Positions 1-38,343 of a stretch of DNA of 38,343 bases are shown here, one piece after another. Location of the stretch: positions 1 to 38,343 of the IMG/VR virus record IMGVR_UViG_3300024355_000202, one strand, 5' to 3'. This stretch comes from a virus. The translations under genes and the position numbers were made by a program. The notes below the pieces were generated by a model that had not been told where the DNA came from, made no database searches, and worked only from the letters and a program-made list of their open reading frames with translations. Position 1 is the stretch's first letter, and the number at the start of each line of letters is the position of its first letter.

Positions 1-54
1 GTCGGTAGCTGCGCCTGCAAGAAGAAGAGATATTGCGCTTCCTGGGATAGTCAT
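1..54 (-). CDS. Short tail-associated protein, cut by window edge
   Basis: An ORF opens at ATG 54 and reads 18 codons to the window edge (MTIPGSAISLLLAGAATD). It has the best ribosome site of this region, AGGAGG seven bases before the ATG. Its N-terminus resembles that of the upstream short ORF (IPGSAnPLLLA against IPGSAisLLLA), so the two starts look duplicated. Stop and start overlap as ATGA with the upstream ORF, which implies translational coupling. If position 1 is joined to position 38343 the frame stays open for 24 more codons and ends in TAA at 38272, giving a 42-aa product. No function is recognised. The place after the tail fibre suggests an accessory tail or host-contact role, which is inference. 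Confidence 0.5.
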   Translation of the reverse strand, partial: MTIPGSAISLLLAGAATD

Positions 55-191
55 TTTGCTGCCTCCTGTGTATTACAAAGGTTTTGCCACAAGTCACTGT
101 CACTACTGTTGAAACGAAGGCTTCTACTAATGGAATATCCACCGGCTGCAGCACTGGCAAGCAGGAGGGGATTAGCGCTTCCGGGAATCAT
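51..191 (-). CDS. 46-aa protein with LamG-tail-protein-like N-terminus
   Basis: This short ORF starts seven bases after the tail fibre stop and runs 46 codons. The residues GGYSISRSLRFNSSDSD resemble the opening of large LamG/concanavalin-like phage tail proteins, recalled as ISRSLRFNSADSAYLSR and usually followed by several hundred residues. Here the similarity stops at the point where the domain should begin, and the ORF ends in TGA overlapping the next ATG. It is therefore either a truncated remnant of such a gene or a small leader-type protein. The motif assignment is from memory and was not searched. Confidence 0.5.
   Translation of the reverse strand: MIPGSANPLLLASAAAGGYSISRSLRFNSSDSDLWQNLCNTQEAAK
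62..67 (-). promoter_or_regulatory. Strong Shine-Dalgarno AGGAGG
   Basis: A perfect AGGAGG lies seven bases upstream of ATG 54 on the minus strand. Such sites are rare in this window, where most starts have no clear ribosome site, so this supports real translation of the short ORF at the window edge. Confidence 0.7.
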
Positions 192-195
192 CAGA

Positions 196-2625
196 TCAGC
201 TCAGGTTGGTGATCAGGGTTGCGGTGATCTGCGTGCTGGATTGCACTGAATAAACCAGACAATCTCGCGCACTGGCTGTTGTCGTCAGCGTTGGTGCAGT
301 GCCACCGGTGAAGTCCCAGTAGCTGCCATAAGCCAAGGTCCGCGATCCGGTGCCATCTTGCGTAATCCAGATACAGCCACTAGCTCCAGCCGTCAAATTA
401 GTTGGGTTAGCCAGTGTTCGGTTTCCCCCTAGCGTAACGCTGAAATTATTAGCAGCACTGAAATCCGGCGTAATCGTTGCGCCATCTGTTAGTGCAGAAA
501 TTGTCCCGCGTTGTTGTGCAGTAAAACTCTGGGCGGCATTAGTTACCGCCACGTTTGTAATCGCGCCAGCGTTGCCGTTCACCGAGAGGACGCCGGTGTT
601 AGCGACCGCTGTGCCGGTTACCGAGATGCCACTTCCGGCGGTGACGACCGTGATGTTGGCGGTGCCGTCGAAGGCAACACCTTGGATGTTCCGCGAGGTG
701 GCGAGTGCGGTCGCGGTGCTGGCGTTGCCGCTCAGGGCTGCGCTGATTGTGCCCGCGCTGAAGTTACCGGAGGCGTCACGCGCAACGATGGCGCTGGCGG
801 TGTTGGCGTTGGTGGCAGTGGTTGCCGAGTTGGCTACCTTGCCGGCGGTACTGATTGTGGCGAGTTTTGTGTCTGCAATCGCAGCGGAGGCATTGATGTC
901 AGCGTTGACGATGCTGGCGTTACCGCTAATCAGGAAGTTGCCGTCTTGGTCCGGGATCGTGACGGTGCGATCAGCCGTTGGATCGGTAACTGCAACGCTG
1001 GTTTCAAAAGCGTTATCTGTGCTGCCTTCAAACGCCAGCGAGCCAGTCGTGCCAATCAGCACTTGACCGGTAACGGTGCCACCTGCCTTGGCTAATTTCT
1101 CTGTGTCAAGCTCGTCGATTGCAGCTTGGACGTTGCTAGCCGAAACGCTGCCGCTTGGTGTGTAACTGACTTGGTTGGCGCTAACGCTGGTAATCGTCTG
1201 AGAAACGTCGATTTCAGTCCATTGGTTGCCGTTTGACAGCACAATGTCCGGCGGGCTAAGCGCAACATTTGGTGCGTTGCCGCTGGTGATCGTGCCAGCC
1301 TCCGACACCACGAGGTAGTACCGGTTATTGGCCGCTGCGGCGGCTGGCAACGGTTGACCAACAACTAAGCCGATTGCAGTGCCCTCGTCAGTTACCGAAG
1401 CAACCAAGCCGGTGCCGCCACCGGCAGACGCATCGAACGTGCCAGCGAAAATAATCTCACCGACCGAGATGCCGATCGGCTGGAACACGTTGCCGTCCCA
1501 GAGGAACAGGTCACGAGTCAGCGGATTAAAGAAGAATTGGCCGATCTGGTCAGCAGTCGGCTGCGTGTCACCAATCTTGGTGATGGCGTAGTTCGCCAGC
1601 TTTGTGCCAGTAACTGTGTTGGCAGCAATACGGGCTACATCCAGCGAACCCGTTGTGATTTTGCTGGCGTCGAGGTTGGGAATGTCGCCGGCAACCAAGG
1701 GCACCGCATTGGTGATATGCCCTTCGGTGTCGTAGCTGATGCCGCTGACCGTGCCGCTAGCAACTGCGTTGTCGTGGTTCAGGACGCCGACGCCATCAAC
1801 AACAAGACCAGTGCCAGGCTGAACAGCGCCAGGTGTGCTGGATGTGGCAACAGGCAGATCAGCGCCAGCGACAGAGGAACTACTGGTGACAAGACCTTGG
1901 GCGTTGTAAGCGATCTTGTGGAAGACCGGGCTGGCTTGTGCGGTGACGGTGTTGTCGATTTCGATGACGCCTGCATCCATCGTCAAGCCGTTGCCGTTGA
2001 CGATCACCGCACCACGCAGTGAGGTGTTGGCTAAAGGCAGGTCTGATGGATCAATCGTGCGGTAAGCAACAGCACCGCCACCACCTGTAGGACCAGCCAA
2101 AAACTCGTTGGCATTACTGGTGTTGTCTAGTGATGGGGTCAGCGTGATCGAGTCGTTGCTGGCGGCAGAAACAATGTTGACGATGCCGCTGGTGACGCCC
2201 GTGACTGTGTTGACAGAACCTGCAGCCTTGAGATAAACCCATGCGCTGCCGTCCCAGTAGGAAGCCTTATCGGTATCGCTATCAACGTGAAGCTGACCTT
2301 CAAAATCACCGCTGCCACGCAGGCTGGTGGCGATAACAACGGCGCTGGAATCATCAGCCAGCTTGGCGCCAGTTACCGCGTCAGCTTGGATCTTGACTGT
2401 TGTAACCGCATCAGTCGCCAATGAGGCAGCAACGATGGAACCAGCGGCAAAATCGACCTTGGCGCTTGGGATCGTAGCCGAATCCATGTCATCAACGCCG
2501 CCTTCCAGCAGGTTTTTGACCGTGACCTTACGGGTATCGCCTAAATGAACAATCGCCAGTTCATCGCCAGCATCTACGCTCCCGCCAGGCAGGGACGTTA
2601 GCTGGGAAATTTTTAGATCGGCCAC
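196..2625 (-). CDS. Tail fibre protein
   Basis: This 809-aa protein is rich in Ala, Thr, Gly, Ser and Asn and has almost no Cys, as expected of a trimeric beta-rich fibre. The first 35 residues (MADLKISQLTSLPGGSVDAG) form a typical virion-attachment start. The middle repeats phrases of the type ANTVTGTKLA and ATDAVTTVKIQADAVTGAKLA. Residues around 560-650 carry DRTVTIPDQDGNF and NASTATALATSRNIQG, which are common in phage fibres. The last 110 residues (SFTAQQRGTISALTDG to the C-terminus) form a conserved tip-like module with GSRTLAYGSYWDF. No catalytic depolymerase motif was seen. It is the last large gene of the late operon and probably binds the host surface. Confidence 0.85.
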   Translation of the reverse strand: MADLKISQLTSLPGGSVDAGDELAIVHLGDTRKVTVKNLLEGGVDDMDSATIPSAKVDFAAGSIVAASLATDAVTTVKIQADAVTGAKLADDSSAVVIATSLRGSGDFEGQLHVDSDTDKASYWDGSAWVYLKAAGSVNTVTGVTSGIVNIVSAASNDSITLTPSLDNTSNANEFLAGPTGGGGAVAYRTIDPSDLPLANTSLRGAVIVNGNGLTMDAGVIEIDNTVTAQASPVFHKIAYNAQGLVTSSSSVAGADLPVATSSTPGAVQPGTGLVVDGVGVLNHDNAVASGTVSGISYDTEGHITNAVPLVAGDIPNLDASKITTGSLDVARIAANTVTGTKLANYAITKIGDTQPTADQIGQFFFNPLTRDLFLWDGNVFQPIGISVGEIIFAGTFDASAGGGTGLVASVTDEGTAIGLVVGQPLPAAAAANNRYYLVVSEAGTITSGNAPNVALSPPDIVLSNGNQWTEIDVSQTITSVSANQVSYTPSGSVSASNVQAAIDELDTEKLAKAGGTVTGQVLIGTTGSLAFEGSTDNAFETSVAVTDPTADRTVTIPDQDGNFLISGNASIVNADINASAAIADTKLATISTAGKVANSATTATNANTASAIVARDASGNFSAGTISAALSGNASTATALATSRNIQGVAFDGTANITVVTAGSGISVTGTAVANTGVLSVNGNAGAITNVAVTNAAQSFTAQQRGTISALTDGATITPDFSAANNFSVTLGGNRTLANPTNLTAGASGCIWITQDGTGSRTLAYGSYWDFTGGTAPTLTTTASARDCLVYSVQSSTQITATLITNLS

Positions 2626-2657
2626 GTCTTTACGGCTGGAGGCTCTTAGCTACCAGT

Positions 2658-3533
2658 TTAGTTGGATGACTCCAGCAGAATTGAGCTGCTGTTTTCTTGC
2701 AGGATGCGATCGCCAGTTTCCTGGAGCAGTTCGTCGTAACTCAGCGTCCGCACCTTCAAGCGGATTGGACCAGTGGTTACAAAATCAGCGTTGACTTGAA
2801 CAATGGAATCTGGCGAAAAGGCAATCCCAGCCTGTGTGATGACGCCCGAGACCTCGTAATAAATCTCGTCGTCTGTCTCGTCGATCCCCATCCCTGAGGT
2901 GTATTCCGCCGTTTTGATGTAAAACCGGGCGTCAAACGTGCTGCCAATTTCAGTACGAATGGCAAGCTGCAGCAAATAGTTGGATTGTTCGCCTGCGTTT
3001 TGATAGTTCCAGTGCGCTTGGAGCGAACCAGAGCCGGACATTAACGCACCGAACTGCGAGCGGAATTGGTCGCTTAAAGCAGTAACGTCAATCGTTTCGC
3101 GCTGTGTGCTTAACTCGTAATTAGTGACCTGTCCGAGAGTTAAGTAATCCTTGTTTTGAATTGTGATGTTGAGAGTTAAATCTGCGGCGGGTACGGTTAT
3201 ATCAACAGCTTCGGCAGAGTTGCCGCTAATCGCTTTGGCGTAAGTGTCGTAAAGCCTGATGCCGCCTACATCGTCAACATTGATGTACCAGTTGCCATCG
3301 CGGTGTCTTTGGCTGTCGTACCAGCCGCTTGCAGCGATAAAGTCGAGATCAGCAACGGCGTTGTTTTGGATGTAAATGTAATCGCCGGTTACAAATGTAT
3401 TGTTGTCGTCGCGTAAAAGAAAGCGGTTGGCACCAGCGTTTACGTCACCGATACGCAGCACTGTTTGCACAGCCTGTGTTGGCGATGTGCGCTTAAGGGC
3501 GACGTAACCGTAAGTGCCAAGGTAGACGCTCAT
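2658..3533 (-). CDS. Minor tail protein with tail-tube-like fold
   Basis: This is a 291-aa protein whose middle part, ELSTQRETIDVTALSDQFRSQFGALMSGSGS, follows the same pattern as the main tube protein and the next gene upstream (aromatic or hydrophobic start, E-x-I/L-x-x-T, then a Gly/Ser turn). That places it in the tube-fold family. The C-terminus ends in a Gln/Ser repeat (LLQETGDRILQENSSSILLE), a tail of a kind seen on cyanophage tail proteins. It sits between a smaller tube-like gene and the fibre, so a role near the distal end of the tail, perhaps as a fibre adaptor, is inferred. Start ATG 3533 shares one base with the preceding gene. Confidence 0.6.
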   Translation of the reverse strand: MSVYLGTYGYVALKRTSPTQAVQTVLRIGDVNAGANRFLLRDDNNTFVTGDYIYIQNNAVADLDFIAASGWYDSQRHRDGNWYINVDDVGGIRLYDTYAKAISGNSAEAVDITVPAADLTLNITIQNKDYLTLGQVTNYELSTQRETIDVTALSDQFRSQFGALMSGSGSLQAHWNYQNAGEQSNYLLQLAIRTEIGSTFDARFYIKTAEYTSGMGIDETDDEIYYEVSGVITQAGIAFSPDSIVQVNADFVTTGPIRLKVRTLSYDELLQETGDRILQENSSSILLESSN

Positions 3534-3949
3534 TACAGTGTTGCGGTGGTCAGTGCGCCAGTGGCTTGGAAACTAATTTGCGCTGACGATACTTCGCCCA
3601 CGGATGCGCCAATGCTGGCGCTGGTGATATAAGCGCTGAAGGTTGCATCGCTGTTGGTTGTGCCATCAGTCAACCGCAAAGTCAGCGTTACTGGTGTTGT
3701 CACGCTGCCGGTTTTGACGATTTCACGCAAAAGCGTGCTGGCGTCGTTTGCGGTGCCGTCGTTGTAATACAGCAGTGTGGCGCTTCCGCTGAAGGACTGC
3801 ACGCCGGGTGTGTATTCGCGCTGGTAGTCACCTAACGAGGTGGTCTCCAGTGTTTCCAGATCCGCCTGCAGGGTCCAGTTGGTCACCTTGCCGAGGTCGG
3901 TGGTGCCGAGCAACATGCGACCGTCGCGGCCTGTGTACATCTTGCTCAT
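3533..3949 (-). CDS. Tail-tube-like minor tail protein
   Basis: A 138-aa protein with the tube-family pattern: WTLQADLETLETTSLGDYQREY, then a turn SFSGSATLLYYNDG, then beta-rich sequence to the end. It resembles the main tube protein encoded at 12286-13041 (WSFEISRAEIDVTTIG) and the next gene downstream. In size it matches a single tube domain. Start ATG 3949 overlaps the end of the preceding gene by four bases (ATGA type). It may build or cap the distal part of the tube; the exact place in the virion is inferred. Confidence 0.6.
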   Translation of the reverse strand: MSKMYTGRDGRMLLGTTDLGKVTNWTLQADLETLETTSLGDYQREYTPGVQSFSGSATLLYYNDGTANDASTLLREIVKTGSVTTPVTLTLRLTDGTTNSDATFSAYITSASIGASVGEVSSAQISFQATGALTTATL

Positions 3950-4329
3950 CGGATTACGCTCACGAGACGGACAACAACGGTGCTACGCCCTGGTCTCACG
4001 CTAGTGATCTGAGGCGCATCCGCAAAGCGGTACAGGTTGTTTTGGGGTTCTTGAAACGGGGAGGCAACATTTGCGCCCCAGCCGTCAAAGTTGGAGGTTG
4101 GAACATCGAAGGATCCGTGTGTGCCCTTCATGTCCTCGTAGTGGGCGGTAAAACCGACAACATCCGAATCCGAAATGTTTTCGTAGGTCAGTTCCAGTTC
4201 CTGCCCGCTGCGGCGGTTGCCATACAGCATCCGCAGTTCCTTACCGTTTTGAGCGCGAAACGACCGAACCGGATAATCGCCCAGTCGCACCGAGCGCGAG
4301 GTGGGAACCACAGACGATGGGTATGCCAT
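3946..4329 (-). CDS. Minor tail protein, lambda gpM/distal-tail-like
   Basis: This 127-aa protein has the pattern RSGQELELTYENISDSDVVGFTAHYEDMKGTHGSFDVP, known from small distal tail proteins of lambda-like tails, in which a short domain packs against tube-fold neighbours. It begins six bases after the J-like gene and overlaps the next gene by four bases. The position suggests a part of the distal tail ring. The family name is a judgement from pattern alone. Confidence 0.5.
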   Translation of the reverse strand: MAYPSSVVPTSRSVRLGDYPVRSFRAQNGKELRMLYGNRRSGQELELTYENISDSDVVGFTAHYEDMKGTHGSFDVPTSNFDGWGANVASPFQEPQNNLYRFADAPQITSVRPGRSTVVVRLVSVIR

Positions 4330-4334
4330 GGCGC

Positions 4335-7300
4335 TCAGGTGGACGTTTCTATTGTAAAGATGCCTGTCTGGACATTGATTTCTTCTGAAATCACGCTCTT
4401 GCGGGCAAGTGTGACTGGGTAGTGGCTGGCGACGACTTGCACCAGTCCGTCTTGGTCAAGCTGCAGTGATTCGACCAAGTACACCAAGTTGTAGGTATTG
4501 CTATTATCGCGGATCGCAAAGAAGGCATTTTTGTCGCTTTGTACTTTGTTGTTGATGTCTACGAAAATTTGCGTTTCTTTGACTTCGCGGTCTGAGCGGT
4601 CCCAGAGGAAAACGTCGTGCTGCTGATTTTGCGCCAGTGGTTCGGATGAAATAACGCTGCCGTCTTCGGTGATGTAACCATCGTTGTAAATAGCAGTGTT
4701 GTAAATGTTCTGCTGTGTAACAACGCGGATGTAGTCACCTGGTGCCAGTGCGTTGCCGTAAGGCGTGGTTTTAAAACTAATCGTGTGGGTGATATTACGG
4801 CGCACGCTCAGGAAATACTTGGCGACGAGGGCAGCGTGTTCGTAGCTGGTGATATGGGTGAAATTAAACTCTTCGATTGGGGCGTTTGACCATGCCGGAT
4901 CGTTGTTGTACGACGCCAACACTGTGCGCTCTTCCGGGAAACGGTTGGGATATTCAGAGCGGTAACGCAGCGCCACCTTCATTGGCTTGCGCTCTTCTGA
5001 GTTGAGGTAATTCAGCTCGAAGGAATCTTCGATGATGTTGCCGTCCGTAAATAGCGCTTTGACCAAAATCGAAGGCGTTACCGGGAATTTCGGCATCATC
5101 AGGTAGGTGGTCGGGTCATAGGGCAACGCAGGCTCAAGCGCAAATTTGCCGTTACGTGTGACCATGTTGCAAAGCATGGACGGCGCGATACTGGCGACAA
5201 AATCGCGGATATTCGTTGGCTCAACGATCACGTCGTCGTAGTACAACTTATTGGCTTTCAGGAAGGATGCCGTCGTGGCAAAGGAGCCAAGATCAATCTG
5301 ATTCTTGTCAATCAGTTCACCCAAGCCCGCTTGGCTGTTGGTCAGTAAGTAATAAACCAGATCGCTGAAAATGTTGGATGACTCGGTGGCGGCGTAACTG
5401 ATGATGTTGCCCTGCGCTGTGCGCTCGTGGCGTTCTACGAGGATGCCGTTTTTCTGATAGATGTGCAGTTGCTCCAGTCCGGCAAGGTTGCGGGAGCTGC
5501 GAACTTTTAAGCCCGCCATGGCGCAACCCGTGTAGGTAGCGTTTTTTCCGGGGTCGATACTTTCGTTGACGTAAACGATTTCGTGTTCGGCAGCGCTATC
5601 GCAACTGCGGGTAATTAAATCGCCATAATGGGAGACTTCAGAGATCGCCGCATTGGCCTCAAAAATGCGCTCGGCATCGTCGATATTGGTTTGCTTGTCA
5701 GCTTTTCTGATGTTCAGGCGGAAGGTATAAGTAATCTTGCTACCGTCAAATAAAGTTTTACTGATTTGATACTCAGTACCGTCTTTCCATTTAGTACTCG
5801 TAACACCAGGAGAAATGTAGATAGGATCAATGCTGTCAATAGTCCACCAAATATCTCGATTATTGTTATACGGACCGAGTAGTTGAGTTGCACGCAAAGT
5901 CATCTTGAGCTGCATCTCGGTTGAGTCAGCTCCGGTTAATTTGAACAATGCGGCATCGGCATCTACAAAGGTATATGTACCGCCTAAAGGTGTGCCGCTC
6001 CAAGGGACATTCGGGTACGCACCCTCAGAAGCATCTGGGTCGGGATCTTTGTTAATTGCTTTTGCGATACCGTTACTTACTTGTTTTTCGTTGGCGGTAA
6101 CGCCGTTTACTTCTGCTCGCACCAAGGTCACAACAAAAGTAAATGTCGTGGTTGTAGTCGGATTGCTGCGGCGCCCGTTGACCATTTGCGGGCTAATTGC
6201 TATATCACCAATGCGCTCTTCAATGCCTTTAGTGTAAAACGTAAACTGCTGATTGTTGACAAGCGTAGGAACTTTTACGAAATTTTCTTTAGTGTCTAGC
6301 CGTAAAAAACCACTATTGCTGCCAATAATTTGAACTAGCTCGCCCGAACTTAGTGGTCGCAAGCGGAATTCCCACTGTTTTAAGGGGTGAGCAATTCGTA
6401 AGTAGTTGAAAATATCGCGTGGTGCATTACCGCGCACGGCCAAAGGGATTTGATTGATGCGTGCCCAACTAGCACTTGGTCCAGCATCTGCTGGACGTAC
6501 ATACAGCGAGAAAAAGCTGTAGCGCATCCCATAGGTTTGGACAGTACCAGCCTGAACTTGGATATTACGGTCGTCTAGATCCGATAGTTTTGCTGGTCCT
6601 GGTAGGGAGATGAAGTTTGTAAGACCGTTGAATCGCATCCACACTTGTGAACGGATGCCGATTTCGGTGTAACTGCACTGACGAACATTTTGGAACGAAG
6701 CTATATCTTGTTGGCACAGCGGATACCATGCCTGACCAATGTCTACGCGAGGACCGTTAATGTTTTCGGGAAGTGCTTTTTCGTTAAACACATACGTCGG
6801 ATTTACTAAGCCGATGGACCCTTGGGCGGCGTCGTATATTTCTTCACATTGCAGCGTTACAGTAATGTCCGCTGATCCGTTGCGGTTAAATACAGGTATA
6901 TCTCTTCTTAGGACACAAAATAAGCAATTACCGATTACAAATTTTTCACCAGATTGAAGCAAATTATCGTATTGCTCCAGCTCGCCGCTAATGTCAGATC
7001 GTATGCTTTCATTGTCTACCGCGCCTTTGCGATAGCGAGTTGCGTCTTGATTAAATAATTGCGACTCAAGTTCGTTTGTGTCTAGTTTTGTCCCGCCAAA
7101 ACGTAATTCGATTAAATCGCCAACAACAACGGTACTGATCGGTTTTCCGTTGTTACCGGTGATTGCATCAGCCGTTTCTACGCTGCCTATTTTTGGAACA
7201 AATCGGAGAACGCCTACGCGGCGTGGATAATTTCTGCCCGTGCCGTTCATTGCGTAGTTGCCCGCAACCTGAAGGCGACGAGCGTTGGCATCTTTTTTAG

Positions 7301-8204
7301 CTTCCTCTTCGTAATCCGCTAAACGTGAGGCGATTTGCCAGTTGACGCGATAAGGCGTTCCATTCGGGATGGCGTTGTACGTGCCAAAACGAAGTTGATT
7401 GCTAGGCGAATACGTGTGAGAAAACGCTTCGCTGTCACCGCCGGCAAATGTTGGAGCAAAAAATACGTTGACCTGGGGGTTATCAATCTTGTTGAACTCA
7501 CCGTGGCGGTAATGTTGACCCGTTAGGCGGCTGTCTGTGCTGTAACCGATGCCGTTTGCGTTGGGTTCACCGCCTTGGTAGTAGTACCAAGAGAAATCTT
7601 GGTCGCTAAGGGAGTCAATCGGTGATTGGCCGATGAAAAGACCAGCGAGATCAGCGGCTTTTTGGGTCGCATTGGTGGGATCAAACGCACGCGACATACG
7701 CCCTTGCCCGACCAAAAATACGAGGTCGGCAGATTGGTAGTTGCCCCAGCTAAATAGCCGTGACCAGACCAGCTTGGGGCTGATCATCACACCGCCGGTA
7801 TAGCCGCCAGCAGTATTGGTTAGGGACGGATCTTGTAGTTGCTTGGTAAAAATAATAGGAATTGTTTCGCCGTAACGGGAGATGTCTTGTCCTGCTTGGA
7901 AGCCGTAAGTAGGAGCGAAACGATCACGCCCGGTGATGCTGTCGAGCTGGCGGTTGCGGATGCGAGCTTGGTTAGCTTGAGCTGGCTTGGGAGTTAAAAG
8001 GTAACTAGCTGCTGTAGACAAGACACCTACAACTAGGCTGATGATGCTGATTGTTAGGGGATCGCATCGAATATCTGGTATATGCGCATATTCAGCCGAA
8101 CGCTCTCTGTTTTGCCAAAGTAATTCTTTTTTGTGCGCTTTATATTCTTCCTCCGTAAGCCCGAGAAGTTCAATTAGATCTTTTTCATACGGTAACAGCG
8201 GCAT
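4335..8204 (-). CDS. Tail tip protein, J-like host-contact protein
   Basis: The largest gene of the window, 1289 aa from ATG 8204. A 25-codon N-terminal extension to 8279 is open but overlaps the NlpC-like gene and looks less natural than MPLLPYEKDLIELLGLTEEEY. Residues about 49-70 form one hydrophobic segment (LTISIISLVVGVLSTAASYLL) before KPAQANQ, a layout often seen in J-like tip proteins. The following region (DRFAPTYGFQAGQDISRYGETIPIIF) is the conserved hub start of this class. The middle is beta-rich, and the end includes PGDYIRVVTQQNIYNTAIYNDGYI, typical of the J/phage-tail-protein-3 region. It follows the gpK-like gene, as J follows K and I in lambda. Confidence 0.8.
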   Translation of the reverse strand: MPLLPYEKDLIELLGLTEEEYKAHKKELLWQNRERSAEYAHIPDIRCDPLTISIISLVVGVLSTAASYLLTPKPAQANQARIRNRQLDSITGRDRFAPTYGFQAGQDISRYGETIPIIFTKQLQDPSLTNTAGGYTGGVMISPKLVWSRLFSWGNYQSADLVFLVGQGRMSRAFDPTNATQKAADLAGLFIGQSPIDSLSDQDFSWYYYQGGEPNANGIGYSTDSRLTGQHYRHGEFNKIDNPQVNVFFAPTFAGGDSEAFSHTYSPSNQLRFGTYNAIPNGTPYRVNWQIASRLADYEEEAKKDANARRLQVAGNYAMNGTGRNYPRRVGVLRFVPKIGSVETADAITGNNGKPISTVVVGDLIELRFGGTKLDTNELESQLFNQDATRYRKGAVDNESIRSDISGELEQYDNLLQSGEKFVIGNCLFCVLRRDIPVFNRNGSADITVTLQCEEIYDAAQGSIGLVNPTYVFNEKALPENINGPRVDIGQAWYPLCQQDIASFQNVRQCSYTEIGIRSQVWMRFNGLTNFISLPGPAKLSDLDDRNIQVQAGTVQTYGMRYSFFSLYVRPADAGPSASWARINQIPLAVRGNAPRDIFNYLRIAHPLKQWEFRLRPLSSGELVQIIGSNSGFLRLDTKENFVKVPTLVNNQQFTFYTKGIEERIGDIAISPQMVNGRRSNPTTTTTFTFVVTLVRAEVNGVTANEKQVSNGIAKAINKDPDPDASEGAYPNVPWSGTPLGGTYTFVDADAALFKLTGADSTEMQLKMTLRATQLLGPYNNNRDIWWTIDSIDPIYISPGVTSTKWKDGTEYQISKTLFDGSKITYTFRLNIRKADKQTNIDDAERIFEANAAISEVSHYGDLITRSCDSAAEHEIVYVNESIDPGKNATYTGCAMAGLKVRSSRNLAGLEQLHIYQKNGILVERHERTAQGNIISYAATESSNIFSDLVYYLLTNSQAGLGELIDKNQIDLGSFATTASFLKANKLYYDDVIVEPTNIRDFVASIAPSMLCNMVTRNGKFALEPALPYDPTTYLMMPKFPVTPSILVKALFTDGNIIEDSFELNYLNSEERKPMKVALRYRSEYPNRFPEERTVLASYNNDPAWSNAPIEEFNFTHITSYEHAALVAKYFLSVRRNITHTISFKTTPYGNALAPGDYIRVVTQQNIYNTAIYNDGYITEDGSVISSEPLAQNQQHDVFLWDRSDREVKETQIFVDINNKVQSDKNAFFAIRDNSNTYNLVYLVESLQLDQDGLVQVVASHYPVTLARKSVISEEINVQTGIFTIETST

Positions 8205-8542
8205 TTGGGTGCTGCGCACAAAGGGAGCCAAGCCACCTTCAGCAGATCCCGATTGATGTAGAAAATGCCGTCTTGCCACGTAACCCCGAAAGCCCAGTTG
8301 TCGTGGGCAAGCATTACCACGTCACCATCGTACTGCGGCTGTGCAACACGACGACCCCATTTGTGGATGTCGCGTAAGACCGTTTTGATGTCGGCGGTGT
8401 ACCAGTCAGCTTGGAACTCAGGCGTGGGGATGCCTAATCTGCCCAGCACTGTGTAAACCAAATGGATGCAGTCGATTGCTCCGTCGCTGCCATCAGCGCC
8501 AAGGCGGTAAGGTTTGCCGACAAGATCACTGCAATCGCACAT
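8174..8542 (-). CDS. NlpC/P60-like tail assembly protein (gpK-like)
   Basis: This 122-aa protein starts at ATG 8542 (MCDCSDLVGKPYRLGADG); a longer reading to 8566 lies within the end of the upstream gene. GAIDCIHLVYTVLGRLGI matches the NlpC/P60 nucleophile helix, with Cys25 in the DC pair. GDVVMLAHDN (73-82) matches the second strand. The usual catalytic His of the HxG motif is not there: the residues read WAFGVTW. His80 lies four residues earlier. In lambda-like tails this domain is part of the gpK assembly peptidase. It overlaps both neighbours by 17-31 bases. Confidence 0.7.
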   Translation of the reverse strand: MCDCSDLVGKPYRLGADGSDGAIDCIHLVYTVLGRLGIPTPEFQADWYTADIKTVLRDIHKWGRRVAQPQYDGDVVMLAHDNWAFGVTWQDGIFYINRDLLKVAWLPLCAAPKCRCYRMKKI

Positions 8543-9026
8543 TGGCGGTGGTAGGCAGCGGACCAAACAGATCCTCCGTCAGACGGCGGCGTGGTACATC
8601 AGCACCAACGGCATCCAGGATGTTGCCTAGCTCCAGTTCGATGGTGGGACCGGCGTACACGGCAGCCACCACCATGCCGGTATAAGTGCTGAGAGACCGA
8701 AACTTTGTACGGTCATCCGGGTCGAACAGCATCGTTTCAACCTCAGCACGCCAGCCAGATTGGTTGAGCAGTTTTGCTGATACTGCCTGCGTAATTCCGT
8801 TTTGCGGAAAAATCAGATTGGTGGATTGGTTGTCGCCGTTTCGGTTGACTGTGACGCCCGTAAAACCAAAAGGAACAGCAGAGCCGTAAACGTCGCCTTG
8901 GTACGTGAAGTCGCCGTCTGAGTAAAAGTTTTGGTACAGGTACGGGAGGGTGTTTTTGTAGTAGAAGCGCACCAGGTGCCCGTAGGCAATCTGATCGCTA
9001 AATTCTGGCCCGGTAGTAACAGTCAT
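8526..9026 (-). CDS. Distal/minor tail protein downstream of tape measure
   Basis: This 166-aa protein directly follows the tape measure (GTG... stop and ATG 9026 share a base) and precedes the NlpC-like gene, the slot held by the lambda gpL type or DUF2163/DUF1833-like proteins. The sequence includes TMLFDPDDRTKFRSLSTYTGMVVAAVYAGPTIELELGNILDAVGADVP, a strand-rich pattern with a conserved Pro-Arg-Arg-Arg at the end. No zinc or iron-sulphur cysteine cluster, as in gpL, is present. The role as part of the tail tip ring is inferred from gene order. Confidence 0.55.
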   Translation of the reverse strand: MTVTTGPEFSDQIAYGHLVRFYYKNTLPYLYQNFYSDGDFTYQGDVYGSAVPFGFTGVTVNRNGDNQSTNLIFPQNGITQAVSAKLLNQSGWRAEVETMLFDPDDRTKFRSLSTYTGMVVAAVYAGPTIELELGNILDAVGADVPRRRLTEDLFGPLPTTANVRLQ

Positions 9027-11665
9027 CAGATTCCGAGGCGGCTACGGGTTGACTGGGATTGCTTGAGGCGGCGGATGGTGGCTTGCTCGCCGCGTTGAGC
9101 GCCTTGCGCTGCAGCCTGTTGCATACCAGCGCGGAATTGGTCGGCGGTGACGTAATCCACGGAGTTGATGCGTTCCACGGTGTAACGCACGTCGATGGAT
9201 GCTGGTGCCATTGTGGCAGTGCCGCCCATGCCGTCACCACCTTCGCCGGCAGGGATTACAGCGGAGCCGCGAGCGCCAGCCGAGTAACGAGACATGGCAG
9301 AGCGCATTTTGCTGGCGGGGATGACGTATTCCGGTTCGCCGCCTTCGCCTATTAGTGCGCGAGTGGGACCAGTGACAAAACCACCTTCGGCGTAGCCCCC
9401 AATTTTTAATCCAGGGACTGCCGCTGGCTGAGCCAATGCTCCAGTACCAGTCAAATTCTTGCCCGCAGTTGCGCGGGCGCTAGCACCACTTAATGCGTTG
9501 TAAATTGACTGCAGAATAATTAAAGTCATCTGCTTGGCAATAATTTCAACTGCCATGCTGATAAAGGCATCCCCAATCTTCTTGAAGGCATCCGCCAGCG
9601 CTTCTTGAGTTGATTTGGCTCCTGTAATTACTTCGCCAAATGCTGTACTAAAAGCATCGCCAATCGCGGTAGCGCCATTAACGATGGTATCGACTTTCAG
9701 CTTGATTGGGTCTAACTCTTCTTTTAATTGTGAGATCTTGTCTGTTAAACCCGACGCAACTGTGCCTTTGCCTTCAAAACTAAAGTCTGTGCCTTCAAGC
9801 GCTTTGCTGAAAAGCTCTTCAGCTTCTTCGGCTTGTCTTTTAAGTTCTTCTGTTTGCAGTTTAATTATTTCAAGCCTTTGTATTTCAGTGTTTAACTGAT
9901 TAAGATTGGTTTGCTGTTCAGTGTTCTTTAGCTCGGAAATCTGCTTGGCGCGATCTTCAAAGTCAAATTGAATTTGCAAACGTTTTTGCTCGATTTCATC
10001 GGCTTCTGCAAGCAGCAGTACTTGACGTTTAAATTCAGTACCAAGCCGATCACCTGTTTCAAGAGATCGCTTTAGCTCTTCGGCTAAACGCTTGGCTTCT
10101 TGTTCTGCATCTGAGAGACCTTTTTTACCGCCACCATTTGCCTGTTTGTCTAGGCTATCTAAGATGGCTTGAATGGCAGGATCCACGCCTATGGGAGCGC
10201 CACCTCCTCTATTAGTTGCTGCGCCAGCACCCAAAAGACGTTTAATTTCTGGCTGCTGCTTGAGAAGTTCAGCAAACTTTTGTGCATTAAATCCAAGCCC
10301 GAAAAGCCCAGTACCTGCGCCAGCTTGCCTTTGCAATTGCTGCCTACGTTTCTGGCCAATTAACTCGTCAACGCCAGGAATAACTCTGGCAGCCGCATTG
10401 CCGCGAAGATCACCAGACTCAAGGGCGCTTTTAAGAATGGTTGTATTTTTGCCAAGACTGAAAAGCTGACCCAAGACGTTGATGCCTCTGGTTGCCTCCG
10501 CAATCACTACATTGATTAGCCTGACAATTCCACCAAGCGCAGGACCAAGAACAGTATCAAGTGATCGGGTTAGATTCCCAATCTGATTGATCATTTTTGA
10601 TACTTCACTTGAAACAGTACCGCCAAGCTCCTTTGTTGCGTCATCTGCAACGCCCGAAACTTTCGCTTGTCTTTCAATGTTTTGGTTGTATTTAACAAGG
10701 TCATCGTTGACCAATGGCAATACTGCTTTGAGTGCGTCAACGCTGCCAAACAACTTGACCATAGCGGTCGTGCTGCCACCTGTCCTTTCTTTTACTTCTT
10801 GCAGTAATCCACCAAAACCCTTTGCTCTTAAGCCTGCCTCATTGAAGTCAATTCCCAATGCCTCCGCAAGATCACTTGCCTCTTTGCTTGGTTTTAATAT
10901 TGAAACCAGTGCCTGATTAAGACCCGTAAACGTTGCCTCAACCGGAACGCCTTGTGCCGTAATTGTTGCAACAGCAGCGTTCAACTCGGTGATGCCAACT
11001 CCAGCCGCCGCCGCAGTAGGCGCTAATTTACCAATCTGTTGTGCATATTCATTAAGAACAATTTTGCCGTCGTTTTGAGTTTGAATAAAACCATCAACCA
11101 AAATTGCTGCGTCATTCGCTGACTTTCCGTATGCGTTAAGGACACTGGTAACCGCATTGCCAACAGTGTTGATGTCTGACAATCCGCCAACGGCACCTTT
11201 TGCGGAAGCTTCAAGAATTTTTGCATTGTCAGCAGCATTAGCAAAGCCGGCACTAGCTACGTCATATGAAGCAGCAAGCAATTGCGTTTGAGAAAACAAA
11301 CCTCCAAGACGGTTACTTACTGCAAGAAGTTGACCTTCAAGAGCTTTGCTGTCTACGCCAAGTGTGCGAACTGCAGCGGCAGCCTTTTCGGCTTCATCAA
11401 ATCCCTTGAAAAACCGTCTAGCTAAATCAGCAACAACTAATTGCGCGGCAAGGTTTTTTACTGCGCCGCCAAGAATATCAATTTTCTTGCTAGCGCCTTG
11501 CGCGGCATCGCCCAATTTGACAAAACGGCCATTTGCATCCCGCAGACGACCATTTACGTCTTGATATGTCTGGTCTAGCTTGCTGCTGACTTGCTCAACC
11601 TGACGCAGCTTCTGCACCGCATCACGGCTGTCAACGTTAATGGCAACGCTGGCTACGACAGACAC
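9026..11665 (-). CDS. Tail tape measure protein
   Basis: This 879-aa protein begins at GTG 11665, three bases after the T-frame stop. The N-terminal 100 residues are helical and charged (SRDAVQKLRQVEQVSSKLDQTYQDV). Residues about 100-340 carry the TP901-type core (LLAASYDVASAGFANAADNAKILEASAKGAVGG, then NAVTSVLNAYGKSANDAAILVDGFI). A hydrophobic stretch lies near 375-400, and a long Glu/Lys/Gln coiled coil spans about 510-640. The end (GGYAEGGFVTGPTRALIGEGGEPEYVIP) is the usual tape measure C-terminal motif. With the known rule of roughly 0.15 nm per residue it would set a tail of about 130 nm. Confidence 0.92.
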   Translation of the reverse strand: MSVVASVAINVDSRDAVQKLRQVEQVSSKLDQTYQDVNGRLRDANGRFVKLGDAAQGASKKIDILGGAVKNLAAQLVVADLARRFFKGFDEAEKAAAAVRTLGVDSKALEGQLLAVSNRLGGLFSQTQLLAASYDVASAGFANAADNAKILEASAKGAVGGLSDINTVGNAVTSVLNAYGKSANDAAILVDGFIQTQNDGKIVLNEYAQQIGKLAPTAAAAGVGITELNAAVATITAQGVPVEATFTGLNQALVSILKPSKEASDLAEALGIDFNEAGLRAKGFGGLLQEVKERTGGSTTAMVKLFGSVDALKAVLPLVNDDLVKYNQNIERQAKVSGVADDATKELGGTVSSEVSKMINQIGNLTRSLDTVLGPALGGIVRLINVVIAEATRGINVLGQLFSLGKNTTILKSALESGDLRGNAAARVIPGVDELIGQKRRQQLQRQAGAGTGLFGLGFNAQKFAELLKQQPEIKRLLGAGAATNRGGGAPIGVDPAIQAILDSLDKQANGGGKKGLSDAEQEAKRLAEELKRSLETGDRLGTEFKRQVLLLAEADEIEQKRLQIQFDFEDRAKQISELKNTEQQTNLNQLNTEIQRLEIIKLQTEELKRQAEEAEELFSKALEGTDFSFEGKGTVASGLTDKISQLKEELDPIKLKVDTIVNGATAIGDAFSTAFGEVITGAKSTQEALADAFKKIGDAFISMAVEIIAKQMTLIILQSIYNALSGASARATAGKNLTGTGALAQPAAVPGLKIGGYAEGGFVTGPTRALIGEGGEPEYVIPASKMRSAMSRYSAGARGSAVIPAGEGGDGMGGTATMAPASIDVRYTVERINSVDYVTADQFRAGMQQAAAQGAQRGEQATIRRLKQSQSTRSRLGI

Positions 11666-11668
11666 GGC

Positions 11669-11857
11669 TTACCTACGGCGTTGCTTCAGTCTACGTTCCT
11701 GCTCCTCATTGGTCAGATCAAAATACGCCGACCACAACAGCAACTCCTCTAGAGTCACCTCAGAATTGAGTTGAGCCAATGAATAGCCCAGCTCTTTTGC
11801 AACGCCGAGTTGTAGCAACAACAGATTGTCTTTTTTGAGATCAGCCTTTAGAGCTTT
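11669..11857 (-). CDS. Tail assembly chaperone T extension (other frame)
   Basis: After the G stop a second frame stays open for 62 codons, from a TGA at 11860-11858 to TAA 11669. It reads KALKADLKKDNLLLLQLG, then LGYSLAQLNSEVTLEELLLW, then SAYFDLTNEEQERRLKQRRR. The LTLEELLLW-like part followed by a helix with EE pairs is the hallmark of the T part of lambda-type chaperones. It has no ATG and lies in the +1 frame relative to G, so it should be reached by +1 (or -2) frameshifting within the 20-base overlap, where AAA-A and AAA-G offer +1 re-pairing for tRNA-Lys. It ends three bases before the tape measure start. Confidence 0.75.
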   Translation of the reverse strand, partial: KALKADLKKDNLLLLQLGVAKELGYSLAQLNSEVTLEELLLWSAYFDLTNEEQERRLKQRRR

Positions 11858-12200
11858 TCATGTCTAGCTCTTGCTGCTCCTCGGGGTTGGTAATGATCGC
11901 CAGCATCATGGCTTGAAGATCGGCGTCAAGCACGTCATTTTTCAGCTCGGCAATTTCACCGGCTTGAAACAGGCGCTGACCAGCCTCGTCAACTGCTTTT
12001 GTTACCAGCAGGTTCAAAGCAAAACCATTGGCGTCATCGCCTCCGGGCATTTTCTGCGCACGCTCACGCTCTGCCATGGTCAAAGCCGTGGCGTAAAACT
12101 CAAACACATCGCCATTTGCCAAAGTCACCACACGCTTGATAGGCGTCAAATTTGCAGCCTTTTTCAGCCGGGCAAGAGCAGACGATGTAGGCGCAGGCAT
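11841..12200 (-). CDS. Tail assembly chaperone G
   Basis: A 119-aa acidic protein in the slot between tube and tape measure. RVVTLANGDVFEFYATALTMAERERAQK matches the usual gpG-like start, where a short beta domain (tube-like) is followed by helices. The C-terminus ends at TGA 11841, and the neighbouring frame carries the T domain. G and GT bind and organise the tape measure before the tube is built. It lies downstream of a terminator that follows the tube gene, which fits its need for lower amounts than the tube protein. Confidence 0.75.
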   Translation of the reverse strand: MPAPTSSALARLKKAANLTPIKRVVTLANGDVFEFYATALTMAERERAQKMPGGDDANGFALNLLVTKAVDEAGQRLFQAGEIAELKNDVLDADLQAMMLAIITNPEEQQELDMKSSKG

Positions 12201-12232
12201 AAAAACAGGTCGTTTGTGATTACTTTAGGCAT

Positions 12233-12260
12233 AAAAAAGCCCCCAGCGCAAGGCCGGGGG
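12233..12260 (-). terminator. Intrinsic terminator after tail tube gene
   Basis: Read on the minus strand, CCCCC pairs with GGGGG around an 11-base GC-rich loop, followed by C and six T. It lies about 25 bases after the tube stop and before the chaperone gene, so it probably lets the tube gene be expressed above the downstream genes, with partial read-through. Confidence 0.75.
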
Positions 12261-12285
12261 TGAAAACTCCAACTGACTGACCTTA

Positions 12286-13041
12286 TCAGGCAGTAGCAAA
12301 GTCAAAGGTTGGTACGCCAGACGGGCGGAAGGTGATTTCAACCTGTTGAGCATCGTCGGGGTTGATATTTAGGCTGGCGGTCAACAGCACGGCATCCATG
12401 GCGATGGAGCGGCTGAGGGCCTCGGTGCTTTGCTTGTCGGTATACAGCTTGAAGGCGCAACCAACTTGCTGACGCTGCAGCACGTCTTCCACCATGCGGT
12501 TAGACAGGGCGCTGTCTTCGTTGGTGACATAAATGGTGGCAGTACCGTTGCCATCCGCAAAACCGGGGATATAGGCGCGGAAGGGCGCATACTGACCGGC
12601 GGTTTGACCAATGGTGGTCACGTCGATTTCAGCACGGCTGATTTCAAATGACCAGGATTGAACCTGACCGACAGCGGCGTAATCGGCGTAATACACCTCA
12701 AACTCATTGGGTGAAGCCACGGTGCCATCGTCGGTAATGGCAAGGATGGTGCCACCAGCAGCAGTCGATACGGTAAGCGCACCAGTTGCAGCGGTGTAGC
12801 TCAGAACGTAATAGGTAGTGGCGTCAGAGATAGGCGAGGGCAGGGTGCCGGTGCCAGATCCACCAGTTTGACTATTGACGACGCGGAACTTAACAGGATC
12901 GCCCGCCTTCAGATTGAGATAAGTCTGAACAGTGATCGTGTCAGTACCAGCATTCACGCCAGACTCACCGAATGTACCGGTGGTGCCAGCGGGCTTGTAA
13001 TACAGAGCGCCGGACGTGCCGGACAAAACAGTGACAGCCAT
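12286..13041 (-). CDS. Major tail tube protein
   Basis: A 251-aa beta-rich protein before the chaperone and tape measure genes, the normal place of the tube protein. QSWSFEISRAEIDVTTIGQTAGQYAPFRAYIPGFADGNGTATIYV is the tube-family core. The end, ASLNINPDDAQQVEITFRPSG, matches the closing strand pair. Residues about 30-110 (INVQTYLNLKAGDPVKFRVV-like part with DATTYYVLSYTAATGALTVS) look like an inserted beta domain that could decorate the tube surface. The gene is followed directly by a terminator. Confidence 0.85.
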   Translation of the reverse strand: MAVTVLSGTSGALYYKPAGTTGTFGESGVNAGTDTITVQTYLNLKAGDPVKFRVVNSQTGGSGTGTLPSPISDATTYYVLSYTAATGALTVSTAAGGTILAITDDGTVASPNEFEVYYADYAAVGQVQSWSFEISRAEIDVTTIGQTAGQYAPFRAYIPGFADGNGTATIYVTNEDSALSNRMVEDVLQRQQVGCAFKLYTDKQSTEALSRSIAMDAVLLTASLNINPDDAQQVEITFRPSGVPTFDFATA

Positions 13042-13070
13042 TGTTGTGAACGGTATTGGCTGTTATGAGT

Positions 13071-13502
13071 CTAGCTTTGCTCGTAAGCCTCAAAAGTAAT
13101 GGCTACTTGCGTTTGGAAAAACCCTTCAGGCACAGAGGGTTCAATGGCACGCGGACCATTTGCGGGGTCAAATTTTATATTTTCAAGCTGCAAACGTGTG
13201 AACAGGCTGATGCAGCGTTGAGCAATGGTTAGTCCAGCACCAGGCCCAGCACCACGCGGGCTAAATACGTTGAAAACAAGGGTGCCGTTACGACGATCAA
13301 AGCCTGCTCCGGTGCCACGAGCAGAGGTTGTAAGGATCGTCATGTATGCCGAATCGCCCCAGATAATGTTTGTCTGAATCCAACTTGCGTTGTTCGGCGG
13401 AGAGAACGGAACGTTTTGATAGGCAACCTGAATGGCAGGCGAGGCGGCAAACTCCGTTGCAATACGGTTTTCGATGTAGGAACGGACGGTGTTGAGGCTC
13501 AT
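13071..13502 (-). CDS. Tail terminator protein (DUF4128-like)
   Basis: A 143-aa protein starting MSLNTVRSYIENRIATEFAASPAIQVAYQNVPFSPP, which matches the pattern of tail terminators of the lambda gpU class (DUF4128). WIQTNIIWGDSA, GTLVFNVFSPRGAGPGAG and ISLFTRLQLENIKF fit the alternating strand and helix order. It overlaps the gp10-like gene by four bases and lies just before the tube gene. It should cap the finished tail and join it to the neck. Confidence 0.7.
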   Translation of the reverse strand: MSLNTVRSYIENRIATEFAASPAIQVAYQNVPFSPPNNASWIQTNIIWGDSAYMTILTTSARGTGAGFDRRNGTLVFNVFSPRGAGPGAGLTIAQRCISLFTRLQLENIKFDPANGPRAIEPSVPEGFFQTQVAITFEAYEQS

Positions 13503-13903
13503 GAGTTACGACCGATCCGGTCCGCTTCAGCGTTGACGTAAGTTTGAATGTCTTTGGCGATGGAATCAACCCAGCCGGATGGCGCCTGCACGCTGCGACC
13601 GTTCGCCAAAGGCTCAGCGTAAATCAGATTGTTGTGGATGCTGTAAACATTCCCGATCTGTTCATTGCCGAGTTGATAGTTGACGGCCTCCGGTGGCGGC
13701 GAGTTTGGGTAACTGCCTTCAGGTTGACCCTCAAACGGTGCAGCGTTTTGACCAATCGCCCAGCTTGCACGGAAACGGCCCGTATCAACAGGGCTTTGTA
13801 ATTTGAGCCGTGCATCAGCCGTCAGCACAGCAGCAGTGATCAGTTTGTTGAGCTGCCCCTCGGCATACTGACCAATCTCGCCAATCCTGATTTGCCGGGC
13901 CAT
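13499..13903 (-). CDS. HK97 gp10-like neck/tail completion protein
   Basis: A 134-aa protein with the pattern LQSPVDTGRFRASW in the first half and IYAEPLANGRSVQAPSGWVDSI in the second, which marks the HK97 gp10/minor capsid-type neck family. It starts one base after the preceding gene and overlaps the terminator gene. It probably completes the head-tail joint. Confidence 0.75.
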   Translation of the reverse strand: MARQIRIGEIGQYAEGQLNKLITAAVLTADARLKLQSPVDTGRFRASWAIGQNAAPFEGQPEGSYPNSPPPEAVNYQLGNEQIGNVYSIHNNLIYAEPLANGRSVQAPSGWVDSIAKDIQTYVNAEADRIGRNS

Positions 13904-13904
13904 G

Positions 13905-14261
13905 TCACTCCCTCAGAAATATCTCAAACACAATCGGTTCGTTGTCTTGTTCAATCTTGTTGACTTGCACGGTCTGCAAAATACGCCCTGAGATCGTCAC
14001 TTGATCAGCCACGCTGGGTTCAGCCGCAAGATCAACAGCGGCCACCGTCAGCTTCTTATCCGTGCTCTTGATCAGGTCGTTCAGCTCACGTTCAGTTACA
14101 GCTTCAAGCACGCCGCGCACAACGGTCTCAGAGGCAGTTGGTGTTGCAGTGCCTGTCGTCGGGTTATACGCGCCAGTGGTGATTCGCCTGATGGTGACTT
14201 CGCCGCCAAACTTAGCCATCAATTTACTGGCGGTCTTCCGTAGTGAAGTAGCAAGTGCCAT
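13905..14261 (-). CDS. Head closure (stopper) protein
   Basis: A 118-aa protein with GGEVTIRRITTGAYNPTTGTATPTASETVVRGVLEAV, a pattern shared by head closure proteins that plug the portal exit, followed by short strands (QVTISGRILQTVQV). Position between the connector genes and the gp10-like gene agrees. The start ATG 14261 shares a base with the previous stop. Function is by pattern and order. Confidence 0.65.
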   Translation of the reverse strand: MALATSLRKTASKLMAKFGGEVTIRRITTGAYNPTTGTATPTASETVVRGVLEAVTERELNDLIKSTDKKLTVAAVDLAAEPSVADQVTISGRILQTVQVNKIEQDNEPIVFEIFLRE

Positions 14262-14509
14262 CAGAGCTTGTACGCGACGCAGTGACCGTTTTGTAATTTG
14301 ATGCTTGTAAAAACACCGTACAACGTTGTGGCGGCGCTCATGGATTGACCAGACAAGGTGGAACCATCCCAGTTCTGCGCAACAATTGCGTCAATTTGGG
14401 CATTTGTTGTGAAATGAATTGCTGCCCAACGACCGGTGCGCGTCGTACTGTCGCCAATAAATGTTGCGCCTTTGGCGTAATCAATACCGAGAACGTTAGA
14501 GTCACTCAT
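14261..14509 (-). CDS. Small beta protein, second of a tandem pair
   Basis: An 82-aa protein similar to the gene just upstream: TTRTGRWAAIHFTTNAQIDA, then GSTLSGQSMSAATTLYGVFTSIKL, ending in HCVAYKL. Both genes keep the frame TGRxxxIxxxxxAxI, GxxLxxxxLxAxxxIxGVFTSxxLxxGxxVAYK. It lies between the DnaT-like connector gene and the head closure gene, so it may be part of the capsid surface or neck. No catalytic feature was seen. The function is unknown. Confidence 0.65.
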   Translation of the reverse strand: MSDSNVLGIDYAKGATFIGDSTTRTGRWAAIHFTTNAQIDAIVAQNWDGSTLSGQSMSAATTLYGVFTSIKLQNGHCVAYKL

Positions 14510-14511
14510 GA

Positions 14512-14748
14512 TCAGATTTTGTAGGCGACAATTTTGCCGCTTGCCAAAGTGACGCTTGTGAATACGCCTTCAATTGAATCACCGGCAGCCAAGGGCACAG
14601 AACTGAAGGTATTGCCGCTGGCGTTCTGAACCGTCGCTGTACTGATCACTGCATCAGCAAGGGCATACAGCCGCCAAAACCTGCCGGTGTGAGCGCTGGT
14701 GTCACTGATGTACTCAAAACCAATGTTGTACATATCAGAGTCAGCCAT
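14512..14748 (-). CDS. Small beta protein, first of a tandem pair
   Basis: A 78-aa protein that is a diverged copy of its downstream neighbour; it ends GVFTSVTLASGKIVAYKI and contains TSAHTGRFWRLYALADAVI. The pair is separated by two bases and placed one to two bases from the surrounding genes, so they are translated together. Small proteins of this pattern occur in many phages near head genes, but I know no assigned role. Confidence 0.65.
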   Translation of the reverse strand: MADSDMYNIGFEYISDTSAHTGRFWRLYALADAVISTATVQNASGNTFSSVPLAAGDSIEGVFTSVTLASGKIVAYKI

Positions 14749-14750
14749 GA

Positions 14751-15317
14751 TCAGCTCCGGCGAATAGCAATGTTGCCCGGTCCACTGATTCTAAGACCGG
14801 TTAAATACCGCTCCACAATGGGCGGGATGCGATCAACGCCAGTGGCTGTGCTGCTAGCGCCTGCAGTGGTGACGCTAAGGCTGCCAATGGACACGGACTT
14901 GTAATCCTCCAGTCCGCTCAGAGCCATCCCATCTTTGTTGTTGTTCAAATACGTTGCCAGCACGCATTGTGCGTATTTGATCTGCGTTGGAATTTCGGTG
15001 TCGGTGAAATAATCCGTGGTGATGCGGAACGGAAAGCCGACGGCATAAGTATTGATATAGGTATCAGGCTTGCGCACGCCAGTACGGGGCCACTGCAAAG
15101 CCTGCGTATCTGTTGCCCGAGCACCAAGAAAACGCTCACGATCAAGGCGTTGCGCGGCAGTAAACAACGCCCGGTTTTTTTGATCAGTGGTGGCCGATGC
15201 CCAGGCGGTTACATCGTCATCCTGAACAAAACCCTCAATGATCGCTTCCGCTGCTACCAGTGTCAGATAGCTGTTGGCGTTTGCGCCGCCCACCGTTGCG
15301 TCGATTGTTATTGCCAT
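14751..15317 (-). CDS. Head-tail connector, DnaT-like family
   Basis: A 188-aa protein beginning MAITIDATVGGANANSYLTL, the recognised start of the phage family labelled DnaT-like ssDNA-binding protein (gp6-type adaptor). RALFTAAQRLDRERFLGARA and ALQWPRTGV follow, as in that family, where a helical bundle forms the adaptor ring below the portal. The name DnaT-like is historic; in this gene order the connector role is far more likely. It overlaps the preceding small gene by 83 bases. Confidence 0.75.
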   Translation of the reverse strand: MAITIDATVGGANANSYLTLVAAEAIIEGFVQDDDVTAWASATTDQKNRALFTAAQRLDRERFLGARATDTQALQWPRTGVRKPDTYINTYAVGFPFRITTDYFTDTEIPTQIKYAQCVLATYLNNNKDGMALSGLEDYKSVSIGSLSVTTAGASSTATGVDRIPPIVERYLTGLRISGPGNIAIRRS

Positions 15318-15441
15318 CGGTAGACAGCGGCTGATCTTCTGTTACTTCAAGTGTAGGCGTAGGCTCTGCATTAGAAAAAGAGGCCCCAGCCGTAGCCAGA
15401 GCCTCCTGTTCACGCAGCCGCCGAAAGGCGAGCATACCCAT
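15235..15441 (-). CDS. Small linker protein between capsid and connector genes
   Basis: A 68-aa protein starting MGMLAFRRLREQEALA and continuing as low-complexity Pro/Thr/Glu then Arg/Asn/Gly-rich sequence. The TGATG overlap with the decoration gene fixes the start at 15441 rather than the longer reading to 15492. Short proteins with this M-L-x-F-R-R-L-R-E start are common between capsid and adaptor genes of many siphophages. The C-terminal 83 bases overlap the connector gene. Its role is unknown. Confidence 0.6.
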   Translation of the reverse strand: MGMLAFRRLREQEALATAGASFSNAEPTPTLEVTEDQPLSTDGNNNRRNGGRRKRQQLSDTGSSGSDH

Positions 15442-15854
15442 CAGCTGTTCTTGCGGTACACAGTGAAGGCAGGGGTGCCCACTGCGGTGCAAACGAACGT
15501 ATAAGTTGCGCTGGTAGCAGCAGCAACAGTGGCCATGCCAGCCACGCCACCCAGGGTGATGCCAGAAGCGGCAGCGGTCAAGGTGATTGCGTGAGTGGAG
15601 GCAGCCACATTCACCACGGTCAGCTCAAAGCTAGTGCCGATTTCAAGTTGCCCACCAAAGAAGGTCTTGAGTTCAGCGCCCGTGGGGGTGGTCAGAGCAC
15701 GACCGGTAGAAGGGGTCATGGTCACAACGCCCTCAACACACTGTGCAGCAGTGAGGGTGGTTGCTTCGTTACTGGCGGCAGTAACAGTCTTCTGGGAAGC
15801 CTTGATGTTCAGGACAGCAAGGTCAGAAGTCAGTTCAAAGATTGAGGAAGGCAT
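15441..15854 (-). CDS. Head decoration-like protein
   Basis: A 137-aa Ala/Thr/Val-rich beta protein directly after the major capsid gene. The order FELTVVNVAASTHAITLTAAASGITLGG and ATSATYTFVCTAVGTPAFTVY suggests a single jelly-roll-like domain. The place after the capsid gene and high Ala/Thr content match decoration or head-fibre proteins. No strict family motif was recognised, so the call rests on order and composition. Confidence 0.55.
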   Translation of the reverse strand: MPSSIFELTSDLAVLNIKASQKTVTAASNEATTLTAAQCVEGVVTMTPSTGRALTTPTGAELKTFFGGQLEIGTSFELTVVNVAASTHAITLTAAASGITLGGVAGMATVAAATSATYTFVCTAVGTPAFTVYRKNS

Positions 15855-15865
15855 GACTAATTACC

Positions 15866-16888
15866 TCAATCAAAGTTGGAAGTGATGGTGGCACGCACGA
15901 TTCCAATGTTCTTGGTTTCGTACACCTTCGACCAGTTACCAACGGTGGCCAGCTGTGCGCGGGTCGGGTTGGTGGTGGTCACGGCCCACTTAGCACCTAC
16001 CGGGTGGTAGATGTAGTGCATGTCCAGCGACATGGCATCCGACTTGGCGAGGATATCGCGGTCGGTTTCAGTACGCATGGCAGCCTGCTCACCGGAGGCA
16101 ATAGCGCCAGAGGTGAAGAAATAACAGGCATAGTTGCCGGCACTGTTGCTGATGTCGTCAGAGACAATCACATTCAGACCCATGTAGGTCGGAACACGAA
16201 CGTCACCGTAGGCAGCAGCCACAGAACCGCCAACAGCGTTGATGGTGCTGGCGCCAGTTGCAGCAGTGCTCAGGCGTGCTTCCGTGTTGGTCACGTAGTC
16301 AATCGCCTTGCGCTCCACGAGGTCGTAGTAGCAAGCCGAGTGCATGGCCACAGCGGTCAGCTTGTCGCCTTGATCACCCAGGATTGCGCGAGCCTTAGCC
16401 ACCTGGCGGGGACCAAGAGCAGTTGCGCCGCTGGTGTCAAAACGCAGAGCATCAAAAGCAGGGGAGTCAGAGCCGGTCAGGCTGCCGAACACACCTTCCA
16501 GACACTTATACAGGTCGGCCTGCTGTTGGTTGGCAACGTACTCACCAACTTTTTGACCGATGGCAGCCATGGGGTCAGAACCTGCGGCCAGAGCAGCAAG
16601 GTCACGGGCCTCAAAGGCACGACCACGGTGCAGGATCACGCCAACTTGCTTGTCAGCAGTGATTTTGCCAGGAGTCAGGCTGGTGGAATCGGTAAGAACT
16701 TCCAGGTCGCCAGACAGGTTTGCCTTCCAGAAAGGCACGTTTACGAAGTCACCACCCTCGGTTGCATTCAGTTCCGCCATGGGCTGCACAACGCCGCTGG
16801 CAAGAAACTGATTCCGCAGAGTCGATTGCTCGATCACATACGGAGTAAAAATCTCGGGGATGATGACATCAGAGCGAAGAGTCGCCAT
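15866..16888 (-). CDS. Major capsid protein
   Basis: A 340-aa protein starting MATLRSDVIIPEIFTPYVIEQSTLRNQF, the opening of the phage coat protein family represented by Gp13-like capsid proteins (HK97 fold). GDFVNVPFWKANLSGDLEVL and the loop HRGRAFEARDLAALAAGSDPMAAIGQKVGEYVANQQQADLY are typical of the spine-helix region. The end, HPVGAKWAVTTTNPTRAQLATVGNWSKVYETKNIGIV, is the family C-terminus. It follows a separate scaffold gene, and a good ribosome site (GAGGA) precedes ATG 16888. Confidence 0.9.
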   Translation of the reverse strand: MATLRSDVIIPEIFTPYVIEQSTLRNQFLASGVVQPMAELNATEGGDFVNVPFWKANLSGDLEVLTDSTSLTPGKITADKQVGVILHRGRAFEARDLAALAAGSDPMAAIGQKVGEYVANQQQADLYKCLEGVFGSLTGSDSPAFDALRFDTSGATALGPRQVAKARAILGDQGDKLTAVAMHSACYYDLVERKAIDYVTNTEARLSTAATGASTINAVGGSVAAAYGDVRVPTYMGLNVIVSDDISNSAGNYACYFFTSGAIASGEQAAMRTETDRDILAKSDAMSLDMHYIYHPVGAKWAVTTTNPTRAQLATVGNWSKVYETKNIGIVRATITSNFD

Positions 16889-16942
16889 GATGAATCCTCA
16901 GGGAATTTGCTGTTTGCGGGCGTAACCCAATAACGGAACGGC

Positions 16943-16967
16943 GTAACCATTCGCGTTTAACGGTTAC
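16943..16967 (-). promoter_or_regulatory. Inverted repeat in capsid gene leader
   Basis: In the 82-base space before the capsid gene the six bases GTAACC and GGTTAC form a dyad with a 13-base loop. It may be a leader hairpin or a protein site that adjusts capsid expression. There is no T-run after it, so it is not a plain terminator. Confidence 0.3.
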
Positions 16968-16970
16968 ATC

Positions 16971-17666
16971 TTAAGCAGAAGCCGCTGCAGTTTTCAACTT
17001 TTCGTACAGATCACGATCCGTGCGGAACAGGCGTGACTGCTCGGTCAGGTTGAAGTTTTCGGGCAGGAATGGGTTTTTGATACCGACCGGGATATCGGTG
17101 CTGCTGACCTTTGTGCCGACAGGTGCGCCAGAGCCCTTGACGTTAGGGGCCTTGAACAGATAGCCACGTTCAGCTTTAAGGCGTTCGACCCACTGATCCA
17201 TGGGAATTTCGTTGTAACCATCAACAGCAATGGGATTGCCGCTGTCATCAAGCTTTAACTGATCACGCACTAGGCGCAGCGCATCGTGTGGGTTGTGAGC
17301 ACCCTGTTCAGCAAGAATTGCAACGACACGATTATCAAGCTGATTGACCGTCAATTGTGATTCAAGCTCGGCAATACGCTTTTTGTAGCCGTCTTCACGC
17401 TCTTGAAATTGCTGAGCGTATTGTTTCAGGGCTTCGTCGTATTTGCCTTTCGACTCAAGCTCTTCCTGTTCCTTCTTTCGCTTGAAGTCAACAAGTTCTT
17501 GAACGTTCAAACCATCGGGCAAATTGGGCGTTTTTTCTTTGGCTTCTTTAAGCTTGCCAATCAGCTCAAAGTTTTTGCGTTCTAGGGCCTCAACGCTGCG
17601 TTTAAGCGCGTCAAGATCATCACCGGATGCAGTCGGCGTAGCTTCCTGCAGTTGCTCTTCAGACAT
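16971..17666 (-). CDS. Scaffold protein
   Basis: A 231-aa charged protein before the capsid gene. Residues about 18-110 are coiled coil (LDALKRSVEALERKNFELIGK, and later KGKYDEALKQYAQQFQEREDGY). A C-terminal part rich in Pro, Asn and Lys (GIKNPFLPENFNLTEQSRLFRTD) probably contacts the capsid protein. Size, coiled coil and order agree with a scaffold. No protease motif (Ser-His) was found in it or next to it. Confidence 0.8.
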   Translation of the reverse strand: MSEEQLQEATPTASGDDLDALKRSVEALERKNFELIGKLKEAKEKTPNLPDGLNVQELVDFKRKKEQEELESKGKYDEALKQYAQQFQEREDGYKKRIAELESQLTVNQLDNRVVAILAEQGAHNPHDALRLVRDQLKLDDSGNPIAVDGYNEIPMDQWVERLKAERGYLFKAPNVKGSGAPVGTKVSSTDIPVGIKNPFLPENFNLTEQSRLFRTDRDLYEKLKTAAASA

Positions 17667-17723
17667 GAATGACCCGTAGGGTAACGATCAGAGTGTATAG
17701 GTAGGTTTACACCTTGTCACGTC
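17667..17723. promoter_or_regulatory. Divergent promoter region with dyad and direct repeat
   Basis: These 57 bases part the scaffold gene (minus) from a small plus-strand gene. They contain the dyad GTGTA-N10-TACAC. A TATACA box on the minus strand and a TTTACA box on the plus strand lie inside this dyad. The heptamer TGTCACG occurs twice next to the plus start. A shared promoter and operator is a reasonable reading, but neither -35 box is strong. Confidence 0.4.
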
Positions 17724-17918
17724 ATGTCACGGCGCGAGTGGGATACACCGGTACGCGGACCATGGAACCCAATTATTCACCACTGTTTGAAGGCAGTGGA
17801 TCTGCACATGATGGAGTATTTGGCGACGGGTGACCCGTGGCACGCAAGGAATGCGCAGGCATTGCGGGCGTATGTGATGGGCCTAAAGGACTGGATTCAC
17901 AAACAAGAACACAGTTAG
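17724..17918 (+). CDS. Small plus-strand protein inside the head operon
   Basis: A 64-aa protein on the opposite strand to all its neighbours. The sequence (PWNPIIHHCLKAVDLHMMEYL, then DPWHARNAQALRAYVMGLKDWIH) is well mixed in residue types with helices suited to a compact alpha protein, and no minus-strand ORF competes for this stretch. The gene fills the space between two minus-strand genes and overlaps one by four bases at its end. It has its own upstream space with a dyad. It could be an added gene (moron) expressed apart from the late operon. Function is unknown. Confidence 0.65.
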   Translation: MSRREWDTPVRGPWNPIIHHCLKAVDLHMMEYLATGDPWHARNAQALRAYVMGLKDWIHKQEHS

Positions 17919-18190
17919 CTCCATTTACTGCGGTCAGCCCAGAATGCGGCAGACATCTTGCCTTTGGCGATGTTCTTGGCGTGCCTGGCCTTAAATGATG
18001 CCCTTCGTATTTTGTCTGATTCCGATTCTGATTTTCGTGGTGGTGAGCCTGATACGCCCTGCTGACCGAACCTAATCAGCTTTACCTTGTCGCCTTCCTT
18101 GGCCAAGACAGCGTGCGACTTGGTTGGATGGTCAGGCGTGCGTTTGGGCTTGTTGTAGCCGTCAAACTTTTCGCCGCGATACTCAATCAT
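17915..18190 (-). CDS. Conserved basic phage protein of unknown function
   Basis: A 91-aa protein starting at ATG 18190, in an ATGATTGA overlap with the previous stop; the longer reading to 18220 lies in the Asp-rich end of the neighbour. KPKRTPDHPTKSHAVLAKEG, then LIRFGQQGVSGSP, then RRASFKARHAKNIAKGKMSA follow a pattern I recall from phage proteins of the DUF6321 type. Basic residues and the conserved RHAKNI-like helix suggest contact with nucleic acid. The exact role is unknown. Confidence 0.6.
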   Translation of the reverse strand: MIEYRGEKFDGYNKPKRTPDHPTKSHAVLAKEGDKVKLIRFGQQGVSGSPPRKSESESDKIRRASFKARHAKNIAKGKMSAAFWADRSKWS

Positions 18191-18380
18191 CGTCATCCTC
18201 GTTGTCGTCTTCATCATCATCCTCGGTACAGGTGATGACTTCTACGCCCTCAGCCAGTCTTCCCATTAAGGCGCCAAGCACCTCAGGGCTATTTGGGCAA
18301 GGAAAGACAAAACGGCCCTCAATCATGCCATCCGAGCACTTGAGGTAAGTGCAACCGCCCTGCCAGATCTTGCCTTTCAT
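18183..18380 (-). CDS. Small protein with Asp/Glu tail
   Basis: A 65-aa protein with a folded-looking start containing Cys (GGCTYLKCSDGMIEGRFVFPCP) and an extreme acidic end (EDDDEDDNEDDDD). It overlaps both neighbours by a few bases in the chain of small genes between the MuF-like and scaffold genes. The acidic tail might mimic DNA or bind basic partners such as the two basic neighbours. That is inference; no family was recognised. Confidence 0.55.
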   Translation of the reverse strand: MKGKIWQGGCTYLKCSDGMIEGRFVFPCPNSPEVLGALMGRLAEGVEVITCTEDDDEDDNEDDDD

Positions 18381-18607
18381 TTACGCTTCGGCGCTTCTTT
18401 TAATTCTGACCGCTTTTTCAAAACAGGATTACCGGTTGATTCTGATTCAATCCGCAATACCGGGTCATCGTCAGTGCCAACACGAGTGACAGTGCCGCCG
18501 GATGGACCGGTGATACTGGCGCGACGCCCAGCCTTGCCGGTGACTACGCCATAGGTGGTGGTGCCTTGATAAGTCCAGCTAACGCGGGAACCGATACCGA
18601 TAGCCAT
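18377..18607 (-). CDS. Tudor/HVA1-like small protein (DUF2945 type)
   Basis: A 76-aa protein from ATG 18607 (TGATG coupling with the preceding gene). IGSRVSWTYQGTTTYGVVTGK, later DDDPVLRIESESTG, and KKRSELKEA match the hypervirulence-associated Tudor domain family (HVA1, DUF2945): G-x-V-x-W, a G-x-V strand, DDP-V-x-x-V/I-x-S, and K-x-S-E-L. In that family the domain is small and beta-barrel-like, with no proven activity. Finding it inside a phage head operon is unusual. Confidence 0.6.
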   Translation of the reverse strand: MAIGIGSRVSWTYQGTTTYGVVTGKAGRRASITGPSGGTVTRVGTDDDPVLRIESESTGNPVLKKRSELKEAPKRK

Positions 18608-18792
18608 CACTTTTTACCCTTGGGTTTGCGTGCCTTGCCGGCTTCGCTCAGTGCAATGGCGATTGCCTGTTTGCGACTTTTAACAGTTGGGCCTTTGCCT
18701 TTTCCTGGCTTGCCGCTGTGCAGCGTGCCTTCCTTGTATTCCTTCATTACCTTGCCAATCTTCTTTTCGGCCTTGGTCGGCTTTTTAGCCAT
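18607..18792 (-). CDS. DUF6496-like basic protein
   Basis: A 61-aa, strongly basic protein starting MAKKPTKAEKKIGKVMKEYK and ending GKARKPKGKK. The core GTLHSGKPGKGKGPTVKSRK followed by QAIAIALSEAGKA is the recognised DUF6496 pattern found in bacteria and phages. ATG 18792 lies inside the end of the MuF-like gene (8-base overlap), so the longer reading to 18849 is not needed. It may bind DNA by charge, but no function is established to my knowledge. Confidence 0.7.
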   Translation of the reverse strand: MAKKPTKAEKKIGKVMKEYKEGTLHSGKPGKGKGPTVKSRKQAIAIALSEAGKARKPKGKK

Positions 18793-20095
18793 TGTTTGAA
18801 CCGTAGCGTTCTTGCAACACTTTAAGTGGCACTTCAGATCCGTCTTCACGCACCATCCGGCTTAATGCCTGTTGCGGGCCAAACTTCTGGCTAAGACGGT
18901 CAAAGTAGGCGGCGCGTGATTTGCCGAGCACCTCTTCCTGATATGCCTTTGGTTGCTTCTGTAGCCACTGACCGTAGTTTGTACTGGCTGAAACTTGACC
19001 ACCTTCTGCAGCACGCTTGCCTTCACCGATTACTTCCTCTGGCGGACGCAGACCAAGGGCGCGGTAATCAACGATTGGGATGGTTGTTGACCTGCAGTTG
19101 AAATGAACAGGCGGTTGTGGTCCCTTGCCGTAGACGTATTCCTTCCCGTCAAGACTGCGGCAAATTGCTGAGGTGCGGCTATCCAGCGTGGCAACGTAAC
19201 GGTATTTCTTAGTTACGTCTTGATTGGCTTGATAGACATTTTGACTGGCTGTGTTGGCCACCTGCTGCACACTTGTACGCACAACGGTCAATACCTGATG
19301 GTCAGCCATCTTGATCAGCTCGCCACCGGCTAAGGCTTGCTGTTTTGCGGTCTTGGCCAGTTGCCCGAAATCAAGGTTACCGATCAAACGCCGTGCAATC
19401 TGTGGTGTTGGCTCGCCAGCAAGAATGCCTGTTCTAATTGTGGTGTTGAAACGCTGCGCCTGCGATTCGGCTAAACCGCGAAATGTCTTCTCAATAACCT
19501 GCCCATTCGGCAACGTGATCGCGGCACCTTGGCCAGCCGTAAGGTTGAAGCCGCCTGTACCAGGCAACGTGAAGTTGATATCCGTTGGATCAACAGTGGC
19601 CACTGTGGCGGCAAAGTTTGGTGCCACTTCAACGGTGTTGACTGCCTGCTGAGCAACAACGCTTGGCTCAATGCCACGAGCGCCAGCCTCACCGCCAGCG
19701 ACAGCAAGCCGCAATTGATCAGTGACAAATTCTGTTTGAAGCTCGGCTAGACCCTGCAGTTCAGTGGCTGCGTATGCCGTGCTTCGTTCTGCCCAACTAT
19801 CCAGCGATTCCCTCAGTTGAGCCAATAGGACACGAAGCCGTTGCGCCTGAACTGATGCTGGGCTGACGATGCCACCGCCTGCCGTGGGTACGCCAAGGTC
19901 AATACGTTTTAGATCGTCAACGGCACTCAAGATGATGCTGTTGTAATCACGAACAATCTGACCGGCGACAGCGTTACTGAAACGGTTTAGATCAATGGCG
20001 TTGCGGTAGATGTTGGCAACAGGATCTTTGCGGTTGATCCGCCGCTTGAATTGCTCAACGTTGAGCAGGCGAGGTGTTACGCCTGATTGCGTCAT
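18785..20095 (-). CDS. MuF-like head morphogenesis protein
   Basis: A 436-aa protein directly after the portal. Residues about 270-360 carry the MuF-type domain: VVRTSVQQVANTASQNVYQ, then KYRYVATLDSRTSAICRSLDG, then QPPVHFNCRSTTIPI with the conserved Cys/His pattern C-x2-L-D and H-F-N-C-R-S. The N-terminal part is helical. This protein joins the portal inside the prohead in related phages and may enter the cell with DNA. The stop overlaps the next gene; the start overlaps the portal gene by four bases. Confidence 0.85.
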   Translation of the reverse strand: MTQSGVTPRLLNVEQFKRRINRKDPVANIYRNAIDLNRFSNAVAGQIVRDYNSIILSAVDDLKRIDLGVPTAGGGIVSPASVQAQRLRVLLAQLRESLDSWAERSTAYAATELQGLAELQTEFVTDQLRLAVAGGEAGARGIEPSVVAQQAVNTVEVAPNFAATVATVDPTDINFTLPGTGGFNLTAGQGAAITLPNGQVIEKTFRGLAESQAQRFNTTIRTGILAGEPTPQIARRLIGNLDFGQLAKTAKQQALAGGELIKMADHQVLTVVRTSVQQVANTASQNVYQANQDVTKKYRYVATLDSRTSAICRSLDGKEYVYGKGPQPPVHFNCRSTTIPIVDYRALGLRPPEEVIGEGKRAAEGGQVSASTNYGQWLQKQPKAYQEEVLGKSRAAYFDRLSQKFGPQQALSRMVREDGSEVPLKVLQERYGSNNG

Positions 20096-21576
20096 TGTTC
20101 AGCAATAGCGTCATCGTTATTTTCAGCCATCATTTCTTCGCTAGTTACATCTTCAGCGCCAAGGTTTTCAGGGCCACCAAGCTCAATCAAGCCACCCGAT
20201 TGAGTGCCCTCCAGTTCCTCTTCTACGTCAAAGTCATCACCCAGCACTTCACCTTGCGCCAGTTGATCCAACAGTGTTTTCTGTGTGATGGTGCCTGCGG
20301 TGTAGAGCTGCAACAGTGCAAGGATTTCGGCGGGTTCAAGGCGTGCGCCCACAAAATCCCGATTGACATAGCTGCTGCCTGATTGCTGTTGACCAAGGTA
20401 ATCAGCGTGATACCGCAGGCAGTTATCAATCAGGTCTTGCACTTGCTGTGCGATCACCATCATGGTGCTGTCGCCTTGGCTGCGGTCGATCCGCTTGGCT
20501 TCGGCAGTTTCAGCACTGAGCTTTTGACCTAGGACAGCAGACAGGCCAAGTTCATTGATTTGTCCGGCAAGCTGTTCAAGACGGCGGAACTGCGCTTCGT
20601 AGCTCTTGCCTTCCGGTTCGATGTACTCAGCACGGCCTTCAGCAGGAAAGGCAATGGCTTCACCAGGGCCGGCAGATACTTCCTCGGCAGATGATGGGAA
20701 GCCGTAGAAGGCAAGCATTGGCACGCCGCTGATATGCAGCATGTTGTCCAGATCACTCTGGATTTGGTAAGTCTTTAGGTTCAGCTCGGCAATATCTTCC
20801 AGCGGCGGGCGCGATTCAAGCAGCCCAACACGGTTGGAATAGGCAACGGAAAAAGGAATGTAATCAAGGCTGGTGGTGCCTTCTGCCACCATTTCGTATT
20901 GACCTTTGGTATCCGATTGCCGGTGCAGTTCGTAAGAGCCGGGTTTAAGTACGCGGATCTGCTCTAAGTATTTCTCACCAAAATCGCCGTCGGGAACAAC
21001 GATTAACTCACGCAAGCGCAGCATGGTTAGCTTCTGTGCGCCGTTGACCAGTTCAGAGCGCCAACCCAAAATGTCGCGTGGCACATAAGTACACCAGTAG
21101 GGACGCAACGATGCAATATCCGTGATGTTTTGGATTTCATCGTCTGTTTGGCTCGGGAAATCAACCAACACGCCAGCGTGGCCGTAACGCACAATCTTGC
21201 GGGCTAATTCGTAAACGAAAATGTTTAGATCATTGCCTTGCAGGTCTACATCAAACAGTTGTTCGCGGATCAGATCAGGTACGTCGTCAAGGCGTACAGG
21301 CTTGCGGGTCAACATGCCGGCCAGCATCCGCTCAAGCCGCTGGTAATACGGCGGGCAAACGCTACGGGCTAGGCGGTTGTCGTAACTTTCGTCTTGCTCG
21401 CGTGGTTCTTGCGGAAGGTAACGCCGATGCTTGCGGCGCATCCCGAAGGTGCCTTCCATCAGATCTTCAATCAAGATCCAATGTGGTTCCTGTGCAGCCC
21501 AAGCGTTATTGGGGTCTTGCACCTGCGTGGCTTTGCGCGTCAGAAGCCGGTCGTATGCGTTGAAACCGGTGTACAT
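20092..21576 (-). CDS. Portal protein (DUF4055 type)
   Basis: A 494-aa protein after the large terminase gene. The start (PHWILIEDLMEGTFGMRRKH, then RSVCPPYYQRLERMLAGMLTRKP) is the DUF4055 portal opening, and DYIPFSVAYSNRVG with PPLEDIAELNLKTYQIQSDLDNMLHISGVPMLAFYG is the conserved core. EGKSYEAQFRRLEQLAGQINELGLSAV belongs to the clip/tunnel helices. The C-terminal 60 residues are very acidic. It forms the DNA entry ring and terminase docking site. Confidence 0.9.
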   Translation of the reverse strand: MYTGFNAYDRLLTRKATQVQDPNNAWAAQEPHWILIEDLMEGTFGMRRKHRRYLPQEPREQDESYDNRLARSVCPPYYQRLERMLAGMLTRKPVRLDDVPDLIREQLFDVDLQGNDLNIFVYELARKIVRYGHAGVLVDFPSQTDDEIQNITDIASLRPYWCTYVPRDILGWRSELVNGAQKLTMLRLRELIVVPDGDFGEKYLEQIRVLKPGSYELHRQSDTKGQYEMVAEGTTSLDYIPFSVAYSNRVGLLESRPPLEDIAELNLKTYQIQSDLDNMLHISGVPMLAFYGFPSSAEEVSAGPGEAIAFPAEGRAEYIEPEGKSYEAQFRRLEQLAGQINELGLSAVLGQKLSAETAEAKRIDRSQGDSTMMVIAQQVQDLIDNCLRYHADYLGQQQSGSSYVNRDFVGARLEPAEILALLQLYTAGTITQKTLLDQLAQGEVLGDDFDVEEELEGTQSGGLIELGGPENLGAEDVTSEEMMAENNDDAIAEQ

Positions 21577-21692
21577 GATCTGCCGCGTTTAGCCGTAGTT
21601 TGATTCTATTGGGCAAATGTAAGCCGGGCCTCCGATACCGCCACACACGGCGTTCAGCCTTACGGTTAGAACCGACCCGGCAAGGTGAAAGT

Positions 21693-21881
21693 TTACGCGG
21701 CCTGATCGGCTGAGGTTATTTCGTCTTCAAGGGCATCGCCGGCATCGTCAAGGCCGTTGTCGTAAAGCCATTGCTGCAGGGTGGTGAGCATGGCTGAGGC
21801 GGCTTCGTTGAAGTCGTAAGAGCCGTTGTCTTGAACGGAATCGAAGGCGGCTTCAAGATCGTGCCAGAGAGGTGCAGACAT
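21693..21881 (-). CDS. Small acidic protein between terminase and portal
   Basis: A 62-aa protein with 15 or more Asp/Glu residues and few basic ones (WHDLEAAFDSVQDNGSYDFN and DDAGDALEDEITSADQAA). It stands alone with about 80-115 bases of free sequence on either side, and a TATACT box lies 67 bases upstream, so it may have its own promoter. No family is recognised. The 116 bases between it and the portal hold no clear terminator. Confidence 0.5.
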   Translation of the reverse strand: MSAPLWHDLEAAFDSVQDNGSYDFNEAASAMLTTLQQWLYDNGLDDAGDALEDEITSADQAA

Positions 21882-21947
21882 GAGAAAAAGCGCAGCCCGA
21901 TGCCAAGGCAGAGCGGGAACGATTCAAGGGTAGCGGTAGATATCGAG

Positions 21948-21953
21948 AGTATA
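21948..21953 (-). promoter_or_regulatory. Possible -10 box before small acidic gene
   Basis: The minus strand reads GGGG-TATACT-C, the same core as the three early promoters. Here the -35 side is poor: the hexamer at 17 bases is AGGCTG, and a TTGACC lies only 9 bases upstream. The start of the small acidic gene is 67 bases downstream. Confidence 0.35.
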
Positions 21954-21964
21954 CCCCATGACGG

Positions 21965-23290
21965 TCAATACAGCCTGATGCCCGTGCCCTTGCCGGCGTT
22001 GGCGTACAGCGGGTTGAACTCAGACATGACCAAATACCCCAACCCGTCTGTCCAGTGCTCGATCCCGGCCGACTTGTCAATCACGTAATCGTCAGCACCC
22101 TGCTTGTAGGTCACGTTGCGCAGCGCCTTAATTGTGTTCTTGCAGCGTGGATGGACAAACAGGCGGATCTGGCCGTTGGCGTTACGGATCAAACTGTTGG
22201 TGGCGTTGATCTTGTCCTTCACCGACCACGGCGCCTTGGGACTGACGCAGCCGAACCCGTATTGGCGAATGATCTCATGGTCCGTGCGGCCAGCCGATGA
22301 AGTCTTACGAGCACTGCCGGTTGGGTCCGGGTAAGCGATCAGCTTCCGATCCCTGAACCGATCACGCAGCATGGCGCACACCTCATCAGTATTGGTTTGC
22401 GTCACGGACACCTCATCCCATATATGGAGGGTGTCGCCAACACGGCTACCAAGCACACCGGCCAGCACGCTCACGTTGAAGTCAGTGCCCCACAGGATCG
22501 GGCCGCCGGTATCGCGCACTTCATCAGAAATATTGTCGTCGTTGAAGTCTGGGTAAACACGACCGGACAGGGTTTCAAAGCTGGCGAGGTATTCCTGCCG
22601 AAATGTGCGGTCGTCAAGCGTGCGGCGTGCCGCTTCAACTTCATCTTCAGGAACGTTGCCACCTTCAATGGTGGTGTAACTGAAGGTTGACCAGTCCGGC
22701 TGATCTTGCGCCTGTTCCCACAAGTCGTGAAACCAGTTGAGGCCAGCAGGCGTTGTAATGAACCATGCCGGACCGCCTTGGTCTGACAGCGCTGGGCGTA
22801 GCACCATCTCCCATGCTTCCTGCTTGACGTAAGCGGCTTCGTCAACGATCAGGCTGCTAAGCGACACGCCACGGAGGGCATCGGCTGATTCAGCGCCTTT
22901 CAAGGCGATCACGCTGCCGTTGCTTAATTCAACCGACAGTTCGGATTCATTTTTTCTGGCAAACATTTCGGGCGGTACCATGGCACGAAGCTGACGCCAT
23001 GCGATTTGTTTTGCCGATTTATAGGTTTGAGTGCAGTACCAATTGAGCGAATTTGGATGCTCAATCGCCCAAGCGACTAAACGGGCAATACAAAGGTATG
23101 TTTTACCAAAGCGACGACCAGAACAAAGAAGTTTGAAGCGTTCTGGCGCGTCCCATACCTCGCGTTGTGGAGGAGTAAGAGAGTCGTAAAGGCGCCTCGC
23201 AAACGGAGTCCAATCCCTTTCGTCGCAAACTGTAATCGGGGCTTCAAGCAGAAAGCCGCCAGGACAGCCGTCAAGTATGGATGGGCTCAT
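21965..23290 (-). CDS. terL: Terminase large subunit
   Basis: A 441-aa packaging motor. Walker A is SGRRFGKT (57-64), Walker B is LIVDE (147-151), and the coupling motif ITTP lies near 178-181. The nuclease domain starts at LWGTDFN (Asp270), continues with AYPDPTGSA (Asp322), and closes with the DGLGYLV region near 420. It overlaps the HNH gene by four bases, and its small subunit lies two genes upstream. The nuclease type does not by itself decide between cos and headful packaging here. Confidence 0.93.
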   Translation of the reverse strand: MSPSILDGCPGGFLLEAPITVCDERDWTPFARRLYDSLTPPQREVWDAPERFKLLCSGRRFGKTYLCIARLVAWAIEHPNSLNWYCTQTYKSAKQIAWRQLRAMVPPEMFARKNESELSVELSNGSVIALKGAESADALRGVSLSSLIVDEAAYVKQEAWEMVLRPALSDQGGPAWFITTPAGLNWFHDLWEQAQDQPDWSTFSYTTIEGGNVPEDEVEAARRTLDDRTFRQEYLASFETLSGRVYPDFNDDNISDEVRDTGGPILWGTDFNVSVLAGVLGSRVGDTLHIWDEVSVTQTNTDEVCAMLRDRFRDRKLIAYPDPTGSARKTSSAGRTDHEIIRQYGFGCVSPKAPWSVKDKINATNSLIRNANGQIRLFVHPRCKNTIKALRNVTYKQGADDYVIDKSAGIEHWTDGLGYLVMSEFNPLYANAGKGTGIRLY

Positions 23291-23865
23291 TCCAGCATCT
23301 TGGCGCTTTTGCGGCGATTATCGTTTCTCCAAAGTGGTTGAAGGTTTGTGAAATGAAAACAAGCAAGTCGTTGTACGGGATCGGTTAGATCAAAGCTGGC
23401 GCAAGGGCGAATGTGGTCAACCTCCCATTGCCCAAAATTATCCCAAGTCATACCATCCTCAAACTTGGCAGCAATGTAATCACGAAGTTCGGCAGGTGAA
23501 CAGCCAAGCCAATCGGCAGTGCGACAATTTTTTCTTATGCCCTGCGAAGACAAAGCCTTGTAAAGGCGAACACGGGAAAAATTGGCAATTTTGTATTCAG
23601 GCGTATGCCGCTGGCGCTCACGCAATTTTGCTTGCCTTTTGGCTGCATTGGCGCGACGAATTTCTGGGCTGCTTGTTTTTCGACACTCCTTGCAGCCCGC
23701 TCCGCGCCAGTGATTTGTAGGCAATTGCATGAACAACCCGTGAAAAGGGCAAATGATGGCGATTTTGGTGAGTGCGCCTTGGTAATCAGAACAGCAATAA
23801 TCAAAGCGGTCGCCATGGGCGGCCTTTGCGCGTTCAACGAACTGCGCGGTCGTAAGCTTCGCCAT
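23287..23865 (-). CDS. HNH homing-type endonuclease between terminase genes
   Basis: A 192-aa protein from ATG 23865; an open extension to 23922 has only TTG. The first 70 residues (KAAHGDRFDYCCSDYQGALTKIAIICPFHGLFMQL, ending GAGCKEC) are the small zinc-associated domain seen in many phage free-standing endonucleases. The HNH core is WEVDHIRPCASFDL with FHFTNLQPLWRNDNRRKSAKM, which has the DH pair, the N and the final N-x-x-K. Its position between small and large terminase genes is a frequent homing site. A packaging role, as for the HK97 HNH protein, is also possible. Confidence 0.8.
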   Translation of the reverse strand: MAKLTTAQFVERAKAAHGDRFDYCCSDYQGALTKIAIICPFHGLFMQLPTNHWRGAGCKECRKTSSPEIRRANAAKRQAKLRERQRHTPEYKIANFSRVRLYKALSSQGIRKNCRTADWLGCSPAELRDYIAAKFEDGMTWDNFGQWEVDHIRPCASFDLTDPVQRLACFHFTNLQPLWRNDNRRKSAKMLE

Positions 23866-23918
23866 TCCTTTATAGTAGCCCGTGACGGAGCGAAAGGCAA
23901 AGCTAGGGGCGAGCAGGC

Positions 23919-24236
23919 TCAAATTTCAAGGCCGATCAGTTTGGCTTGGAGTTGGACCGAATTCAGGGCGACTTGCGTTTGGCCGCGCTTGTAGGCGGAT
24001 TGTTCGTAGGTACGAAGACGGCCTAGGGCTTCGGCAATCCATGAAGGCCGGGTCATGGCGGCGTCTTCTTCTAGGCGGATTCGTGCGCGTTTGATGTAGT
24101 TATCGACTTGACGAATATCTACATTCCACTGTTCTGCGCCGAACTGAACAATCTGACCACGCGATTTTCCTTCGGTCAGAAGACCGTAAACGGTGTCAAT
24201 ACGGAAGTTGACTTCAGCGGCGGTAGAACGCGCCAA
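23919..24236 (-). CDS. terS: Terminase small subunit
   Basis: A 105-aa protein reading ARSTAAEVNFRIDTVYGLLT, then KSRGQIVQFGAEQWNVDIRQ, then VDNYIKRARIRLEEDA. The order of an N-terminal helix-turn-helix with the phrase W-x-V-x-x-R-Q-V-D-x-Y-I-x-R-A-R is the pattern of small terminases that recognise packaging DNA. I chose TTG 24236 as start: the open stretch up to 24365 reads like a chance sequence, and a plus-strand ORF with a good ribosome site covers it. The C-terminus is probably the oligomer and large-subunit contact. Confidence 0.75.
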   Translation of the reverse strand: MARSTAAEVNFRIDTVYGLLTEGKSRGQIVQFGAEQWNVDIRQVDNYIKRARIRLEEDAAMTRPSWIAEALGRLRTYEQSAYKRGQTQVALNSVQLQAKLIGLEI

Positions 24237-24282
24237 GGTTGAAATAAAAGCGATGAAATAAGGATAAACCCAAAAGGAGAGA

Positions 24283-24390
24283 ATGGCGCGGATGAGACGC
24301 GAACGAGACAGACAAGGCTGTGGAAAAGCGATCCTGAAGATTTTTGGAAGTGTGCCGGAGGGCACTTGCCAGCCTGAAAACCGTGGCTAG
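24283..24390 (+). CDS. 35-aa Arg-rich leader protein
   Basis: A short ORF (MARMRRERDRQGCGKAILKI, then FGSVPEGTCQPENRG) starts seven bases after AAGGAGA, a good ribosome site in a genome where these are uncommon. It is the first plus-strand ORF after the divergent point between late and early blocks, and the next start (24433) lies 43 bases further on. It could be a small regulator or a leader ORF for the downstream gene. It covers the doubtful N-terminal extension of the small terminase. Confidence 0.45.
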   Translation: MARMRRERDRQGCGKAILKIFGSVPEGTCQPENRG

Positions 24391-24432
24391 TCTTTGCAAG
24401 CTTTCGTTGCACCAAGCAAAAATCAGCAAGCA

Positions 24433-25101
24433 ATGCCAAAGGCCATTTTCCTGCGATTACCCGACGATTTGGTCGAAGACTTGGAGCGTTTTCGCCCGAG
24501 AACCCTGTCCCTGACTACCTTTTGCGCCTTTTTACTAGAGGTGGGTATTGACAGGGAGGCTAAGCTACCCGCGTACCGTGTCGGTGCGGGGACACCACCT
24601 CTAGGTAACTCCCAACCGAAGCAGGTTCAAGAATCTACGCCTCAGCAACCTTCCAGCGAAGGGAAGGCTGTTTCGGCTGTTGGTTCAGATGGCTGTTTGG
24701 ATTTGGCTTTCTTGCCAAAAGAATTGGACACAAAAAAAGAAATAGGCAATAAAAAGGTTGCAAAATCGGCAAAGGTTGAGTATTCCGAAGGCTTTGCGCT
24801 CCTGTGGAAAACCTATCAGTCGGCACCTGATCGAGTCTCATCCCAGTCCAAGCCGAAGGCGTTTGAGGAATGGAAAAAGGTGGTGAAGGCCGAGGGCGAA
24901 GAACGATTGCTTGGAGCGGTCAACAATGCCATTGCTGAGCAAAAGCGCAGAAAGACCGTTGGGGAGTTTGTTGGCAGCCTTCCTGACCTGTTTCGCTGGC
25001 TTCGTGATGGCAAATACGAGGTGTATCTCGAAGAGCACAAGCGTCAGAGCGGCGGGAAATATTGGGACGAGGAAAACCGCTGCTGGGTTTACGACGACTG
25101 A
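24433..25101 (+). CDS. RHH-domain protein with replication-initiator-like C-terminus
   Basis: A 222-aa protein from ATG 24433. Residues 1-40 (KAIFLRLPDDLVEDLERFRP plus TLTTFCAFLLEVGID-like end) look like a ribbon-helix-helix strand and two helices. A flexible Gln/Ser/Lys linker follows (about 45-115). The last 105 residues (GFALLWKTYQSAPDRVSSQS, SKPKAFEEWKKVVKAEGEER, then PDLFRWLRDGKYEVYLEE and DEENRCWVYDD) resemble the C-terminal domain of phage replication initiators and helicase loaders. Being first in the early block, it may bind an origin and load host replication proteins. This is inference from pattern and place. Confidence 0.6.
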   Translation: MPKAIFLRLPDDLVEDLERFRPRTLSLTTFCAFLLEVGIDREAKLPAYRVGAGTPPLGNSQPKQVQESTPQQPSSEGKAVSAVGSDGCLDLAFLPKELDTKKEIGNKKVAKSAKVEYSEGFALLWKTYQSAPDRVSSQSKPKAFEEWKKVVKAEGEERLLGAVNNAIAEQKRRKTVGEFVGSLPDLFRWLRDGKYEVYLEEHKRQSGGKYWDEENRCWVYDD

Positions 25102-25133
25102 TCCTGCCTTTTATTGCTCATTTGAGACTCACC

Positions 25134-25421
25134 ATGAAACTGTACGCACCAGAAAACAAGGGCAAGTACGTCTGGCAGACCGCTGATGCCAAGACCAAGC
25201 AGGTCAGCTACAGCGTCACCACGACCCGCACAGCACCGCCTGATGCCTGCTACGGGCACCCGATGGGCAAGTACGACGATCAGGGCTTGTACATGACCTT
25301 CTGCCCGAACGTGGGCGCTGATGACCCCAAGAGCCCGCTAGCAGCGCGTTACGTCCTGCATCCCATGGCCGCGTCAGAACGAGACAAGGCAGATACGCAG
25401 CGGCTATGGAGGGAGATTTAA
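25134..25421 (+). CDS. Unknown 95-aa early protein
   Basis: Starts at ATG 25134, 32 bases after the preceding gene; the longer open reading from 25062 lies inside that gene. The sequence MKLYAPENKGKYVWQTADAK, then CYGHPMGKYDDQGLYMTFCP has two Cys and a short beta-rich look, and ends in a charged helix (AASERDKADTQRLWREI). No family was recognised. Confidence 0.55.
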   Translation: MKLYAPENKGKYVWQTADAKTKQVSYSVTTTRTAPPDACYGHPMGKYDDQGLYMTFCPNVGADDPKSPLAARYVLHPMAASERDKADTQRLWREI

Positions 25422-25468
25422 AAGCAGAAAGGGCAGAGCCCGTAAGCCCCGCCCCTTCAAAGACCTTG

Positions 25469-25481
25469 CGGTCCCCCTAGC
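25469..25481 (+). repeat. 13-bp direct repeat, copy 1
   Basis: The bases CGGTCCCCCTAGC occur here and again 146 bases downstream, within the same intergenic space. Following bases differ (GACAC against AAGGA). The pair could be a binding site for a phage regulator or recombinase. Confidence 0.6.
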
Positions 25482-25614
25482 GACACAATCTTAACTCGCT
25501 GTCACCCGTTGGCGCAAGCTGACGCACCTAGTCACAACTGAGTGCAATTATCTCCGGCTTCGGATTCAAAGGCTTGCGAAAGCGCCCAAAACCTTCTATC
25601 GTCACCCCAAATCC

Positions 25615-25627
25615 CGGTCCCCCTAGC
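25615..25627 (+). repeat. 13-bp direct repeat, copy 2
   Basis: Exact second copy of CGGTCCCCCTAGC, ending 27 bases before the KilA-N start codon, which places it where an operator would act on the start of that gene. Confidence 0.6.
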
Positions 25628-25654
25628 AAGGAATCGGGTCTACACCCAAAAAAA

Positions 25655-26587
25655 ATGCCCGATTTGGTCACTCGTGCCTGGAATGGCACGCCCATTGCCC
25701 GTCGCACTACAGACGGTTTTGTCAACGCAACTGCGATGTGCAAAGCCAACGACAAACGATGGGCCGATTACTGGCGGACTGATCGCGCTGGCGAATACGC
25801 GGAAGCGCTTTTTGAAGAGACGCAGATTCCCATCTCTCAACTTGTGCAGGTACGCCATGGCAACGAGACATGGATTCATCCTCAAGTAGCTGTTGATTTG
25901 GCGCGTTGGATAAATGCACCATTTGCCGTGTGGATGGATAAATGGTTTTTGGAAGAACTTGAACGCAAATCACTGGCGCAAGACAATCAACCACTGGCTT
26001 TAAGTCCAATAGAAACTATTGGAACCGCCGCAAAGATTGTTTGCGACATACATCAAATGATCGCAACACATACGCCGGGACTTATTGATGCCCGCATGGA
26101 GATTGAGCTTAAGCGCGATCTTTTGCTTCTTAAATCTGTTGCGGTTCAATCGGCAACCGGAATGCTGCCCGGTACGTCATCGGTTCTCTCGCCATTAGAC
26201 AAACTGCCGCGTTTTATGGGTGTCGTTGTTGACCCTGAAATACCCATTGGCGTAACCGAGTTTTTCCTGCAACTTAACGATTCAAATCTTACAAAGTTAG
26301 TCACCAATCGTGAAGCAGAATTAGGCAAACGAACCAAGGCGGCTTACAGACTCCGTTACGACAAAGATCCTGAATACAGCAACGGATATTTGAGCGAAAA
26401 ACGCCATAGCCGTGGATTTCCGTTGCTGTTTCCGACCAAAACCGGAAAGAATGTTCCGATTGCTTGTTATGTCGCCTATGACTGGGATTTGATCGTTTAT
26501 TCAGCTAGGGAGATGGGTCTGTTGCGGCCTGATATGGCTGCAAAGTTGCTTGCTGAGTGTCAACAATTCAAACCAAGCGAGGCATGA
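25655..26587 (+). CDS. KilA-N domain protein
   Basis: A 310-aa protein from ATG 25655, the start after an A-run; codons upstream to 25574 are open but lie in the structured leader. Residues 15-105 form a KilA-N domain: RRTTDGFVNATAMCKANDKRW, then YWRTDRAGEYAEAL, then ETWIHPQVAVDLARWI and FAVWMDKWF. KilA-N proteins bind DNA and often act as antirepressors or replication regulators. The rest is unrecognised but includes a basic region (KAAYRLRYDKDPEYSNGYLS) and an end that mentions uptake of aromatic residues (PIACYVAYDWDLIVYSAREMG). It could be a control protein of lysis or lysogeny. Confidence 0.8.
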   Translation: MPDLVTRAWNGTPIARRTTDGFVNATAMCKANDKRWADYWRTDRAGEYAEALFEETQIPISQLVQVRHGNETWIHPQVAVDLARWINAPFAVWMDKWFLEELERKSLAQDNQPLALSPIETIGTAAKIVCDIHQMIATHTPGLIDARMEIELKRDLLLLKSVAVQSATGMLPGTSSVLSPLDKLPRFMGVVVDPEIPIGVTEFFLQLNDSNLTKLVTNREAELGKRTKAAYRLRYDKDPEYSNGYLSEKRHSRGFPLLFPTKTGKNVPIACYVAYDWDLIVYSAREMGLLRPDMAAKLLAECQQFKPSEA

Positions 26588-27024
26588 AACCAGCATTTGA
26601 TGCCGCCGAGGTTTGCCGTCTGCTTAGACGTGGCATTGAAGCCGGACATTGGACCTTGCAAGACCTAGACGTGCCATCACGCGGCTGGGTCATCACAATG
26701 GAGGATGCCAAACGCATTCCCGGTTTTACACCGCCCGTCTTCCGTAATCCCCTCAGAGATGAGCCCACACCAGCCGAACGAGTCCAAATCACAGATCCAA
26801 GAGACTTCCCGGTGGTTACCGCCGCTGCCGATCCTGTTCAACGAGGAAGCGCACCGCTACCAATGGCAGCCCACGGGTCAGTGGCTGAATCATTCAGTAA
26901 CGCAGGTGTGCAAGGGCACGAAGGATGCGTGGGCGATGAAACGGATTATGGAGACCAAACACATTTGGGAACCGCGTGGGAAGGCAGTTCATTTGGCGTT
27001 GGAAAACTTTCTGACGACTGGTGA
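26584..27024 (+). CDS. Early protein overlapping the exonuclease gene
   Basis: Starts at ATG 26584 in an ATGA overlap with the KilA-N stop. The first 60 residues (PAFDAAEVCRLLRRGIEAGH, then LDVPSRGWVITMEDAKRIPG, PPVFRNPL) are clearly protein-like. Beyond residue 80 the frame runs antiparallel in sense to nothing but overlaps the exonuclease frame and looks like a read-through shadow with odd composition. The true product may be 60-80 residues followed by a frameshift into the exonuclease frame (+1), or the whole 146 aa. Confidence 0.55.
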   Translation: MKPAFDAAEVCRLLRRGIEAGHWTLQDLDVPSRGWVITMEDAKRIPGFTPPVFRNPLRDEPTPAERVQITDPRDFPVVTAAADPVQRGSAPLPMAAHGSVAESFSNAGVQGHEGCVGDETDYGDQTHLGTAWEGSSFGVGKLSDDW

Positions 27025-27439
27025 GCCAGGGGTGTATCCGGCTGACTACAGCGAATGGGTTGAGCCGCTGCTTGAACATTCCGTTTGGAATACGTATGAG
27101 GCAGTGGCCTGTGAATATCGGTTGGCGGATTTAGAACGCAACATTGCGGGCAGCTTCGATTGCCTGCTGCGGCGTAAGGATGATTACGAACAGCTTGTGC
27201 TGGTGGATTTGAAAACGCAGGGCAAGGCCGATGCCAGCCCGTATGACGTGAGCCCACAGTTGGGCGGGTACTTGGGAATGCTGAGCCTGCACTGGCCGAA
27301 GCTGTATGTGCAGAAGGCTGGGGTGCTGTGGAGCCGACCTGGCAGTACGACGTTGCAAAAGGTGGACGTTGACGAGGCGGTGATCGAGTGGCAGGGCGCC
27401 CGTGATGCGTTCCTGATGCTGAACCAACCGGAGTTTTGA
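26759..27439 (+). CDS. PD-(D/E)XK exonuclease, RecB/Cas4-like
   Basis: A 226-aa protein from ATG 26759 (an upstream reading to 26705 is open). The motifs in order are RGKAVHLALE (His78), GSFDCLLR (Asp134), LVLVDLKT (Asp150, Lys152), and QLGGYL (Gln167, Tyr171), the pattern of RecB-type nucleases. Next to a Sak3-like annealing protein and RusA it would make the single-stranded ends used for annealing. It overlaps the gene before it by 266 bases, so its start may be further downstream or reached by frameshift. Confidence 0.8.
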   Translation: MSPHQPNESKSQIQETSRWLPPLPILFNEEAHRYQWQPTGQWLNHSVTQVCKGTKDAWAMKRIMETKHIWEPRGKAVHLALENFLTTGEPGVYPADYSEWVEPLLEHSVWNTYEAVACEYRLADLERNIAGSFDCLLRRKDDYEQLVLVDLKTQGKADASPYDVSPQLGGYLGMLSLHWPKLYVQKAGVLWSRPGSTTLQKVDVDEAVIEWQGARDAFLMLNQPEF

Positions 27440-27445
27440 GGCGGG

Positions 27446-27474
27446 TTGCCACGGCCTCTGTTTAGGGGTATACT
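27446..27474 (+). promoter_or_regulatory. Early promoter 1
   Basis: TTGCCA (27446-27451), 17 bases, TATACT (27469-27474). The spacer ends TTTAGGGG and the box is followed by CCC, in common with the two other early promoters. The next gene starts 37 bases downstream with an AC-rich leader and no Shine-Dalgarno. Confidence 0.75.
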
Positions 27475-27510
27475 CCCTATGGCAGCGATGCCACCACGAC
27501 ACGAAACGCC

Positions 27511-27675
27511 ATGACCAACCTGACCCGTACCACCAAGGCGCAGTTAATCGACCTGCTACAGCAGCAAGCCGACACCACTTCAACCCTTGAACAACAGGTG
27601 AACGAATCAAAAGAACAGATCACTGTTGCTCTTTGGATTGCAGCCGTGAGCTTCTGCCTCGGCCTCCTGTTCTGA
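27511..27675 (+). CDS. 54-aa membrane protein with coiled-coil start
   Basis: Starts at ATG 27511. The first 38 residues form a Gln/Glu-rich helix (AQLIDLLQQQADTTSTLEQQ, VNESKEQ), followed by one membrane segment of about 17 residues (ITVALWIAAVSFCLGLLF) ending at the stop. It is the first gene after promoter 1 and stands before a terminator, so it forms a one-gene unit. It might be a membrane effector such as a superinfection factor. That is a guess. It is too short for most gene finders. Confidence 0.6.
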   Translation: MTNLTRTTKAQLIDLLQQQADTTSTLEQQVNESKEQITVALWIAAVSFCLGLLF

Positions 27676-27681
27676 TCTCGT

Positions 27682-27704
27682 GGCCCCGTATGGGGCCTTT
27701 TCTT
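27682..27704 (+). terminator. Intrinsic terminator/attenuator
   Basis: GGCCCC-GTAT-GGGGCC, a six-pair GC stem with a tetraloop, then TTTTCTT. The next start codon is four bases after the T-run, so the hairpin would both end transcripts from promoter 1 and mask the start region of the next gene. Confidence 0.8.
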
Positions 27705-27708
27705 CACC

Positions 27709-28017
27709 ATGACCAACCCCAACACCCTGCTCGGCGTCATCGCCAGCACCAAAAAAGAAATCGCCCGTCATCAGGAAATCCTTGATCGCCTCATGGATGA
27801 CCTTGCCCTGATGTACACCGCAGGCGACCTAGACGACATCAAAGATGACGAAGGCAACCTTGCCCTTCACGGCATCAAGGTATCCCGCTGCACGCGCACG
27901 AGTTGGCAATACAGCAATGCCGTCAAGGAACTGCAGCAGCTAGAGCAGTTTGAAGGCGTCGCCACCAAGCGCGAAACAGAATATTGGAGAGTGACGCTGC
28001 CAAAGGCAGAGTTCTGA
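27709..28017 (+). CDS. 102-aa helical early protein
   Basis: Starts at ATG 27709, immediately after the terminator hairpin. The N-terminal half is a heptad-like helix (SLTKKEIARHQEILDRLMDD-like order), and the end reads SNAVKELQQLEQFEGVATKR then EYWRVTLP. This tail pattern (KELQ-x-E-x-x-GxATKK...YWR) is also seen in phage Gp157-type host-nuclease inhibitors, but the N-terminal domain here is too short to be sure. The gene is coupled to the next by TGATG. Confidence 0.6.
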   Translation: MTNPNTLLGVIASTKKEIARHQEILDRLMDDLALMYTAGDLDDIKDDEGNLALHGIKVSRCTRTSWQYSNAVKELQQLEQFEGVATKRETEYWRVTLPKAEF

Positions 28018-28223
28018 TGGCTGGCTCTCCCGTAGACGACCGCATTGAAGCCATCTTGGCCAAGTACGACCTATGGGATCCAGAGCAATACACAAACGCC
28101 GTGGCAGAGCTGGTGCAGTACCTGCTGACCGTTGACCCGAAAGACGAACGCAAAAGTCTGTACTACCAGTCCATTCCACAAAAAAAACATCTTGAAAATT
28201 GTTTGATGCAATCGAATGATTGA
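28017..28223 (+). CDS. 68-aa early protein
   Basis: Start ATG 28017 overlaps the previous stop by one base (TGATG). The acidic helical sequence MAGSPVDDRIEAILAKYDLW, then PEQYTNAVAELVQYLLTVDP is protein-like. A downstream ORF starts inside its last codons. No family was recognised. Confidence 0.55.
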   Translation: MAGSPVDDRIEAILAKYDLWDPEQYTNAVAELVQYLLTVDPKDERKSLYYQSIPQKKHLENCLMQSND

Positions 28224-28353
28224 CAACCCTTACAACCTGACTTGGCAGACGCGGTTTCTGTTTTGGTTGCTATCCATGCGCCCTGACGTTCAAGGCATCA
28301 CACTGAGCACGCCAGTTGAACACCTGAATCGTTGTCTGACGCATACGAAATGA
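28216..28353 (+). CDS. 45-aa early protein
   Basis: ATG 28216 lies eight bases inside the previous gene and the TGA overlaps the RusA start as ATGA. The sequence MIDNPYNLTWQTRFLFWLLS with RPDVQGITLSTPVEHLNRCL is ordinary protein-like sequence. It is a linking gene in the overlapping chain leading to RusA. Function is unknown. Confidence 0.5.
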   Translation: MIDNPYNLTWQTRFLFWLLSMRPDVQGITLSTPVEHLNRCLTHTK

Positions 28354-28760
28354 AGTTTGCCGTTCAGGGCATTGAGCCAGCGCCTCAGGGCAGCAAGCGA
28401 CATGTTGGCAATGGCCGCATGGTAGAAGCATCAAAGAAGGTCAAGCCATGGCGTTTTGCCGTCAGCCAGGCAGCGCTTGAAACCGGCGAGGCATTGATTG
28501 ATGAACCTGTCAGCGTATTGATTACCTTTCTGTTCAGCCGCCCAAAAGCGCATTACAACAGCAAAGGCGAAATCAAGCCTAAGGCGCCGTTTTACAAGTT
28601 CACTAAACCTGATCTTGATAAGCTTTGCCGCTCAACTTTGGACGGGATTACAAATGTGTTGATCAAAGACGATTCACAGGTCGTGACGTTGATAGCCACA
28701 AAACAGTACGCCAACGAAGGCGAATTACCAGGAGCCCTGATCACTCTTAACAAACTGTGA
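28350..28760 (+). CDS. rusA: RusA-like Holliday junction resolvase
   Basis: A 136-aa protein starting at ATG 28350 (ATGA overlap). It opens FAVQGIEPAPQGSKRHVGNG, and the metal-binding centre KPDLDKLCRSTLDGITNVLIKDDSQV keeps the three Asp of RusA (PDLDK pair, and KDD). RusA cuts branched DNA; here it should resolve recombination intermediates made by the annealing protein and exonuclease before packaging. Confidence 0.88.
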   Translation: MKFAVQGIEPAPQGSKRHVGNGRMVEASKKVKPWRFAVSQAALETGEALIDEPVSVLITFLFSRPKAHYNSKGEIKPKAPFYKFTKPDLDKLCRSTLDGITNVLIKDDSQVVTLIATKQYANEGELPGALITLNKL

Positions 28761-29500
28761 ACGCATCAAAATACGTCCGCATTTGCAAGATTTGCGGCAC
28801 TGCATTTGACATCAAAATCCTGCGTAATGGCAGGCCGTCAACGCGAAAAACCTGCAGTAGTAGCTGCGCCAATAAGCCACGAACACGGGTCCGGCTATGG
28901 ACGCAGGAAGAAACAGATTGGCTAATTGATCACGTCAATACGATGCCGCTGTCACGGCTTGTTCGTTCGTTTAATTTATGGGCACGTGTTAATGGGCTAC
29001 CTGATCGCAGCAAACACGCAATAGATAAAAAACTTAGAACGCTTGGCTATTCCAACCGGCCAACAGTTGAGTTTTATACATTTATGAAACTTGGCCAGAT
29101 GCTTGGGCTATCCAGAGACACCATTGCGGGTTGGAAGCGTCTTAAGGATTATCCACTTGAAACATACCGACGCGACAGCAAAAGGAAAACGTTTAATTAT
29201 GTAACGACCAAGATGTTCAAGGATTTTGCACGCCATCATCCTTCACGTCTTGGCGGGGCTAATGAGGTTGGCCTTCAGATGTTGCTAGAAGATTCACGAT
29301 GGGCAAAGGAAATCTTGCGGAAGTACCCGAAACGACCGGATCGGCAATGGAAACAAAAACGTGTGCGCTGTATTGAAACTGGCAAGATCTACCCAAGCAT
29401 GGGAGCCGCTGCTCGTGATGTATTTGTTGTAAGGCAGTGCATTGCGCGGGCGGTTGACAAAGGACATAAGACTGCCGGATACAGATTTGAAAGGATCTAG
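28757..29500 (+). CDS. Multi-module DNA-binding protein without nuclease domain
   Basis: A 247-aa basic protein (GTG 28757, GTGA overlap with rusA). Modules in order: a zinc knuckle of four Cys (Cys10, 13, 33, 37); a SANT/Myb-like helix set WTQEETDWLIDHVNTMPLSRLV at about 48-70; a MerR-type or homeodomain-like helix-turn-helix MKLGQMLGLSRDTIAGWKRL; and a NUMOD1-like end (CIETGKIYPSMGAAARDVFV, then KTAGYRFERI). These are DNA-binding modules of homing endonucleases, but no HNH or GIY-YIG centre was found. It may have become a regulator. Confidence 0.65.
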   Translation: MNASKYVRICKICGTAFDIKILRNGRPSTRKTCSSSCANKPRTRVRLWTQEETDWLIDHVNTMPLSRLVRSFNLWARVNGLPDRSKHAIDKKLRTLGYSNRPTVEFYTFMKLGQMLGLSRDTIAGWKRLKDYPLETYRRDSKRKTFNYVTTKMFKDFARHHPSRLGGANEVGLQMLLEDSRWAKEILRKYPKRPDRQWKQKRVRCIETGKIYPSMGAAARDVFVVRQCIARAVDKGHKTAGYRFERI

Positions 29501-29526
29501 ACAGCCCTTGCATTTAAGGGTATACT
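29498..29526 (+). promoter_or_regulatory. Early promoter 2
   Basis: TAGACA (29498-29503), 17 bases, TATACT (29521-29526). The spacer ends TTTAAGGG, as in the other early promoters. The next start is 57 bases downstream after an AC-rich leader that lacks a Shine-Dalgarno. Confidence 0.75.
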
Positions 29527-29582
29527 CTTGATGGGTCCGAAGCCCGTCCTCAACCGATCACCACACAACCCGCGCAATCCCT

Positions 29583-30299
29583 ATGACCGATTACCCCAAT
29601 CTTGGGGGCATCATTACGCAGCAAGACGTATCAACCAAAGGAACCGGCTCCTACGCCGCTGATTACGTCAACTGGTGCCGTGTTGCCCACCTACTCCATG
29701 ATCATGCGCCTGGCTGGCAGTTTGCGCTCAAGGCTCACCCAGAAACCGGCCATGTCTGGAAGTCTCCCGACGGAACCGCTTATGTGGTCGGGTGTTTTGA
29801 ACACGTCAACGGATCCGATACGCCGCCATTCCCGCAGGCGATCATGGATAACCGCAACAACGCCATCGCGTTTGAAAAGGTCACTGCCCGTGATCTCACT
29901 GATGCTCATCGGCGTTGCCTCTGTACTGCTGCAGCCGCGCAATTCGGCCTTGCATGGCAACTCTGGGCACGGGAAGCCATAGAAAACCCGCACCGCGAAG
30001 AACCGACCAAGCCAGCCCTGCAGCAGGACACGCCCAAGGCGCAACCGTCCCAAGTGCAGGACACTCAACCCAAGGCAAAGACCAAGACCGAATCCAAGGC
30101 TGAATCAAAGGTCGTTTTTCTGACCGATGAAGAGGTTGAGGAAATCAAGGGTTGGGTCAAGGGTTACGAAAAACGTGATGATCTGATTACTGCCTTCAAA
30201 AAGCAGTTCAAGATCATGGCGCCGCGTATCGCTGACCGCATCCAGTTCCCTGAACATAAGGAGTTCATTGCCAAGTACATCGCTGACAATCCCGCATGA
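29583..30299 (+). CDS. Single-strand annealing protein, Sak3/DUF1071-like
   Basis: A 238-aa protein. The first 125 residues follow DUF1071: ADYVNWCRVAHLLHDHAPGW, then GTAYVVGCFEHV, then PQAIMDNRNNAIAFEKVTARDL and AHRRCLCTAAAAQFGLAWQL. The middle (about 135-180) is a Lys/Thr/Gln linker, and the last 60 residues form a charged domain (DEEVEEIKGWVKGYEKRDDL). Proteins of this family bind and anneal single strands in phage recombination. It has its own promoter and pairs with the nuclease and RusA. Confidence 0.75.
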   Translation: MTDYPNLGGIITQQDVSTKGTGSYAADYVNWCRVAHLLHDHAPGWQFALKAHPETGHVWKSPDGTAYVVGCFEHVNGSDTPPFPQAIMDNRNNAIAFEKVTARDLTDAHRRCLCTAAAAQFGLAWQLWAREAIENPHREEPTKPALQQDTPKAQPSQVQDTQPKAKTKTESKAESKVVFLTDEEVEEIKGWVKGYEKRDDLITAFKKQFKIMAPRIADRIQFPEHKEFIAKYIADNPA

Positions 30300-30478
30300 C
30301 AGGGCGACGGCCCAAAACACAAGAGGAAATCAATCGGAGAAAAAACCGCACCATCGTTGCGGCCAAACTTCCGCCTGATACCTACCGGCAACTGAAGGTG
30401 TACTGCGCCAAATCAGGTCAGAACATCAATCAAGCCTTGCGTCACATCATCTCAAGCTTCCTTACAAACAATGGCTGA
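30296..30478 (+). CDS. Ribbon-helix-helix regulator
   Basis: A 60-aa basic protein, ATGA-coupled to the annealing protein gene. RTIVAAKLPPDTYRQLKVYC, then NINQALRHIISSFL matches the CopG/Arc-type strand-helix-helix fold, with the N-terminal Arg/Lys arm (GRRPKTQEEINRRKN). It probably binds DNA as a dimer and may control the early operon or lysogeny. Confidence 0.75.
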   Translation: MTGRRPKTQEEINRRKNRTIVAAKLPPDTYRQLKVYCAKSGQNINQALRHIISSFLTNNG

Positions 30479-30752
30479 TTACCCGCAAAACGAATTCACA
30501 CTGTGGTTCAACTGTATGCCCAGCGAAGATAAGCCAGGTAATTACTGGTCAATCGCTGAAATCCCAGTGGATCAACTTGAGAAGCTTTACAACTGGGCAC
30601 TCAAGCAAAATCCAGTGCAAAACCAACGCGGCGAATCGTGTGTAAAAATTCGCGCCAGCCTGATGCCTCGCACAGCCGAACAATCCGGTCGTGAATACCT
30701 AAAAATGGCAATCAGCGAATATCGTCCCAAAGCCCAAACCGATCTCTTCTGA
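30471..30752 (+). CDS. 93-aa protein with clamp-binding-like C-terminus
   Basis: Start ATG 30471 overlaps the RHH gene end. EFTLWFNCMPSEDKPGNYWSIAEIPVDQLEKLYNWAL has the look of a small mixed domain, and later RASLMPRTAEQSGREYLKMAISEYRP. The last five residues are QTDLF, which fits the sliding-clamp-binding pattern QxxLF. A role near the replication fork is therefore possible. No family was recognised. Confidence 0.6.
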   Translation: MADYPQNEFTLWFNCMPSEDKPGNYWSIAEIPVDQLEKLYNWALKQNPVQNQRGESCVKIRASLMPRTAEQSGREYLKMAISEYRPKAQTDLF

Positions 30753-31099
30753 TGGATTCCATGATCATCCTTACCGATTCTCAAGTCGTCGAACTGAACA
30801 ACCGCATTGGCCAGATCCAACGGTTGATCGAATCAGCGCAGGTCATCAAAGCTGGCGGCGCCGCACAGCCCAAAGCTGTAACCGAGCACGATCAGCCAAC
30901 CGCCCTGACTAGCAAGCGTCGTAAGGCCAAGCGCAAGCGCGGAGCCCTAAATCCTGACAAGGTGGCTGAAATCAAACGCCGTCTTGCTGCTGGCAATGAA
31001 TCAGCGCAAAAGATCGCCAACGATTACGGCGTACATGTCACCACAGTCAACCTGATCAAATACGGCAAGACGTGGAAGGATGTTCAGGTGTCTGCCTGA
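30752..31099 (+). CDS. HTH protein with basic linker
   Basis: A 115-aa protein (TGATG start). The N-terminal helix is coiled-coil-like, the middle is strongly basic (SKRRKAKRKRGALNPDK), and residues 67-112 form a helix-turn-helix: DKVAEIKRRLAAGNESAQKI, then DYGVHVTTVNLIKYGKTWKDV. The same pattern (L-x-P-x-K ... I-x-x-G-K-[TS]-W-x-D) occurs at the start of the protein encoded from 32076. It is a candidate transcription regulator. Confidence 0.7.
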   Translation: MDSMIILTDSQVVELNNRIGQIQRLIESAQVIKAGGAAQPKAVTEHDQPTALTSKRRKAKRKRGALNPDKVAEIKRRLAAGNESAQKIANDYGVHVTTVNLIKYGKTWKDVQVSA

Positions 31100-31311
31100 T
31101 TGCCTGTCTTCATCAACTGCAGCTCTAAAGCTGCAATACGGTTGGTGGCCTGCTGTAGCAAGGTCTGCTGCATAGACCAAGCGCGATACAACTGAGCAGC
31201 AATAGGCCCGGCGTTTGGGGTGTTCTCTAGGCGCCGGGCTTCTTTTTCGACTTGAAAGGCGCTAGTGGCATCTGGCTTGAGTTGCATCCACCGCCAGGCT
31301 TCGTTGTCCAT
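31084..31311 (-). CDS. Minus-strand small protein in the early block
   Basis: A 75-aa helical protein on the opposite strand: MDNEAWRWMQLKPDATSAFQ, then NAGPIAAQLYRAWSMQQTLL and QQATNRIAALELQLM. No plus-strand gene occupies this stretch beyond a 16-base end overlap. The good residue mix supports a real gene. Its upstream side faces promoter 3, so the two may be transcribed divergently. No ribosome site is visible. Confidence 0.55.
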   Translation of the reverse strand: MDNEAWRWMQLKPDATSAFQVEKEARRLENTPNAGPIAAQLYRAWSMQQTLLQQATNRIAALELQLMKTGNQADT

Positions 31312-31361
31312 GGTTTGAAGTGCATATCACATTCACGGTAGACACGGGGCAAGGTAACGAA

Positions 31362-31390
31362 TTGCAACACCATGAATTTAGGGGTTTACT
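31362..31390 (+). promoter_or_regulatory. Early promoter 3
   Basis: TTGCAA (31362-31367), 17 bases, TTTACT (31385-31390). The spacer ends TTTAGGGG. The start of the next gene is 69 bases downstream behind an AC-rich leader. Confidence 0.7.
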
Positions 31391-31458
31391 CCGCCCGAAT
31401 AGTCGCTACCATTCACCCAACCGGAGCGATCCGGCCAACCGACAACCCACACCACACC

Positions 31459-31596
31459 ATGAAAAATTGCCTCTGCGGGATCCTGCAAATCCTGATCCCT
31501 GGCCTTATCTTCGGCGCCATCATTCACGATGGCCTAACTCTTAAAACCGCTCACCACAGCGGTACTCAACACGCCGTCTACACCACCACAAAATGA
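31459..31596 (+). CDS. 45-aa membrane or lipoprotein-like peptide
   Basis: Start ATG 31459 is the first ATG after promoter 3. MKNCLCGILQILIPGLIFGA forms one hydrophobic segment and is followed by a polar end (TAHHSGTQHAVYTTTK). Cys4 and Cys6 near the N-terminus are unlike a standard lipobox. It is coupled to the next gene (ATGA). It is likely a small inner-membrane protein made early. Function is unknown. Confidence 0.5.
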   Translation: MKNCLCGILQILIPGLIFGAIIHDGLTLKTAHHSGTQHAVYTTTK

Positions 31597-31892
31597 GCCT
31601 CGTTGTTCTCACTGCTCAGTGCTCCGGCATGGTGGCACCTGTCATCCCAACCGGTCAAAAGGTCTACAAAATGTCGCCCAATGCACGCGGCGTCAGAGTT
31701 GAGCGTGACCTGTGGCGTTTCTATCCCGGAATGCCTTGCTATGTCCGTGGCTGGCCTCAGGTTGAAGCAACAGTCATCAGCAAGGTAGAAGGCTGCTCAT
31801 GGCCCACTTACCTCGTTCAAAGCTTTGCCACAGGCGCAACTTATCAAGTCTCACAGCTTTACCTCTCCAAACGACCCATCGAAACCCGCTGA
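31593..31892 (+). CDS. 99-aa beta-rich early protein
   Basis: ATG 31593 overlaps the previous stop. KVYKMSPNARGVRVERDLWR, then GMPCYVRGWPQVEATVISKV and TYLVQSFATGATYQVSQLYLSKR suggests a small SH3-like barrel at the C-terminal end. No family was recognised. A start at the Met27 region is also possible. Confidence 0.5.
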   Translation: MSLVVLTAQCSGMVAPVIPTGQKVYKMSPNARGVRVERDLWRFYPGMPCYVRGWPQVEATVISKVEGCSWPTYLVQSFATGATYQVSQLYLSKRPIETR

Positions 31893-31894
31893 TC

Positions 31895-32092
31895 ATGCAA
31901 CCACAACCACGTCGTTTTTATTTCACCATTCCATCCATCAACGTCTACGACTGGGTGGTGGCCTGTGGCTTTCCTGAAGCCAAACAACTCGCCTTTGAAA
32001 CATGGGGACCGGTCTATAACGACCTTCGCTGGATCACACCCGACAAGCACAGTGAGGTAAAACTACCCACACTCAATGGCGCGTACCAATAA
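31895..32092 (+). CDS. 65-aa early protein
   Basis: Starts at ATG 31895, two bases after the previous stop. MQPQPRRFYFTIPSINVYDW, then CGFPEAKQLAFETWGPVYND and RWITPDKHSEV reads as a small globular protein. The words GFPEAK also appear in two neighbours, but here without the cysteine pattern. Its end overlaps the HTH gene by 17 bases. Confidence 0.55.
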   Translation: MQPQPRRFYFTIPSINVYDWVVACGFPEAKQLAFETWGPVYNDLRWITPDKHSEVKLPTLNGAYQ

Positions 32093-32423
32093 AACAAAGC
32101 TCACGCCTGCCAAGATCATTTACATCCTGCAGTCAACTCAAACCAATCAAGAGCTGGCTGATCAATTAGATGTAACTCGGCAGGCGATTTCCTTAATACG
32201 CAACGGAAAATCATGGACAGACATTGCCCCTAAAATTCCACGTATTCCAGTCCGCGTCAAAGAATCAGTCCGCCGTGATTACGTCGCCCGCGCCAAACTC
32301 TGTACAAACTGTGCGGAATTTCGTCACGGTGAATGTTCCTACGGCTTCCCCGAGGCCATAGATGAACCATCCTTCGCAGCAGCCTGTCACCTCTACCAGC
32401 GAAATCCAAGCTGTACTGATTGA
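32076..32423 (+). CDS. HTH protein with four-cysteine tail
   Basis: A 115-aa protein with an N-terminal helix-turn-helix (LTPAKIIYILQSTQTNQELADQ, then LDVTRQAISLIRNGKSWTDI) and a C-terminal putative zinc site: CTNCAEFRHGECSYGFPEAI and AAACHLYQ. The same tail pattern occurs at the end of the protein encoded from 33229. The HTH resembles that of the 30752 gene. It probably binds DNA. Whether the Cys tail binds metal or a partner is unknown. Confidence 0.7.
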   Translation: MARTNKTKLTPAKIIYILQSTQTNQELADQLDVTRQAISLIRNGKSWTDIAPKIPRIPVRVKESVRRDYVARAKLCTNCAEFRHGECSYGFPEAIDEPSFAAACHLYQRNPSCTD

Positions 32424-32577
32424 ATGCCTTGCTGAATACTGGGCGCCACGGTTCAACAATCACACGATTGACGACTGTGTTCGTATGTACGCTGCGCTTC
32501 AGCCGTTTATTCGCTATCAAACGGCAAACTGCCCAATAGCCAATGGCACCGATCAAAGCGGAAGCCAACCGATATGA
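32362..32577 (+). CDS. 71-aa early protein
   Basis: ATG 32362 lies 62 bases inside the previous gene in another frame. From residue 13 the sequence is protein-like: SEIQAVLIECLAEYWAPRFN, then IDDCVRMYAALQPFIRYQ. The first part may be over-extended. No family recognised. Confidence 0.45.
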   Translation: MNHPSQQPVTSTSEIQAVLIECLAEYWAPRFNNHTIDDCVRMYAALQPFIRYQTANCPIANGTDQSGSQPI

Positions 32578-32740
32578 CAGTCCACGGCATCACTGCTATG
32601 GAGCTGATTGGGTTGGTTACGGTGTCATGTCTGCCTTTCAGCCTTGGTGCTGGGATGGCAATTCAGTCTGGTACGGCCCGCTCTGCGATACCCGTTCCCA
32701 AGCCCTTGCAATCGCTAAAAACTATGCTGACCGCCATTGA
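32543..32740 (+). CDS. 65-aa early protein with GPL/GPF motif
   Basis: ATG 32543. The end DGNSVWYGPLCDTRSQALAIAKNYADRH follows a pattern (W/Y-x-GP-x-x-T-R-x-x-A-x-x-x-A) that also appears in the plus-strand gene at 34107. Two other frames are partly open here; I prefer this one because of the conserved end. The start may be at a later codon. Confidence 0.45.
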   Translation: MAPIKAEANRYDSPRHHCYGADWVGYGVMSAFQPWCWDGNSVWYGPLCDTRSQALAIAKNYADRH

Positions 32741-32990
32741 ACTTGACCAACGCCGTGCTGATTTCATGGACATGATTTACCAACGCAAAGGCCGCAACGA
32801 TCAGCTTTACACCGGCCTTTGGGATGAATTTTCTCGTGAAGTCGCCAGCAACCTACGTGACCTTGATTACAACGTTTTCCGTTCTGATCTCATCCGTGCT
32901 GTTGGTGGTACTGACAGCGAGCTGGCTAATCGGTACGCTGATGTTGCTATCACCCTTCTAACAACGTATTTGGTTCCGCCAAAACCCTGA
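32724..32990 (+). CDS. 88-aa early protein
   Basis: ATG 32724 overlaps the previous end. TAIELDQRRADFMDMIYQRK, then LYTGLWDEFSREVASNLRDL and DLIRAVGGTDSELANRYADV is helical and charged, which suits a compact alpha protein. A longer reading to 32574 adds a hydrophobic stretch (ELIGLVTVSCLPFSLGAGMA) that could be a membrane segment instead; I treat it as less likely. Confidence 0.55.
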   Translation: MLTAIELDQRRADFMDMIYQRKGRNDQLYTGLWDEFSREVASNLRDLDYNVFRSDLIRAVGGTDSELANRYADVAITLLTTYLVPPKP

Positions 32991-32992
32991 AC

Positions 32993-33226
32993 ATGGCCAT
33001 CAAAGTTCCTTTCCTTAATCGCTTTGAAAACTGGTGTTTCAGAGTGCTGGCCAAAAGCCCTCGGGTCGGAACCATTCAAATCCGTCTGCGCCACACACCT
33101 GTTACCTACATCGTGCGTGATCTAAACGATCCGTTCCGTGAAGGCCAGGCGCCAGATGAAATGCCACCGGATCATTTCAACCTTGAACGCCTCTTCCATA
33201 TGCCTTCCTACGGCGAGGAAGACTGA
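32993..33226 (+). CDS. 77-aa early protein related to the next gene
   Basis: ATG 32993, two bases after the previous stop. VPFLNRFENWCFRVLAKSPR resembles ERHKLFENWRCRIRLGPRP at the start of the next gene, so the two share an N-terminal unit. The rest (RDLNDPFREGQAPDEMPPDH) lacks the cysteine tail. Function is unknown. Confidence 0.55.
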   Translation: MAIKVPFLNRFENWCFRVLAKSPRVGTIQIRLRHTPVTYIVRDLNDPFREGQAPDEMPPDHFNLERLFHMPSYGEED

Positions 33227-33228
33227 TC

Positions 33229-33609
33229 GTGATCCACCTCTTCAATAACAGACTGATCCTTGAACGGCACAAGCTGTTTGAGAACTGGCGCTGTCGTATA
33301 CGCCTTGGCCCACGGCCAGAGCAACAGGTAGAGGTGGATCTTCACACCAAAGAATTACGGCTTGCCTTTGTGCGGGCCAACAACATTTATCAAGCCTTCA
33401 GAGCCGGTGAAAAGCTTGAACCATTAGAAGATCCTGAACCTACAGGCCTTCGTTGCTGGGATTGCATTCAATGGGCACCAACCCTGACCCACAATGGAGG
33501 AAACGGCTGCTCGCTTGGTTTTCCTGAGGCCAAGAGCTTCCCGAACGGTCGTTTTGCTAATCAATGCAGCCTGTACAACGATGGAACCGACAATTTTGAG
33601 CCGGACTGA
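33229..33609 (+). CDS. 126-aa protein with four-cysteine tail
   Basis: Starts at GTG 33229, two bases after the previous stop. The first 50 residues resemble the upstream neighbour. The end CWDCIQWAPTLTHNGGNGCS then GFPEAKSFPNGRFANQCSLY repeats the Cys pattern of the HTH gene at 32076: C-x2-C, then C-S-x-GFPEA, then A-x2-C-x-LY. A zinc-binding site is inferred. Confidence 0.6.
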   Translation: MIHLFNNRLILERHKLFENWRCRIRLGPRPEQQVEVDLHTKELRLAFVRANNIYQAFRAGEKLEPLEDPEPTGLRCWDCIQWAPTLTHNGGNGCSLGFPEAKSFPNGRFANQCSLYNDGTDNFEPD

Positions 33610-33754
33610 TTTTGAAGACGGTAGTTACATCGAAGTTCTAGAACCTGCGGAAGGTGGAGAAATGTATTACCGCACTTGTTACAAAGGAGTTTGTCGTTAT
33701 ACCTCTGATCTCTGGCAAGCTGAAATTTATCTTCATCAGATGACTTGCCCTTAA
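33581..33754 (+). CDS. 57-aa early protein, last of the plus block
   Basis: ATG 33581 overlaps the previous gene. RTDFEDGSYIEVLEPAEGGE, then YRTCYKGVCRYTSDLWQAEI is a small strand-rich protein with two Cys. It is the last plus-strand gene of the early block; its end overlaps the convergent HNH gene by four bases, and no terminator lies between. Confidence 0.5.
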   Translation: MEPTILSRTDFEDGSYIEVLEPAEGGEMYYRTCYKGVCRYTSDLWQAEIYLHQMTCP

Positions 33755-34062
33755 TCCCTGTTAATCCAATCCATAATTCTTGCCTCCCCAATCTCCGACC
33801 AAAACGGCAGATTTCTGTACCAAACTCGCCAGTCCTTATGTCCTTTTGACATATTGCACCCAAAACAACAGGCAACCAAATTATTCATTGCACTGGTGCC
33901 GCCCTTGATTTTTGGGATTACATGATCAAGTGTTGGGGAACGCCCTAACGGCTCAAAGCAATAAGCGCAGTGATAATTGAAATGCAACAGGATCTGATCA
34001 CGGAAACGGCGTTTTGCTTCGTGCTTGCGTACAAGCTCTGTACCGTCAATGTGTTCAACCAC
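33751..34062 (-). CDS. HNH endonuclease
   Basis: A 103-aa protein starting at GTG 34062 (an in-frame stop lies upstream). CAYCFEPL (first Cys pair), TLDHVIPKIKGGTSAMNNLVACCFGCNMSKGH (DH, N, second Cys pair C-x2-C and the N-x-x-K motif) is a complete HNH core of the McrA type with zinc-binding Cys pairs. It is convergent with the early block. It could be a free-standing homing enzyme or serve in packaging or host DNA breakdown. Confidence 0.85.
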   Translation of the reverse strand: MVEHIDGTELVRKHEAKRRFRDQILLHFNYHCAYCFEPLGRSPTLDHVIPKIKGGTSAMNNLVACCFGCNMSKGHKDWRVWYRNLPFWSEIGEARIMDWINRD

Positions 34063-34106
34063 CAGGCGACCGCTTGGTTCTCTAAACGGTAGCTACTACA
34101 ACGAAA

Positions 34107-34277
34107 ATGACTTATTACGTCAAGCTTCCTGACGGAACACGAGTCGGACCATTCCGCACCGTAGGCGGCGCTCAGAAATGGTGCGCTGATCGTTATGCCG
34201 ATGAGTTCAGCCTGCATATGCTGCAGGATCCTGATGTGCCTTGCTTTCTAAGGCGTCAACAAGGGCCAGATCATTAG
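34107..34277 (+). CDS. 56-aa plus-strand protein
   Basis: Starts at ATG 34107, 45 bases from the HNH start on the other strand. MTYYVKLPDGTRVGPFRTVG, then AQKWCADRYADEFSLHMLQD is protein-like, with a GPF-x-T pattern similar to the 32543 gene. The following hairpin works as a terminator in the other direction only. Too short for most gene finders. Confidence 0.55.
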   Translation: MTYYVKLPDGTRVGPFRTVGGAQKWCADRYADEFSLHMLQDPDVPCFLRRQQGPDH

Positions 34278-34282
34278 GCAAT

Positions 34283-34313
34283 AAAAAACCGCCCAGCCTT
34301 GGCACTGAGCGGT
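34283..34313 (-). terminator. Intrinsic terminator of the lysis operon
   Basis: On the minus strand ACCGC-T-CAG pairs with CTG-G-GCGGT around an eight-base loop, followed by six T. It lies 24 bases after the dCTP deaminase stop and ends the lysis operon. Confidence 0.85.
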
Positions 34314-34337
34314 GATCCCCATCTCTCCTTTTACAGG

Positions 34338-34889
34338 CTAAGCATTAACGCTCGGGAAAGTCTTAAATGTTTCCCAAGATGGCATTACGGTTTCGTGTCG
34401 GTTGTAGTGCCCAACCTCAGCGTAAGACTTTTCAGGGTCATCGCTGAGTGGCATAAAGACCATCTGACCAATTAGCAAACCCGGCCAAACACCAACACGA
34501 TGCTTTCGCCGCACATTCTTTAATTCCAGTGTCAGCCTGCTGCCATGCCAGCCAGGATCACAAAATCCGGCCAACATATGCTGAATACCAGAGCGCGCAC
34601 GACTTGATTTCAGTACAAACTGAGCGGCAATCGCCGGGCTATCAGGCAGGTTGAAAATCTCCTGTGTTTCGGCAAGGATGAATTCACCAGGCTGCAGCCA
34701 GTACGGATCCTCCTTGGTGTGCGTCTTAATGCTGTGCCTGATCAGCTCGGGGGTTTCGGCCACCTCAATCATGATGTTGTCCCCTAGCGCCACGTCATAG
34801 CTGGCAGGATTTAGGCGATCAGGATTGAACGGATGAATCAGAGCGTGAGATTGGCACAGGGCACGGATCTCAGAATCAGGCAGCAGCAC
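34338..34889 (-). CDS. dcd: dCTP deaminase-like protein (Dcd/dUTPase fold)
   Basis: A 183-aa protein from GTG 34889, six bases after the endolysin stop. ILAETQEIFNLPD, then KSSRARSGIQ (95-103), DPGWHGSRLTLEL (111-123, catalytic-type Glu122) and PGLLIGQMVFMPL match dCTP deaminases, in which the Glu activates water and the SSxAR loop binds phosphate. It would make dUTP, or dUMP if bifunctional, from dCTP. It sits at the end of the lysis operon, an unusual place for a nucleotide enzyme. Confidence 0.8.
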   Translation of the reverse strand: MLLPDSEIRALCQSHALIHPFNPDRLNPASYDVALGDNIMIEVAETPELIRHSIKTHTKEDPYWLQPGEFILAETQEIFNLPDSPAIAAQFVLKSSRARSGIQHMLAGFCDPGWHGSRLTLELKNVRRKHRVGVWPGLLIGQMVFMPLSDDPEKSYAEVGHYNRHETVMPSWETFKTFPSVNA

Positions 34890-34895
34890 GAGGCA

Positions 34896-35945
34896 TCAAT
34901 AAATCCAAACGACTTTAGGCCGACCGGGGCGGATTCCACAGTGGACGAAACCTTTTGGCGCACCTAGCCCCAAGCTGAACGGCCAGTGAGCCTTGCACCA
35001 TTCCTGAAGATCGTAAATATTGACGCCTTCAATGTAAAAATCAACAGCTCCAGTATCAGGCGCATCGTAAAGATGTTCCGATCTAGATGCACCGCCTACA
35101 GATGCATTTACCTTCGGCGGTCTATATCCACTGGTAATCACAATGGGTTTATTGCCAAACGCAACGCGAGCCTTTTCAAGAAAATTACACAGAACAATCG
35201 CCGTATCGCACTGATGTTGCTTAGTAAAACGTCTGGCCTCTTCATTTAATGCCAGCTCGCCATAGGCAATGTGTGGCGTCACCTTAAAGCTAAACGGCTT
35301 ATTGGGCGTTAACTTCACATCATCAGTCAAAGGCTTCACGCCACGGCAAAACAAATCAACCTCTGCCTTGCGACGCCGCACCAAACCCTCAAGGATCTTG
35401 CTGTCACCTTTGTTCCACCGTGGCAGCTCTTCCATTGCCACCTTGACGGCATCCTCGCCGTTGTTCAAACGCTTACGCAGTGTGCTTTCCTGCAGCGCAC
35501 CAATGCCCACATTGAACGTAAAACTAATCAGGGCGCAACGTTGATTATTGCTCAGTTTTACCTTGATCCACGTATCAACAGCACGCGCAAAGCGCTCAAC
35601 ATCAGACAGCAATAACGCCTCTGCATCTGCCTGCGTGATCTTCAGCCCAGGCTTTACGTTCGGGCCAGTGTGGCCATAACCGATTGTCCAGACATTCGCC
35701 GGACATAAATACGCCTCAAGCCTGGAACCTTCAAATTTCTTAATCAGCTCCAGTGCTGGCTGTAGATCATTGTCTTCCTGTTTTCCGCTTTGACTCCACG
35801 TTTTGAACCAGCTCTGATCACGGCTAAAGATATGCGGATTCGCCTTTGAAATCACGGATTCCAATTCCGTAATTGCAGCCATCTGATGCGGTAATGCCTT
35901 GTAATACCGAAACAGATCAATCAGCCTGATTGCGTTTTGCGTCAT
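34896..35945 (-). CDS. Endolysin: GH24 lysozyme plus peptidase M15
   Basis: A 349-aa two-domain enzyme. The lysozyme part keeps the E-x8-(D/C)-x5-T triad as Glu72, Cys81 and Thr87 in KFEGSRLEAYLCPANVWTIGYGHT-type sequence, followed by FTFNVGIGALQESTLRKRLN. The second part (about 225-349) is M15/VanY-like: ITSGYRPP, SEH (His291), GAVDF (Asp302) and FVHCG (His335) are the zinc ligands. It can cut both glycan and peptide in the wall. The first 60 residues are an extra helical region without a signal peptide, so export needs a holin. Confidence 0.88.
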   Translation of the reverse strand: MTQNAIRLIDLFRYYKALPHQMAAITELESVISKANPHIFSRDQSWFKTWSQSGKQEDNDLQPALELIKKFEGSRLEAYLCPANVWTIGYGHTGPNVKPGLKITQADAEALLLSDVERFARAVDTWIKVKLSNNQRCALISFTFNVGIGALQESTLRKRLNNGEDAVKVAMEELPRWNKGDSKILEGLVRRRKAEVDLFCRGVKPLTDDVKLTPNKPFSFKVTPHIAYGELALNEEARRFTKQHQCDTAIVLCNFLEKARVAFGNKPIVITSGYRPPKVNASVGGASRSEHLYDAPDTGAVDFYIEGVNIYDLQEWCKAHWPFSLGLGAPKGFVHCGIRPGRPKVVWIY

Positions 35946-36210
35946 CGCTCCAAGGTGCGTGAATACTCATGGCGCCGCCAAGCAAACGGCTATCACCAGT
36001 CTGTAGCTCAGGATCGGGTAGTTCATGCACGATGACAGGCGCCGGTTCCTGTGGTTGTGCCTTATGCCAATCGGCCTCAGCGCGATCTAGCCGTGGACCC
36101 AGCGTTTTTTCAAACTTGTAATCTTGCGCAGCCTTACGCAGTTGATCACGCCAAGTTTTCTGGCCAAATCGCGCCAGCCATACCGTGTCAGCTTTCAGCG
36201 CTTTGGGAAT
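35917..36210 (-). CDS. Frameshift extension of the holin-like protein
   Basis: An open frame of 97 codons has no ATG, GTG or TTG in its first 70 codons. From its entry point it reads KALKADTVWLARFGQKTWRD, then LRKAAQDYKFEKTLGPRLDR and AEADWHKAQPQEPAPVIVHE. It lies in the -1 frame of the 45-aa ORF upstream, and the two frames meet at CCCAAAG. A -1 shift there gives a 138-aa protein: one membrane segment followed by a charged cytoplasmic or periplasmic tail. Start by an ATT codon at 36210 is a second option. The end overlaps the endolysin start by 29 bases. Confidence 0.65.
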   Translation of the reverse strand: MPKALKADTVWLARFGQKTWRDQLRKAAQDYKFEKTLGPRLDRAEADWHKAQPQEPAPVIVHELPDPELQTGDSRLLGGAMSIHAPWSDDAKRNQAD

Positions 36211-36332
36211 AGCACCTTAAGCGCCTTAAGAATGAGTTGAATCCACCCGTTCTCTTTGATCGGCAGCAGGCTGATGATTTCAGACCCAGCAGCGATGATG
36301 ATGGCAATGACAGCAGCAGTGGTCGGATCCAT
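36195..36332 (-). CDS. 45-aa one-TM protein, candidate holin
   Basis: Starts at ATG 36332 (MDPTTAAVIAIIIAAGSEII). One membrane segment of about 20 residues is followed by a short amphipathic end (KENGWIQLILKALKVLFPKR). It lies just before the endolysin gene. The size, single membrane segment and position suggest a holin or antiholin. The stop TGA comes three codons after the slippery site. Confidence 0.6.
   Translation of the reverse strand: MDPTTAAVIAIIIAAGSEIISLLPIKENGWIQLILKALKVLFPKR
36201..36207 (-). promoter_or_regulatory. Slippery heptamer CCCAAAG for -1 frameshift
   Basis: The minus strand reads C CCA AAG in the frame of the 45-aa ORF, an X-XXY-YYZ site. A -1 slip re-pairs as CCC AAA and enters the long open frame. 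Two AAGG motifs (36227-36224 and 36218-36215) lie upstream, where Shine-Dalgarno-like stimulators work, and the zero-frame stop is near. Confidence 0.6.
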
Positions 36333-36364
36333 GGCGGAATCGCGTTTCCTTCAGTGTAAAGCTG

Positions 36365-36616
36365 TTATTTGCTCTTGCCAATCGACATTTCAATGTACCT
36401 AACCCTACCTTCAAGGTCCGATAGCCGTTCCTTGCTGTCGTTTTTTAACTCCTGAATATCGGCGGCAACCGTGTTTACCGATTGATCCAGCTTGGCAACT
36501 TGCATAAAAAGACCGGCTAAGCCCACCACAGCCGTAGCAAGCAATGCCGGTACAGCCTGATTGATCAGACTAGGTTGTTGTGGTGCGGCGGAATGTACTT
36601 CCTCGTGGTGTTCCAT
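36365..36616 (-). CDS. One-TM coiled-coil protein, holin/spanin-like
   Basis: An 83-aa protein from ATG 36616; the longer open reading to 36760 is a shadow of the 45-aa basic gene. SLINQAVPALLATAVVGLAG is a membrane segment (about 18-38), followed by a coiled coil (KLDQSVNTVAADIQELKNDSK then ERLSDLEGRVRYIEMSI). This is the layout of XhlA-like or spanin-like lysis proteins turned around. It lies in the lysis operon, so a role in membrane lysis is inferred. Confidence 0.6.
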   Translation of the reverse strand: MEHHEEVHSAAPQQPSLINQAVPALLATAVVGLAGLFMQVAKLDQSVNTVAADIQELKNDSKERLSDLEGRVRYIEMSIGKSK

Positions 36617-36647
36617 TGCGAGGCATACCGCCGACCTTTTTACTAAT

Positions 36648-36785
36648 TTAGCGCCCTTGGCCGACCAGCTTTTTCTTGCCGCGACGGCGTGGACGGCTGT
36701 GCTGACCAAAACCTTGTGAAGTTGTTTTTGGACGTCCGGCTTTGTGCTCGACGCGCCCAAGAGCTGTTTTACTTTTTACCGCCAT
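36648..36785 (-). CDS. 45-aa highly basic conserved phage protein
   Basis: Starts at ATG 36785. MAVKSKTALGRVEHKAGRPK, then TTSQGFGQHSRPRRRGKKKL with a VGQGR end resembles a short basic protein known from many cyanophages and other marine phages (T-x-x-G-x-G-x-H-S-R-P-x-R, then K-x-x-x-G-Q-G-R). The charge suggests nucleic-acid or ribosome contact. It starts 3 bases after the previous gene. Function is not known. Confidence 0.7.
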   Translation of the reverse strand: MAVKSKTALGRVEHKAGRPKTTSQGFGQHSRPRRRGKKKLVGQGR

Positions 36786-36787
36786 GA

Positions 36788-37297
36788 TCAGAATCCGCTA
36801 GTGACGCCATTGCCAGAAAACTCCACCCCATCAGTAGGAGCAGGCTGAGCAGGAGCGTAGGGATCACTGGGCCAAGCTGGGTAGTCGGCGCCGGTAATGT
36901 AAGCAGCTAGTGCAGCGGTGTCAGCTGTCTGCTTGATTTCGTAGACCTTGCTGCCTGATGCAAGGCGGATTTCCTCGCGCCAGGTGCGTAGCACGGGATC
37001 AGCAGGTTTGCCGTTGTCAGCCTCGCGGATGATGATCCAATCCGTTGGTGCCAGCAGGGTGTTGGCGGTGGTGCGGGTCTGCTGCGTCCACTGCTCGACC
37101 AGTTGGGTGTGGTCCTTGGGGATGCCTGTATCCCAGTAGAAGCGCTGATCGACTGGAGCGGGATCGGGCACCTCGGTGATGCCGATCGCTGCACGCTGCT
37201 CGGGAGTAGCAAGCCGGAGCCAGTTGGCGGGGTACTGAACACCGTCGTGGGTGAACGCCACATCTGGGCTCAGTGGCTTGCCGTCTAACAGGAACAT
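36788..37297 (-). CDS. Tail fibre assembly-like/DUF4376-type protein
   Basis: A 169-aa protein starting MFLLDGKPLSPDVAFTHDGV and NWLRLATPEQRAAIGITEVP, then DQRFYWD. The phrase NWL-x-x-x-T/S-x-E-x-R-x-x-x-G-I is the familiar start of tail-fibre chaperones (XkdW/DUF4376-related). A poly-Pro end (PYAPAQPAPTDG) follows. It is the first gene of the lysis operon, divergent from the integrase, and may fold or attach the fibre. Confidence 0.55.
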   Translation of the reverse strand: MFLLDGKPLSPDVAFTHDGVQYPANWLRLATPEQRAAIGITEVPDPAPVDQRFYWDTGIPKDHTQLVEQWTQQTRTTANTLLAPTDWIIIREADNGKPADPVLRTWREEIRLASGSKVYEIKQTADTAALAAYITGADYPAWPSDPYAPAQPAPTDGVEFSGNGVTSGF

Positions 37298-37309
37298 CTG
37301 TACTGGACC

Positions 37310-37341
37310 TAGACAGGAGGCACGTATAGCGGTACTTTACT
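37310..37341 (+). promoter_or_regulatory. Weak candidate promoter for integrase
   Basis: TAGACA at 37310 and TTTACT at 37336 face the integrase, but the spacer is 20 bases. The bases after TTTACT (CGGCCC) resemble those after early promoter 3. The whole divergent gap is only 64 bases. Confidence 0.25.
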
Positions 37342-37361
37342 CGGCCCTGTAGGCGACTACT

Positions 37362-38216
37362 GTGCCACACACCCTCCAAAGCGCATGGGCCGAGTTCCAC
37401 GCAGAGCGTTCTGCTGTCTTGTGTCCCACCAGTCTCATGGCGGACTACAGGCAAGTCGACAAGTGGATCGGTCGCTGTCCGGTTACAGAACTGGAGCAAG
37501 GCAGGCAGGTTCTTACATGGGTTTTGAGCCAGCAGCCCGTCAAGTCCAGCCGCAGGGTGGCTATGTATGTCAAGGCCCTTTATCGCTGGGCCAGCAGCGA
37601 AGACATTGCCTACCTGCCTAAAAATCCGATTGCCAGTTTTCGGATGCCTAAGGCGCCCCAGATGGATGAAGAAATCATCGTAATTCCACGCAGCGAAGTA
37701 GCGCTTTTACTCACTGCTCTAGAAGCTCGCCAAACAAAATGTGGCGCACGTTGGTCGGCTTACTCTGAATTTATGCTCCAGACAGCAATGCGTACAGGTG
37801 AAGTTCGCGCTGCCAAGTGGACTGACCTAAAGGATGGGAAGTTATTGATCCATTGCAATTACACCCTTACGCATGGCCTGAAGTTTTCTACAAAAACAAA
37901 CAAGAAACGTGTTGTACCTTTAAACGAAAAGTGTTTAGAAATTCTTGATTCCGTAGACAAGGACAATGAATATATTTTCCCGTACAACAGGTATGCGTTC
38001 CAGAGTTTTTTCTATGACAGAGCCAAGGAATTGCACACTGCTGGATTAACGAGTCACCGTTACCGGCCTTACGATCTGCGCCACACAGCAATCAGCCGGT
38101 GGATTGAGGCAGGAATACCCGTGGCGCAAGTCGCAAAGTGGGCCGGCAATACGGCTGAGGTTATTTGGAAGCACTACTGCAATACAACGCAGGACTATGA
38201 AATGCCGACGCTTTAA
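37362..38216 (+). CDS. int: Tyrosine recombinase/integrase
   Basis: A 284-aa protein from GTG 37362. The N-terminal 100 residues form a SAM-like arm and core-binding part (QVDKWIGRCPVTEL to RWASSEDIAYLPKNPI). The catalytic set is Arg144 in TAMRTGEVRA, the beta-hairpin Lys in STKTNKKRVVPL (about 178-182), YDLRHT (Arg240, His241), and Tyr272 in WKHYCNT. The usual His before DLR is Tyr, and the second His/Trp position is Asn (WAGN), a variant known in phage integrases. It should integrate the circular phage DNA at a host site. No tRNA end or core site was found next to it. Confidence 0.9.
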   Translation: MPHTLQSAWAEFHAERSAVLCPTSLMADYRQVDKWIGRCPVTELEQGRQVLTWVLSQQPVKSSRRVAMYVKALYRWASSEDIAYLPKNPIASFRMPKAPQMDEEIIVIPRSEVALLLTALEARQTKCGARWSAYSEFMLQTAMRTGEVRAAKWTDLKDGKLLIHCNYTLTHGLKFSTKTNKKRVVPLNEKCLEILDSVDKDNEYIFPYNRYAFQSFFYDRAKELHTAGLTSHRYRPYDLRHTAISRWIEAGIPVAQVAKWAGNTAEVIWKHYCNTTQDYEMPTL

Positions 38217-38343
38217 CCTTGTTCTCTAGTGGGGTCAGCGGGCGCGGGCGTAATTGAAGAATTGACATGCCTTATGTAAGGGGACCTGGAGGCGTAAACG
38301 TTCCGGTGTATTTTGCATAACCCTTATAAACAGCAAGATCTTG
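38217..38343 (-). other. Possible continuation of the ORF at position 1
   Basis: After the integrase stop no plus-strand gene is seen in these 127 bases. On the minus strand, bases 38343-38272 keep the frame of the ORF that enters at position 54 (QDLAVYKGYAKYTGTFTPPG, PLT, then TAA). This holds only if the window is a circular sequence cut at this point. Two GC-rich tracts near 38235-38250 form no good terminator. Confidence 0.45.

Follow-up and report, generated by a model that had tools for sequence, protein, structure and literature searches.

In phage lambda, the tail assembly chaperone genes G and T lie between the genes for the major tail protein and the tape measure protein (order: major tail protein, G, T, tape measure), and two products are made from one start by a -1 shift at G_GGA_AAG, in a short overlap near the end of G. 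Siphophages mostly use -1 shifts in this gene pair, Mu uses -2 and some phages use +1, as remarked in the sequence-only reading of this DNA and in agreement with published accounts (PMC5009743; PMC10885494); the three kinds of shift occur in different phages (PMC5009743). Annotated +1 frameshifts of tail assembly chaperones are on record from mycobacteriophage Karhdo (PMC10793310) and from the training set of PRFect, which includes 350 forward sites; according to the PRFect paper, no motif common to forward shifts in general has been identified (PMC10885494). In eukaryotes, Ty1 (CUU_AGG_C) and Ty3 (GCG_AGU_U) shift +1 with an AGN codon awaiting decoding in the A site (PMC5009743), and a change between -1 and +1 has been described in a conserved frameshift gene of fungi (PMC3777964). 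The RF2 gene (prfB) shifts by +1 P-site re-pairing at CUU_UGA.

The window, i.e. the whole stretch of DNA analysed, is a virus record of 38,343 bases from a siphophage. Its major head protein is 75% identical to that of cyanophage KBS-S-2A and 73% identical to that of Synechococcus phage S-H1, and a cyanobacterial host is therefore likely. As in lambda, a G/T pair with a short overlap near the end of G is placed between the major tail protein and tape measure protein genes (Table 1). When genome contigs were scanned with G, neither of two scans found a prophage or host copy. Elsewhere in the window, an open frame at 37362-38216 (+) resembles a tyrosine integrase by eye, and the phage would then be temperate. 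Two listed open frames on the minus strand (8174-8566 and 4335-8279) share 106 bases in different frames, and the true start of the longer one is probably downstream of its first GTG.

Table 1. Coordinates of the G/T locus and flanking genes in the window
Feature	Coordinates	Strand	Evidence or remark
Major tail protein gene, before G	12286..13041	(-)	phrog_158 E 2e-7
Gene G, tail assembly chaperone, short product, 119 aa	11841..12200	(-)	Open frame, profiles, fold, gene order
T-frame TGA closing T upstream	11858..11860	(-)	Sequence; in the window limits the shift to the few codons that follow
Proposed +1 shift site AAA_AGC	11853..11858	(-)	AAA_AGN in 226/226 distinct +1 overlaps
P-site AAA	11856..11858	(-)	
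Zero-frame A-site AGC	11853..11855	(-)	
+1 A-site codon GCT	11852..11854	(-)	
G stop codon TGA	11841..11843	(-)	Five codons past the shift codon AAA
T domain, 62 codons, +1 frame of G, no start codon	11669..11857	(-)	phrog_26456 E 9e-6; open frame starts directly past the T-frame TGA
T stop	11669..11671	(-)	
Tape measure protein gene, after T	9026..11665	(-)	phrog_991 E 3e-41, PhageMin_Tail E 5e-26

G is a tail assembly chaperone, as judged from profiles, the fold match of its model and gene order. The protein matches phrog_20784 (E 7e-35). The profile phrog_344 'tail assembly chaperone' is matched by 20 of 26 G-family members (best E 6e-6; the window's own G alone reaches only E 0.009) and Phage_TAC_13 by 7 of the 26 (best E 6e-4). 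The top fold match of the AlphaFold model of G (mean pLDDT 78) was the HK97 tail assembly chaperone 2ob9, with a Foldseek probability of 1.00 and an E of only 5e-3; VIA gave Z 8.5 over 101 residues with an rmsd of 7.2. A PDB sequence search with the G profile returned no match. The homologue of G in cyanophage S-2L is annotated 'putative tail assembly chaperone'.

The overlap comparison comprised 524 loci, in which T was placed by a profile scored separately for each reading frame. T lies in the +1 (equivalently -2) frame of G, as had been read from the letters of the window, and the same +1 relation was found in 327 loci (226 distinct overlaps); T was in -1 in about 190 loci. Among the scored loci of the initial scans, T was +1 in 147 of 148, the lone exception being KBS-S-2A. 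A sequencing error as the source of the +1 frame is ruled out by this recurrence in the initial scans and in the wider set. Counted from the first T codon through the G stop, the G/T overlap of the window measures 17 nt; the 20 bases given previously are correct when the T-frame TGA is included. This upstream TGA is not essential: some relatives have TCC, GCC, ACG or other codons before AAA, and a longer open T.

T had also been described as a domain without a start. Upstream of its conserved core, T contains neither ATG nor GTG, and none of the columns ahead of this core is a conserved start codon in 97 sequences of the window type, 56 of the freshwater type and 65 of the marine type (the names 'freshwater' and 'marine' serve only to label groups). 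With no start of its own and an overlap with the end of G, T has the marks of a domain read only as a frameshifted extension of G, and the predicted GT fusion is 176 aa long: 115 residues of G, followed by ALKADLKK... TTG and CTG codons near the beginning of T, and a G stop that falls within the T frame, might allow T to be translated separately, either from a non-standard start codon or through coupled re-initiation in the vicinity of that stop. This explanation is highly improbable: no start column is conserved in the 218 sequences of the three groups, and it leaves unexplained both the invariance of AAA_AGN described below and the -1 heptamers found in the same gene pair of relatives.

Within the short stretch where a shift is permitted, an in-frame AAA_AGN was found in every distinct +1 overlap, down to about 40% identity (chance expectation for AAA_AG, from codon pairs elsewhere in the same G genes: ~0.25%). 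The A-site codon is AGC in 211 of these overlaps, AGT in 12, AGG in two and AGA in one, and the codon ahead of AAA is free (ATG, TTA, TTG, CTG, TCC, GCC, ACG and others). Lysine at the site is encoded by AAA in 226/226, with an AAA:AAG ratio of 922:817 at the other lysine codons of G. By parsimony, AAA and AGC of the site, alone among the conserved degenerate codons, are unchanged throughout 95 window-type sequences (median of 18 changes over 65 conserved degenerate columns). The shortest overlaps, such as TTG AAA AGC TAA (8 nt), permit a shift at AAA or AGC only. In the window, AAA_AGC was observed twice versus 5.1 expected, one occurrence being the site itself, numbers too few to claim avoidance. 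AGC is not a rare codon there (23.5 per 1000 codons).

The sequence-only reading had listed two candidate re-pairing sites, AAA-A (11855-11858) and AAA-G (11846-11849), and had proposed an alignment of related overlaps. This alignment retained the first, with AAA_AG(C) invariant in the 226 distinct relatives, and not the second, in place of which relatives carry GAA, CAA or something else. A shift at AAA-G, or at both sites, could draw on the presence of AAA-G in the window and on the 12 window-type relatives with another AAA_AGC directly before the stop; many relatives have GAA, CAA or AAG contexts instead and the site is absent from the 8- and 11-nt overlaps, so that its use is given almost no weight. 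Transcriptional slippage on the A run, which would produce a mixed mRNA population, has an equally negligible probability: the site does contain AAAA, but four As are far below the run lengths known to slip in bacteria, and slippage would explain neither the invariant G nor the flanking frame.

Two sequence features near the site were noted in subsets of the relatives. The second AAA_AGC, right before the G stop (ATGAAAAGCNNTAAAAGCTGA), occurs in loci L008, L026, L052, L069, L072, L079, L086, L100, L109, L112, L113 and L135, where it perhaps offers a second chance to shift. In the marine +1 group (L188, L200-L279), 62 sequences share without variation the 12 bases GAGGCTAAAGCC at 18 to 7 nt before the shift codon AAA. 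Four successive codons have no change, a conservation well above codon expectation, and the 12 bases include an inverted repeat GGC-TAAA-GCC. They are missing from the other +1 groups.

The frame relation alone fits +1 and -2 equally, and in Mu this gene pair is joined by a -2 shift (PMC5009743), with a resulting frame like that of the window. At the invariant codons, a -2 slip would place AAA onto NNA (mostly TGA or TAA) and AGN onto AAA, so that a single base still matches in most sequences. Over the whole permitted stretch, most sequences offer at most two matches for a -2 slip (more in only 15/226), and none of the possible -2 sites is conserved. At +1, tRNA-Lys can move from AAA to AAA with perfect re-pairing in 226/226. 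Because re-pairing is perfect at +1 and inconsistent at -2, the comparison strongly favours +1, and a -2 shift is considered very unlikely. Two features expected of a programmed +1 shift, a +1 second frame kept in relatives and a conserved P-site re-pairing site, were both found here.

The reading that we prefer, with a probability of about 0.88, is that a +1 slip of the P-site tRNA-Lys at AAA_AGN joins the G and T parts of the chaperone. Most ribosomes would read G through to its TGA and release the short product. A minority would move one base forward at ATG AAA AGC: the peptidyl-tRNA-Lys would unpair from AAA and pair anew with the AAA that starts one base further on, at a time when the zero-frame AGC (in the family, AGN) still awaits its tRNA in the A site. 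Translation would continue in the T frame with GCT, and the resulting GT fusion would read ...ELDMK-ALKADLKK... If the shift occurs in this way, its frequency would set the G:GT ratio as in lambda, with roles presumed for both products. Slow decoding of the AGN codon would be the driver; for AGC in the host, such slowness is assumed and is the weakest step, AGC being common in the phage.

That a slow AGN codon after AAA may favour shifting is independently indicated by a yeast reporter, in which AAA-AGG-C gave 1.20 versus 0.053 for AAA-CGT-C and 0.023 for AAA-ATT-C, about 20 to 50 times more (PMC4627075). AAA-ATT-C also permits re-pairing from AAA to AAA, and the A-site codon therefore matters too. 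Ty1 and Ty3 differ from the window in being eukaryotic and in having another P-site codon, and slow decoding has been shown for them whereas it is inferred for the window. The likeness to RF2 is limited to +1 P-site re-pairing: the A-site codon of the window is AGC instead of a stop, and no RF2-like Shine-Dalgarno was found 3 nt upstream of the shift codon, with no Shine-Dalgarno energy at -2 to -6. Purines resembling a Shine-Dalgarno are present 11-20 nt upstream of the shift site and are compatible with the acidic tail of G. The chaperone +1 sites of PRFect share gene and direction with the window, and AAA_A falls within the PRFect 'four' motif class; the difference is that one five-base core is invariant over deep divergence in the window's family. 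Unlike Mu, this family has no -2 re-pairing at the conserved codons.

The same two domains are joined at -1 in KBS-S-2A, S-H1, S-2L, the pelagiphages HTVC026P and HTVC202P and many environmental contigs. An X_XXY_YYZ heptamer was found in 138 of 139 distinct -1 overlaps (A_AAA_AAC 115, G_GGA_AAG 14, A_AAA_AAA 4, A_AAA_AAG 4, C_CCA_AAG 1), so that some relatives in the family use the lambda heptamer itself. T is at -1 in each of 26 S-H1-type loci. The canonical heptamer arrangement is present in the KBS, S-H1 and L357/L470 groups and absent from the window and its clade. The KBS-S-2A pair (HQ634187) has a homologous G (69% identity), a homologous T (73% over the core), the same gene order and a homologous junction; it differs from the window in having T in -1, with A_AAA_AAC and a covarying hairpin in place of AAA_AGC.

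In the KBS group, this hairpin starts about ten bases past the heptamer, has compensatory changes and folds with a consensus energy of -34 kcal/mol; two +1 groups folded likewise gave -10 and -4 kcal/mol. For downstream windows of 50 and 80 nt, mean z was -3.7 and -5.5 in the KBS group, -1.1 and -2.1 in the L357/L470 group, -2.6 and -0.9 in the S-H1 group, and -0.2 to -0.8 in all three +1 groups (control windows within G, all groups: about +0.1 to -1.3). No stimulatory downstream structure beyond control was thus found in the +1 groups by folding and in 50- and 80-nt windows. The +1 groups contrast strongly with KBS and moderately with the remaining -1 groups. The window's clade accordingly departs from lambda in three respects: it has a +1 site at AAA_AGC, its T occupies a different frame, and its downstream structure does not exceed that of controls. 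It had been suggested that a -1 homologue of otherwise equal sequence would speak against the +1 frame. Homologues with T at -1 do exist, but they are not otherwise equal: their junction differs, with a heptamer and mostly a structure, which indicates a change of mechanism and not an error.

Several particulars of the -1 loci were recorded. MED4-184 (L363, locus ~2740-2765) is the sole -1 member without a heptamer; it reads GCA AAG GAA TCC TAA AGGGGG, possibly with an A_AAG tetramer as the site. Some -1 loci (L182, L487, L509) carry the lambda-type G_GGA_AAG where their near relatives have A_AAA_AAC. The T domain is unannotated in the deposited KBS-S-2A (L002, 6313-6528) and in several relatives (L360, L361, L362, L363), and a separate short CDS is annotated where T lies in S-H1.

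Phylogenetic trees were built without the junction columns. In the best tree, the +1 clade of the window is nested in a KBS-like -1 grade (support 96/93), separate from the freshwater (L184, L199, L355) and marine (L188, L200) +1 groups, and three to four frame changes are needed on the trees. In the AU test, the larger sample rejected a single +1 clade (p 0.02) and the smaller sample did not (p 0.22). That one and the same AAA_AGN core was reached repeatedly is favoured, though not proved, because of the number of changes required on the trees and the AU result of the larger sample; exchange of the short junction between phages is the alternative. We tentatively propose, at slightly less than even odds, that AAA_AGN is an autonomous, structure-independent +1 signal, reached at least twice from -1 heptamers of the same gene in phages of marine and freshwater picocyanobacterium-type hosts; the mechanism would have changed while both domains stayed homologous.

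The open-access literature yielded no report of a natural phage +1 site at AAA_AGC. As far as that literature shows, +1 frameshifts in chaperone genes were already known, and the deeply conserved AAA_AGN core with -1 sister groups is new. No general +1 motif had been recognised before in phage tail genes (PMC10885494); here a five-base core, AAA_AG, is kept in 226/226 distinct sequences, with close -1 counterparts as natural controls. With this core, annotation tools could recover the T domains missed in KBS-S-2A, MED4-184 and the pelagiphages. In this family, the -1 and +1 forms of one junction can be exchanged in reporters, and one can ask if it is the G:GT ratio, and not the direction of slippage, that is under selection.
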